A stretch of 64,000 nt of DNA from Phyto melanocephala (Eukaryota; Arthropoda; Insecta; Diptera; Rhinophoridae): the NCBI GenBank assembly GCA_941918925.1, contig OW799237.1, forward strand, positions 93,903,015 to 93,967,014, written 5' to 3'. The number at the start of each line of letters is the position of its first letter. The stretch's first letter is position 1. The translations under genes were made by a program, and so were the position numbers. The notes below the pieces were generated by a model. That model did no database searches. It worked only from the letters and a program-made list of their open reading frames with translations, and was not told the DNA's origin. Of the stretch, positions 1-64,000 are shown piece after piece.

Positions 1-570
1 TATGCTTGTATTGCCATGGAACTTCTCCTTCATTTAAAAAATATTCCGTGAATTCTTGTCGAATGAGCTTGGATATTTCGGCTTGACGACCTTGATCGCA
101 CAATAGTTCTAACGAAGACAAGATATTTTCTGTCCGCACTTTTTCACGCCATCGTCCATCCATTATAGATCCATTCGCATTCACTTGGTCGTAGTCTCTT
201 GTTTGTGCATGGGTACCACACATAAATTTGTTTAAAAAAATTGTGCAATGCACATGCAATGCGAGAACAACTTTGACAACATTTGGTGGGGAAAATTCTA
301 TTGTTTCTCTAACAACTCGAAATCGGGCTGATATTAATCCAAACACGTTTTGTATAATGCAGCGCAGACTTCGGCCACAATATTGCATATCGATGAGTTT
401 GATCTTTTAAACAAGAACGTCAGACTTGCGTAACTGTTTCCAGTAGGTAAAAATCTCAAAGTAATTGCCAGGCGTTCTCCGGAGGTCAGGATCATTCCTT
501 TCCAATCGCTCCCTAAAAGAGACATACATATTATTATCTTAAAAAAAAAAAGTTCGAATCCAATGTTCAT
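1..570 (-). pseudogene. PIF/Harbinger (HARBI1-like) transposase, broken and internally deleted
   Basis: Read on the minus strand, 570-334 gives an N-terminal block with GERLAITLRFLPTGNSYASL, followed by a stretch with a SICNIVAEVCAAL core. This is the helical region that precedes the nuclease in HARBI1-like transposases. Below about 330 the reading, after frame changes, gives VVLALHV, then a GSIMDGRW-like stretch and EGEVPWQY, which match the family's extreme C-terminus. The catalytic DDE core expected between these blocks is missing, so this is a deletion derivative with frameshifts and not a functional transposase. It runs off the left edge of the window. Family assignment rests on remembered motifs. 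Confidence 0.6.
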
Positions 571-1481
571 TTTGTTTTCTTCTGTTTATTTTTTGCAATA
601 TTATCAGCTACTTCTTCCTCCTACATTAAAAATGTTGATGCTATGATCATTTTGTTTTTTTTTTAGCAAAACAGGTGATCGAAGTCAACATTTTCTATGC
701 AAATAGTGTAAAATAGCTTCAACAAATTTTGATCAATTTTTTATTAAAAGATTTTGAAATACATATCGCACTTGATCAACAAGAGGGTATTAACTCAAAA
801 TTTTTAAAATATCACTTTTTTCAAGAAATCAGCAAACAACATCAATATCTATCTACTGTAAAAATTTCAACGTATTTCGTGTACTCTTTCATCTCGAAAA
901 CCACTTTTGAGACTTTATTATCAACAAAAAGGTATTATTTCGAGTTAATACAAAAGTTGAAATAGGTAAGAATCGTATAAATATTTTCATAAAAAAGGTA
1001 TTATTTTGATTTGAGCCTTTATTTATGTTAAAAATAATCAAACTGTTTTATTTATATTTGGTTGTATTTTGAGTTGATACTATTTTTTTTTAATAAAATT
1101 TGTTTTATTCTATAATTTTAATTCGAAATGTGACTCTTTTTATGAAAAAATTGTTCAATTTTTTTTTGAGTTGTGACCCTTTTCATGAAAAAATGGTGTT
1201 AACTCAAAAAATAGATTTTTTTGCAATGATTAGTAAAATTTAAAACAAAAACAATGTATGTATATATTTTCAAATGGAATTTGCTTCCTATGGTATATTT
1301 GAATTTTTAAATTCTGTTAAAATGTGGCCACAAACAGTTTTTTTAAATTTTTGAAACGTGAAAATAGAACATTAAAATAAATTTTCAAAATTTTGAAAAG
1401 ACTTCAAAATGCCTTCAATCGTGTAAATCTTACATTAAAAAAATATACAGAATGGAATTTTTTTGCACTAAGTACGACAAA
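571..1481. other. AT-rich stretch, no gene recognised
   Basis: This is very AT-rich with many poly-A and poly-T runs. A 78-codon open stretch at 729-965 has no recognisable features and I do not call it a gene. Confidence 0.5.
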
Positions 1482-2232
1482 TACACAGAAAGGAAAATGA
1501 TGTTCTAAATCCGAGAATTAAATCCTTAATTTAAGCCGAAATAATGCTTAAAAATTCAAGTATGATTCATTTCTGGCTTTCTTAAAACAAGTACAAAACG
1601 GGATTGTTTTACAAAATCAAGTACAAGACTATTAAAATAAGATTTTACTTCTTAAATTAAGTCTTATTACTCTCAAATTAAAACAAGCTTATATTTTTTA
1701 AACTTTTGCTTAGATAAACACAATCTTTCAAGTTGCAAGTATGTTTTTATAATTCTCATTTTGTTTATCATACTTTAGCTATAAGTAACAATACTTACCA
1801 CAACAAAGTTGTAGCAGTTTCCGAGTTAACTCAGCTTTTATGATTTGTCCATTAGTTTTCCTTTTTAGTTTTAGTAAGACGTATCGCTAAAAAAAAATGT
1901 CAAAGGGTAAGTAGTGAAGACACTGTACATACAACGATCAAACCAATTGACGAATTCTTGAAACAAGCGCATCTTTTGATTAATTCAATCTCATTTATAC
2001 TTGAATTAATCTTTTTTTAAGCTTAAGTCAAGTACGGTTTCGGGCTTTAATCAAGCTAATAATTCTTAAAATAAAACTTTTTCGCCTTAACTATTCCTAA
2101 TATTAAGAAATTCGTACTTGACACATTCATTCTTTAATCAAGAATTTTGTACTGGGTTAAGGAAAATCCGTACTTCTGACACCGCTACGGATTGATTTAA
2201 GTGCGGATTATTTGATTTATTTTTTGAGTGTA
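1482..2232. repeat. Candidate MITE with TACAC ends
   Basis: The left edge starts TACACAGAAAGG and the right edge, read on the other strand, starts TACACTCAAAAA. Both are followed by degenerate ATCCG and TTAAATCC motifs. Inside, the motif AAGTAC or its complement recurs near both ends, which looks like subterminal inverted repeats. The ends are imperfect and I could not fix a target-site duplication, so the call is tentative. Confidence 0.3.
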
Positions 2233-2951
2233 ATATCACTTTAAAGACTTTCGTTTTCAGCTTCGCAGTGATGGGCTAGTTTTAGTGTATTTTCCATAAC
2301 ATAGCCCAAAATGTGTGTGACTGTAGCGCTTGAATTTCTGCAATAATATCGGCCGTAAGTTCAATGATTGTATCGGGCTTGTTCACATATACATATATGT
2401 ACTCGCTCGTTGAAATAACCTTAACAAAATAAGTCGAGCGCTGGTGAACGTGCTGGCCAAGTCATTTCCGAATTTCTAGAAATTATCCGCTCTTTAAAAA
2501 TTTTACCTAAAAGTACCATTGTGTCTTCAACAGTGAGAGCGCAATGGAGCAGAACGTAAAGGCTTTAACCACTTCCATCTTTTTCGAGAAAGTAGGGCCC
2601 AATGATATTTTCAGATATAAAGCCACCCTATACTGTATACTTTATGGGGTACAATTGGCCTTAATAAATGGCACTTGGAACATTCAGAACCCAAAAATCT
2701 ACAGTTCTGCTCATTAAAAAACACCATTCAAATGAAAATGATCTTGCAGACCCATAAACAGATTTACAATAAAATTTATTTCTTTTCTGGCCAACTGTAG
2801 AAATTTAAATTTTAAATTAAAGATTAATATTTATTCGAACTTTATATTTTAAATTGAATGCAAATCATATTTCATTCTGGCTCAAGATCATTTTTTCTAT
2901 TATTTAAATTCCTAAAACATTTTCCAAATTAAATTAAATTGTAATCATTTG
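2233..2951. other. Intergenic, no gene recognised
   Basis: No coding signal or known repeat was recognised before the copia-type element. Confidence 0.4.
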
Positions 2952-2956
2952 AAGAA

Positions 2957-3122
2957 TGTTGGAATAATTTGTTTCAATCGTAATAGGTTTTGTGTTATTA
3001 GTTTTTCATTGTTGAAAATTATAAAATTAATTCTGTTGAAATTTTTGAAACGAATAAACGTTTTGTAAACTTTGTTTTTATTTTAAATATAATCTGTCTC
3101 GTCATTTGTGTGTATTACAAGA
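2957..3122 (+). repeat. 5' LTR of copia-type element
   Basis: The 166-bp repeat starts TGTTGGAATAAT and ends TATTACAAGA. It is short for a copia LTR. It matches 5975-6140 with two visible substitutions. Confidence 0.92.
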
Positions 3123-3132
3123 GGTTATGGGC
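3123..3132 (+). promoter_or_regulatory. Primer-binding site (copia type)
   Basis: GGTTATGGGC lies directly after the LTR. The ATG inside this motif (3127) is also the first ATG of the gag frame. Confidence 0.7.
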
Positions 3133-5967
3133 GATAACAAAGATATACACGGAATTCCTCAATTTAAAGGTGAAGGATTTGACGATTGGCAGTTCCGCGT
3201 GAAAACGCATCTAGATTCGCTAAACCTAGTGGATGTTCTAACCGGCAGTCCTCCAAGTGAAGCAGTTGCATTAGCGGAATATTTACGTAAAGACAAAAAA
3301 GCAAAAGACAGAATCGTAAGTTTTGTACATTCGGATTGTTTAAGCTTTATTAGAGATAAAGAAACTGCTTTTGAGATGTGGAGCAGTTTGCAGGCTGTAT
3401 TTGCCAAACAATCCATTGTCAACCAGCTGCTACTGAGAAAGAAATTGGCAAAATTGAGAATGAATGAAGGAGACTCAATCGTGACTCACTTCTTGGAATT
3501 TGAAAATTTGGTTCGAAAATTAAAATTGGCAGGAGCAAACATGGAAGATTCCGATGTATTAGCTCAACTATTTTTAACATTACCAGAGAAGTACGACCCC
3601 TTGGTAACAGCTCTCCAGAACGTGGATGACGGTAAATTGAATATGAATCTGGTAAAAGAACGCTTAATGTCAGAGGAAGCAAAACTTTGTTACCGTAACA
3701 GTGCAGTCCTCGAAGATAAAGCAGCCTTTTTAAGTAAAAAGTTCCAAAATAAAAAGAAATTTAAAGGAAAATGTTACAAGTGCAATAAATTTGGACATCA
3801 AGCAAAAAATTGTTGGAGGGGTGAAGCAAAAGAGGCTAGTACTAAAGCGGTAGCTGCTGAATTATGGTATCGAAATAAAATAAATCTTAATAAAATTAAA
3901 ACGTTCGGATGTAAAGCTTATTCGTGGGTACCTGATGCTAAACGAAAGAAACTTGACCCAAAAGGAAAACAAATGGTAATGATAGGTTATGCACCGAATG
4001 GTTTTCGTTTATGGGATATGGAAACTAGAAAAGTAATATTAGCACGGGATGTAAAATTTGAAGAATCATCTTATCCTTTTAAATCAATATTAAACTCTAA
4101 GGAAACGCCTGTTAACATTATAAGAACGAGCCACGAGCAAGAGGGGGATGATGATAATGATAGTATTGCTGTGCCTAATTTAAATAATAATGTTCCCACG
4201 TTTATACAATCTGTTTCAGTGACTGGCGTAACAATAGATGAAAATGAATTAGCTACTGAAAATGAAAATATATCATCTAATAATGGAGTTGCAGATATCA
4301 CTACCGATGAAGATATACCTGCAGGAACGTCCTCTCCGGCAAATAAAACACGAAGCAGTGGAAGAATAAGTCGGTTACCCGGCAAACTCTACGATTACAT
4401 TACTGGGTTAAACGCTGCAGTTGTTCAAAATAATTTACCTCAAACGTACACTGATATTTTTGAAAGGAAAGATACGGAAAAATGGAAGAATGCAATTGAA
4501 GATGAATTAAGCTCTATGAAATTAAATCATGCTTGGGAGATAGTCAAATGTCCACCAAATGTTAAACCTCTTAGATCAAAATGGATTTTTAAAATTAAAG
4601 AAGATCTTAATGGAAATCCTACAAAATATAAAGCAAGGCTGGTTGTTAAAGGGTTTCTTCAAAAGTATGGCAAAGACTACTGGGATACATATGCTCCGGT
4701 TGCAAAATTAAGTACCATAAGAATTGTGCTGGCCGTTGGTCTCTATCATGGTTACAAATTTCATCAACTGGATGTGAAAACTGCATTTTTACACAGAGAT
4801 TTAAAAGAAAATATTTACATGGCCTTACCAAAAGGTGTACAAGAAAATTCGGAAATGTGTTGCAAATTAGTAAAATCAATTTATGGATTAAAGCAAGCTC
4901 CAAAATGTTGGAATGACAAATTTAACAAATTCATGGAATCCCAAAACTTCACAAGATCCAAACATGACTATTGTTTATATGTTAAAATTGACAAAAAGGA
5001 AAATAATATGTTATACCTTATTTTATATGTAGATGACTTGCTTATTGTTGGTAGTAAAATGGCAAGCATAAACCAACTGAAATCTAGCCTGGCAAGTAAT
5101 TTTAAAATGACAGATTGTGGTCCTTTGAAATATTTCTTAGGAATGAACATAACATTTAATGATGGAATATTAAAAATATCTCAAGAATTGAGCATTAATA
5201 AAGTTTTAAATAAATTTGGAATGTTCGAATGCAATTCTGTCAAGGTTCCAATGGAGAAAGGGTTGCAGTTAGAGAGTAGCAGAAGTGAAGAAATAACAGA
5301 TCAACCCTACCGCGAACTACTAGGTAGCCTGATGTATATTATGTTATGTTCAAGACCAGACATATGCTATCAAGTTGGATATCTTGGAAGATTTCAACAA
5401 AATCCAAATAATTTACATTGGCAACATTTAAAAAGAGTGGTAAGGTATATTAAAGGAACTTCTTCAGTAAAACTAAATTTTAGTAACAACAATAATGAGC
5501 CAGTTATTGGATATGCAGATGCAGATTGGGCATCAGACGTGTCAGATAGAAAGTCCGTTAGTGGTTACATTTTTAAAGTCTATGGGAATACAATTTCTTG
5601 GTGCAGTAAGAAGCAACAAACTGTGGCTACATCTTCGTCAGAAGCTGAATATGTAGCCCTTAGCTTAGCAACTACTGAAGCAATTTGGTTAAGAGGAATA
5701 ATGCAGGATCTCAAAGAAATAGATGAAAATTATCAAGTTAAAATTTATGAAGACAACAGAGGTTGTATAGGAATAGCAACAAATATAGAAACTAAACATG
5801 TAAAGCATATTGACATTAAACATCATTTTATTCGAGACAATATTGCAAGGGGAATAATTAGAATCGAACCAATTTCTTCTGAAATGCAATTGGCGGATAT
5901 TTTTACAAAGTCAACAGATTCCAGTCGTTTTCTTAAATTGCGTAATCAACTTGGACTTAACGATTGA
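3127..5967 (+). CDS. Copia-type Gag-RT-RNase H polyprotein lacking protease and integrase core
   Basis: The frame is 946 residues from the ATG at 3127; the frame is also open upstream into the LTR. The order is: Gag of the UBN2 type; a CCHC zinc knuckle (CYKCNKFGHQAKNCW, about residues 215-230); then an abrupt jump to the C-terminal part of integrase (AELWYRNK, KTFGCKAYSWVP, about residues 245-310); then a complete reverse transcriptase with YVDDLLIVG; then RNase H with YADADW, SSSEAEYVAL, YEDN and KHIDIKHHFIRD. Family members are about 1,400 residues, so about 450 residues are missing, namely protease, the integrase HHCC finger and its catalytic core. The frame stays open through the junction. 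Any copying would need protease and integrase from other elements. Confidence 0.93.
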   Translation: MGDNKDIHGIPQFKGEGFDDWQFRVKTHLDSLNLVDVLTGSPPSEAVALAEYLRKDKKAKDRIVSFVHSDCLSFIRDKETAFEMWSSLQAVFAKQSIVNQLLLRKKLAKLRMNEGDSIVTHFLEFENLVRKLKLAGANMEDSDVLAQLFLTLPEKYDPLVTALQNVDDGKLNMNLVKERLMSEEAKLCYRNSAVLEDKAAFLSKKFQNKKKFKGKCYKCNKFGHQAKNCWRGEAKEASTKAVAAELWYRNKINLNKIKTFGCKAYSWVPDAKRKKLDPKGKQMVMIGYAPNGFRLWDMETRKVILARDVKFEESSYPFKSILNSKETPVNIIRTSHEQEGDDDNDSIAVPNLNNNVPTFIQSVSVTGVTIDENELATENENISSNNGVADITTDEDIPAGTSSPANKTRSSGRISRLPGKLYDYITGLNAAVVQNNLPQTYTDIFERKDTEKWKNAIEDELSSMKLNHAWEIVKCPPNVKPLRSKWIFKIKEDLNGNPTKYKARLVVKGFLQKYGKDYWDTYAPVAKLSTIRIVLAVGLYHGYKFHQLDVKTAFLHRDLKENIYMALPKGVQENSEMCCKLVKSIYGLKQAPKCWNDKFNKFMESQNFTRSKHDYCLYVKIDKKENNMLYLILYVDDLLIVGSKMASINQLKSSLASNFKMTDCGPLKYFLGMNITFNDGILKISQELSINKVLNKFGMFECNSVKVPMEKGLQLESSRSEEITDQPYRELLGSLMYIMLCSRPDICYQVGYLGRFQQNPNNLHWQHLKRVVRYIKGTSSVKLNFSNNNNEPVIGYADADWASDVSDRKSVSGYIFKVYGNTISWCSKKQQTVATSSSEAEYVALSLATTEAIWLRGIMQDLKEIDENYQVKIYEDNRGCIGIATNIETKHVKHIDIKHHFIRDNIARGIIRIEPISSEMQLADIFTKSTDSSRFLKLRNQLGLND

Positions 5968-5974
5968 GAGGGGG
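5966..5974 (+). promoter_or_regulatory. Polypurine tract
   Basis: GAGAGGGGG lies immediately before the 3' LTR. The stop codon of the polyprotein overlaps its first bases. Confidence 0.8.
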
Positions 5975-6140
5975 TGTTGGAATAATTTGTTTCAATCGTA
6001 GTAGGTTTTGTGTTATTAGTTTTTCATTGTTGAAAATTATAAAATTAATTCTGTTGAAATTTTTGAAACGAATAAACGTTTTGTAAACTTTGTTTTTATT
6101 TTAAATGTAATCTGTCTCGTCATTTGTGTGTATTACAAGA
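5975..6140 (+). repeat. 3' LTR of copia-type element
   Basis: The 166-bp partner of 2957-3122 is followed by the duplicated target AAGAA. Confidence 0.92.
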
Positions 6141-6242
6141 AAGAATTTTTATTTTTTTTTAATTATTCCGATTTTAGCCGAGTGGCATGCATTTTCGAAA
6201 CCAACTACGATTTCATCATCAAAATTGTTTATCGGTATACTT

Positions 6243-6326
6243 ATATCGTCGTTCGTAAATTATTGTGTTCTATGTGACGCATAAAACCTATACATATAGA
6301 ACACAATAATTTATGAACGACGATAT
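6243..6326. repeat. Short foldback hairpin
   Basis: The arms 6243-6273 and 6296-6326 are inverted copies of 31 bp with one mismatch, separated by a 22-bp loop. It is probably a small foldback MITE. Its right arm tip is the insertion target of the next element. Confidence 0.75.
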
Positions 6327-6714
6327 CAAGGCATATCCATAAGGTATATGCAACGGCGAATTGATACAACAAAGCAACTTTTCATGGGATGTTTTATGTC
6401 AAGGCCAATTCGTATATCAGGGATGGAAAAGTTGTTTTTACATATTAAATATAATAAAATTTGATTAAAAACAAAATATAAATTTTTTAAACACTTTATT
6501 AATGACGCAAAAGCAAAAAATATACATAAATTAAGCACATTTATTGTCAAAAAAGTACACTCAAGTTAATTGTTTAATACCGAAACCAAAATCACATTTC
6601 CTATCCCTGCATTAATAAATGAAATCAAAGCGAATTCAACCAATTTTGACAAAATGTTTCACAATCAGCTGGGCTGATAATTTCACCTGTATGAATTCGC
6701 CTTGGACGATATAT
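6327..6714 (+). mobile_element. hAT-type MITE, CAAGGC family, copy 1
   Basis: It begins CAAGGCATATCC and ends GAATTCGCCTTG, so both termini are CAAGGC, which fits the hAT terminal consensus. A perfect 8-bp target duplication GACGATAT lies at 6319-6326 and 6715-6722. It has no coding capacity. Two further copies lie at 19222 and 37669 in this window. Confidence 0.9.
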
Positions 6715-6722
6715 AATTTGAA

Positions 6723-7195
6723 ACTTGAACTTGTGTTACAATTTTAAAAAATTAGAATTAGAGAATCATAACATTTATTTCCAAATTTGTCTTTCTTTTC
6801 TTATCAAATGGTATTTTTCTACATGTTCAGAGTCTTTCATAGTCTTAATATATTTTGTTTAAAGCTTTTTATAGGGTTATAAAAAAAAGTTTCTTAACTC
6901 GACTTAAGATGTTTTTCATGTGATTTCTTTAATTACATACAAAAATAAATTTCTAAGTTCATAATGGCACATTTTTATTGAATAATATGTCAAATTTTTG
7001 CACCAAGGCTTACTTTCTCACAGGCATGGTTTGTACAAAATTTGATCAAAATCGAAAGGGGTGAGGTCCAAGCGGTCGGTAGATTTTATTAGCTTTTTAT
7101 TGAAACATATTTTTCAAAATTATTTAAATTGGTTTTATAGTTACAGTTTTTTTTTTCAAAATAGAATTCAATAAAACCAGGGAACACTTAATTAC
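6723..7195. other. AT-rich spacer, nothing recognised
   Basis: There is no coding signal or known repeat. Confidence 0.4.
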
Positions 7196-7328
7196 AATGT
7201 GCTGTTTTTACAAGCCGATTGAGTGATTGTCTTAGACGATTTATGTGTAATTTGTTTTTGTTACAATAATAAAATACACATAAATCGTCCAAGACAATCA
7301 CTCAATCGGCTTGTAAAAACAGCACATT
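7196..7328. mobile_element. Palindromic foldback MITE
   Basis: The 54-bp arms 7196-7249 and 7275-7328 are inverted copies with one mismatch, separated by a 25-bp loop. The terminus is AATGTGCTG. A target duplication could not be assigned. It lies 9 bp from the start of the hAT element. Confidence 0.8.
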
Positions 7329-7337
7329 AGTTTCAAT

Positions 7338-9067
7338 CAGTGATGGGAAATTAGATTTTGATTTCGGTATCAAAAAATTTTTCTAGGAGTACTTTTTTAA
7401 CCTCAAGAGTAACAAATCGCTATTTTTTTTTTTAATTTTTATTAAAGAGTAAAAAAATCTTTATGAAAACAAAAAGTTAACAAAAACCATAAATCAATAC
7501 ATAAAAAGTTAATTTTACCTATAAACAAAACATTTTTTAAATTTATTTTGTACTTTTTAAGGTATATCACTTTAAACTGAAATAGCCCCTAGATAAATAG
7601 CGCCAATTGAACAGGAACATAAGTAAATAATTATAATATGCGATCAAAAGTAATAAAGTTTACAGCAACTACAATTTGTTTGACATTATTTTATTAGATA
7701 TAAATATCTATACATATATGTCAAAGTTATAACAACAGGAGTCTTTAGAATTCAATAAATCTTTGGTCTGAATTAGACTTGATACGGTATCAACATTAAG
7801 CCTATTTCTTTGTTTGGTTTTTATTAGATTTTGATACGAAAAAATCCCCTCTACATTTGCAGATGAGTGAGGGATACATAAAATTCCAATTGCAATTTTC
7901 GAAATGTCGGAAAACATATATTTGCCCAAAGAGTTTTTAGTTTTAGCCACTTTAGACCAAAAACTACAAATATTTTCATTTACCAAAGGCTTAAGCTCTT
8001 CAACATCCGCCAATGCCCTGTACTGAGAGTTTATATTTTCAAAATTTTGCCTTTCAGTTGGAAACATTTTTAACAGAAGTGGTACAATATTATTAGTTCT
8101 ACCAGACAAAACGTTTAATAGAATAAAAGAACTTATGATCTTTAAAACGTATTGAAGAAATAAAAAGGTCATTTTGAATACTGGATCAAAAATTCCGGAT
8201 CTTATAAATTCGATCCTTTCATTTCTTGAATCCCTTTCATAATCGTTTAACTTAAAATAGTACCTCAACGGCTCCCATTGCCCCAAAATTCTATTAACTA
8301 CTTCCTCCCGTGAAAGCCACCTGGTTGCTGCATATTTATATATGACATGCAATCCAGTACCGAAATACTCTTGGAATGTTGTGAACTCCTCCCTTCTACT
8401 TGAGCTATTGCAAAAATGGAAATTTGTCTTTTATAAATTTATAAATTTCAATCGGTATTCCATATTTCGATGCAGCGGATGATGTTAAATTTAGTATGTG
8501 GCAAATGCAATCGTTTGTAAAAATGTGAGGAATTTTTTCTTTAAACTTTGCTTGCATACCATTCAAGGGGCCCATCATGACCGCACAGTTGTCGGTTGTA
8601 ATACCGATTATATTATTTAAAGGTATATTGCATAGCTCTAAAAATTTTAAAGTACTTTCAAAATGTCACTTGATGAGCTGACATCTAAATATTTTAATTA
8701 AACCTAAAAATCGATCACGACATTGTCCATTAAAAGTTCTAATAACAATCACCAAGTTTTAGTTGATGCTTATATCAGTGCTCTTATTAAGCACTATCGA
8801 AGAAAACATAATTTTACAAAAATCAGAAATATCAGAAATATTTTATGCAAAACAAAATAAGAAGACATAATAAGAACTAGAGTTGCCATTTTCATAAACT
8901 ACAAGTGATGAAGGGGAAATGCTAAAACAGATGAATTTAAAAAATCAATGGTTTTAAATTTTAGACGTATCACTGAGAGTATCAAATGTTACAGAGGAGT
9001 AACATGGTATTTTTTCAAATGAAATAGTATCAAAAAAAGTACGATCGTAACAACTTTTCCATCACTG
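7338..9067 (-). mobile_element. hAT transposon, decayed, with exact ends
   Basis: Termini are CAGTGATGGGAAA on the left and CAGTGATGGAAAAG on the right when read inward. A perfect 8-bp duplication GTTTCAAT flanks it at 7330-7337 and 9068-9075. The 1,730-bp element carries a broken transposase on the minus strand. Confidence 0.92.
7708..8830 (-). pseudogene. hAT transposase remnant
   Basis: A 214-codon open stretch (8352-7708) carries AATRWLSREE, the conserved R-W motif of hAT transposases, and ends with SSANVEGIFSYQNLI, the dimerisation and catalytic-Glu region. Upstream on the same strand, broken frames give SSIVLNKSTDI, then GITTDNCAVMMG, containing a conserved catalytic Asp, and IFTNDCICHILNL. 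The order is right for a hAT transposase, but a frameshift, stops and a missing N-terminus make it non-functional. It sits inside the element at 7338-9067 and was presumably its own transposase. Confidence 0.85.
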
Positions 9068-9075
9068 GTTTCAAT

Positions 9076-9833
9076 ACATCGGCTAATCATCAGCTGTTCT
9101 TATATTTTTACTCTTCTCTCAAAATTCTCAATCGTCAAACGTCATATAAAAAAAAATGTTTTTAAAAAATTCTCTCCAAACTGCAATCAGCTTATGAATA
9201 TAATTGCACCATTAATAAAACTTTAAAAAATACTTTTTATTATTTTAAAATTCTAAAAACCCTTTAAAGTGAAAAAAAAAATTGAAACATGTGTTTTTGT
9301 TTATCATTGTTTTGGAAACAAAATTTAATTTATTTCTTATTATAGAATAATCCATACAAATAATGAAAATAAGTCGTATAATCGGTAACAAATCAATTTT
9401 TTATTTATGCCTCTTTGTTAACTCAAAAATAAACAAAAAAACATTTGTCTACCTCCGACCACAGAAAGAACAAAACGAAAAAAAAAACAAGAAAACGTCT
9501 GTGAAAATAATAAAATACTAATCCATTAGAAAACATGAATTTGCTAGAAATTCTACTCTTTGTTTGTCACATTTTAGTATTATTTGCTGGCATTTTATTT
9601 TAGTATACATTTCAAACATGGATTTATTTAAATTTTCTTTATTTTTATTTTTATTATTTACTTTTATGAAACACAAAAGTGGTTGGCTGTGTAGGTGGTG
9701 TAGACATATCATAACTGTTTATATTAATGTACACACACAATGTACCAACATTGTTGTATAAAGGGGTTATCAGTGGGGACATTTAATTTATCTATGTATG
9801 TCAGTGTGAGTGTATTATATGCTTTTATGATCT
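9076..9833. other. AT-rich spacer, nothing recognised
   Basis: Short open frames here have no domain signal. Confidence 0.4.
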
Positions 9834-11033
9834 GTAGTGCAATTCACGAACTTATTTTAACGATAATTGTATCGTTGAGAAAATTGTTAACAACAATTTT
9901 ATCGATTTCGGCATTCAGTAACATACACATTTTAACGACAGTTGTTATTGTTATTTAAACGATAATAATTTTGTTGTTGTTTATTGTATCGAAGAAATGT
10001 TGAACTTTATATCCGACTCAAAAATCACTTTTTAAAGACTCTGCTATGGAGCGACTACCTGTGTGAGTAGACTCCGCGGTAACGTGAACTATTAAAAACC
10101 GAGCGTGTTCACGTTTGCGAAGTTGTTCACGTTGACGAAGGTGTAACTCTTTAAAATTTCCAAATAAATTAGAAGCGTATTTTAACTCAAATTCATATAT
10201 ATATATTTTTTTTATGTTTTGGATTGTTATATACATTTGTTTTGTTAAGAAAAAAAAAGTACGTTAAAGTTAATTAAAAAAAGTGTTACCTTTTTTTAGA
10301 TTATCTTTTAATTTTTAAATTTTTATTGCTAAACAAATTTTTTCTCTCAAAAAAACTAACCGGTTATCCTCTTCACAATCTCCATCTCCAAAAGAGCTAA
10401 AAATGTTCAGCCAGCATTTTGCTATTGCTTTCTTTTCAAGACGTTGCCAGGTTGAATTTAAATAGCCAATAACGTCCATTAATGGTCAACCTAATTTTTA
10501 AAAATGGCAGCTGTCATCCGTTACGATCTTGAGCAATTGTAATTCCAAAAGAGATTCAAAATTTCTTAAAGAGCGAGGATTTTTTTGCCTTTCCAATCAC
10601 AAGAAGTTTAACTTTAGAATTTTGGTAGTTTTTTGTCAAATTTTTCACGAAAAACTTAAGATTAGGTCATGGTAAATCAGCAGCGCGCACTTAACTAAAC
10701 CTGAGCAATCATTTGCTGGGATACCCCACATAATGAAAACGATTTGGATAACCGACAAATTTGTTCACGTTATAAGGCTTTCTCATATTGTTCACGCTAC
10801 AGAGTAGTCAGTGTAAAAAAAAAAATTATGTTCATGTTATCCGGTGTTCACGTAAAACACTTCACGTTCACGTTCGACACTTTTTATGACAAACATGCCA
10901 TTTTAATGCAACAATTGTCGAGTATCATTAAAAGTTATTTACTGGATCGCAAAATCGATAGTGTAAAAAAAAAACACGTGCCGACAAATGTAACGATTGG
11001 CGGATCGTTAGAAGTTAGTGAATCGTACCACTG
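9834..11033. repeat. Possible long MITE with TTCACG/CGTTCAC motif clusters
   Basis: The left edge has AATTCACGAACTTATTTTAACGAT. The right edge read inward has GATTCACTAACTTCTAACGAT, so the outermost 20-25 bp are imperfect inverted copies. The interior has many GTTCACGTT motifs near 10,110 and 10,760-10,870. No target duplication was found. A related cluster is at 21,240-21,660. Confidence 0.3.
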
Positions 11034-11147
11034 GTAATGCCATTGAGTCAAAAATAAATTTTATAAAGTTTTAAATTCAGTGAACTTTACGTAACGTAAC
11101 GTAATGTTATTAAATTTTTCCATATTTCTCTTTTATTTATTTTTTTT

Positions 11148-12034
11148 TATACCCTTTACACGACAGTGTAAAAGGTTATATATACATACAGTATAACCTC
11201 TGTAGTCCGGACACTCGCTAATCCGGACTATCCAGTACTCCGGACAGTTAAATGTTTCGAACAGTTTGAAAATTGGTTCTCTGTAATCAAGACATTACTT
11301 TGTTTTGCGCTTGTGTGTTTTTCCGTCATTGTACGTTATTTTAAATATTGAGGAAAACCAAGACTCCGACAATTCTCTAGAGAAAATTCAGGAAGTCCAT
11401 GATAATGTCTCAAATAAAGAAGCTATCGATCTGTTGGCAAGAACAATTTTATAGGACCAGCAAATAAATACGACTGATAAGAAAATATTATTTTTAAAGG
11501 AACTTAAAAGCAAAGCAGAAAAACTGCATAAAAATTTTATCCAATGAAAACTAGTTCGTACTATAATCCATAACAATTTTTTAACTAACATAATTTGCAT
11601 ATTTTTAGATATTATTTTTTTTGGGAAATGAATTTTTTAATTGTATGCACTTCATTTCTTATTATATATTTAAATAATTTTTGTAATAATAAAAGCTAAA
11701 CATGCCTAAGTTTACGGCCTGTAATTATCTGTAGTCCGGATGAGGGGACGAACTATATCTGTCCGGACTAGGGATGTTGCACTGTATTTATTTCCGACCC
11801 TATAAAGTATACATTTTCTGAAAGCTTGTGAATAGGGGAGTCGATTGAGCTTTGTCTTGCCGTTTGAATGTTGAAATCAGGTTTTTGAAGACTACTGACA
11901 TCACCAAGACTCTTGTGTGTTTTTAAAATATCAGAAATATTCGGAAGCATATTGGTATTAAAAATCAGCTTAATCGCCTCACAATGATTTGATTTTTCCC
12001 CCCTTTTTTCCACCACAAAATTTAAATTGTTCAT
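11148..12034 (+). repeat. DINE-1/INE-1-like repeat, interrupted and truncated
   Basis: It starts TATACCCTTTACACG with a GTAAAAGGTTATA hairpin partner. After the inserted element it continues with TTTCCGACCCTATAAAGTAT and GAATAGGGGAGTCGAT, the head block shared by the other copies. The 3' hairpin end is absent. Confidence 0.7.
11189..11784 (+). mobile_element. pogo/Tigger-like Tc1-mariner deletion derivative
   Basis: Termini CAGTATAACCTC and, read inward, CAGTGCAACATC are both followed within about 20 bp by AGTCCGGACA. The target duplication is TA (11187-11188, 11785-11786). A remnant frame near 11,346-11,546 reads EAIDLLARTIL then KKILFLKELKSKAEKL, like the C-terminal tail of Tigger/jerky-type transposases. 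The rest of the transposase is deleted. It is inserted into the DINE-like repeat. Confidence 0.75.
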
Positions 12035-13412
12035 GATTTATAGGCACTATTTATAGATACAATTGGGAGATTCACAGTAGTGTCATAAAGTCATATGTCC
12101 TATAATAGCATGAAAAATTAAGACTATTGTGAACAACCCCTCATAATTAAGTGTGCTGTTTTGAATTTAAATCAACTGATGTAAAACAATTATAAAAATA
12201 AATATTTTCTTTCATAATGCCAAAAACAAGTAAAAAAAACAAAATAATAGCCAGTTTGTGCGAAAAGTACATTTTAGATGTTGTAATGGCAGACTCAAGT
12301 AAATAAATTACAAAAAAAATTAAATTTTGTTTGATAAACAAAAACAGCAGAGTCCTTAGCCGATCTTATTTGACGCCACCAGTGTTTTGTTAGCAAAAAA
12401 TTAGCAACTGCGCTCAAATTTGGATGTCGGCCCAATAAAATAATACAATGAACGGCGACGGCTTACAAAAACTGTTGCGGCTTGGCTTCGCCGTTTAGCA
12501 CAGGTCTCTGCTTATTAAATACGACAGCACAACAAACATAGCGTACAAAGTTCTATTATAATAAGACACTTTTTGTTTGAAAAGCAACAACAACATTTTT
12601 AAACTATTGTACAATTTTAGGACAATATGACATGATAAGACACCTTGCGAATCACCCAAATATATCTTTAAAGATATTTGTAAAAAATTTTGGACAAATC
12701 GGTTATTAATCGGCAAAGTTATAGGCAAAAATTTATTGAAAAAATATCCGTATGTTTTTTAAATATGTCAAATTTTTTTTAGCTTTTCAATCATTTTTCG
12801 ACACGTTAAAGACGTAATATTATAAGCCGTCATGTTGAAAAGTATTTCTGAGAAAAATTCGAAGTGTGAGATTTTTTGAGCACTAAAAACGTCGATTTAA
12901 TGAATCATCCGCTGCATGGTTCTAACTTGGCACTTTATGTTTTCATTTTATTTCCAAACATACAAACTGATTTGTGAGGTCAAAGTTTTTTGACACCTTA
13001 TGTTGCGTTCGAAATGCATGTTTTGTAAAATCTCAATCAAAATGGAAAAATCGTTTCAAAAATTGGTTAACACGTATGCAAAAGTGTATTGATTTTCGTG
13101 GAGAATATTTTGAATAGCAATTATAATAACATAATAACATTTATTTGTGGTCTCTAATCTCAAAATATAAAGGGCCACTGTCGTATAATATAACAATCAA
13201 AATTTGGCAACGTGCTCATAATGAACACATCGGCACGATCAAATTTCTAAAATACTGCAACAGTGTTGTATATTTCCATTTAATATCTCAGTTTTCCATT
13301 ATTTAGTTTAAATACAAAGTTGTTGTTTTTCTTTCTTTTTTGAGAAACCCTTTATAACTGTTAACAGTATAATACGTGCTCTATAAGAGTTATATGCTAA
13401 ATACATACATAT
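12035..13412. other. Intergenic, nothing recognised
   Basis: Several 60-90 codon open stretches here have no recognisable domain, splice context or composition change. Confidence 0.4.
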
Positions 13413-13417
13413 GTATG

Positions 13418-13588
13418 TGTTGTGTTTGTAATGAAACAACGTAGTACCTTTTTTGTAATTCAATTCATTTTATTAAGCAATTGAATAAACTAACTTAAGG
13501 TTATAATACTTCTTAATTCTCTACCGCTAATTCTCTTCGTCTTTCATTTTTCGGTCTCTGACATTCGTATAAAATAGGGATGCCAACA
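13418..13588 (-). repeat. 3' LTR of gypsy element
   Basis: In element orientation it starts TGTTGGCATCCC and ends AAACACAACA. It is preceded by the purine run GATGGGGGAGG. Confidence 0.92.
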
Positions 13589-13597
13589 CCTCCCCCA

Positions 13598-14175
13598 TCA
13601 GAAAACGAAGTCTCTGAACCTTTGGGGGGGTCTCCGCTCTCTGGCCGGTCTTTGAGTTATTGTTGGTACGTTTCGTTCACTATCTTGATCGAGTGATGTC
13701 GGCAGTTGCCGAGGCACTTGCTGCGATGAATCGTGACATAAAATGTCCAAAGGTAGCTCTGCGTTTGGCTCTTCAGCATTTAACTGCTTGTGACGCAATC
13801 GCATTTGGTTGGCATGAGATCTTGTGATCCTATCTGAATTATGTAGTACCACACGGTACATTACCTTACCAATTCGTTCTTTGACTATGCCAGTTGACCA
13901 TTTATACTTGTTATTATTGTAAACCTTGACATCAACGGTATCTCCAACTAAAAATTCACGATGTTTCGCGTTGTGATATTCATTGAATTGTTTATTTTGA
14001 GACTGCTGACTGTTATTGTATACGCTTTCCTGATAACCGTTGCTGGGTTTGAGTAAGTCCAAAGGTGTTTTTATTTTATATCCTAGCATGAGGTCGGCTG
14101 GGGACTTCTGCATGGGCGTGCGTGGATTTGGCGTAGTACGGTAAGTGCACAAGAACACTTGGAGCGCATCCCGTA
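13598..14175 (-). pseudogene. Displaced C-terminal part of gypsy pol (second copy of the duplicated tail)
   Basis: This repeats the end of the integrase (YRTTPNPRTP, GDTVDVKVYNN) and then continues in the correct frame to the natural end, a basic and proline-rich tail whose stop overlaps the polypurine tract. It is cut off from the main frame by the 335-bp duplication, because 335 is not a multiple of three. Confidence 0.85.
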
Positions 14176-14510
14176 ATGTAGTACCACACGGTACATTACC
14201 TTACCAATTCGTTCTTTGACTATGCCAGTTGACCATTTATACTTGTTATTATTGTAAACCTTGACATCAACGGTATCTCCAACTAAAAATTCACGATGTT
14301 TCGCGTTGTGATATTCATTGAATTGTTTATTTTGAGACTGCTGACTGTTATTGTATACGCTTTCCTGATAACCGTTGCTGGGTTTGAGTAAGTCCAAAGG
14401 TGTTTTTATTTTATATCCTAGCATGAGGTCGGCTGGGGACTTCTGCATGGGCGTGCGTGGATTTGGCGTAGTACGGTAAGTGCACAAGAACACTTGGAGC
14501 GCATCCCGTA
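13841..14510. repeat. 335-bp tandem duplication within gypsy pol
   Basis: The units 13841-14175 and 14176-14510 appear identical. Each starts ATGTAGTACCACACGG and ends GCGCATCCCGTA. No microhomology beyond a base or so is seen at the junction. Confidence 0.92.
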
Positions 14511-17500
14511 GTCCTCCTTCCCCCTGATTTTTTTGAAGTGATCGTTTAAGGGTATCAACGAACCTCTCCGCCTGCCCGTTTGACTGCGGGTGATACGGAG
14601 CAGTTCGGATGTGGTCTACTCCATTTTCCTCACAAAATAATTTGAATTGGGCTGAAACGAATTGCGTGCCGTTGTCCGAAACTAAAGTTTGCGGAATACC
14701 AAATCTTGCGAAAATAGTTTGTAGTAACTGAATTGTTTTACTTGCTGTTGTTGAAGTTGTTGCGACAACTTCTGGCCATTTTGAATATGCGTCAATTACC
14801 ACTAGGAAATACGTACCTTCGATTGGACCTGCATAATCAACGTGTAAGCGTTTCCATGGTCCTTCTGGTGGGTTCCATGACTCAAGCAACGTTTTAGGCG
14901 GTGATTTGGCAACGCTGGCGCATTTATCACAGTTTTTAACTAACTGTTCGATCTGGGTATCCATACCAGGCCAAAAAACATAGCCTCTTGCGATTGTTTT
15001 CATTCGCTGCATCCCTTGATGACCTTTGTGTAGCTGTTGCAATATACGACTTCTGTACTTACGTGGTATCACTATGCGTTCTCCATACATTAAGCAGTCG
15101 TTTAAAACGTAAAGGCCGTCTTTATGTTTATAAAAGGAACGTATGTCGGAGTCAACGATTTGGGCGGCTGCGGGCCAGCCGGCTTGAACATGCTGTATGA
15201 TTCCCTGTAACAATGCTGATTGCTGGGTGGCTTTCTGAACCATATTGTGCGTTACTGGCAATTTGCGCAAGATGTCATCTTGGACTTGACTGATTTCATC
15301 TTCTGCTTGAATTGAAGCAATTACAATTTCTTCATCTAGTTTGATATGATTGTTAATTAGACGGGAAAGTACATCTGCATAGCCGAAATTTGTGGTTGAT
15401 ATATATTCGATGTCGAAATCATACATTTTGAGCGCGAGTGCCCATCTCTGCAGCCGATTGGCTGTATACACCGGAATGCCCTTCTTAGAGCCGAAAATCG
15501 ATAAAAGGGGTTTGTGATCGGTTTGTAGAGTGAATCTGTGGCCATATATATATTTGTGGAATTTGGTTACGGCGAATACTAAGGCAAGCGCTTCTTTTTC
15601 TATTTGACTATAGCCCTGTTCAGCTTTTGTCAATGACCTTGAGGCATGGCTGATTGCCTTCATATAACTGTCGTCGTACCTGTGGTATATACATGCCCCT
15701 ATGCCTGCATTTGACGCATCAGCGGCTACGACAATGTCTACGTTTGGGTCAAAATGCGTGAGAAGCAGATCGGACTTAAGGATCTCTTTGAATTTGTCAA
15801 AAGATTTCTGGCACTCTTCCGTCCAGTTCCATTCGGTATCCTTGCGGAGCAGCATATCTAATGGGCGGCGTAACTCATGCATTTTCCTCACATATTTGCC
15901 GTAATAATTGATAGCGCCCAGATATGACTGTAATGTTGCTAAATTGGATGGTGGTGGCATGTTCGTTATGGCTTCAATTTTTTCTGGGTCGGGACGAATA
16001 CCGTCTCTATCAATGATTTGACCAAGGTATCGCACAGAACGCATGCCAAATTCACACTTTTCGATTTTAAGTGTAAACCCGAAACTTTCGATTCTCTCGA
16101 GAACGCGTGTTAGATTTGCGTCGTGGTTTGCCTCGTTAGTGCCCGAGACGATAATGTCATCCATGTATGCAGCAACTCCATCTATATCATCGACCATGAT
16201 TGACATAATTTGTTGAAACGCTCCTGGAGCTGACTTTATGCCTGGAGGTAAACGATTGAACGTGAAAAGTCCGCGGTGAGTGTTGATAGTAAGTATCTTG
16301 CGTGAGTCTTCTTCGACTTCGACTTGCAAGAAAGCATCGGAGAGGTCAATATGGCTGAAAATTTTTCCTTTCCCGATTTTTGCAAAAATAGATTCCGGTA
16401 GAGGCAGCGGAAACTGATTTGGTTGGAGCGCCTCGTTTAAACCTGTCGAGTAATCTGCACAAATTCGTACATTACCCTCCTTTTTCTTTATAACAACGAT
16501 GGGTGCTGCCCAGTCCGAGCATTCGACGGGGGAAATAATTCTTAAATTTTGCAACCTTTGCAATTCCTCATCCACTAGCGGTAAAACTGCATATGCAACT
16601 GGCCGCTTCGGTTTGAACACGGGTTTAGCGTCAGGCTTGAGGTGAAGCTTGACCTTCGTCTTGACGCATAGCCCCAATCTTTCATTAAACAGTTTTTTGA
16701 ACCGCGATACGACTGGATGAGTTGACATTTGTTCTCTTGTGATAGAGTTACATACGTTCCGCAATGGCACGTCCCATAGGTTAAATTTTTCTATGAAATC
16801 TATACCCATAAGATTTATGTTGTCGGTCACGTAGCATATGCCGCTTTTAATAACGTTTCCTAACTTCATGTCGCAATTGAATTGCCCGTTTATGTTGAGA
16901 CGATGCTTGTCTGCATTGTATGCGGTTGAAGTTGGTTTTGATAATTCCGGCTTACCAATATGCTCCCACAAGGACTTCGATATAATTGTGATGTCCGACC
17001 CACTGTCGATCTGTAGAGTAGCATCTACACCGTTTATGCGCAATGTAATGAATTTGCGCTTTGATTGCATGCTGCCTATACTATTTACAGAAATTTCATT
17101 AACAGAGGCCTTATCACGATTTGGATTTTGAAAGGTACTTATCTTGTTTGGTTGTTTGTTGGGGAAACAACCACAATAACCTTCCTTGTGTCCGGTTCTT
17201 GAGCATTGCTTGCATTTGTGATTTGTGAAACGACAGTCCTTCATGTAGTGCATTCCCCCGCATGCCCAACATGGTGTGCGTGGGGTGTTAGATGAATTGT
17301 CAGGCAATTTATTATTTACTGCTTGTCTTCGTCGCGAGTTTGTTGGCATATTTTTGCCTTGTCGCTGTTTAACGAAATTTACAGCTATCTTTGATCCACT
17401 GGGCCTTTCAATTAAATTTGCATCTGACTTTAAATTTAATACTAATTGACATTCTGCAATAAGTTTGTCAATTCCATTGAGCGTGCCATCATTTAATTTG

Positions 17501-18072
17501 GACAATAAACGCGTGCGGATTTCCTTATCACGCGACGATCTCAACCCAAGTATGAAAATCAAGCTTTTGAACTCATCTGCTGATATTCTCGACAGTTCAA
17601 ACCCTTCACAAAATTTGTTTACTTTGCTACCATATGTGGTAAAATCTTCTATGTCGCTTTTCTCTAGCTGCAGGCATTCGTACCGACGATGAAACAACGA
17701 TTTTTTTGGTCCGAACAATTCAATAAGTTTTTTGACTGTTTCAGTGAAAGTGTAATCCGACGTAGTCTTCGGCAAAATCAAGTTAGAGTACTTCTCGTAG
17801 TTTGATGTATGAATTTTACGCAGAAGGAGCCTTACTTTGGCGGAATCGTCAAGATGTTTGCCATCTTCCTTGAAAAGCTGCTCGTACCTGTTGTACCATG
17901 ATTCAAAAAATACCCCAGACTCTGCATCGTAGCAAAATTCAGATATCTGGGCTGAGAGATCGAATGCGTTTGAGGTTATGTTCTTTCCCTCGTTTTTGTG
18001 CAAAAGCTGCTGAAGTATTGCATCATGATTTTGCAAAAGTCTGGTTAACGTTTCGAGACATTTGTCTGTCAT
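14083..18072 (-). CDS. Gypsy Gag-Pol polyprotein, C-terminus frameshifted
   Basis: The frame is 1,329 codons from an ATG at 18072. Gag spans about residues 1-260. Two zinc knuckles follow at about 268-300 (CWACGGMHYMKDC, CKQCSRTGHKEGYC). The aspartic protease site is LQIDSGSDITII near 353-363. Reverse transcriptase has YMDDIIVSG near 636. RNase H has VVAADASNAGIGA near 790 and an AEQGYSQIEKEALA motif. Integrase has the GHQGMQRMK...CDKC zinc finger, DYAGPIEG, SDNGTQF and SNGQAERF. All catalytic motifs are present. The last about 20 residues are out of frame because of the tandem duplication, so the natural C-terminus is lost. Gag and Pol share one frame. Confidence 0.93.
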   Translation of the reverse strand: MTDKCLETLTRLLQNHDAILQQLLHKNEGKNITSNAFDLSAQISEFCYDAESGVFFESWYNRYEQLFKEDGKHLDDSAKVRLLLRKIHTSNYEKYSNLILPKTTSDYTFTETVKKLIELFGPKKSLFHRRYECLQLEKSDIEDFTTYGSKVNKFCEGFELSRISADEFKSLIFILGLRSSRDKEIRTRLLSKLNDGTLNGIDKLIAECQLVLNLKSDANLIERPSGSKIAVNFVKQRQGKNMPTNSRRRQAVNNKLPDNSSNTPRTPCWACGGMHYMKDCRFTNHKCKQCSRTGHKEGYCGCFPNKQPNKISTFQNPNRDKASVNEISVNSIGSMQSKRKFITLRINGVDATLQIDSGSDITIISKSLWEHIGKPELSKPTSTAYNADKHRLNINGQFNCDMKLGNVIKSGICYVTDNINLMGIDFIEKFNLWDVPLRNVCNSITREQMSTHPVVSRFKKLFNERLGLCVKTKVKLHLKPDAKPVFKPKRPVAYAVLPLVDEELQRLQNLRIISPVECSDWAAPIVVIKKKEGNVRICADYSTGLNEALQPNQFPLPLPESIFAKIGKGKIFSHIDLSDAFLQVEVEEDSRKILTINTHRGLFTFNRLPPGIKSAPGAFQQIMSIMVDDIDGVAAYMDDIIVSGTNEANHDANLTRVLERIESFGFTLKIEKCEFGMRSVRYLGQIIDRDGIRPDPEKIEAITNMPPPSNLATLQSYLGAINYYGKYVRKMHELRRPLDMLLRKDTEWNWTEECQKSFDKFKEILKSDLLLTHFDPNVDIVVAADASNAGIGACIYHRYDDSYMKAISHASRSLTKAEQGYSQIEKEALALVFAVTKFHKYIYGHRFTLQTDHKPLLSIFGSKKGIPVYTANRLQRWALALKMYDFDIEYISTTNFGYADVLSRLINNHIKLDEEIVIASIQAEDEISQVQDDILRKLPVTHNMVQKATQQSALLQGIIQHVQAGWPAAAQIVDSDIRSFYKHKDGLYVLNDCLMYGERIVIPRKYRSRILQQLHKGHQGMQRMKTIARGYVFWPGMDTQIEQLVKNCDKCASVAKSPPKTLLESWNPPEGPWKRLHVDYAGPIEGTYFLVVIDAYSKWPEVVATTSTTASKTIQLLQTIFARFGIPQTLVSDNGTQFVSAQFKLFCEENGVDHIRTAPYHPQSNGQAERFVDTLKRSLQKNQGEGGLRDALQVFLCTYRTTPNPRTPMQKSPADLMLGYKIKTPLDLLKPSNGYQESVYNNSQQSQNKQFNEYHNAKHREFLVGDTVDVKVYNNNKYKWSTGIVKERIGKVMYRVVLHYGMRSKCSCALTVLRQIHARPCRSPQPTSC

Positions 18073-18224
18073 GTCGAGAGAAAAAAAAATTATCGTCCCG
18101 AAATTCCAAAAGGTTTATGAACAAATTTTTCTTGAAAAAGAGACGGTGTTTGTAATTAAGATAACACGTGGGGTAAAATTCACAATTGTTTGTGTATGTG
18201 AATGCTTTAATTTAATTTGCAAAA

Positions 18225-18236
18225 TCCTCGTCGCCA
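18225..18236 (-). promoter_or_regulatory. Likely primer-binding site of gypsy element
   Basis: On the minus strand TGGCGACGAGGA begins 6 bases after the 5' LTR. TGG is the expected start for pairing with a tRNA 3' CCA. The tRNA was not identified. Confidence 0.5.
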
Positions 18237-18242
18237 CAAATA

Positions 18243-18413
18243 TGTTGTGTTTGTAATGAAACAACGTAGTACCTTTTTTGTAATTCAATTCATTTTATTA
18301 AGCAATTGAATAAACTAACTTAAGGTTATAATACTTCTTAATTCTCTACCGCTAATTCTCTTCGTCTTTCATTTTTCGGTCTCTGACATTCGTATAAAAT
18401 AGGGATGCCAACA
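18243..18413 (-). repeat. 5' LTR of gypsy element
   Basis: It appears identical to 13418-13588 over 171 bp. Confidence 0.92.
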
Positions 18414-18418
18414 GTATG

Positions 18419-19213
18419 AGTGTTTAATATTATACTAAATACATTGTAGTTGTAGTTGTACATATTTATTTCGATTTTACTTTCGAAATAAATTCCCAAA
18501 AGCCATTTTTGTATACAAAACACTTATATTTGTTTATATCTACTACATTTGTACAAAAAAAAATAAATTTATTTGGTTTTTATGCATGTACAAACATACA
18601 AACAGAATATTGTCAAATAAATTTCATAAGTAAACAATCAAATGCGTATATAAGTTTGCTTATACCGTTCTATCATATGAATTTATTTAAGTGGATATGT
18701 GTAATGAAAATAAGACGTACAAATTATTAATTCTCATCTGAATAAAAATACACCGATTTACGTAGATGTGTCTGATGTTATGAAGCATCATATTGTACAC
18801 GATATGCACAGCGTGCAAGTACTAGAATGTTTGTCCTCAGATCCGTTGTCTAACAACTAAAATAAAAATGTGCTTTAATATACATACATACATACATATA
18901 ACGCATGAAACCGATTATGATTATGACTCTTCTTTAGCGATTGACGACTTTCATGAATAAATTTTATAATTTTTCAATATAAACGTGTGTTTTACACTCT
19001 TGAATAGGAAGTTCTTTTTTACTATTTGTTTTACTAAAATATAAAACTAAAATTATTAATTTAAATTCATTACAAAGGTCATGAGATTTCTTTTTGCAAA
19101 CTACATATCTAAAATGCCTGCCTTATCTATTAGTTTCAAACATTTAAATCTTTTTAAACTCATGTCGATTAATTAAGCTCTTCTCATAAGAAAAATACTT
19201 CAAATTTCGTTGC
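18419..19213. other. AT-rich spacer, nothing recognised
   Basis: There is no coding signal. Confidence 0.4.
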
Positions 19214-19337
19214 CATACAAACAAGGCATATCCATAAGGTATATGCAACGGCGAATTGATACAACAAAGCAACTTTTCGGGGGATGTTTTATGTCAAGGC
19301 CAATTCGTATATCAGGGATGGAAAAGTTGTTTTTACA

Positions 19338-19357
19338 TCTATATATATAAAAGTGAA

Positions 19358-19402
<45 letters not shown>

Positions 19403-20175
19403 GCTATAGACTCCGAAACTGTAAAACCGATCGGGCTCAAACTTTGGTAAGTTGTTGTACACATACCAGGGAGTGTTTATGGGTGAAAAAAAGTGGGCGG
19501 AGCCACGCCCATAAAAAATTAGTTATCAGTTTTAGCTACTTGCACTTGACCGATTTTTCTGAAACTTTGCACACATATCGAGCTGTCATGACTAAATAAT
19601 TTCGTGATAAGAAAAGTGGGCGGGGCCACGCCCCTAAAAAAGTTTTAATTTTAAGGTACTTGCACTGGACCGATTTTTCTGAAACTTTGCACACATATTG
19701 AGCTATCATGACTTTATAATTTCGTGATTGAAAAAGTGGGCGGGGACACGCCCATAAAAAATTAGTTATCAGTTTTAGCTACTTGCACTGGACCGAATTT
19801 TCTGAAACTTTGCAAACATACTGAGCTGTCATGACTAAATAATTTCGTGATAAGAAAAGTGGGCGGGGCCACGCCCCTAAAAAAGTTTTAATTTTAAGGT
19901 ACTTGCACTGGACCGATTTTTCTGAAACTTTGTACACATATTGAGCTATCATGACTTTATAATTTCGTGATTGAAAAAGTGGGCGGGGACACGCCCATAA
20001 AAAATTAGTTATTAGTTTTAGCTACTTGCACTGGACCGAATTTTCTGAAACAAACTAAAATTATTGAGCTGTCATGACTATACAGTTTTGTAATTAGAAA
20101 AGTGGGCAGTGCCACGCTCATAATTGCGATTAAAATCCATGAAGGGGCGTAGCAACGCGCGCCGGGTTTGGCTAG
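19338..20175 (+). mobile_element. Non-autonomous Helitron, copy 1
   Basis: The 5' end is TCTATATATATAAAAG, and the 3' end has a GC-rich GCAACGCGCGCCGGG tract followed by CTAG. This fits the Helitron 5'-TC and 3'-CTRR rule. Insertion lies between A and T with no target duplication, as shown by the intact site in the MITE copy at 6327. Inside is a (GT)n tract and about five tandem units of 105-115 bp carrying GTGGGCGGGGCCACGCCC. No Rep/helicase is encoded. Confidence 0.85.
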
Positions 20176-20919
20176 TCTATATATAAAAGTGAAACTCTGT
20201 GTGTGTGTGTGTGTGTGTTAGCTATAGACTCTGAAACTGTAAAACCGATCGGGCTCAAACTTTGGTAAGTTGTTGTACACATACCGGGGAATGTTTATGG
20301 ATGAAAAAGTGGGCGGGGCCACGCCCATAAAAAATTAGTTATCAGTTTTAGCTACTTGCACTTGACCGATTTTTCTAAAACTTTGCACACATATCGAGCT
20401 GTCATGACTAAATAATTTCGCGATAAGAAAAGTGGGCGGGGCCACGCCCCTAAAAAAGTTTTAACTTTGAGGTACTTGCACTTGACTGATTTTCCTGAAA
20501 CTTTGCACACATATTAAGCTGTCGTGACTTTATAACTTCGTGATTAAAAAAGTGGGCGGGGCCACGCCCATAAAAAAAGGCTATAATTTTGAGGTACTTG
20601 CATCAGACCGATTTTTCTGAAACTTTGCACACATATTGAGCTGTCATGACTAAATAATTTCAAGATTAGAAAAGTGGGCAGTGCCACGCCCATAAAAAAA
20701 AGGTATCATTTTGAGGTACTTTCACTGGACCGATTATTCTGAAACTTTGCACACATATTGAGCTATTATGACTTTACAATTTCGTGATTAGAAAAGTGGG
20801 AAATGCCACGCCCATAAAAAAATTATAATATTTAGGTTTTTGCACTTGATATTCAATTAAAATTCAGAATGCATTTTGATTCTTTAAGGGGCGTAGCAAC
20901 GCGCGCCGGGCTTTTCTAG
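20176..20919 (+). mobile_element. Non-autonomous Helitron, copy 2, head-to-tail
   Basis: It starts TCTATATATAAAAG directly after the CTAG of copy 1 and ends CTAG followed by T of the host. The internal tandem units are more divergent. Confidence 0.85.
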
Positions 20920-21236
20920 TATTAAATATAATAAAATTTCATTAAAAAGAGGATTTAAATGTTTGAAACACATTATTAATGACGCAATAACAACAAATAT
21001 ACATAAATTTAGCACATTTATTATTTAAAAATGTCACTCAAGTTATTTGTTTAATACCGAAACCAAAATCACATTGCCTATCCCTGCATTAATAAATGAA
21101 ATCAAGGCGAATTCAACCAATTTTTGACAAGAAGTTTCACAATCAGCTGGGCTGATAATTTCACCTGTATGAATTCGCCTTGCATACAAACATATTAAAC
21201 TTTAAAAATATAAATTAATATACAATTTCAGTATTG

Positions 21237-21905
21237 TCTACATGCTTAAAAAACATATGCAAATTGTTCACGCTAACGAGCTTTTTGAGTTTGTTCACGT
21301 TACAGATTACGTATGGTTCACACCAGCCATCGATTTGTTCGGAAAACGAACAATTTTTTGTGCGTACATGAATTTGCCTGGTGTGGACCGCTGTTTACAT
21401 TGTTTTGTTCTTGTTCAAACAGCGTTGTCAGAACATTTGTTTGAACAACGATGACTGATATTGAAAGGCATTTTGAATATGAAAGAAAGAGACGACACAT
21501 CAAAGAACATATCTCCATGTCAAACAATATGAAAAAAATTTGTACAGTTGCTCTGCCGACGTTTTGTTCTAGTCTGAACAAATCGATGGCTAGTCTAGAC
21601 GTAAAGTTAGTCAACGTTAACAAAAGATTGTTCACGTTAGACGGTGTTCACGTTATTGCGAGTGCACTCTTAAAATGTAAAGTCTTAATATCAGAACTAG
21701 AAAACCAAAGAATGATTTGCGGATTAACCATAGAATCTTACGAGATTCAACAATCACATTTGAATTTCCAGAAGTCAGATTTCGGCATTTGTATAGACTA
21801 ATCAGAACATCGGCAACTGTTCTTCTTAATGAACTAGCTCCTTTTATGGGTCAAGGTGTAAGAAATGCATTCGTCACAAAACCTTTAAGAATGTGTACCG
21901 CAAAT
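21237..21905. repeat. GTTCACGTT-rich foldback-like repeat
   Basis: GTTCACG(C/T)TA motifs cluster at both ends (near 21,263-21,300 and 21,630-21,655). The segment GCCATCGATTTGTTC near 21,330 is present inverted near 21,575. Open frames of 70-116 codons here look like by-products of this repeat. It is related to the 9.8-11.0 kb repeat. Confidence 0.4.
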
Positions 21906-22372
21906 GGTGCACATTTAAATTGACTAAATTTTCCTCCGTATCTGAATTCTAAATGTGGCTTTGAATATTACAATAAAAGTATAACTTAACAAATTCATAC
22001 TTTTTCCGTATTTTTACTGTCCATTTGTTTGTTGTTTTTTTTACAACTTTTATTCTCTCGTGGTCTTTTTGTTTGTGAATCATTTTGACAGTTTAAAGGG
22101 AGATATTCGCGCCTTAAATCTTTACAGAAACACTTTTTTTGTATCTTACGAGAATTGTTCTACAGCGACAGTACAGTAAGAAGAAACACCTGTTTGTTTC
22201 GATTCATTGCATTCTATATCAATTTACATGTTTCAAGTGAAAAGTTGCTCATAGCAAGAACATGACCACTGGTTGTTATATTTAAAAAACGAGATATGTT
22301 TTCTCTACACAAAATTTGATCTTAATAAAATTTATTTTTCTAACCACGAAATTACTCTTTGTACATTCTTGT
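21906..22372. other. Spacer, nothing recognised
   Basis: There is no coding signal. Confidence 0.4.
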
Positions 22373-22569
22373 GACAGTAGTAGTAGTAAAGTTCTCTTTA
22401 TTTACAATTAAATATAGTAAGATATATGTAGATACAAATATATAAGTATAAAAACAAATATTTTATTGCAAAAAAGAAAGTGAATTAGATATGTACTTAA
22501 TTTGACAATATTATATAAAACGTCTGTCAATTAAGCATAGTAAATTTAGCAATCAAAGATTTTACAAAG

Positions 22570-23506
22570 CTTTTAATTGAATTCTTGTAGCAAATATTTT
22601 CTATATTCAAGTGAAATTTCTAAGTACTGGACTAAATATTTCCAATCCAATGTGTTAACTCCGTTCAATATTTGAATCATTTTTGTTAAATTTAATGTCG
22701 TCTTTCCAAAACTAGCAAGTCGAAACTCTCGAAACACAGGACATTGACCTAGAAATGTTCCATATCTTCCACCACATGAAGATTACAAAGCTTGCATAAC
22801 TTAACCGATTCTGCTGACCCAAAAGTATTGCCATTTAACAAAATTAGACCACATCTTGCCTTAAAAATCCAAGTAATATTTTTTATTTTGGTTTGCTCTT
22901 TAAAGTAAAAGATACCTCTTGTATGATCTAAGTTCTTGTATATCTTAGAGGTTGTTTCCTGGTTATACAAAAATTCAGATTGTTGTTTCTCCCATATTGC
23001 TTTTAAAAGTTTGATTTCTCCAAAGATGTTTATTTGGTTGTATATTTGACCATGGTATACTACAGTTTTCCGCAATTTTTTGCAGTCCTCTCACCCAGAA
23101 AAGTTCCTTTAGTAACAATATTTGTGTAATTTGAGCCGGAAGTCGGTTGGCATGATATTCGAACATAACTCTTTGTATGTATTGTAAGTGTAATTGCAAG
23201 GTGTAAAAATGGTTACTAACAATATCAGTTTCTAACATAAGCGCATAATTTGGTGTCTGTTCGGTCAGCTTTAAGACTTTTTTTTTAAAATAACGCTGTA
23301 ATTTATTGATGTCTTTAAAGTGTCCGAAACCCCACACCTGTGCCGCGTATGATTAAATTGACCTACATACGGCTAAAAAAAGGTTCCACTTTTGCTGTAA
23401 ACGAATTTGTGTATTTGATATAAATGATTTCCAGGTTGTATGTATAGCGACTTTAGCCTGATTATTTTCTGTTTTTAATATGTTTTGAAAATTTCATTTT
23501 TGACGT
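22570..23506 (-). pseudogene. LINE ORF2 C-terminal part
   Basis: Minus-strand frames give WGFGHFKDINKLQRYFKKKV and TPNYALMLETDIV, the conserved region after reverse transcriptase in many insect LINEs. They then give a Cys-rich end (CKLCNLHVVEDMEHF...CP) and finish YLLQEFN. At least one frameshift lies near 23,070. Confidence 0.75.
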
Positions 23507-23654
23507 TACACAGAAAAAAAAAAGTAGTAATGGCAAATGATTTTAACCTTACCCCAGGTAAAATTTACATTCGGATCGTTCCCAATAGCAGTTGCTATTT
23601 GTTGCAACTACAAAAGTGCTGTTAGCCTAAATACGAATCGGCAAATGTAAAAAC

Positions 23655-23870
23655 TGTTATACCAAAATAAATTGTCATTGATCCAAATACAATTTGGCAA
23701 ATACAAGAAGTGCATTACCAAATGCAATTGTCTTTGTCCCAAACACAATTCTTCAAATACAAAAAAATTGTTATTCCAAATACAATTGTGTTTATCCCAA
23801 ATGCAATTCGTCAAATACAAAAATTGTCTTTGTCCTAAATACAATTCGCCAAATGAAAAAACTGTTTTTT
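23655..23870. repeat. Subterminal repeats of the TA-flanked element
   Basis: About six units of 35-45 bp share the core (C)CAAATACAATTnGnCAAATAC. Related CAAATGCAATT and TATTTGCGGCAAATA motifs lie near the other end (26,950-27,110). Such subterminal repeats are common transposase-binding sites, but that role is inferred. Confidence 0.6.
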
Positions 23871-24216
23871 TTAATTTTTTATTTTTGTTTTTATTTATAA
23901 AATTATACAGTGGAAAAATAAAATTAAAAGTTTTTAATGAATAAAATAAAAGTAGTAAAATAGTTAGAGCCTATTTTTATGAAAAGTTTAATATATATTA
24001 AATATAATGTAATACATAGTTATAATACTAACAGAACTCACAAGGGTGTCCAAAGTGCCATAATTTTCAACAAATTTTAAAATGATTTAAAAGTATTGTA
24101 CTGCTCACTGCAACTTAAATTTTTTATTTATTTTAATTATTTATGTATTACTTTATGACAATATGACACTTAGGATACCTTGTAAATTTGCTAATTGTAT
24201 ATACTTGCAGCATAAA

Positions 24217-24740
24217 GCTCTAAACACATAGACGCCAGCAGACTTCACAACTTCACGGCTTCAAATGCTGCCAACTTCAAATGCTGCTCTGAAGTCAGCT
24301 ACATAATTATTTTGAAGACAGCAACAACATAATAATCAGCTGATGTGTATTTTCACAATACAAATTTCAGGGATGCCGAATATATATTTTATAATGAATA
24401 AAATTAAAGTTATTGATAAAAATATGTAATTATACCACGAAAAACTATAAAAACAAATAAATTTATTTCTTTATTGTATTTTTGTAATGTTCTTTTATGT
24501 TTAATATCAAAAATAAGTTTTTGTTCTTATTTTTCCAAATTAATATATATAATGGCAACACTATATTTGTTCTTGCTGCCCGTCAAAATAGAAAATAGCC
24601 TAAGTTGGCAGCAGCAGCAAATGCTGTTGTGCAGTCGTGCTGCTGTGCTGCGGTCAAAATAATCGTTTTCATTTAAACACATGGATTTTATTTTTGACAT
24701 ATTGCTGCTTGCTGTCTGCTGTCGTCTATGTGATTAGAGC
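24217..24740. mobile_element. MITE with 27-bp TIRs, GCTCTAA type
   Basis: The left end GCTCTAAACACATAGACGCC and the right end read inward GCTCTAATCACATAGACGAC match over 27 bp with two mismatches. Possible target duplication is ATAAA (24212-24216, 24741-24745). The interior has CTGC/GCAG-rich patches around 24,240-24,300 and 24,600-24,650. It is nested in the 23509-27171 element. Confidence 0.75.
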
Positions 24741-24974
24741 ATAAAACTAATCTCTACAAAAGAAACTTTTTTATTAAATAAAAATAAAAATTAGTTTCTA
24801 TTTTTTGCCCGATTAAATATATTTGAGCTGTAGATTGATAAAATATATGTAAAATAGTTAATAAAGCATTTTGTAATTTTATGATATCTCCTTTTTCATA
24901 AAAAATACCTTTATACAGCTACAAATTTAACAGATATGTGTGGGTTTTTTTTTTTTGCTAATTTACTTATATAT

Positions 24975-26733
24975 TTATTTGACATGTTTAATTTTGTTTA
25001 TAATATTTTGCACTTTGGCAATTTTTTCTGAAAATGGAATTTCGAAAATATACTCTTGTAAAAAAACCCACACATATTTGCTTTTAGCCGAATACTTTAA
25101 ATTGAAAGTGAAACATATTTTAATTACTAAAACTACAGCTCGAAGAAGTGTCTCTACTTTGTAAGTTAAATCATTTACTGTATCATAAAACTCCGTTAAT
25201 TTGTTAACATCCTCACCAATCACGAAAATTTTAGGTTGAATGGTTGATTGCTCTTGGAAAGCGAGTTCCCGTTGCTCGTCCTTTTTTTGAATAAAATCAT
25301 TAACATTAAATAAGTGGACAATCATGTCACTTTGAGCATCAGTTATGGAAGGCTTTAAAGTTTTATTTACGCGAGGTGGAAGAATTATCGAATGCAATAA
25401 GTAAAAAAAGTAGAAGTGCTTAGCATCTGAAAAATAAGCAAATTAATATCACACATTTTTTCTTCAATTATGCCTTACTTGTATCTGTTGCTGTTTTCAT
25501 TTTCTCAAGGTATTGCATGTTGAGCTTGTCTTTTACAAAAATTTGTAAAACTTTTTCAGTCATCACATTTTCTAGAACTGCCATTTGCTCAAACATAAGG
25601 TTTCCTTTGCCTGGATACAAAGTCTCGAAATCAACGTCAATCAATGAATAACCACTAGGATCTTTGTATCTAGGCCAATCGTTCAAGAAAGCTGGTATTG
25701 ACTCTTTATTTTCCTTCATTCGTAGGGTTGATGTAGCTTTCCAATGGGATTGTATATCATTGGGAAAATTGTGCGCCAACCATTTTTTCTTCGCCTTGAA
25801 TTCACTGATTTCCATGGGACTGTCATCTACAATATCACTCACCGTATATAACTTTGCTGAAGCAGGATTATCAATATTTTTTCTTTTATTCTTTTGGTTG
25901 TAGTACCTGTCGTACAATTTACCAGAAGCATTCTTCTTTTTAGATCGAGGTACATAATATGTTGTCTCGCATTCAGTTGGGAAAAGCTTTGTTATGGACA
26001 TTGCTATATTTTCCATAGATTTAGTATCCAATTTAATGTTGTGGAAAATACAGTGATCTACAATTATTCGAACTATCGAAGTTTGATGCAGATCGCTTAA
26101 TGAGTTGGTGTCGAAATAATTTGAAAGAATATCCTTTCCATCTACTGTTTTTTCCAATATCTCCTTCACATTGAAGTCCGAATTAGTTGAAACTGGAGAA
26201 TTAACCCATTCTTGGGTGCTGGTTGAATTTGTAAAGGTTCGATCGGACGCACTGCATAATAATAGCTCGTACTAAAACAAAGTCAAAAAAGCAAAGCAGT
26301 TAAGACACAAATTTTGAATTTCTTGGATTTAATCATATTCTAATAAGAATAAAGGAACGTGCCATATTTTATGGTGTGCTCCATTAAATTCTACAAAACG
26401 CATATGATATAGAAAAAATTAAACTTTATGTTATTAGCTATGCTTTTTATTATGCGTTAATTAATTAATGTTAGAATACTTATGTATTAAAACACTAACT
26501 AAATTACCTACCTTATTTTCCATACGCCACTTATTAAGATTGTATCGAAAAATAATTTTTTCATTGATGTCACTTAGTTCCATTATTTTTAATTTTTCGT
26601 ATGTGTTTACACCACATTCTACTAAATTTAACACAGTTTCGTCACTTACAGCCCATGACTTTACTAAATCAAATATTTCTATTTCTAAAACATTTTCTTA
26701 AAAAATTTCAAGTACACTAGAGTTGTTTTCCAT
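24975..26733 (-). CDS. Three-exon gene, SAM-like protein of unknown function inside a TIR element
   Basis: Exons on the minus strand are 26733-26512, 26271-25479 and 25426-24975. Introns are GT-AG, with phases 0 and 1, and the lengths sum exactly to 489 codons including the stop. Exon 1 encodes a helical domain (LVKSWAVSDETVLNLVECGV, then YEKLKIMELSDINEKIIFR) that resembles a sterile alpha motif. Exon 2 encodes EILEKTVDGKDILSNYF, then ITKLFPTECETTYYVPR and GKLYDRYYNQKNKRK. Exon 3 encodes HSIILPPRV and KIFVIGEDVNKLTEFYDTV. I recall multi-copy uncharacterised animal proteins of this shape but cannot name a function. One in-frame TAA at codon 12 (26698-26700) is the only break seen. It may be a transposase of an unrecognised type or a passenger gene. 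Confidence 0.75.
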
Positions 26734-27123
26734 TTTTTACACGTGGTTTTACCTTCATAAACTAAATGCAAATAAACGAAAGACAGCATTGTCAAACAAC
26801 GAACCAAAATTAACTGCAGATTGCATTTAAAAAGACAAGCCTGATATTTAAACAACAACAATCCGCATTTGATGTAAATAATTTATGTCGTGTATCCTCA
26901 AATAAAGAATATTTGATTTAAATAAATTGCTGTTGATATGCCTTTTCAAATGCAATTGAATTTAAGTGAATGACTTTCGCATTTGTATCAAATTATTTTG
27001 TTCTTGTTTTTTCTACTGCAATTTTGCTTTTGCTGTAAATGCAGCGCATTCACCACAACTATTTGCGGCAAATATAAAATAATTTGAATCAATTACTTTT
27101 TATTTGCGACAAATATAAATTCT

Positions 27124-27770
27124 TCAACAGTAAAAAGTTTTTGTCATTACTACATTTTTTTTTTTTCTGTGTAAAATTACACCCAGATAATTGTACTCAT
27201 TGGTGATTTTTACAAAATTTCCTTTACACTTCCATCTTTCTTGATTTTTCAAGCGTCCTCCATTTCTGAATATTAATATTTGCGATTTGTTTAGGTTCAC
27301 CTCAAGATTCCATAAATTACAGTAGTCTTCTAAGTTATAAATCATTCTCTGAAGGGTATCTATATCATCTGACAGAATGACTATATCATCTGCATACATT
27401 AATAGACGGACAGGTATATTTATACCCCCAGTTAGGCAGTCATGTAGATCGTTGACGTATGATGAAAATGAAAGTGGTGACATCAAGCAGCCTTGTTTTA
27501 CTCCCGAATTCGTCTGAAAATACTCTGACATTTCTTCACCGTTCCATATCGCATACTTAGTGTCAGAGTAAACAGCCTCTAGCCATTTAACGAATTTGTA
27601 TAAGATACCAATTGAGTAAAGTTTGTAAATCAATGCTTTTCTAGCTATAGTATCAAATGCAGCCTTAAAATCGACGAAAAATGCATATACTTTCTTGTTT
27701 TCGGCTAACTTTTAATTGACAATTCCGGCTAAGTTGTATATGCCGTGGAGTACCCTTTACGAAATCCAGC
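27124..27770 (-). pseudogene. LINE reverse transcriptase, central part
   Basis: The frame from 27633 gives SGVKQGCLMSPLSFSSYVND and LMYADDIVILSDD, containing the YADD catalytic motif, then NLNKSQILIF and YNYLGVIL. The region upstream to 27770 shows frameshifted reverse transcriptase sequence. It is cut at 27171-27173 by the TA-flanked element, and the frame shown below that point is transposon sequence. Confidence 0.85.
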
Positions 27771-30170
27771 TAGACTTACCACCTTTTGAAATTTCTAAAA
27801 CGGGACACCACTAACAAAGCATAGAAAAATTTTATAATTCCAAAAAATTCGTTTATAATATTTATCTTATTTTATTTAATAAAATCAACAATAACACAAA
27901 TTGTGTAGAATTCAGAACCATAAAACAAACAAACAAAAAGTATTTTATAATAAATATAGTTAATATTAATAGGAACATCTAATATTTCATATTTAACTAT
28001 TTTAGTATTTAATTTTAAATTTATATTTTTTATTACTTTTCGCAGCTTTTATTAAATCTTTATTCGAAGTAATAAACTAAACAAACTCAGCACATTTTAA
28101 GTTAAAATTAAAATGGACTCACAACTCAGCTTTAACTAAAGGTACAAGCATTCTAGAGCGAGTATCGTGCCATTTAATTTTCATGACGCTGAAAACACGC
28201 TCTACATAGTAATTAGTTGTCTATCAATATTTCCAATTTCTGAGCAACTTCAACCACTCATTATCCAAGTTAAACTGTTTACATTTATAAAAAAAGCTTC
28301 AGTTGAATAATCAAACCACTTATTAAAATAATCTAGAATTTTTTTTATACACAAAACGCCTTCGTTAGTAAAATATTCTCTTTTGTTACGATCTAGTTGC
28401 GACAAAATTTGATTTGCTTTAAATCCAAAAAATACAGTCTATTTGAAAATTCTTAATTTTATTTTATTAAAAATTTAAAAAACTTCTGTAGGTTGGACGT
28501 AGTTGCTTTCTAAATGTTTTATATGTAATGATAATATGCTCATAATATTATGGATAAAATATACATATGTAGGTATGCCTCGCATAATTGATTCTCGTCT
28601 TTCGATACTTCCGAATCTTTTTCACAGGCAACAAATTTCCAAATTAGTTTTAAACATTTTCTTTTGCTTTACTCAAAAAATACGACTTTAAAACAGGCCA
28701 AGATTGAAGAATACGATCAACAGTTGGAAATAATGTAAAAAATCTAATACGCGAATGTCCTAGTAATTGGATAAATTCAGTTTCCATAAAAATTAAAAAA
28801 TCTTTCAATTCTGCCAGATTTTTAGCACTTGAAGAAAATTCACTAAAAACTTCAATAACAAAACTTTCTACATTTGACGATAAGGTTTTTAGTGCTTGTT
28901 TAGCAGTATTATGCAAAATATGAGCATGACGATGTCCAGCAATTAAATTCGGTAGATTCAGTATTCGTTTCAGATGTTGAAATACCGATTTAAATTTTCA
29001 ATAGTTAACGGATGCATTGTCTGCTCCATATGCAACTAATTTATTATTACGTAACAATCCAGATTTTTCTAGGCACTCAATCAACTTCGCTGCTATGGCT
29101 TCCGATGTCTCGTCGTTATCTTCATAAAATTCAATAAGAAATGTTGTTGGCCCTTTTTGAATTGAAAAATATCGAATTGCAACAGAAAAAAGTTTTTTAT
29201 TTCCCTTGTTCGAAGCGTCTGTGGCAATAGAAGAAATAGGGCCAGCACCAACATCAAATAAAACATTATCAATAGAATATGGTCCTAAAACATACTCAAC
29301 AATTGCCTCAGCCTTCGTTCGGCCACGTTGGCTTTTTTTTCACTAAATAATTTTTTTACAAGTTTTATACCACAATCTTGAGACATACAGCTATGATTAT
29401 GTATTACACCATGATACGGTAATGCTATTTCACATATTATAGCTTCATCCTTTTCAATTGTGCTGTTTTTTGTAAAAAACTTTGTCAACCTAGTACTAAC
29501 TTTCATTGCATTTATAAGTTGTATATGTTTTTTTGAATTTGCATGCCTCTTTATCATTGAAACTCCTTCAAATTTTACTAAAAAAATTAGCTTGCATATA
29601 CTACAATAAGCACCCATTTCATCGTCCGGCGTATTTCTTAGCCAACTTTGAAAATCCGGTAACTTTAACCAATCTGGTTGAAATTTGCAATACCTTTTTG
29701 TTCCATTTTTTTCCCTTTTTGTGTGTTACTGCCAATTCATTTACCTTTTACTGTTCATTTTCCCATGCAAAACTTTAGTTTTAATATTTTTGCAAAAATA
29801 TTAGAAATAAAACTTACTAAAAAATTAAATAAATACACGTACCTCTGCAATTAATCACGTTCTGTTACGTTTAACTGTAATTCATTTGAAAATTGACAAA
29901 TGAAATAAGAAAGTCAAAGAAGAATCAAAATATTCAAGTGTTGCTAATCAATTTAAAAAATGTCGGTGTTGCTAATAAAAAAAAGTTAGTAGTACCAAAA
30001 AAGTTTTTGATAATTAATGAAAAAGTTACTTTAATTATAATAATTTGTATTCCATAATATAACGAAAAAAACGGGACAAATGACGTCCCGTTCAGAGTAT
30101 CACCGGGACACGGGACATAGCACTCTAAAACTGGTCTGTCCTGACGAAAACTGGACGGGTGGCAAGTCTA
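27771..30170 (-). mobile_element. hAT transposon, 2.4 kb, decayed, inserted in the LINE
   Basis: Termini are TAGACTTACCACC and, read inward from the right, TAGACTTGCCACCC. A perfect 8-bp duplication AATCCAGC lies at 27763-27770 and 30171-30178. LINE reverse transcriptase sequence continues on both sides. It carries a broken hAT transposase on the minus strand. Confidence 0.92.
28100..29670 (-). pseudogene. hAT transposase of the 27771-30170 element, broken
   Basis: The N-terminus (29617-29285) has YCSICKLIFLVKF and MIKRHANSKKH, a zinc-finger region of hAT proteins. Next come VGAGPISSIATDASNKGNKKLF and VAYGADNASVNY, containing conserved Asp positions. The 28916-28650 stretch has LLGHSRIRFFTLFPTVDRIL, where the usual R-W is R-F. 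Near 28,230-28,130 a further frame gives VERVFSVMKIKWHDTRSRM, the catalytic-Glu region. Several frameshifts and stops are present, so it is inactive. Confidence 0.8.
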
Positions 30171-30178
30171 AATCCAGC

Positions 30179-30430
30179 CTGATACTCTGTCAAAACATTA
30201 TTTCTATTGGCCCACTCATTCAGTCTGCTGTTGAGAATACCCATCATTAACTTTGCAACACAATTCATAAAAGATATACCTCTATAATTTTCCGGCATAT
30301 TAGGATCTCCTTTTTTATATATCGGAAATACGACAGTTTTAGAAAACGCTTTATCTAGAATTCAGCTACTATACATTTTATAATATGAGTTTACCAATTG
30401 TACTTGGAATTGTTCTGTTTATGACTGAGA
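30179..30430 (-). pseudogene. LINE reverse transcriptase, N-terminal part
   Basis: The minus-strand frame gives DKAFSKTVVFPIYKKGDPN and MPENYRGISFMNCVAKLMMG, then LNSRLNEWANRNNVLTEYQAG, the start of a LINE reverse transcriptase. It runs directly into the hAT insertion. Confidence 0.8.
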
Positions 30431-31683
30431 TATAAACAAAAATCTGCAACTGCCTCTATTTTTTAAACAAATCTTTTCTCAGCCTTCAAGCAACCGTTAC
30501 ATTTTGTGTGGGGTGGGTGTGTAGCATAATTTATTGCATACCACCAAGTTTTCGCTCAGCTGAATATATAGCTGTTGTTGTTTTTTAACAATTTTTAATT
30601 TCCTCATTTTGCCAGTTTAATGTTTTATGTTGGTGTTTTAATAATGTTTAATTAATTTTACTGATTTGCAACATAATTTAATTGAATCATAATAATGATT
30701 ATCGTAAACGAATGCTTTAGTGGAAACCTTAAAAAAAATAAAAAATAAAAAAGGCAGACAAAAATATAAATAAAGTAAATTACAATTTGGAAATGAATTT
30801 GTAACGTTGTCACTTTGGAGATGGTATTGATGATGACGCAAAATTATGATTGGAAAGATATACGTAATCTCGTAATCAATAACAACATAAAAGCTTTTAT
30901 ATTTGTATGTGAGTACGTCCTTGCAAATAAGGATTCATCTAAAAAAAACAGAAAACTTAAAATAAAAAAATGCCAAATCAACAAGGGTTTATTTTGTGAA
31001 TTTTTTACTTTAAACTAATAAAAGATAGAAATTTAATCTCATGTGGACTTTTTATTCGCTTTCCTTTATTTGTTTTTCTCCTTTTTGCAACACACAAGTA
31101 ATATGTGAAATCTCTTTATATTAAATATTTTATTACAAATATCACACTGAGAAGCCGTTAAGGGAAAAAGTTAATAAAATTGAATTGAGTGTTAAGAATT
31201 TAATTTTATAAAAAAAAATTTTATAAAAAAAGCCTCAAATAAACATTGTTTTTTATCATCAAAATATTCTATTTGTAAAAGCCTTAATTGGAAAAAAAAT
31301 TTTATTTGCAAACAGTTGATGAAAAACTTACTTTTCCTAAAGCCTTAATACTGCACATACATACATATGTATGTATATGACAATTATGTTTCAATAATAA
31401 CTAGAACTGTATGACTCCGTTTTGACAGGACCACATCACTCGTCAGCTTCCAGTGTATCTCAGAATAAAATCCAAGAGTAAGGGTACTAGATCCACCCCG
31501 TGGTCCTGAGGTATCTCAGTAGATAATTCAGTCCAACTTCAGATATCGCAGAGAGGCCATCTAGTATATGTTCGCCCAGAAATCTATGTCTGACTAGAAC
31601 TATCAAAAGTAATGTTATATTTTGGTTTATCAATAAAATTAAATTATTAATTGCACAACGAGACCACCTATCAGAGAACGGAA
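30431..31683. other. Spacer, no gene; one GC-richer patch
   Basis: It is mostly AT-rich. About 31,418-31,640 is clearly less AT-rich than its surroundings, but no open frame or known repeat was recognised in it. Confidence 0.4.
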
Positions 31684-32101
31684 CAAGTAAGAGTGTTATA
31701 TTCGGCCATGCCGAATCTGATAATACCCTTCACCATCATGTGCATAAGTACATCCCACATCGTAGCTTAACCTATATTTCATGTTATACGCCATTTTCCC
31801 TTATTATTTCTGACGCCATCCTTGATTTTGAATTTTTACATAGTTAACCATATTCTACTAGTCAAGCCCTTTAATTTGATACCCATAATGACGCCATATT
31901 GGATTTTACATTTTTTTTAATAATTTACTGTATTCTACTGGCCAAGCCCTTTTGTCTGATACCAATATTAAGGGGGTTCTAGAAGTTACATTTTAAAATA
32001 CCAGACTTGACCAAAAAATAAATGTATTAAAAAAAATTGTAGGAATTGCAAACGGAATGACAAAGCTATATATACCCTTGTGCACCACAGGTGTAGGGTA
32101 A
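31684..32101 (-). mobile_element. DINE-1/INE-1-like element, short subfamily
   Basis: On the plus strand it starts CAAGTAAGAGTGTTATATTCGG, with the palindrome TTCGGCCATGCCGAA, and ends at a TACCC/GGGTA hairpin preceded by the complement of the TTTGTCATTCCGTTTG block. This is the 3' hairpin and 5' head of the family read backwards. The interior has TTGACGCCAT-type motifs also seen at 50.7-50.9 and 57.1-57.4 kb. Confidence 0.75.
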
Positions 32102-32908
32102 AATGAGACCATTCACGTGTTCAGCCTATTCTTTAATGCATTGATTTTGTATTGTCTTTAATTGACATCAACAAAACAATTCAATTCCGATGATTTTATT
32201 TCACTCGGAATGTAAAACACAGGCGATTATTTATATATTTATTGTGATAAAAGACTTATTGCTCATATTCGTACATAGATATTTATGTTTTCAAATCTAA
32301 AACGTACCTTTTGTTCTTTAATTTAACAAAATAAAACTAAAATTAATAAGTTGTGTACATGCCAGTTACTAAGCTGCTTAGACTATCAGCTTATGTGCAT
32401 GTATGTACACTGCGCGTCTTCAGTTTAACAAACCCCACCCGGTGGGTGTGTAGGCGGTCCAAATAATTTTCGTCCTTACGTAGGTCATGAAAATAATAAT
32501 TATACCCATCGAGCCCTTCTAAATGTAATTTCATGTGAAATGATGATTTTTTTTTAATTTTTGTCTCTGTTAGTGTGCAGCTTTTCTATTCACTATTTGC
32601 ACAAGATCGTCCTAAAATCAGTTTTTTCTTTGAAAGTCGAGTCGTGCGAATTAAATGGCTGCCTCCGTATGGCTCGCTTGTCTAATTCTTTATTTCTTTT
32701 TATTTTTTTTTGGTTTTTGTTAAAAAATAATTATTTAATTTAAAATGCAAAAGCTACAAGTTTATTGTAATGAAATGCGTTATAAACAGTGTTCTTTTAA
32801 AGTAATGTTCACCGGCTTCAATTTATGAATTACATTCCAAGAGAGCGCTTTGAATAAAAATAAAATATGTATGCATGTGTGTAATTGAGTAAAGCGTAGT
32901 GTTGTTTT
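32102..32908. other. Spacer, nothing recognised
   Basis: There is no coding signal. Confidence 0.4.
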
Positions 32909-34117
32909 TATACCCTTCACACAGTAAAAAAGGCTATATATAGGTTTGACATTCCGTGTGAAATTTCTACAATTTTCATTTCCGACCCCATAAAGTATAT
33001 ATTTTCTGAAGGCTTATGAATAGGGGAGTCGAAATCAACTTTTTGAAGCCCCCCGACATAGCTTGGACCCGTCTGAGGTACTAAAATATCAGAAATATTC
33101 GGGAGTAGATCGGTATTGAAAATCAGAAATATCGGTACATAAACAACTGAGATATGAGCAAAAACCCACGACCACCTCGATTTTTTTTTCACAAAAACAA
33201 CATTACAACAACAACATACATACATACAAACGTGTATACTGGTTAGAAAAAACGTGGCATCGAATCCCAGCTGAGCCAAAAAAAAATTTTTTTTTTTATT
33301 TTATATTTTTTTTTTATTTTTTTTTTTTATTTAATATATTATTTATATTTTTATTTTTTTTTTAATTTTTTTTTTTTTATTTTTTTTTTTTATATTTTTT
33401 TTTTTTTTATATTTATTACTAGCCAAACCCGGCGCGCGTTGCTACGCCCCTTAATGAATCGAAATGCGTTCTGAATTTTAATTGAATATCAAGTGCAAAA
33501 ATCTAAAAATTATAATTTTTTTATGGGCGTGGCATTGCCCACTTTTCTAGCCACGAAATTGTAAAGTCATAACAGTTCAATATGTGTGCAAAGTTTCAGA
33601 AGAATCGGACCAGTGCAAGTACCTCAAAATTAAAATTTTTTTATGGGCGTCGCCCTGCCCACTTTTCTAATCACGAAATTGTTTAGTCATGACAGTTCAA
33701 TGTGTGTGCAAAGTTTCAGAAAAATCGGTCTGGTGCAAGTACCTCAAAATTGTACCCTTTTTTTATGGGCGCGGCCCCGCCCACTTTTTTAATCACAAAA
33801 TTATAAAGTCACGACAGCTTAATATGTGTGCAAAGTTTCAGAAAAATCGGTCCAGTACAAGTACCTCAATATTAAAACTTTTTTAGGGGCGTGGCCCCGC
33901 CCACTTTTATTATCACGAAATTATTTAGTCATGACAGCTCGATATGTGTGCAAAGTTTCAGAAAAATCGGTCAAGTGCAAGTAGCTAAAACTGATAACTA
34001 ATTTTTTATGGGCGTGGCCCCGCCCACTTTTTTTCATCCATAAACACTCCCCGGTATGTGTACAACAACTTACCAAAGTTTGAGCCCGATCGGTTTTGCA
34101 GTTTCAGAGTCTATAGC

Positions 34118-34156
<39 letters not shown>

Positions 34157-34418
34157 TTCACTTTTATATATATAGATATATGTTTTTTATTAATTTTTTT
34201 TTTTAAATTTTTTTTTTTATTTTTTTTTATTTTTTCTTTTAACATACATACTTAAAGTTATAATTTTACAATGGGATGTTTTTATATATGTATGTTTTTT
34301 ATACGTATGTACGTATTTCAGATGGGATGAATGGTGATACAAACTACTGTTATTGCATGACTACACGTTGTGAAGGGTATATAAGATTCGGCACGGCCGA
34401 ATATAGCGCTCTTACTTG
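32909..34418 (+). mobile_element. DINE-1/INE-1-like element carrying a Helitron
   Basis: The head TATACCCTTCACACAG, GGCTATATATAGG, TTTCCGACCCCATAAAGTAT, GAATAGGGGAGTCG, then CCCAGCTGAGCC is followed by a long T-rich core. The tail GAAGGGTATATAAG, the hairpin ATTCGGCACGGCCGAAT and CTCTTACTTG lie after the Helitron insert. Head, low-complexity core and 3' hairpin match the DINE-1 (Helentron-derived) plan. Confidence 0.8.
33419..34176 (-). mobile_element. Non-autonomous Helitron, copy 3
   Basis: Read on the minus strand it starts TCTATATATATAAAAG (34176), has a (GT)n tract and several GGGCGGGGCCACGCCC units, and ends GCGCGCCGGGTTTGGCTAG (33419). It is the same family as 19338-20919 and is inserted in the T-rich core of a DINE-like element. 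Confidence 0.85.
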
Positions 34419-34831
34419 TTTTTTTATATTTTTTTTTAAATCTTTTTATTTTTTTTTTATTTAATATATTATTTATATTTTTATTATTATTTATTTTTTT
34501 TTAATTTTTTTATATTTTTTTGTTTTATATTTATTATATATATTTTAATTATTTTTTGTTTTATATTTATTATATATATTTTAATTATTTTTTTTTTAAT
34601 TTTTTTTTTTAATATTTTTTTTTTATTTTTTTTTTTTTTTTTTAACATACATACGTAAATTTATAACTTTACAATAGGATGTTTTAATATATGTATGTTT
34701 TTTATATACATATGTATGTATGTATGTATTTTATATGGAATGAATGGTGATACAAACTACTGTTCTTGCATGACTACACGTTGTGAAGGGTATATAAAAT
34801 TCAGCATGGCCGAATATAGCACTCTTACTTG
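34419..34831 (+). repeat. Extra DINE-like tail
   Basis: T-rich sequence is followed by a second copy of the family tail (ACGTTGTGAAGGGTATATAA, a hairpin and CTCTTACTTG). No head is present, so it is a partial or tandem tail. Confidence 0.7.
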
Positions 34832-35183
34832 TTTTTAACAACATGTCACACATTTTTTTCAGCTAATTCGTAACATCACTATACAAGTCTACTAACGAAA
34901 TCATCATAATCCACAATATGTAAAATGTTCACCCAAACAACTCGCTTGTATTATAAAAACGACCACTTGCAACAACAAAAAACTCATAGCTCTCGCTTGT
35001 ATTCTTAAAACAACAAATTATTTTTAACTTAAAAGTTTTATTTAATGAATGCTCCTAAATTTATGCATATCTGGCATCTCTGCATCTCCCCATTCAAAGT
35101 GAAGTGATCCAATTCTCAACGTTGTTGAAAATATACGCTCTCCAATTTAATAAACAGTTGTACATTTGCGCTCCAACTACAAG
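34832..35183. other. Upstream region of the GST gene
   Basis: No repeat was recognised. The promoter is expected here, but no clear TATA box or initiator could be chosen. Confidence 0.4.
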
Positions 35184-35419
35184 GTAATAATCAAGAAGCC
35201 GGCAAAGTGATGCGATCATTTTGTGTAGCTGTGTGTATCTGTGTATTTATTCCGTGTTAATAATTAACAGTTTTGTTTAACAAACAAACACATAAAAAGT
35301 CACAAATAATAAAAAATATGTCACATGAATAATTAAGCCATTGAAATATAAATTTATCTACATATTAAAAAAAAATTAAAAGTAAAATGTTAAATTAAAT
35401 TTTTCTTTTTCCCATAAAG
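35184..35419 (+). other. Possible 5' UTR intron of the GST gene
   Basis: CTACAAG|GTAATAAT at 35183/35184 is a good donor. A pyrimidine run ending CCCATAAAG at 35419 is a good acceptor 19 bp before the start codon. This is inferred from splice-site appearance only. Confidence 0.4.
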
Positions 35420-35438
35420 ATTTTTAATTTCCTACAAA

Positions 35439-36183
35439 ATGACAAAACCAGTTTTATATTACACTGCCCGCAGTCCACCCTGCCGTTCAGTTCTGCTAAC
35501 CGCTGCTGCCTTGGGAGTTGATTTGGAGTTGAGGTAGGAAAAAAAGTGATTATTTTGCTGAATTTAATTTCATTTTTGAGTGTTTTTTTTTTAGACCCAT
35601 GAATTTAGAAGAAGGTGATCACTTGACAGCTGAGTTTCTTAAGCTCAACCCTCAGCACACTATACCGGTATTAGATGATAACGGTATTGTTGTCGCTGAT
35701 TCTCATGTCATTTGTTCATACTTGGCTGAAAAGTTTGCTAGAGATGAAATCTTCTATCCCAACAACTACATACAACGCATGAAAGTTGATGCGCTCCTTT
35801 ACTATGATTGCGGTCATCTTTTTCCCCGTTCTCGTTTAATGGTTGAACCCATTTTGTACTTTGGTGCCGATAATATTGGCGAAGAAAAAATCTCCTACAT
35901 GCAAAAAGCTTATGATGGCCTAGAGAAAAATTTAGCCTCTTCCAAATATTTGTGCGGTGAGGATTTAACCATTGCCGATTTATGCTGCATAGCTACCGTC
36001 TCCTCAGCTATGCTTTTTGCTCCCATCGATGAGGAGAAATTCCCCAATGTCAAAGCCTGGGTTGATCGTTTATCCGAATTGCCCTACTATAAGAAGAACA
36101 ATCAAGAAGGTGTCGATACTTTGTACAAGTTTGTCGAGGATAAAATTAAAGAAAATAAAAAGTTAAAAGCGATTAAAAACTAA
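35439..36183 (+). CDS. GstE11: Epsilon-class glutathione S-transferase, GstE11-like
   Basis: Coding exons are 35439-35533 and 35595-36183, joined across a 61-bp phase-2 GT-AG intron (GAG|GTAGGA ... TTTTTTTTTAG|ACC), giving 227 residues. The enzyme conjugates glutathione to electrophiles in the cytosol; Epsilon GSTs of flies serve detoxification. The N-terminal thioredoxin-like domain starts MTKPVLYYTARSPPCRS, with Ser12 as the expected catalytic residue. It contains HTIPVL, with the cis-Pro of the glutathione site, and DSHVICSYL, with the glutathione gamma-glutamyl contacts. The helical C-terminal domain follows from about residue 92 (YYDCGHLFPR, then LTIADLCCIATVSS). Length and motifs are normal for the class. 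The remembered closest Drosophila match is GstE11; another late Epsilon paralogue is possible. Confidence 0.93.
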
Positions 36184-36229
36184 AATATTGTAATATTTGT
36201 TGTACTAAGTGCAACACAGAATTGTGTTT

Positions 36230-36235
36230 ATTAAA
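36230..36235 (+). terminator. Possible poly(A) signal of the GST gene
   Basis: ATTAAA lies 47 bp after the stop. A canonical AATAAA lies further on at 36496-36501, so a longer 3' UTR is also possible. Confidence 0.4.
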
Positions 36236-36239
36236 GGTA

Positions 36240-37660
36240 TTTACTATTCATACAATAGATTAACACGTTTATTACTTAGCACTTTTAGCCAAATAATGAG
36301 TGTTTTTTTAGACTAAATATCTTTCAATTTTGTATTTCATGGCATTCAGCTTGTATTTCTTTTACAAAAATTATTTATTATTTATTTATTTATTTTTTAT
36401 TTTTTTTTTTTTATCTCACATACAACTCTTTTATTTAAAGACAATGTATTCATGATCTCCTTTAGTAAGCACAATGTTCACTTTTTATAATTTTCAATAA
36501 AATTATTACGAAAGCAATATCTTAGCAAAATATAGCCGGCCGTATTTTTTTTTTTTTTTTTTTGTCGTTATATCGAAGTATAGAAATTAAAAGAGTTTTT
36601 GAGCTTAAATAATGAATTAAACTGAAATAGTGACCTGTGAACAGTTTACAGAATACATAAACTTATGCGTAATGAGTGAAATGTTTGTCGTTGTGGTTGT
36701 TGTTTTTGAAACAAATAAAAATACAAATAAAAACAAAACACGTTTAAAGTTTATGCTCAATACTCTTGCCTGTATTCTGTAAACAGCACAAACTTTCACT
36801 CAAATTAGCTGATAAACTCCAACATTAGCATATGATTAGCATGAAATTATAATTTTTCAGTGTTGCCAAGATGGGGTTTTACTATCAAATTTTAATTAGA
36901 AAAAATTAATTTGGGAGAATTAAAAGCCCAAAGACTTGTAGAATAATCTAAATAAAAAAAAAATACGTCAAAAGAGTGTAAAAATTGCATGACTTTTGAG
37001 ACACTGTCGATGAGATTAACAACCGTATTATACAAAAAGTCTCCGGACAATTCAAAATATATATATAAATCCATTATCTACAAGAATTTTTTAATTCGCT
37101 TAATTCTTCCGAGTTGGCAATCATGAAATATTTCTTAAAGTTGTTATTCAGATAATGCTTTTAAGAAATTAAAAACCTGCTAACATGTGGAAAGGATCAA
37201 GGCTACATATGTAGGTATTAACGAATCAAAAGATAACGAAATTGCAACAACTTTTCTCACCGACCTGTAACGGCCCAGCTTAAGAAAACATACCAAGAAT
37301 TCTTATGATTCCTACAGACTTGCCTATACCTTTCAAAAGGCTATAATTTCCGATAAAAGGTTGAACATTGTATTTAACGAAACACTAAGCCGATAGTAGA
37401 TTTCAAAATTACTTTAAAGAGCAATCCGTCAAAAAACTTTAAATTACGCTTGCTTGAAATCTTTCTACTATATTTTTCTGATTAAGCTATCGATTTTGGA
37501 GTTATTGAGGAAAAAAATTTTTTTGTTGAAAAATTCAAGAAATTTCATAAAATAAAAAGCAATAAAGAACGTACAAAAAAAATTTTTTTTGAAAATAATA
37601 AAAAATTTTAATTAAAAAATGTAAAAAAAATAGAAAGCAACAAATAATTACCAGTTTTAG
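36240..37660. other. Intergenic, one weak inverted repeat
   Basis: TTTACAGAATACA near 36,645 recurs inverted near 36,775, suggesting a decayed MITE of about 200 bp. Nothing else was recognised. Confidence 0.35.
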
Positions 37661-37668
37661 TACTTAAT

Positions 37669-38036
37669 CAAGGCATATCCATAAGGTATATGCAACGGCG
37701 AATTGATACAACAAAGCAACTTTTCATGAGATGTTTTATGTCAAGGCCAATTCGTATATCAGGAATGGAAAAGTTGTTTTTACATATTAATTAAAATAAA
37801 ATTTGATTAAAAAAAGGATATAATTGTTTGAAACACATTATTAATGACGCAAATGCAACAAATATACATAAATTTAGTACACTTATTATCAAAAAAGTTC
37901 ACGTAAGTTAATTTTTTAATACAGAATTTAAAATCACATTTCCCTTCCCTGCATTAATAAGGCAAATTCAACCAATTTTGACATAAAGTCTCCCTATCAG
38001 CTGGGCTGATAATTTCACCTGTATGAATTCGCATTG
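37669..38036 (+). mobile_element. hAT-type MITE, CAAGGC family, copy 3
   Basis: It starts CAAGGCATATCC and ends GAATTCGCATTG, with one change from the family terminus. A perfect 8-bp duplication TACTTAAT lies at 37661-37668 and 38037-38044. Confidence 0.9.
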
Positions 38037-38229
38037 TACTTAATCTTAAAGCAGCATGTATTAGAAGTAAAACAAATATTATTGCATGAAAATCAATTGA
38101 TTTTATAGACGACTTCAACCTATGAAATTATATAGGAAAGACTTCTAAATCATGGATTTAAGTTGCATTAATTTTTTTTAATATACATATGTAACGATTT
38201 CTTGATTTTCTAAAAAATATTAGGCGTAC

Positions 38230-38803
38230 AACCATTTAGTAAAAAAGGGTATATATAGGTTTGTCATTCCGTGTAAAATTTCTACAATTTTCATTTCCGA
38301 CCCACCCTATAAAGTATATATTTTCTGAAAGCTTATGAATAGAGGAGTTGATTAAGCTCTGTCCGTGTGTATGTTGAAATCAGCTTTTTGATGTCCCCTG
38401 ACATCGCCTGGGTGAGGTATTAAAATATCAGAAATATTCGTGAGTAAATCGGTATTGAAAATCAGAAACATCGGTACATAAACAACTAAAATACATATGA
38501 GCAAAAAACCACGACCACCTCGTTTTTTTCACAACAACAACAGCATACATACATACAAACGTGGTATACTGATTAGAGTAAACATGGCATCGAATCCCAG
38601 CTGAGTCAAAAAAAAATTTTTTTTAAATGTTTTTTCTATAAATTTTTTTTAATATATTTTTTTAATTTTTTTTTTAAATATTTTTAATATTTTTATTTAT
38701 TTTTTTATATTTTTGTTTTTAATTTTATTTATTTTTTTATTTATTTTTTTTTATTGTTATTTTATTTTGTATATCATTACATATATTTTTATTATTTTTT
38801 TAT
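38230..38803 (+). repeat. DINE-like head part, split by a second DINE-like element
   Basis: The head block (GGGTATATATAGGTTTGTCATT, then CGACCCACCCTATAAAGTAT and GGCATCGAATCCCAGCTGAG) is followed by a T-rich core. The matching tail is probably 39478-39603, beyond the complete element inserted between them. Confidence 0.7.
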
Positions 38804-39477
38804 TATACCCTTCACACAGTGAAAAAGGGTATATATAGGTTTGTTATTCCGTGTGAAATATGTTTGTCATTCCGTGTGAAATTTCTACAATTTTCATTTC
38901 CGACCCCATAAAGTATATATTTTCTGAAAGCTTATGAATAGGGGAGTCGATTAAGCTCTGTCTGTCTGTCCGTGTGTATGTTGAAATCAACTTTTTGAAG
39001 CCCCCCGACATCGCATTACAACTACACAATACATACATACAAACGTGTATTCTGGTTAGAGAAAATGTGGCATCAAATCCCAGCTGAGCCAAAAAAATTT
39101 TTTTTTATTTTTTTTTTATATTTTTTTTTTTAATTTTTTTTTTTTATTTTTTTTATATTTTTTTTTTAATTTTTTTTTATTTTTTATTTAATATATTATT
39201 TATATTTTTTTTTAAATTTTTTTTTATGTTTTTTTTTTTTTGTTTTATATTTATTATATATATTTTAATTATTTTTTTTAATTTTTTTTTTATTTTTTTT
39301 TAACATACATACCTAAATTTATAATTTTACAATGGGATGTATATATATGTATGTTTTTTATATGTATGTACGTATTTCGTATGGGATGAATGGTAATACA
39401 AACTACTGTTATTGCATGACTACACGTTGTGAAGGGTATATATGATTCGGCACGGCCGAATATACCGCTCTTACTTG
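38804..39477 (+). mobile_element. Complete DINE-1/INE-1-like element
   Basis: It runs from TATACCCTTCACACAGTG to CCGCTCTTACTTG, with the head, T-rich core and ATTCGGCACGGCCGAAT hairpin all present in 674 bp. No target duplication was found. Confidence 0.8.
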
Positions 39478-39603
39478 TTTTTTTAAATTTTTTTATTTAT
39501 ATATTATTTATATTCTTATTATTTTTTTATTTTTTTGAAACATGACGACACGTTGTGAAGGGTATATTAGATTCGGTATGGCCGAATATAGCACTCTTAC
39601 TTG
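39478..39603 (+). repeat. DINE-like tail, probably belonging to 38230-38803
   Basis: A T-rich stretch is followed by ACACGTTGTGAAGGGTATAT, a TTCGGTATGGCCGAA hairpin and CTCTTACTTG. Confidence 0.65.
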
Positions 39604-41455
39604 TTAGAGGTATAATAATCTATATAAAAATTAACTTTAGCGAAAAATAATACATTACGTGAAAGTTTAATATATTAATATATGTATATTATCGTATGTC
39701 ACGTTTTTTTAGAAATCGACTTATTAATGCAAATTGACTTTACATCCATTAATCTATCCGCGGTTACACTGTGTACACTTTATCGTATGTAGCAGTGTTA
39801 TTTATGTTTTTATTTCTTTTAGAAGTAATAAAAACGCTCTCCTGTAAAATTTTGTTTTTATAACATACGAAATTTCGCGCACAGGGGTCGATTTGTTCAG
39901 TATATTTATGGCTATATGGACATTAACTAAGTTAATTTTTGTTACACAGTGTAATTGGAGCGTTATTCTTATTAATGAGGTATGTCTACACTGCGATTAC
40001 TTTCTTGGTTAAATAATTATATTTTCTGTTTACAAGTAAAATTAATTTTTAAAGCAAATTACAAAAAAAAAAACATTTTGGAATATATTAATTTACTGAG
40101 TTAAAAAACATTATCCCTTTTTTGTTTTCTACAAAAGAATCTAAAAGAATTAAATGCAAACTATTAAAGTATGAGTTGTCAAAAGAAAAAGAATTAAAGA
40201 TTGTAAACAAAAATGGTAGCTCAGATCTAATTATGTTAAACGTAAAACTTTTTTCATTATTTTTACATAAGTTTGTTAGTTAATCCTTAATTTTGATTAA
40301 TTTTTGCCTTTTATTTTTTTTTGTTTTTGTTATTTACTGCTCTCTAACATTTCTATTCTATGAAAAACCTAACGAAACAAGGCAACAAACAATTTTAGGA
40401 AACTACATACATACACACGAGTACATAAAAAGTTAAAGAATAGTACTTATGACAAAGTTTTTTTAATTAAATTTATGTTTTGTCAGATTCTAAAGAATAT
40501 GATGGTTTGAGGAATGAAAAGCCTGATTGGTCACTTAAGCATTAACAACGGCCAGTTGAAAAATTAATCCCTAAAAATTACGATGTTTTTTTTTTGGCTG
40601 ATTTTGATTGTAAATGATCGTTCGGGTTTATAAAAGCTAAAATTAAGATGAGTGTCCTTGCACTTACCCACAATCGTGTAACAAAAACAAAATCGTGTAA
40701 CATCTTTAAAAGACTGCCGTTCATAAATTGAATTATGAAATGTCCCCAGACTATTAATTTGTTATTATGATTATTCTATTGTTTTGATAGAGGTTGATTA
40801 AAATATTTTTTAAAAACAATGCTTTTCACATTTACTACTTCATTTCGCCGCCATTCTCATTCTCACCTTTTATTATTGGTAGTATCGCAATATAAAAACA
40901 ACTTGAAGAAAACCTCCTTAAGCATCATTTTCATTACAGTATTAAGGCAATAAATCAATTGCATACAGAAACGAGAATGAAAAACAGAAAAACAGTTAAA
41001 TAAATTAAGTTTTCATTGAAACTGATGACAAAACCTGCTTCCACAGCCATGCGAAAATAGTTCGCCAACTTGATGTTTATCGACTGCACAGCAGAACAGA
41101 CGAATGTTCATTTGTTTACTTGAATGATTTTATTAAAACGATTGAATGCAGAACTTTTCAATAAAAAAAATATTTCTGGATGTGTATGACAGTAACGGAA
41201 TGACAATAACTTTTCATGATAAATCGTTTATTTAATTTTACCAAACAATCAGCCAAATCATTAATGATTTTTATTTTGAGAATAGTGCACAAATGAAAGG
41301 AAGAATTCTTATGGATTATGACTAAAAAACAAGTAAGAATGCAACATTCGGCCAACAAAATTGTTCCTGCAAATTTTCTTTAAATTTTTACTAGAACATC
41401 ATTTATTGAAATTTGCTTAAGAATTAAGAGAAAATTTACGAAACTTTTAAAATCC
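39604..41455. other. AT-rich intergenic, nothing recognised
   Basis: No open frame with coding character and no known repeat was found. Confidence 0.4.
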
Positions 41456-41497
41456 CAGCCTGCAAAATAGTACGACACTGTCTGAATCAGATAAGAC

Positions 41498-42285
41498 TAG
41501 GGTTGCCATCCGTCCTCCTTTCCCCGCACACCGTCCTCTTTTTAGGGCATCCGGGGCAGTCCTACTTCTTTTTTAGCAAATGTCCGGTATTGTCCGGATT
41601 TTTGCACCTTCTCGAAAGTTTTTTACTTACATTTAAACTTTAAATCACAGGTCACGAAATGTATGAAAGAAAGATTTACGTGCTCGTACAATTTGTTTTG
41701 AAAAAGTACAATTTTAAAACTTCTCTTTGTACAAAATTAGTTTTATTATCCCTAATTGTCGCTATTTAGCGAAGTGGCCTATTTTAACTTGTCTTTTATT
41801 TTAAAAAAGATCGGCAAAGGGGTCAGCTGTGTGTTTTTCAGAAAGTTTGTTTTCCAGATATAGAAGAAAGTCTTGAACAAAAAATATAGTAAGGGTATAT
41901 AATTTTGATATGGATTGCCTAGTTTTACAAATATTTTATTAGATGCGATGGTAATATATTGGCTCAAATTGGAAGTGTTAAAAAATTTATGAAAAATTTT
42001 TAAAAGTGTACATTCCCGATAATAAATGCAATGAATTTTTGTTGTTTTTTTTTTTTTTTGTTGTTTTGTTTTTATTTTCAACCATTAAATCAGAATGATA
42101 TGTTAAGTTTTTATTTTTGTAAATAAAGTTTTTTCGTAAAAACAAATTTTGTTTTTGTATTTTAAATAGTGTCGTGAATTTAATCAAATTTAATTTTTTT
42201 TAAATGTGTCCTCTTTTTTTGGGCAAATGTCCTACATTTTTTATGCTGGCGTCCTCTTTTTTTTAAAATAGAAATGGCAACCCTA
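41498..42285. mobile_element. hAT-type MITE, TAGGGTTGCCA ends
   Basis: TAGGGTTGCCAT is present at both ends in inverted orientation. A perfect 8-bp duplication GATAAGAC lies at 41490-41497 and 42286-42293. GTCCTCTTTTT motifs recur inside near both ends. There is no transposase. Confidence 0.92.
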
Positions 42286-42617
42286 GATAAGACTGACAAA
42301 TATCTGATTGTTTTTACGGTCATTTCGTACAGATTTCTATCAGACATGTCTGGTAAAACTAATTTACGACTTGTCTGATAGATTTCTGACCCCTTTCGTA
42401 CTGATTTGTAGGAGGGATTTAATTGATTTTTGTTTACATGTCTGCTAGATTTCAGACTGATTTTAAACAGATTTTTAAAAGCTTTTTAATTGCATTTTGT
42501 TCCGTTATACCTTTAACACAAATTAAATTCACATCAGGTAATAACATCTGTAAAACAATCACAAAAGAACCGGAATGTGTTAAATTACACTAAAAAAAGC
42601 AAAATGTTTGTTTAGTT

Positions 42618-42813
42618 CAAGGCATATTAATTCATCAGGTAATTGCAGTTCGGAGAGAATTTTTTATATATAAAGTTTGACATTTGAAATAAACGAGAGA
42701 GGAGAGAATATTGTTTCTTATCTATAGACTTTGACAGCTGAAATTTCATATAAGTGAAAAAAAAAAATAATCAGCTGACGAAACAAGACTACCTGATAAA
42801 TAGATGTGTATGG
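42618..42813. mobile_element. hAT-type MITE, CAAGGCATATTTATTCATC family, old copy
   Basis: It is the same family as 51184-51391 and 55555-55756. Flanks GTTTAGTT (42610-42617) and GTTTAATT (42814-42821) are an 8-bp duplication with one mismatch. The right terminus has decayed. Confidence 0.75.
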
Positions 42814-43195
42814 GTTTAATTTGAATTAAAATTTCATTTTAATAGATTAAAAAGAAAAAAAAAGATAAATAAATAAGTATTTTTTACATAAATAACTGCT
42901 ATTTAAAACAGTTTTTTCCCAAATTAAAACCATTAGGACAAACACAACTGGCATGTTGCATTTTCTGAAATAAAAACATTAAATATTTTGTTTATTTTAA
43001 TGATAATTATACTTATTACCAATAAGTACTCATTTACCAAAAAGGTATTGAACAATTATTAGAATTTTTTTTTTTTTTTTCATTTTTTTCAAAAATTTTA
43101 CAACTTTTATAAAATTTTTCAACCAACGCACATAATAATTTATTTATAAATGTAAACAATCTTTAACATTGTAGGTACTGTTGAAAATAAAACGA

Positions 43196-43246
43196 CAACA
43201 ACAATCAGCTGTCTTCGTAACATCACCTGTTGTGAGTTCGCCTTGC
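43196..43246. repeat. Isolated CAAGGC-type MITE end
   Basis: Read on the minus strand, CAAGGCGAACTCACAACAGG and CAGCTGATTG match the right-end block of the CAAGGC MITEs. The other end was not found. Confidence 0.45.
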
Positions 43247-43723
43247 TTTTACATATAATATTTGTTATTTTGTAGTTTTCTTGCAATTGTGTCTAAGTTA
43301 CAAACAAGGTGAAATTAAAATTATAAAAATAAATATATGTAAGTTGTTAAATTATTTAAAATAAAACAAATAATTGTGTAAATGATTAAAAAAAAAATAT
43401 ACAAAATTTATTTAAAAACAAATAAACTAAATAAATAATAGAAAAATTAAAGAAAAAGTAAATAGAACTTCTTCTTTGAAATATTAAAATAACAATAAAA
43501 TATATACCAACCACTATGTTCTTTTAGATTTCTAACACATTTCTGACAGATTCCTATCAGATACGTCAATTAAAAACTCAGAATTTCGCACGAATTCAGA
43601 ATTCGTATCAACCACTTCATATATTATTCGTTCAGAAGTCTGACAGATTTCGCATAGAATTCTAACTTGTTTGTAGACATTTCTTACAGACATCTGACAG
43701 ATGTTCGACTGTTTTGCAGGCTG

Positions 43724-44854
43724 CGATGATACAAACAATACTTCAAATTTCCATCCTTAACATACATACATCATTAAAGAAAAATACAATTGTTCACTTC
43801 ACAATCCCGTATTGTTTTCTGTAACTTCTATTGAAATACAGTTTTAGTTTATTTACTTGTAAACACAATTTCAGTTGTAACGATTTATCGGTGTATGCTT
43901 GTCACCATTTAGACAAGTAAACATTTTGTTTGGAGAAGAGAATATGAAATTTGTTTCCCGTTCTCGAAGGCACGCTTTGTGCTTTCATTCTTATTGTTTA
44001 CATTTGCTATGCTTTTTGGCATTTGCTTCATTTCTTTTCGGCGTGCTTTGTTCTCTATGTTTTATATTTGACTTTGTATAAAAATAAAAAATAAATAATG
44101 TTGTAAATAAAATAAAAAAATTAAATATTAACTGGAACAATGTTTCCCTGTATGACCGCGAAGGAAAATACAAGAGAATTCCAGATGTTTCCCTGTGTAA
44201 ACGGGGACCTTGTATTGCTAAATGTCAAATAATAGCAAAGGTAAGATAAATAAAAATCAGGACTGGAAAATTCGATCAAATCTTACTTCTGCAGAGCTAT
44301 AAAATCTATTTTAAAACAATTTTTAGTAAAAAATTTTAACTACAACACAAAACTACATGCATTTTTTTTTTTGTTAATTTATGCCAATCTTTTAAAAGTT
44401 TGCTGAATGAGCATTAAAAAAACACGTTTGCTTACATTTTGATTTTTGAAATGTATTTATTTATAGTCTATTAATTTGAAGTCGAGCACATTAGGAGAAA
44501 TTTGCTCCACAAATATCGTTACAATTCTTATTGGGTACACGGAACACAGTTACATTCCATTTAAATATATATTTGACACAACGTGCATTAGGCACAAAAA
44601 TTTTTTTATTTTTTTTTTTCTCACTTTTTTTAAATTTAAATGTACACGATTTGCACACAAATTAAAATTAAAAAAAAAAAAAAACAATTTATTCACTTGT
44701 TACTTTTTAAACTTTTAAATTAAATGGCGTATACTTAAAAGTAAACAAACACAAGCTTTGACAAATTGGTTTTAAAGTTCGTAAACAGCTGATAATCAGC
44801 TTTGCTCATGAGTTCACCTGATATAAATTCGCCTTGTACGAAGATTGTTTTAAA
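43724..44854. other. Spacer with another CAAGGC-type end
   Basis: No gene was recognised. Near 44,790-44,836 the minus strand reads CAAGGCGAATTTATATCAGG followed by CAGCTGATTATCAGCTG, a CAAGGC-type MITE end without a located partner. Confidence 0.4.
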
Positions 44855-45186
44855 ATTTAAATACAAAATTTTCTTTTGCGTTGTTATTTATTACTTTTAT
44901 TGTTAACAAGTTTTATAAATAAAAAATATATTTCTTTTAAACATATATATATGTATGTCTCTATGTATGTATGTATGTACTCGTGGGCAGGGGCTTGTTA
45001 ATAAATTAATGAATACTCTGCATCACAACACAAAATTTTGTTTAAAAGAAAATTAAATTTTTTATTTAACTGCAGTTAAGTAACTTTTGTCAATGCTAAA
45101 TGTCGTAATACATTTACGAACTTGCCCGAATTGAATATTTAATATAAATACATTTACATAAAGACATACGTATGTATTTTTTTTGT

Positions 45187-46331
45187 TTACATTTTAAAAT
45201 CACTTTCGATTTCTTCATTCGAATTTAAAAACATAACTTGTTCCACCATCAACTCCTTTGAGATAGAATCGAATACATTTTCGCAGAACATGCTACTGGC
45301 TGATGCAAGAATTTTCTGCGGTGTAGCACTACTCGCTGGGGTTGTCAACACCGAGTAGCTCAACTGATATAGAAGGGGAAAGTTATTTTTATGTACTTCC
45401 CACCATAGAAAAACATCAAAATCTTCACTGTTTAGCACGCGGGTATTCTTATAATAGTCCAGTTCATGAATTATGAGCTCGTTGGGACCAACACTTACAT
45501 CGTTTTCTATAAAATCAGAAAATAGTTTTTCGTGTTTGAATAGAGTCGAATTAGTTGTTTTTAATTCTTGTTTAACATTTGATTTATTTTCATCTTTAAG
45601 GCATTTCATTAGACGTATACATTCATCTTTAATGAATTGCTTGTCCTCATCGCTAAATTGTAGCATCTTATTTGCGGGTGGATAAAGAAAAACAGCTAAT
45701 TTATGAATAGTTGCAATATTGTGCGTTTCAATTACGTGCAAGTGAGACTGCAATTTATTCTTTAAACTTTTTATAAAATCAAGCCTGCCATAATCTGTGG
45801 CACAGAATTTCTTCAATTCATGCAGATAAACAAACACTAGGTGCTGTGTAGGAGTGTTGTTATTTACCAGCGCTTCTATGGCTTCTTCAAAGGGCTGCAA
45901 GGTTTTCATCAGAGCCCTCAAATGGTTTGTTTTTATATTACTAAGTTGCTCAGCTTCGTTTTTATCGCCCAGAATCTGTGTTATTAAGTTCCAATTATTC
46001 TCTATCGAAGATAACATTTTATACGCGGTATTCGAACGAATGGGACAATAACTGTTTAAAGAACGACTTAAAATGGTATTTGGTTCTGATTTTTTACAAA
46101 AATCTACTAATTTCTCACAAGCTCTAATGAGTTCTGCTACCTCGACGACTTCATCTGTGACTTTTTGTAGTGAGTTTTTCAGTAAATGACTGATACTGGA
46201 AATTTTTTTTATATCTTGTGGCAATTTTTTAAAATTGTCGCAATTTTCTGTTGTTACTATTATTGATTTACGCGAAAGTTTGAGGTCAAAGTCCTTAAGA
46301 ATATCTTCGACTATTGCAGTTATACTTTGAC
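45187..46331 (-). CDS. hAT-derived gene copy 1, C-terminal exon (catalytically dead)
   Basis: This exon follows an acceptor (ACATTTTTAG|GTCAAAG) and completes a phase-1 junction with 48145. It encodes 380 residues plus the stop. The order matches Hermes/hobo transposases: SIIVTTENCDNF in the place of the second catalytic Asp segment (Asp to Thr), SHLLKNSL, CPIRSNTAYKML where hAT proteins have C-P-x-R-W (Trp to Ser), AVFLYPPANKML, EDFDVFLWWEVHKNNFPLL, and TTPASSATPQKILA where the catalytic Glu is Gln. The frame is fully open. The protein should keep the hAT fold but lack transposase chemistry. A domesticated DNA-binding role is inferred. Confidence 0.85.
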
Positions 46332-46654
46332 CTAAAAATGTAAAGTTAAATGTATGGTATGTTATTAACGTGACCTATTCGTTAGATAATTTAAAGGATT
46401 TAGTTCAAATTAAGAATGTTAAAATAAAGATTACCCGTTAGATTGTTTCATATGTCAAATTTACAGATTCTTGAGAAAAATTTATTAATTTACTATGTGA
46501 GAGTTGGCAGCTCTGTCATTAAAATTACTATGGCACTTTTAAGTTATTAGTCAATAGGAACACAGGTAGCGTGACGTGAAAGTTACAGCATGCGCAAAAA
46601 AAATATTATGTGTGCTTGATACCGTAATCTTTATTTTATCATTCTTGTAAATAA

Positions 46655-47053
46655 AGCCCCTTTCGCATTAGGCAACTATAATTGCGCAAGTCTTGTATTT
46701 GTGGGTGTGAGAGGAAAGGTCGGTGTAAAGGGGGAAAGAATTGCCGAGATTTGAATACAGACTTGCTTGTACTTGGCAATTCTGCTTCTGCTGTCATTCT
46801 TGTCTTGGAATATTTATTTGTTTTTGACATTGTCTTTTATTTCTTCTTCGGTGTGTTGTGTAATTTTGTGTGTGTGAAAATTTTATTAGTTTATAAGTGA
46901 ATCAAATATTTAAAAATGATAAACTCGAGCATAAGCAAATTAAACTTGCTCAACCAAGTTGCTCAATGTGAACATAAAAGCAAGTTCAAAAGAAAATAAA
47001 TAAAAATTAAAATTATACTTGCGCAATCAAAGTTGCCTAATGCGAAAGGGGCC
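46655..47053. mobile_element. Harbinger-type MITE in the intron of copy 1, GGCCCCTTTCGC family
   Basis: The inverted ends GCCCCTTTCGCATTAGGCAA extend over about 35 bp. Target duplication is TAA (46652-46654, 47054-47056) if the first base is A for G. It is absent from the intron of gene copy 2. A second member is at 62912-63310. Confidence 0.8.
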
Positions 47054-48144
47054 TAAATGAAGATGTTTGCTATGAAATTCGTCAGCAATCTGTTTTGTTT
47101 TATCTTTTTAAAACATTTTTTTTACTCAAACATATTGTAACTACATCATAGGTGCCAATTTCATCAAACAATTGTTTATAACTCCACCTCTTTTATTTTA
47201 ATGCTCTTTTTTTTAGTCGTCCATGAGAGAGTGACGTGTGCACATGCTTAGCAACTGTGTTGATATTTATTCAAATACAGTGCGTAAAAGAATTATGATG
47301 GAATTCGAAAAATGTTTTGTTTTTATAAAGTCAAATTTAAAATTGCAAAATTTATTGATAATTTTCCATTTTACTAAGTAAAAAAATAATAAATTGAGCG
47401 TTTAAGCATTTTTATTAATTTTCTACACCCAAAACTATTTCTTGTATTAAATTTTAATGAAAATCTTTGCGCTTTTTTTTTCTTTTAACTAAAAAATAGC
47501 AAATTCAGTGTGAACTGCATTATTATATTTATTAAAAACCCAGAAAATTTTTTTGTGACTAAATTTTGATACGCTGTGAGCTTACTTTTTCAAAGCACTG
47601 TACTTTAAAACTCTCACCAATACGGCTGCAAAACATTTTTGGGCATCTATGAACTACATATACATACATAGAAAGTAATTGCATTTTAGAGAAAATTTTT
47701 TAAATTTTTTTGATGAAATTGGACAATTATAAATGAAAAGTTTGCAAAGGAACAGGTGATGATCAGCTGATTAATTAAAACTACATAATTTAGTTTATCC
47801 TGATACAATAATCTTTCTTGATACATACATACGATTGTGTAATCTTAAATTCTTATAACATATCGTTACCTACAACGCAAATCGGCCTTACTTACACAAA
47901 ACTCAAAATCGATTTTTTTTATTGATTTTAGTGTGTTTCATCAGAAAACATCACCACAAAAGAAGCCCCAAAAAAAATCGAAATTGTAATCACAATTTTT
48001 TTAAAACATTTGTATGAAAAATCATAATATTTTAAATTAAAGAATGTGTTTTTTAACATTATTGTAAAGTTATTAATACTTGTTAGGACGGTTTGCTTTT
48101 TAGCTAACGATATGTACAAACATGTGTATAAGTACAATACTTAC

Positions 48145-49063
48145 TTGTATACTTTTCGCCTTCAACCAATCTCAGTCCCAGCAAGCGAAATTTTAATGTT
48201 CTATTTTTAAAAAAATGTATTGTTACCGCTAAATAATGTTTCTTTAAAATATCATCAGTCCAAATAGCTGTCGCTATACCAAATCCTTTCTCTTTAATTT
48301 TAGAAATTTCCAATTTTACTCTTTGAAAGCATTTCTCATAGATTTCAGCCAAATTTTTAGCAACAATTTCTGAACTCGGCAAAATTTTATTCACATCTAT
48401 GCTGTGACCAAATTTTGCTCCCAACGCAAGGAACTCTTGAAATATGGCCTTTAAACCATCATCCTTTACAATATCTAATGATCTGCAATATTCCATACAG
48501 CATTCCGCTATCAATTTTGTCAGGTTTTTGTTGTCTTTTGACAGATAATTGTTGCCATCATTTTTATCATTCGATTGATTACTGTGGATGTCATTGTTTT
48601 CTTCGTTATTGTAAATATCGTCATTTTCATCATCATTGTTAATGTCATTTTTTGCATCATTATTATACAAGTCATTATTCTCATTTGACTCGAAATTGCT
48701 TTCATCGTTACAGTCGAGAGGGTTTACGAGCTCATCATCCGACCCTGAATTCGTACTAAATGTTTCTATTTTTGGTGTTTCAAGTTCAACTATTGAAATC
48801 GGATTTTCTATTTTACTTAGAAAACTATTAGTGTAGCACTTATGTCTCATCAAATTGGAAGTGCTGCGACAAGTAAACTTGTAAATAGTTTTACACCGAA
48901 TACAGCATACGTAGCCGGTAATTTCTACGCCATTTTGATCTACTAATTTAGCAAAGATATTCCATACTCTGCTTTTACCTTTTTTTCTGCGAAAAACTAA
49001 TTCACCACTAGCAAGTTTTTCAGCAAGTTGACTGGTATAAGAGCCATCCGAACCTACTACCCA
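48145..49063 (-). CDS. hAT-derived gene copy 1, BED-finger exon
   Basis: The exon lies between the acceptor ATATTTTAG|TGGG (49064) and donor ACAA|GTAAGTATTG (48144) and is open for 306 codons plus one base. It encodes a BED-type zinc finger (VWNIF, YVCCIRC, NLMRHKC), then an acidic Asn/Asp-rich linker of about 50 residues, then the first part of the hAT fold (LTKLIAECCMEYCRSLDIVK, GAKFGHSIDVNKILP). It ends GIATAIWTDDIL, where the first catalytic Asp, two residues before the Trp, is Ala. There is no Met near the acceptor, so the start codon lies in an upstream exon I could not locate. The intron to 46331 is 1.8 kb. Confidence 0.85.
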
Positions 49064-49731
49064 CTAAAATATTAAACGATTAATATATGTATGTGCAAAC
49101 ACTCAGACTCTTATTGTGAGCTATTTTCAATCTTCGACTGTGTTCGAAAGAGCAGATCATAAGAGTTTTCATTCGATAAAGAAATTTTAATAATTTTTAT
49201 TGCTCATTTTGTTTGTAATAATTTATATTAGCTTTGACTTTAAGCACTATTTGTGTTCGCAAATTAAGAAAAATAAAGTCAAAAGCAAAATACTTTTTGC
49301 GGGTCAAGGAATAAAATCGACTTATTACGAATTTAACAATTGATTAAGAACGAGAATTTTAATACTCATCGAAGATCGAATATCTCATATTAAGAGCCTT
49401 ATTATACTACACATGCTCATAGGTCTTATTCGTAAATTCATCACTGTACATTATTAAGACATCTAGCCTTTGTGAAAGCATTCCAAACTGCATTATTTTT
49501 GCAATTGTCACAGATTATTTTTATTTAATCATATACGTTATGATCATTATACCGTTATAATACAGTACAGTTACGAATTTAGGAACAAGCCTATATACAG
49601 TCGAATTGGATTAATTAAAAATAGAAAATTCATGAAATTTGTTCACGTATGCATGATCTTTATTAAAACCAATTTCAGATAAGTGAAACCATTTCGCTCG
49701 ATATTAGTTTAAAGCCATTTATTTTTATTAT

Positions 49732-49842
49732 TCATTTTTATATCCTCAACTATGCTAACTCAGTTCATTTTAATCATTTATTTAATACTCAAATAGTTTT
49801 TTTTTAATCACTAAATATTTTTTCGTTAAATTAATGGAAACT
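49732..49842. other. Short spacer
   Basis: AT-rich with no signal. Confidence 0.4.
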
Positions 49843-51031
49843 TGTTCTGAAAGTTTATGAATAGGGGAGTCGATTAAGCTCTGTCAGTCTGTCCGTGTGT
49901 ATGTTGAAATCAACTTTTTAAAGCCCCCCGATATCACCTGGACCCGGGTGACGTATTAAAATATCAGAAATATTCTGGAGTTGAAAATCAAAAATATCAG
50001 TACATAAACAACTGAGATATGAGTAAAAACCAACGGCCACCTCGTTTTTTTTAAAACAACATACAACAACAACATACATACATACAGACGTTTTATACTG
50101 GTTAGAGTAAACGTGGCATCGAACCCCAGCTGAGCCCAAATTTTTTTTTTTTTTTATTTTATATATTATTTATAATTTTATTATTTTTTTAATATCTTTT
50201 TTTTGATTTATTTTTTATTTTTTTAATATTTTTTTTAATTTTTTTTTTTAATTTTTTTTTTATATTTTATATTTAATTTTTATATTTTTATTATTTTTTT
50301 TAAATATTTATTCTGTTTTCGCTAAAAATTAAAATGGTCCGGGCCTAGGATAATTTATAGACACAGTTGTTACTATTTATAATTTTGACATGCCTCTGGA
50401 GATACTTTTAGGCCGAAGTTTTAGGCAAAAATTATTTTAAAAAATATATATGTATGTATTTTTTTTTTTTTCAAATATATCAAAATTTTTAAACTCCTAA
50501 ATAATTTGTAATCACGCTTAAAATACCAAATTGTAAGCCGTGTTCTCAGAAATTATTTCTAAGAAAAACTGACAAATCGATTTGAAATCAACTGAGATAT
50601 CAGCACCAAAGTACAACTGATTCGGTGTATTTCCTAAAATTTACAAACAAAAATAAAAGTTAGAACAAAAAGGAAAAAAAAATTAAGATGGCGTCCCAGA
50701 TTAAATGGCGAATATACATATGAGTCAAATATAGTAGTAACGACTTTGTCCGCTTAATCCCCACAGTATAAGTGTCAATAAAAGTCGCAACATGGCGTCT
50801 GAAACAAAATAGCGGAGCGAATTTTTTTAATCACAACAATATGGGTATCAAATGAAAGGGCTTGACTAGTATAATACAGATAACTACGTAAAAATTAAAA
50901 ATCAAAGATGGCGTCGGAAAAAATGAAAATCTAAAATCTAGACTAAGCTACAATGTGATCATTATACCTATCTACATGACGGTGAGAGGTATTATCAGAT
51001 TCGGCACGGCCGAATATAGCGCTCTTACTTG
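49843..51031 (+). repeat. DINE-like element, composite of two subfamilies
   Basis: It begins inside the head block (TTCTGAAAGTTTATGAATAG), passes through CCCAGCTGAG and a T-rich core, then changes to the AAGATGGCGTC-containing interior also seen at 31.8 and 57.2 kb. It ends with the ATTCGGCACGGCCGAAT hairpin and CTCTTACTTG. Confidence 0.65.
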
Positions 51032-51183
51032 TTTTTAACGTCCTTAAGCACGGTGTAATTACATAAGGTGATAGGGCAGAGAGTATTTTTTGTCTCTCTT
51101 ACCAGCTAGATGTAGAAACTAAATTTCAATCCGAATTGCATCAGCGCTGATGCAACGTCTGAATACATATATGTAGGTTTGAT

Positions 51184-51391
51184 CAAGGCATATTTATTCA
51201 TCAGGTAATTGCAGTTCGGAGAGAATTTTTTGTTTATATTTTTTATATATGAAGTTTGACATTTGAAATAAATTAGAAAAGAGAGAAAATTGTTTTTTAT
51301 TTTTGCATTTTGACAGCTGAAATTAAAAATAAGTGTTGAAAAAAATAATCAGCTGGCGAATCAAGAGTACCTGATGAATAAATATGCCTTG
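51184..51391. mobile_element. hAT-type MITE, CAAGGCATATTTATTCATC family
   Basis: The 208-bp element has about 24-bp inverted ends CAAGGCATATTTATTCATCA. A perfect 8-bp duplication GGTTTGAT lies at 51176-51183 and 51392-51399. Confidence 0.92.
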
Positions 51392-51817
51392 GGTTTGATA
51401 TAAAAATCCTTAATATTTTTTTTAAATTGAAACACAAAATTTTCTATTGCGTTGTTATTTATTATTTTCATAGTTAACAAGTTTTATAAATAAAAAAATA
51501 TATTTGTTTTAAACATACATACATAAATGTATGTCTATATGTATGTATGTATGTACTCGTGGTCAGGGGCATGTTAATAAATTAATGAATACTCTGCATC
51601 ACAACACAAAATTTTGTTTAAAGGAAAATGAAATTTGTGGATTTTCACATAAAATTTTTTATTTAAGTGCAGTTAAGTAACTTTTGTCAATGCTAAATGT
51701 CGTAATACATTTACGAACTTGCCCGAATTGAATATTTAATATAAATACATTTACATAAGCACATACATACGTATATAAGTATGTACAGCTTTAAAATATT
51801 TACTTTTTTGTTTATTA

Positions 51818-52956
51818 TTAAAAATCACTTTCGGTTTCTGCATTCGAATTTACAAACATAATTTGTTCCACCGTCAACTCTTTTGAGCTAGAATCCAATA
51901 CTTTTTCGCATAACATGCTACTGGCGGTTGCAAGAATTTTCTGCGATGTAGCACTACTCGCTGGGGTTGTCAACACCGAGTAGCTCAACTGATAGAGAAG
52001 GGGAAAGTTATTCTTTTGTATTTCCCACCATTGAAAAACATCAAAATCTTCACTGTTTAGCACGCGGGTATTCTTATAAAAGTCCAGTTCCTGAATTATG
52101 AGCTCGTTGGGATCACAACTTGCATTGTTTGCAATAAAATCAGAAAATAATTTGTCTTGTTTGAATTGAGTCGCATTAGTTGTTTCTACTTCTTGTTGAA
52201 CATTTGATTTATTTTCATCTTTAAGGCATTTCATTAGACGTATACATTCATCTTTAATGAATTGCTTGTCCTCATCGCTAAATTGTAGCATCTTATTTGC
52301 GGGTGGATAAAGAAAAACAGCTAATTTATGAATAGTTGCAATATTGTGCGTTTCAATTACGTGCAAGTGAGACTGCAATTTATTCTTTAAACTTTTTATA
52401 AAATCAAGCCTACCGTAATCTGTGGCACAGAATTTCTTCAATTCATGCAGATAAACAAACACTAGATGCTGTGTAGGAGTGTTGTCATCTACCAGCGCTT
52501 CTATGGCTTCTTCAAAGGGCTGCAAGGTTCTTATCAGAGCCCTCAAATGATTTGTTTTTATATTACTAAGTTGCTCAGCTTCGTTTTTATCGCCCAGAAT
52601 TTGTGTTATTAAGCTCCAATTATTCTCTATCGAAGATAACATTTTATACACAGTATTCGAGCGAATGGGACAATAACTGTTTAAAGAACGACTTAAAATG
52701 GTATTTGGTTCTGATTTTTTACAAAAATCTACTAATTTCTCACAAGCTCTAATGAGTTCTGCTACCTCGACGACTTCATCTGTGACTTTTTGTAGTGAGT
52801 TTTTCAGTAAATGACTGATACTGGAAATTTTTTTTATATCTTGAGGCAATTTATTAAAATTATCGCAATTTTCTGTTGTTACTATTATTGATTTACGCGA
52901 AAGTTGGAGGTCAAAGTCCTTAAGAATATCTTCGACTATTGCAGTTATACTTTGAC
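51818..52956 (-). CDS. hAT-derived gene copy 2, C-terminal exon (catalytically dead)
   Basis: Acceptor ACATTTTTAG|GTCAAAG at 52957; 378 residues plus stop and two bases of split codon. It has the same substitutions as copy 1: VTTENCD at the second Asp position, CPIRSN for the R-W motif, and ASSATSQKILA for the catalytic Glu. The first 230 residues are nearly identical to copy 1, while the last 110 differ at about a quarter of positions. The frame is fully open despite this divergence. This is what is expected of a gene under constraint or of very unequal exchange with its twin. Confidence 0.85.
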
Positions 52957-53129
52957 CTAAAAATGTAAAGTTAAATGTATGGTATGTTATTAACGTGACC
53001 TATTCGTTAGATAATTTAAAGGATTTAGTTCAAATCAAGAATGATTAAATAAAGATAAAATTAATCAATTTAGTATGTGAGAGTTGGCAGCTCTGTCATT
53101 AAAATTATTACTGCACTTTTAGATTATAA

Positions 53130-53743
53130 TGCTAGGCGCACAACTGGCACGAACGATGAATTTCGGCCAACACGACAAATTCGTCTGTAAAAATTAGCTG
53201 TGTAAATTCGTCGTGTGAAGCACAATAACGACGAAAAAGTAATATCTATTATAGTTCAGAAGTTGTTTGCTGTTTGTGCAGAGAAAGAACAAAAATAATT
53301 AAAAAATTTAAATTTTTGCAAAACTCAACAAAATAATGAAACGTAAACGTTTGCAAAGAATGTGGTGGGTACGTGCAGTAAACAATAATTAATATTTTGG
53401 TTTTGTATAACAGCTTATAGTGTGACCATATTAAAAAAAGATTACTTACAGAAATCAAACATTTGATATAAAAAAGAACAATTATATAAGTAAAAATAAA
53501 CTTTATTTTCAAAAAAAGTTGAAAAGTTAAACCAAAAGTAAAAAGTATGTTCACATTGTACCAATTTATTCGTCGTTTGTCGGTGTAAAAATAGAAATAA
53601 ATCTATTGCAGAGTTCGCCTCGTATAGCGAATTTCTACCGACGCCATAATTGTATACATCTCATGTACGCAAATGTGTTTTATTTTTTAAAACGAATATT
53701 CGCGGCGTTAAATTCGTTGTTCGTTCCAATTGTGCGCCTAGCA
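53130..53743. mobile_element. Harbinger-type MITE in the intron of copy 2, TGCTAGGCGCACAA family
   Basis: The ends TGCTAGGCGCACAACTGG and, read inward, TGCTAGGCGCACAATTGG differ at one position. Flanks TAA (53127-53129) and TTA (53744-53746) are a 3-bp TWA-type duplication with one change. Copy 1 of the intron retains the empty site at about 46,535-46,555. Confidence 0.82.
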
Positions 53744-54227
53744 TTAGTCAATAGGAACACAGGTTGCGTGACGTAAGAGTTAGAAATGTGCAAAAAATTG
53801 TATTTATATATGCTTGATACCATACATACATACACATTGTAACTACAGATAAGGTGATAGCATATCGCAAAAAAAATTGGACAATTATGAATGAAATTTT
53901 TACATTGCAAAGTAACAGGTGATTAATTAAAACTACATAATTAAGTTTATCCTGACTCAAAAACTCAAAAACAAAATTGTGTTATCTTAAATTCGTACTA
54001 CATATCGTTACCTACAAAACGCAAATCGGCCTAACTAACACAAAACTTAAAATCCTTTGTTTTGACCGAAATTTTAAGCACAATTTATTTCAAACATTTG
54101 TTTTGAAAATCATAATATTTTAAATTAAAGAATGTGTTTTTTAACTGCTGCTGTTATTTACTTTGTTAGGACGCTTTGCATTTTAGCTAACGATATGTAC
54201 ATACATGTGTATAAGTACAATACTTAC

Positions 54228-55146
54228 TTGTATACTTTTCGCCTTCAACCAATCTCAGTCCCAGCATGCGATATTTTAAAGTTTCATTTTTAAAAAAATG
54301 TATTGTTACCGCTAAATAATGTTTCTTTGAAATATCATCAGTCCAAATAGCTGTCGCTACACCAAAGCCTTTCTCTTTGATTTTAGAAATTTCCAGTTTT
54401 ACTCTTTGAAAGCAATAGTCATAGATTTCAGCCAAATTTTTAACCACCTTTTCTGAATTCGGCAAAATTTTATTCACATCTATGCTGTGACCAAATTTTG
54501 CTCCAAACGCAAGGAACTCTTGAAATATGGCCTTTAAACCATTATCCTTCATAACATCATATGATCTACAATATTTCACACAACACTCCGCTATTAATTT
54601 TGTCAGGTTTTTGTTGTCTTTGGACAGATAATTGTTACCATCATTGTTGTCGTTCGATTGATTACTGTAGATGTCATTGTTTTCTTCGTTATTGTAAATA
54701 TCGTCATGTTCATCATCATTGTAAATATCAATTTTTGCATCATTATTATACAAGTCATTATTCTCATTTGACTCAAAATTGCTTTCATCGTTACAGTCGA
54801 GAGGGTTTACGAGCTCATCATCCGACCCTGAATTCGTGCTAAATGTTTCTATTTTTGGCGTTTCAATTTCTATTATTGAAATTGGTTTTTCTTGTTTATG
54901 TACAAATCTATAAACATAACACTTATGTTTGACTAAATTGGAAGAGCTTGAAGAAGTATACTTGTAAATACTTTTACACTGAAGACAGCATACGTAGCCG
55001 TTAACTTCTACGCCATTTCGATCCTCTAATCTGGCAAAGACACACCACAATCTGCTTTTACCATTTTGTCTACGAAAAACTAATTCACCACAAGCAAGTT
55101 TTTCAGCAAGTTGTCTGGAATAAGAGCTATCCGTAGCTACTACCAA
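54228..55146 (-). CDS. hAT-derived gene copy 2, BED-finger exon
   Basis: This is the same 919-bp exon as in copy 1, from acceptor ATATTTTAG|TTGG (55147) to donor ACAA|GTAAGTATTG (54227). The frame is open throughout. BED finger residues are LWCVF, YVCCLQC and NLVKHKC. The acidic DIYNNEENND-type linker follows. The catalytic-region motif is GVATAIWTDDIS, again Ala for Asp. The first about 100 residues differ from copy 1 at about a third of positions, although zinc-binding residues are kept. Joined to 52956 across a 1.27-kb intron it gives 685 residues without the unknown first exon; Hermes-type transposases are about 610. Confidence 0.85.
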
Positions 55147-55554
55147 CTAAAATATTAAACGATTAATATATGTATGTGCAAACACTCAGACTCTTATTGT
55201 GAGCTATTTTCAATCTTCGACTGTGTTCGAAAGAGCAGATCATAAGAGTTTTCATTCGATGAAGAAGTTTTAATAATTTTTATTGCTCATATTGTTTGTA
55301 ATAATTTATATTAGCTTTGACTTTAAATACTATTTGTGTTCGCAAATTAAGAAAAATAAGTCAAAAGCAAAATACTGTTTGACCCGCAATGAAATGGACT
55401 TATTTCGAATTTAACAATTGATTAACCACAAGAATTTTAATACTCATCGAAGATCGAATATCTCATATTAAGAGCCTTATTATACTACACATACTCATAG
55501 GTCTTATTCGTAAATTCACCACTGAACATAATTAAACTTTCTAATGCCGTATTC

Positions 55555-55756
55555 CAAGGCATATTTATTCATCAGGTACTCTTGATTCGTCAGTTGATTA
55601 TTCACACTTATTTTTAATTTCAGCTGTCAAAATGCATTAATAAAAAACAATTTTCTCTCTTTTCTAATTTATTTCAAATGTCAAACTTCATATATAAAAA
55701 ATATCAACTAAAAATTCTCCCCGAACTGCAATTACCTGACGAACGAATATGCCTTG
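55555..55756. mobile_element. hAT-type MITE, CAAGGCATATTTATTCATC family, inverted copy
   Basis: It is the reverse orientation of 51184-51391. Flanks share GCCGTATTC (55546-55554 and 55757-55765): an 8-bp duplication plus one chance base. It is absent from segmental copy 1. Confidence 0.88.
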
Positions 55757-56271
55757 GCCGTATTCATAAAAAATATTTTTGGTTTTTTGAAGGTTTATTT
55801 GACAAATGTCTGTCAAAGCTCAAATAATTTTAATTTATTTTTTTAAGAATGCGGCAGTTAAGCTTTGAAAAAGCATTCAAAATTGCACTGTTTCTGATGT
55901 TATCACAGATTATTTTTATTTGGTCATGTACGAGTATTTTACAGTTATAATGCAGTACAGTTACGAATTTAGGAACAAGCCTATATACAGTCGAATTGGA
56001 TTAATTAAAAAAAGAAAATTCATGAAATTTGTTCACTTATCTTTATCTTTTATCTTTTTTAAAACCAATTTCAGATAAGTGAAAACCATTTCGCTCGATA
56101 TTAGTTTAAAGCCATTTATTTTGTTAATGGCAGTATGTATGTAAAAATTTTAAACTCATTAATTTTTTATGTATTTTTAATTGTAATAGTTGATTTTTTC
56201 AAATTCTTCAAAACCAATGCTTGGAATTGCTACCCCCATAATGGTCTAGTTTACAATTGTAAACACTTTCC

Positions 56272-56301
56272 CTGAAGAAGCTACCCAATGTGGTAGCGAA
56301 A
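56272..56301 (+). ncRNA. Hammerhead-ribozyme-like core motif
   Basis: CTGAAGA is followed by a 6-bp stem GCTACC/GGTAGC and GAAA, which is the CUGANGA-stem II-GAAA core of hammerhead ribozymes. Motifs like this occur near the ends of Penelope-like and other retroelements. I could not draw good stems I and III, so activity is doubtful. A short AATAAA-containing tail follows. Confidence 0.3.
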
Positions 56302-56407
56302 TATCGGAAAATAAAATTAAAACTATTTTTTTTTTTAAGAAAAGTGATCTCAAGCTCAATAGAAAAAACTGTTTAAATATACATATACTTTAGGGTATCG
56401 CAAATAT

Positions 56408-56470
56408 TGTAGAAATTTTACACGGAATGACAAATCTATATATACCCCACACTCTCTGTGAAGGGTAAAC
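56408..56470 (-). repeat. DINE-like head fragment
   Basis: The complement of the head block (GAAATTTTACACGGAATGAC, then TATATATACCCC and GTGAAGGGTA). Confidence 0.65.
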
Positions 56471-56479
56471 AAAATGCGT

Positions 56480-56971
56480 AAAAGTACCTTTTTGGTCGCC
56501 CATAACATTTTTAGTTTTACTTCATATCAAGTCACTAATTTTAAAATTCTAAATCCATTAACCTAGAAAATACAAAAAGTACCATGCAAATGGAAAGAAG
56601 TACCTTTTTAGGTTTTCCCTTCCCAGTTTAAGATGTTAAAATATCTATTTAACAATAAAATATTTTAATAGACATAATTTAAGGTGAGAAATCTACTAGG
56701 TTTTTTGCATAAAAAACAAAGATGTTCTACAAAGCACCAAACTGTTTTCCCGATTTTTTTTTTCCTTTCTATCCCGTTACGAATGTGTTTTAAGTTTCAC
56801 TGAATTACATATTTTACAAATTTTATCCGTATTGGCCCAGTAATTAGGAATTATACATATTTGCTCCTTTAAGGTAACTCTTTTTTCCCCCTAGAAGTTT
56901 ACAAAAATTTCACAAATAATTGTCTATATAATAATAATAAACTCATGTCCTTTTGTATAATACTAATAAAA
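56480..56971. repeat. Degenerate 'AAGTACCTTTTTGGTC' repeat, left block
   Basis: One to two units with AAAAGTACCTTTTTGGTCGCCC, followed by about 300 bp that match 59,480-59,800 (AATAAAATATTTTAATAGACAT, CAAACTGTTTTC). Part of a larger dispersed duplication. Confidence 0.55.
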
Positions 56972-57470
56972 AAAAGTAAAAGTGCTATTGTCGGTCGTGG
57001 CGAATCTGATAATACCCTTCAACGTCATGTACACAGGTATTAACACCACATTGTATCTAAGCCTTGATTTTAGATTTCATGTAATACGCCATGTTCTTTA
57101 TTATTTCCGAGGCCACCTTTGATTTTCAATTTTTACACAGTTAATAATATTCTACTAGTCAAGCCCTTTCATTTGATACCCGTATTCTTGGGGATAAAAA
57201 AATTTGCTTCGCCATTTTGATTCTGACGCCATCGTGGATTTTACACTTTTTTAATAATTATTGTACCAATATTGTGGGGGTTAAAGTAAACAAAGCCGTA
57301 ACTAATACCAATCTATATACATATATATGTATTTGTACTTATATTTTTGCCATTTAATCTACGACGCCATCTTGGATTTTTAGCTAACTATGTTTTAATA
57401 CTCAGGCCCTTTAATTTTATCCCCCAAATTGGCTCTCTCGGTTGTAGAGAAAAAAAAATAATATATATAC
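56972..57470 (-). repeat. DINE-like element, short subfamily, decayed
   Basis: It begins AAGTAAAAGTGCTATTGTCGG with a decayed hairpin and AATCTGATAATACCCTTCAA. It continues with CTTTCATTTGATACCCGTAT and CATCTTGGATTTT motifs of the 31.7-kb subfamily. Confidence 0.55.
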
Positions 57471-57969
57471 ATATACGTATGTACATAGCATAACTAGCAT
57501 ATAACCCGCTACTTCGATAGCGCAGTTCTTACTATTTATGGAATACTCAAGTTCTATTATTAATTACTAAATATTTTTGGTTTAATTTATGAAAACTTGT
57601 ATCTCTGATTCAATTTACTTAGAAAAATAGAAAGTAGGGTATATATCGGGCATATATTTTCTATCTAAAATCACGATCAATGCTATTGAATTTCAAAAAT
57701 TAAGATTCATAAATTCATAATTTGCAAAAATTACCCTTAAAGTAAGAAAAGAACTTTTTACCTTCACTAGAAACTTCAACTTGGTTTTTTATTCAGCCTT
57801 ATTGTCATTGGCGTTGTCGTATTTTTTGGTACCGTGTAATATTTACGACAATGTGAAATTAATGAGACCTTGTCGTATTTCTGTCGTTTTCAACACAAAA
57901 ACGACACGAAAACGCCAATGACAATAAGGCGGATTACCTACATTCAGAATTCCTTGTATACAAAATATA

Positions 57970-58587
57970 AAAAAAAAATGAGAAAAAGTAATATTTTGGT
58001 CGTCCATAATATTAAGAGTTAGACCTCGGATCAATAAACACTAATTTTAAGCATCTATTTTCACAAGCGCAAAAATACAAAGAGTTCAATAAAAATGCGA
58101 AAAGGCATCTTTTGTGTCGTCAATATCATTTTCATTCTCAACTTCAATCAATAATTCTTTATTTCACAATTTTAGCTTCATAAACGTAGAACATACAAAA
58201 AGTTTCATAAAAATTCTAAAAAGTACCCTTTCGGTCACCCATAATATTTTCAGTCTCACCTTGCATCAATAGTCACTAATTTCAATTATTGTATTCACTA
58301 ATTCTAGCTTCGCAAACGTTAAAAATACAAAAAGTACCATAAAAATCCAAAAAAGTACCTTTTTGGTCGACCATAACATTTTCTGTCTCACCTTGTATCA
58401 AAAGTCACTAATTTCAAAATTCTAGCTTCGCAAACGTTGAAAATACAAAAAGTACCATACAAATTCAAAAAAGTACCTTTTTGGTCACCCATAACATTTT
58501 TAATCTCACCTAGAATCAATAGTCCTTGATTGTACAAACCTACCTTCATAAATGTAGAATATACAAAAAGTACCATAAAAATTCAAA
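57970..58587. repeat. Tandem array of a degenerate ~118-bp unit
   Basis: About five units contain AAAAAGTACC(A/T), TTTTTGGTCACCCATAACAT and CTAGCTTCGCAAACGTT. Spacing of GTACCTTTTT is 118 bp between 58,355 and 58,473 and about 132 bp for the previous unit. The array is interrupted by the DINE-like element at 58588. Confidence 0.7.
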
Positions 58588-59350
58588 CAAGTAAGAGTGC
58601 TATATTCGGCCGTGCCGAATCTTATATACCCTTCACAACGTGTAGTCATGCAATAACAGTAGTTTGTATCACCATTCATCTCATATGAAATACGTACATA
58701 CATATATAAAAAACATACGTATATAAAGACATCCCATTGTAAAATTAAAAATTTACGTATGTCTGTTAAAAAAAAAAAAAATTAAAAAAAAAAAAATTTT
58801 TAAAAAATAATTAAAATATAAATAATAAATATAAAACAAAAAAAATAAACAAAGAAATTAAAAAAAAATAATAAAAATATAAATAATATATTAAATTAAA
58901 AATAAAAAAAATTTTAAAAAAAATAATAAAAAAAAATTTTTTTGGCTCAGCTGGGATTCGATGCCACGTTTACTCTAACCAGTATACACGTTTGTATGTA
59001 CAAATGTATGTTGTTGTTGTAATGTTGTTCTTGTGAAAAAAAATCGAGGTGATCGTGGGTTTTTGCTCATATCTCAGTTGTTTATGTACCGATGATTTTC
59101 AATACCGATCTACTTCTGAATATTTCTGATATTTTAATACCTCAGCCGGGTCCAAGCGGTGGGCTTCAAAAAGTTCATTTCAACATACACACGGACAGAC
59201 GGACATACTGACAGAGCTTAATCGACTTCCCTATTCATAAGCTTTCAGAAAATATATACTTTATGGGGTCGGAAATGAAAAATGTAGAAATTTCACACGG
59301 AATGACAGACCTAACCTATATATACGCTTTTTCACTGTGTGAAGGGTATA
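58588..59350 (-). mobile_element. Complete DINE-1/INE-1-like element
   Basis: On the plus strand it starts CAAGTAAGAGTGCTATATTC, with the hairpin ATTCGGCCGTGCCGAAT, then an A-rich core, then the head in reverse, ending GTGTGAAGGGTATA. It is inserted inside a unit of the ~118-bp array, which continues directly on the far side, so both ends are placed to within a few bases. No clear target duplication is present, in line with T-T insertion in an A/T run. Confidence 0.85.
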
Positions 59351-60330
59351 AAAAGTAGCTTTTTGGTCACCCATAACATTTTTAGACTTACCTGGAATTA
59401 ATAGTCCTTTATTTTACAATTCTACCTTTATAGACGTAGAAAATATAAAAAGTACCATAGAAATGCAAAAAAAAAGTAAATTTTTTGTCAAAGTTCCAAA
59501 TTCCATGTTTAAAATGTTCAAATATGTAGATATGTAATAAAATATTTTAATAGACATGATTTAAAGTCAGTAAATCTACTCTTTTTTGTATATAAGTAAT
59601 TATGTTTTAAAAAGTACCAAACTGTTTTCTCGAATCCCCTTTCGACGCTATTATGAATATGTTTAAATTTAGACCAAATTACATTATTTTGTATGTCTGG
59701 TGAAATCCCTTAACAAATTTTATGAAAATTGGCCCTGTAATTAAGAATTACACACATTTCCGTTGTTTTTCTCTTTTTGGTACCTTTTTTGTCCCCCCTA
59801 AAAGTTTCCAAAAATTTCACCTAAATAATTGTCCATATTCTATTAGACAATAATATTTATTAAATTTTGTCCCACTGAATAATATTAGAAAATGTTCTTT
59901 AAAAAAAATACCAAAAATAGGCACAGTTTTTACCCCATATACATACGCATTTGAAAAAAGTACCGAATTCTTATTAATATTTTTTTTCTCAGATTAACTA
60001 ATACAGTTTAAATTTTTTTCCTAGCTTCATGTGTTTGGAAGATACATTGGGTACAAAAAAAGTACCAAATTATAGTTTTTACCCGTTTTTTCCCCTTAGT
60101 GGTTGAAAATTCAAAAAAGGCCAGACGCCTGTCAGCTTATTTTTCGTGCAAATTACAATACTTTTTCAACTTAATTTGTATCATTTTTAGTTTAGCAGAT
60201 ATAAGATTATCGATTTTATCCGTTTTTACCCTTTTTACCCCCTTGAAGTACGAATTTCCAAAAATCCCTTCTTAGTGGAGCTATACATTGCTTTTGGGCT
60301 GTGAGATGATGAATCAGTCAGTCACGTTAC
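59351..60330. repeat. Continuation of the ~118-bp array and its companion sequence
   Basis: AAAAGTAGCTTTTTGGTCAC resumes the interrupted unit. Beyond 59,480 it matches the sequence after 56,600, followed by scattered AAAAAAGTACC motifs to about 60,080. Confidence 0.55.
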
Positions 60331-62649
60331 TATTTTATATATAAAGATAACAAAAATTAAAAATATCTATTTCATTTTTTAAATTATAGGAAAAATTCTG
60401 ATACAAATGTACTTTGGTGCTTATATCTCAGTTGCTTTCAAACCAATTTGTTACTTTTTCTTAGAAATAATTTTCGAAAAATATACATATTTTTTCAGGA
60501 GAGTTTTAATTGTTACACTATCCAATTCAATTTTTTAGGAGTCCAAAAAAGCGTTTTAGATAAAACTTTGTGCTGTAAATTGAACTTTCTAACAGTCATG
60601 TAAATATGTCATAAAAATTTCAGACAAATATCATTTAAAAATAAGATTCAAGCGGCATACGCGGTTGCCTATGAAAACCACAAATTTGTTATTACAGACT
60701 ATTGTTTATAATTAAATAATTTTAATCTGTGAAACGCTAAATGTACCACATTGTTATTTCTTACATTTTGTACTCTATTTTAAACATACAAAATTTAATA
60801 CTCGGTAATAGATGAGGCCACCTTAAAAAAAAGCATTAAGTTTTTCAGATAGCTTTTTTGACGAGTACAAAACACCATTAGTTTGTATTTTTACAAAAAT
60901 ATATGTATAAGTATATACAAATGTATTTTCACTTAAGCAGTGCTTTAACAAGCTCATTGAACTGATTTAAAACTAAACAATATTAAAATTTATAAATACT
61001 TATACTATAATTTCAATCAAACAACATGCACAAATCCGAAATCGACTGTAATTTTTTTCAATTTTAAAATAATTTACCTCATCCATTTTTTCAACAAATT
61101 ATAAAAACTGTTTAATAACACCACCCACAAATTTTATAAAGATTTAGCAGAAGGCTGCAAAAAGTCAATAAAAATTCTGTATTTATATCTTCGTTTGTTT
61201 TACGGTATAGAAATACGTGTATACACACTAAGCACTGAATTGACACTATTATCAACTATAGATACATACTAGTACAGTAATGTACACGAAATAAATAAAA
61301 TGAAAGACAAGAGAAACTGAACTGTTTGTGTTTGTTTCTTTTTTTTTCTTTTATGTTTTATTCACCCTGATTGAACTCGTGTAGTAGTGTTGCTGACTTC
61401 GAAAAATGTTACATTTTTTAAGTATTAGTATGTATATCGTGTAATTTTTCTACAACGTGTGTGTTTTCCTACCATATTTAAAATTTTAGGTTTTTAATTA
61501 AATCACAGATTTAAACAAATCGTTTATAAACCTTTGATAATTTAAAAATCTGATTGTAAATATGGTCGTTGTATCTACTTTGATTACCATAAAATTTATA
61601 TTTTCCTAAAAAACTAATAAATTTTGTATACATATTTGGTTCGCTCTTTATTTTGGCTTTTAGGAAAGCAGGAATTGGTGCAATTGTGTTATATGTTGCT
61701 TGTATGTTGTAGTGGATAAATTTTTACTTTTGAGTGTGCAAAACTAAATGGTGATTCCGGCAACACTTAGTAGATACTGCATTCGTTTTGTACATTGCTT
61801 TTACAGTGATGCTAACCTTTTTTTCACACAAAATGGAAATGGTTAGAAAAAATATTATGACACAAATTCTAGTAACTCCAAATTCTGACCATAATTTTAT
61901 ATTTTCGCTTCTTATTTCTTTCAAAGAGCACTTTCCACTTCAAAAAAGTAGCATAATGAAAGCGCAAACGAGTGTGAAAAGTAATATAAAAAAAAATATA
62001 TTTGAAAACAAAAAAGTAATCGTTTTCTACTATTCTCTTCTCTACCTTATTCAATAAAAATTTTATTATTTATTATAAAATAATCATAAAATAATATATC
62101 GTTGGTCACATGTAGAAAGACCCTAACTCAAGCAATTGCAACTTTTTTACAGGAGAAGGTACAAAACGTAATAGAAAGTGTATTAACAAAATGTAATTTC
62201 TTTTGTAGAATTCATTGTAAAAATGTTATTTGTGATACTACCTATATCATTAAATTTTTGTTTGGAGGTGTATTTGTGTGATATACTTACATATATTAAA
62301 ACCACTAAAAAATACAATTTCGTAAAATATACGAGTTAGAATATATGTATGTATACTTTTAAAAATATGTAAACATTAAAAAATAAAATATAGCTGAATA
62401 TGTTCTGTAATGAGTTCATATGCACTGAAAAAACGCTTATAAGATATTGTTTTCTCTTTAAACTACCCTAAATATAATTTTGTAGTAACCTGCAGCTTAA
62501 TATTTTTAACATTTATTGTATCTATTCGTTTGTACTCGATGTTTCTGCTATGATTTACCGTTTCTTCATTGTCGTGTTTTAATATTCTATCATATTCTAC
62601 TTTGTTTAAAAACTAAGCGGTAGATAAAAAAAGTGATGATTGCTTCGTT
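60331..62649. other. AT-rich intergenic, nothing recognised
   Basis: Open stretches of 60-90 codons on both strands near 61,724-62,057 overlap each other and show no domain. None is called. Confidence 0.4.
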
Positions 62650-62652
62650 TTA

Positions 62653-63367
62653 AGGCCATGACTGACTATCAGATTTAGTCGTTCGATATGTCAAAAATTG
62701 TATGTGTGTTCAGAAAGTGTGATAGTGTGGACATAAAGTGCACACGTGTGACAGATTTTTTGACATGTGTGTCCGATTTGATAATCTTTTGAAAATTTTC
62801 ATAAAATAATAGAGTCTGTGCGATCAGAGTTGCTTTTTCTAAGCAAGTATGACAGTGTGGCATCCAATAACACATTTTGTTGCGATTTTTTCATGTAGGA
62901 CAGAAAACTATGGCCCCTTTCGCATTAGGCAACTATAATTGCGCAATTCTTGGGTTTGTTGGTGTGAGAGGAAAGGTCGGTGTAAAGGGGAAAGAGTTGC
63001 CGAGATTTGAGTACAGACTTTCTTGTACTTGGCAATTCTGCTTTAGCTGTCATTCTTGTCTTGGAATATTTATTTGTTTTTGTCATTGTCTTTTATTTCT
63101 TCTTCGGTGTGTTGTGTAATTTTGTGTTTGTGAAAATTTTATTTGTTTATAAGTGTATCAAATATTTAAAAATGATGAGAAGTTGGAAAAACCTGGAAGA
63201 AATTGAGCAACCAAGTTGCTCAATGTGAACATAAAAGCAAGTTCAAAAGAAAATAAATAAAAATTAAAATTATACTTGCGCAATTATAGTTGCCTAATGT
63301 GAAAGGGGCCTATCAGATTTTTATTTGACATAATCGCACGACTTTGTAGAATAGTCAGTCATGGCCT
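62653..63367. mobile_element. MITE with AGGCCATGACTGACTAT ends, Harbinger-type
   Basis: Inverted ends AGGCCATGACTGACTAT match exactly over 17 bp and more loosely beyond (GTCGT(T/G)CGAT). Target duplication is TTA (62650-62652, 63368-63370). It carries the nested MITE at 62912-63310. Confidence 0.8.
62912..63310. mobile_element. Harbinger-type MITE, GGCCCCTTTCGC family, nested
   Basis: The inverted ends GGCCCCTTTCGCATTAGGCA extend over about 35 bp with one change. Target duplication TAT (62909-62911, 63311-63313). It is about 90% alike to 46655-47053, same length (399 bp). Confidence 0.85.
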
Positions 63368-63370
63368 TTA

Positions 63371-64000
63371 GTGAGTAGTGTTTTGTTGTCTGATTTTGTT
63401 TTATTAACTCTATAAAATCAGAGATGCCAATTAAGCGCGTTTCAACAATCCATAGACTTTTTATACTATTTATTTTAAAAGTATTTTTTTCGAAATTATG
63501 TAGGTACATAATATTTCTACAAACCTTTAAAAATTATAAAATAATTTTGTACAATTGTAATTTTTTGTTCAATTTGTACCTGAAATTTATGAATTATTTG
63601 GTGAGAATTTATGTTGTATTTAAAATAATGCTCGAATCAAATTAAAAGATCTCAAATTTTCCGATAATAAATATTGTATTAAAGTTGTACTAGAAACCTT
63701 ACTATTATAACAACAAAAATTAAGGCATTTACTACAAAATTATGAAACTACATAATTTTACATCCATACTTCTGTGTAAATATTTTTAGATTTTAATGCA
63801 ATATAAAACGTTATAAAGGGAGTCCAAATTTTAAGTATCGATGTTCATTGGGAATCGTTACAGCGAGATGATCCAAAACTTTATGTGACGGAAAGTTTAT
63901 AATTGCAACGTCGAAAATATGTTTTTATTTTAAACCGGAACATATTTATATCAACCTCACCCGTGCTAAATTCACATAAAATCTCTGACATGACTAAAAA
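63371..64000. other. AT-rich spacer to window end
   Basis: No gene or repeat was recognised. Confidence 0.4.

Follow-up and report, generated by a model that had tools for sequence, protein, structure and literature searches.

Four tandem Hermes-like hAT genes that lack the transposase catalytic triad, a probable domesticated family in the fly Phyto melanocephala

Hermes, the hAT transposase of Musca domestica, is built in the order BED zinc finger, Hermes DNA-binding domain, RNase H fold with insertion, and hAT dimerisation region. Substitution E572A or E572C blocks every step of Hermes transposition and D248A leaves partial activity with Mn2+ (PMC2533014); K585, R586, and R588 touch the transposon ends, and H268 lies in the active site (PMC4763223). 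Vertebrate ZBED1-6 are host genes derived from hAT transposases that carry BED fingers and expanded after capture, and they are reported to retain the DDE triad (PMC3606216). Kat1 of K. lactis is likewise a domesticated hAT gene that, as reported, retains and needs its DDE residues (PMC4763223), and DAYSLEEPER is described as a domesticated hAT gene of a plant, Arabidopsis (PMC4029315). Drosophila DREF and human ZBED1, compared here by description, are BED proteins that bind DNA, and DREF is reported to regulate genes (PMC6179265). The Drosophila insulator proteins BEAF-32A/B are described as having two different BED fingers on otherwise common bodies, encoded by one gene with alternative N-termini (PMC5021357).

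The locus described here, a 64,000-nucleotide stretch of contig OW799237.1 of Phyto melanocephala (the window) together with its extension, carries four neighbouring Hermes-like genes on the same (-) strand, head to tail in the order D-C-B-A. The preliminary description had reported a tandem pair, which is wrong, as genes C and D adjoin the window end. They were found just past it by a protein search of the extended locus, each as a three-exon model with a start codon (C, C5:93967346-93969409, 619 aa; D, C5:93972030-93974406, 616 aa). C and D are about 50% identical to A/B, and the four genes form one group in the tree (support 100/100). Self-comparison placed genes A and B in duplicated units on the (-) strand at about 44841..49725 and 51412..56122, respectively, and therefore their flanks and introns were duplicated as well. 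The array has the same domain order as Hermes and the Hermes-like elements L017-L020, but it lacks D180, D248, E572, R586, credible terminal repeats, and the 8-bp duplication, and it is a tandem single locus whereas the elements occur as dispersed copies. It differs from the ZBEDs in its tandem arrangement and Hermes-type origin. Database searches yielded no relative, as expected for a fly gene: none of 7995 candidates scored in a protein database search reached E<=0.001, and nothing was found in the viral and prokaryote contigs searched. No paper on a tandem, catalytically dead Hermes-like fly family was among the matches listed (openly licensed PMC, titles and abstract openings).

The body of gene A begins with an exon at 48145..49063 (-), an open frame that matches Hermes (PF10683, E=1.2e-5) and contains the BED finger, an Asn/Asp-rich acidic linker, the Hermes DNA-binding domain, and the start of the RNase H fold. 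Beyond an intron at 46332..48144 (-), the last exon with the stop (45187..46331, (-), open frame, Hermes match, PF05699 E=6.5e-10) supplies the remaining RNase H fold, the insertion domain, and the hAT dimerisation region. Gene B has the corresponding open-frame exons at 54228..55146 (-) (PF10683, E=6.2e-6) and, with the stop, 51818..52956 (-) (PF05699, E=4.7e-11), separated by an intron at 52957..54227 (-). The earlier reading of a common exon layout with open joined frames holds for A and B: both copies use the same canonical splice sites, with the donor CAA/GTAAGT at 48144 (A) and 54227 (B) and the acceptor TTTTAG directly before 46331 (A) and 52956 (B), and the frames of 687 aa (A) and 685 aa (B) each contain a single terminal stop. 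The SHLL, FLYPP, and WWE landmarks were likewise found in both. PF05699 (hAT C-terminal dimerisation region) and PF10683 (Hermes DNA-binding domain) scored above the cut-off in all four genes, and gene A matched Hermes with E=5.3e-65 (8edg), Hermes being its only match among solved structures. Both sequence hallmarks of the hAT superfamily are thus present, and, judged by these, the array genes are members of it by descent. With regard to the BED finger that had been reported, zinc ligands arranged C-C-H-C (C-x2-C ... H-x-C) as in Hermes are present in 4/4 genes and gene A matched the BED domain of the solved Hermes structure (E=5.7e-10), but the Pfam zf-BED cut-off was not reached (A below it; B unlisted up to E=1; C and D unlisted up to E=0.001).

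The residues needed for cutting are gone from the array. At the D180 position, genes A, B, C, and D carry A, A, Y, and K; at D248, T, T, S, and N; at E572, Q in each; and at R586, V, V, H, and H. Hence none of D180, D248, and E572, the DDE triad of an active Hermes-like transposon, is kept in any of the four genes (0/4), and the DDE conservation described for the ZBEDs is absent; the CxxH motif is also broken in 4/4. For A and B, alignment to Hermes bears out the described changes D180 to Ala, E572 to Gln, and W319 to Ser. The reported D248 to Thr change appeared in one alignment, but the other moves a neighbouring Glu onto this column by a one-residue gap, so this call is less certain. Among 110 columns invariant in four transposases, 0/9 active-site or end-contact columns were unchanged in all four array genes, compared with 49/101 of the others (p=0.004). 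As 23/101 of these other columns were also changed in all four genes, the change is wider than the active site.

This Glu, adjacent to the D248 column of A/B, together with the partial activity of Hermes D248A with Mn2+ (PMC2533014), might be taken to indicate that nuclease activity persists in the array proteins through other residues. We regard this as extremely improbable, considering that E572 and D180 are gone in 4/4 genes with no acidic replacement and that E572A is reported to abolish all steps in Hermes (PMC2533014). The Gln at E572 common to all four genes, in a group with 100/100 support, supports the earlier proposal that inactivation came before the A/B duplication, and the loss most simply predates the common ancestor of the four, although this Gln, one base change away, could have arisen twice.

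Hermes-like relatives elsewhere in the genome show the reverse pattern. Our comparison set comprised 27 Hermes-like places outside the array in five sequence families, which are not independent as 17 come from one family; L021, which lies inside L026, is not counted separately. E572 was kept in 27/27, D180 in 8/8 alignable, D248 in 9/9, R586 in 26/27, C265 in 10/10, H268 in 9/10, and W319 in 10/11. The preliminary description also reported no terminal inverted repeats or 8-bp duplications around A and B, and this is borne out for the four genes: the scan returned 5 matches for A, 18 for B, 1 for C, and 0 for D, each with <30% G+C and none credible, whereas at the same setting it detected exactly one match each, with 50% G+C and a perfect 8-bp duplication, in the control elements L017 and L020. 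The case that had been named as refuting domestication, high-copy elements with terminal repeats, was checked in the 740-Mb genome, where only the four array loci exceeded 42% identity over at least 100 residues among the best candidates scored; a high-copy family is therefore ruled out among the places scored, and the dispersed copies of an active Hermes-like transposon were not seen for the array among the best genome-wide candidates. Given the many Hermes-like copies in the genome (108 match rows), A-D could still be ordinary fixed, decaying transposon copies that are open by chance. This is very unlikely, since the stop-bearing copies L020, L023, and L024 retain the catalytic residues, opposite to the array, and since credible terminal repeats are absent and C-D is under strong purifying selection (below). 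A plain decaying transposon is largely refuted by the residue pattern and the indel counts.

Our codon maximum-likelihood estimates indicate that the coding sequence was kept by selection after the loss of mobility, strongly for C-D (dN/dS 0.296, p=9e-15) and moderately for A-B (0.578, p=0.0075). The proposed dN/dS check thus gave values <1 in both pairs, but A-B alone is only moderately below 1. Between A/B and C/D the ratio was 0.15-0.19, with dS saturated. Within A-B, codons 307-560 gave 0.25 (p=0.005), and neither the BED part (0.73) nor the last 125 codons (1.3) differed from 1. The coding sequences of A and B differ by 147 substitutions and 0 internal indels, when 20.8 would be expected (P about 1e-9) from their homologous flanks and introns (13 indels, 92 substitutions). 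Nonsense changes were also absent, compared with 6.2 expected for A-B (P=0.002) and 13.3 for C-D (P=2e-6). Insertions in A/B lie in introns and flanks and none in exons: the intron of A holds a ~400-bp repeat at 46656-47055 that B lacks (another copy lies at 62913-63312), and the intron of B has a separate insertion of its own at about 53129-53745, whose inverted ends were read directly. The claim that open frames were retained after duplication therefore stands.

It has to be considered whether A and B, as distinct from C and D, are young duplicates without a function, made without the leader exon and open in frame only through their youth. This would be consistent with the dN/dS of 0.58 overall and about 1 in the C-terminal part, and with the fact that the 2.7 kb between A and B yielded no convincing exon with an ATG for A. 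However, the missing indels and stops among so many coding substitutions, and the dN/dS below 1 overall and in codons 307-560, make it quite unlikely.

In the array, then, four genes have lost the active site, show no credible mobility signals, and have maintained their coding sequence. That all four are without the parts for jumping but have intact coding suggests that the fly now uses them, probably for DNA binding. We consider it likely (probability roughly 0.75) that the array is a domesticated tandem family of predicted catalytically dead DNA-binding proteins. A Hermes-type hAT transposase gene would have lost its terminal repeats and the catalytic glutamate (E572Q), then been captured by the host and multiplied in tandem to at least four head-to-tail genes. 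Of the ancestral transposase, the proteins keep the BED zinc finger, the second DNA-binding domain (of Hermes type), and the hAT dimerisation region, with the active site gone. DNA binding and oligomerisation are expected by homology to Hermes, and the most likely role would be that of oligomeric, sequence-specific DNA-binding proteins unable to cut, in which the BED finger may read the site and the transposase body may assemble the complex. The outcome of binding might be regulation, insulation, or repression; we infer a host regulatory role and transcription of the genes.

The locus can be seen as a clean natural experiment: within a single genome, Hermes relatives of live type and decaying ones retain the catalytic residues, and four clustered descendants have lost them all. 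Catalytic loss with selected frames makes it testable what use a transposase has without cutting. Considering that the array lost the triad and the ZBEDs are reported to keep it, our results suggest that what hosts retain of a transposase need not be the DDE triad itself.

In both pairs the protein sequence of the N-terminal BED part changes faster than that of the remainder (Fisher test on nonsynonymous changes, p=2e-10 for A-B and 1e-6 for C-D), and for A-B this part has diverged far more than the adjoining intron (52/300 vs 5/200, p=4e-8). That the BED fingers diverge on a common core suggests a small family of DNA readers that is able to expand. The synonymous rate was also higher in the BED part, weakly for A-B (p=0.04) and not significantly for C-D (p=0.12), and is therefore not used here as proof of gene conversion. 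The rapid BED change would represent an arms race if the array proteins were repressors of resident Hermes-like elements, acting via the element ends or through hetero-oligomers with active transposase. Such elements are present in the same genome, with terminal repeats and copies 98.7% identical. Nonetheless, the end-contacting R586 is gone in 4/4 genes, the last exon is just about 30-39% identical to the elements, and the BED-part dN/dS is not >1 in either pair, so that we view repression of the elements as a rather unlikely role.

Finally, the models of A and B have no start codon, and the first exon found in each starts directly 3' of an in-frame TAG within the splice acceptor, so that an upstream exon is required. 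The array has the intron position and a tiny ATGGA leader exon in common with L017/L019. A tentative leader exon for B, possibly common to A, lies at 61078..61086 (-) (ATGGATGAG/GTAAAT, Met-Asp-Glu; donor scores are from an approximate weight matrix). It resembles the leader exons of C and D (ATGGATACAGATAAT) and those of the element relatives L017/L019 (ATGGARAAC), with about 10% odds of chance occurrence in the stretch searched; the similarity of its upstream sequence to that of C and D was not significant (equalled by 12.6% and 70% of random windows). For A, the searched interval without a convincing candidate was 49064-51811. Because A has no detectable leader and both acceptors are phase 0 in a near-identical intron, and because the BED part has diverged with the neighbouring intron and core alike, A and B might be alternative bodies of one gene, in which a common leader at 61086-61078 (phase 0) would be spliced to the B or the A body and so yield two dead-transposase proteins whose different BED fingers sit on an almost identical oligomerising core, a speculative proposal that we hold to be rather unlikely. 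Gene conversion would then renew the body and selection would hold the BED fingers apart. A/B would thereby resemble BEAF-32A/B as described in PMC5021357, but evolving through tandem duplication of whole bodies, and, with C and D, would form a set of BED readers that is built on a dead-transposase scaffold and can expand.

The Hermes-like hAT genes of the window (G000:C5:93903015-93967014 in the 739.75-Mb assembly of nine contigs) belong to an array of four, and not the tandem pair that the preliminary description had proposed. Gene A (49063-48145 and 46331-45187) and gene B (55146-54228 and 52956-51818), both on the minus strand, read open through their joined exons for 687 and 685 codons, respectively, and their canonical splice sites are the same in both copies, which bears out the open frames and common exon layout noted previously. 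Gene A matches the solved structure of Hermes transposase (8edg) at E=5.3e-65. When the proteins of A and B were compared with the window and a further 29 kb beyond it, two additional same-strand genes came to light: C (C5:93969409-93967346, minus strand, 619 aa) and D (C5:93974406-93972030, minus strand, 616 aa), each open and with three exons. In both, a very short leader exon encoding Met-Asp-Thr-Asp-Asn precedes a phase-0 intron, and the second intron is positioned like the one seen in A and B. The last exon of C and D is ~50% identical to that of A and B, and an Asn/Asp-rich linker of ~70 residues occurs only in A and B among the four.

All four array genes have lost the active site, although via different residues. 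In A, B, C, and D, respectively, the D180 column holds A, A, Y, and K (that of A was taken from the gene alignment; its stand-in locus, L013, stops short of D180), the R586 column V, V, H, and H, and the E572 column Q throughout. The D248 column reads T, T, S, and N, but its residue in A and B is uncertain, because a one-residue gap in a second alignment shifts their neighbouring Glu onto that column. Against 8edg, the Ala at D180, Gln at E572, and Ser at W319 described previously were thus confirmed in A and B, and the Thr at D248 stood in only one of the two alignments. W319 is retained in C and D. The CxxH motif is broken in 4/4 genes (Cys is gone in A and B, His in C and D). R586 is reported to contact transposon ends (PMC4763223).

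Searches of the genome with the last exon of A recovered the four array loci at 100, 90, 50, and 48% identity; the other 104 matches reached at most 39% where ≥100 residues were covered, apart from which a single short stretch of 49 residues outside the array reached 47%. With the first body exon, the array loci matched at 100, 82, 49, and 46%, and loci outside at ≤42% over ≥100 residues, or up to 57% in shorter, mostly BED-only stretches. High-copy elements of the same sequence with terminal inverted repeats would, by the preliminary description, have refuted domestication; over ≥100 residues, only the array exceeded 42% among the best candidates scored, and the counts of relatives are lower bounds, given that only such candidates are scored. 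In a ten-protein tree, the array was a single group (100/100 support), with no resolved position among this genome's own elements.

As controls, we used the best 28 of the 104 non-array last-exon matches (ranks 5 to 32; L017-L044), which represent 27 places since L021 lies inside L026. Across these places, which are not independent (five families at 75% identity, the largest n=17) and include the stop-codon copies L020, L023, and L024, E572 was retained in 27/27, R586 in 26/27, D180 in 8/8 alignable, D248 in 9/9, W182 in 8/8, C265 in 10/10, H268 in 9/10, and W319 in 10/11. Hermes and three relatives agree at 110 alignment columns. Of these, the array fully retained 0/9 active-site or end-contact columns, in contrast to 49 of the remaining 101 (p=0.004); the nine, R318 among them, were chosen by hand, partly from the literature. 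Since 23/101 other columns were also altered in all four genes, the array protein has drifted outside the active site too. Separately, 17 control loci (L027-L038 and L040-L044) that are >90% alike, mostly matched only in the C-terminal half and all with the catalytic Glu, are a degenerate or non-autonomous family.

Codon maximum likelihood indicated constraint on both pairs, with dN/dS of 0.578 for A-B (dS 0.117, p=0.0075 against 1) and 0.296 for C-D (dS 0.395, p=9e-15); between A/B and C/D it was 0.15-0.19 with saturated dS. Within A-B, neither the BED part (0.73) nor the last 125 codons (1.3) differed from 1. Two tests independent of dN/dS concur with the earlier view that open frames were kept. 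Homologous noncoding sequence of A-B carries 13 indels and 92 substitutions over 1227 aligned bases (large insertions excluded), and the coding sequence 147 substitutions and 0 internal indels vs 20.8 expected (P about 1e-9), the stop of A lying two codons later than that of B. Nonsense changes numbered 0 vs 6.2 expected in A-B (P=0.002) and 0 vs 13.3 in C-D (P=2e-6). The introns and flanks of A and B carry separate repeat insertions, and their exons none. With Gln at E572 shared by every array gene, the simplest history places selection after the loss of catalysis and, as previously proposed, that loss before duplication; this Gln is reachable by one base change and may have arisen twice.

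In A-B as well as in C-D, the BED part evolves faster in protein sequence than the remainder (nonsynonymous Fisher p=2e-10 and 1e-6, respectively), and zinc ligands are present in 4/4 genes. A and B differ at 52 of the 300 bases that open the BED exon vs 5 of the 200 adjoining intron bases (p=4e-8). The signal for a raised synonymous rate in the BED part is weak in A-B (p=0.04) and not significant in C-D (p=0.12); gene conversion of the remainder is therefore no more than suggested.

The array genes show no credible signs of mobility. One setting (14-base ends, ≤2 mismatches, ≥7/8 in the flanking duplication) gave 5 matches for A, 18 for B, 1 for C, and 0 for D, and the ends of every match were below 30% G+C. 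The same scan found exactly one match in each of the element-like controls L017 and L020 (TAAAGACCGGCATG...CACGCCGGTCTCTA, perfect 8-bp duplication). As noted earlier for A and B, no credible terminal repeats flank the array genes. L017 and L020 have the same duplication and short flanks in common, which could reflect either a single insertion that was later copied or separate insertions into the same repeat. Element relatives share the intron position of the array genes and likewise have a very short leader exon (ATGGAAAAC|GT in L017, ATGGAGAAC|GTAAGT in L019); the array intron and leader were thus probably inherited from the element.

A and B themselves require a leader exon, since their first body exon lies directly 3' of the in-frame TAG of the acceptor with no ATG ahead of the BED finger. 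A candidate for B is at 61086-61078 (minus strand; ATGGATGAG|GTAAAT, donor 8.6 bits by an approximate weight matrix). Leader-like motifs with donors ≥6 bits occurred twice in 186 kb, both strands counted, which makes a chance hit ~10% likely in the 9.2 kb searched; sequence upstream of the candidate had no significant likeness to that upstream of C or D. No convincing candidate for A was found in 49064-51811. The duplicated unit ends at ~49725/56122, a point that falls in what is presumably intron 1 of B. The bodies may therefore have been duplicated and the leader left behind, which suggests the bolder, less likely reading that A is spliced from the leader exon of B. A minus-strand open frame of 267 aa at 26523-25468, with no Pfam match, also has a leader-like ATGGAAAATAAG ahead (strong donor, 10.5 bits).

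Given their homology to Hermes, the array proteins probably bind DNA and oligomerise. They would constitute an oligomerising DNA-binding family of hAT origin, unable to cut, whose outcome could be host-gene regulation or repression of resident elements. Known parallels are the ZBED genes, DREF/ZBED1, and BEAF-32; the DDE triad is reported to be retained in ZBEDs (PMC3606216) but is lost in the array family.

Other features were also observed. At G000:C4:50960531-50977650, three head-to-tail Hermes-like last exons lie ~6.26 kb apart, each with a stop in its upstream part and an open C-terminal frame; the cluster could represent another array or a segmental repeat. A Hermes-like locus at G000:C3:46670532-46672130 has open frames of 276, 124, and 154 aa and no stops in matched parts. 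Within the window, a ~400-bp repeat with inverted ends CCCCTTTCGCATTAGGCAACT, which looks like a MITE, lies in the intron of A (46656-47055) and upstream of B (62913-63312; ~92% identical), and a separate insertion with inverted ends CTAGGCGCACAA is in the intron of B only (53129-53745). A repeat starting CAAGGCATATTTATTCATCAGGTA, with small variations, is found around the array at 42612, 51178, and 55554, one copy inverted. A hAT C-terminal fragment at 7708-8430 (minus strand; PF05699, E=1e-7) was not matched by A or B in the protein comparison, and a glutathione S-transferase exon at 35533-36183 (plus strand) belongs to a clear host gene.
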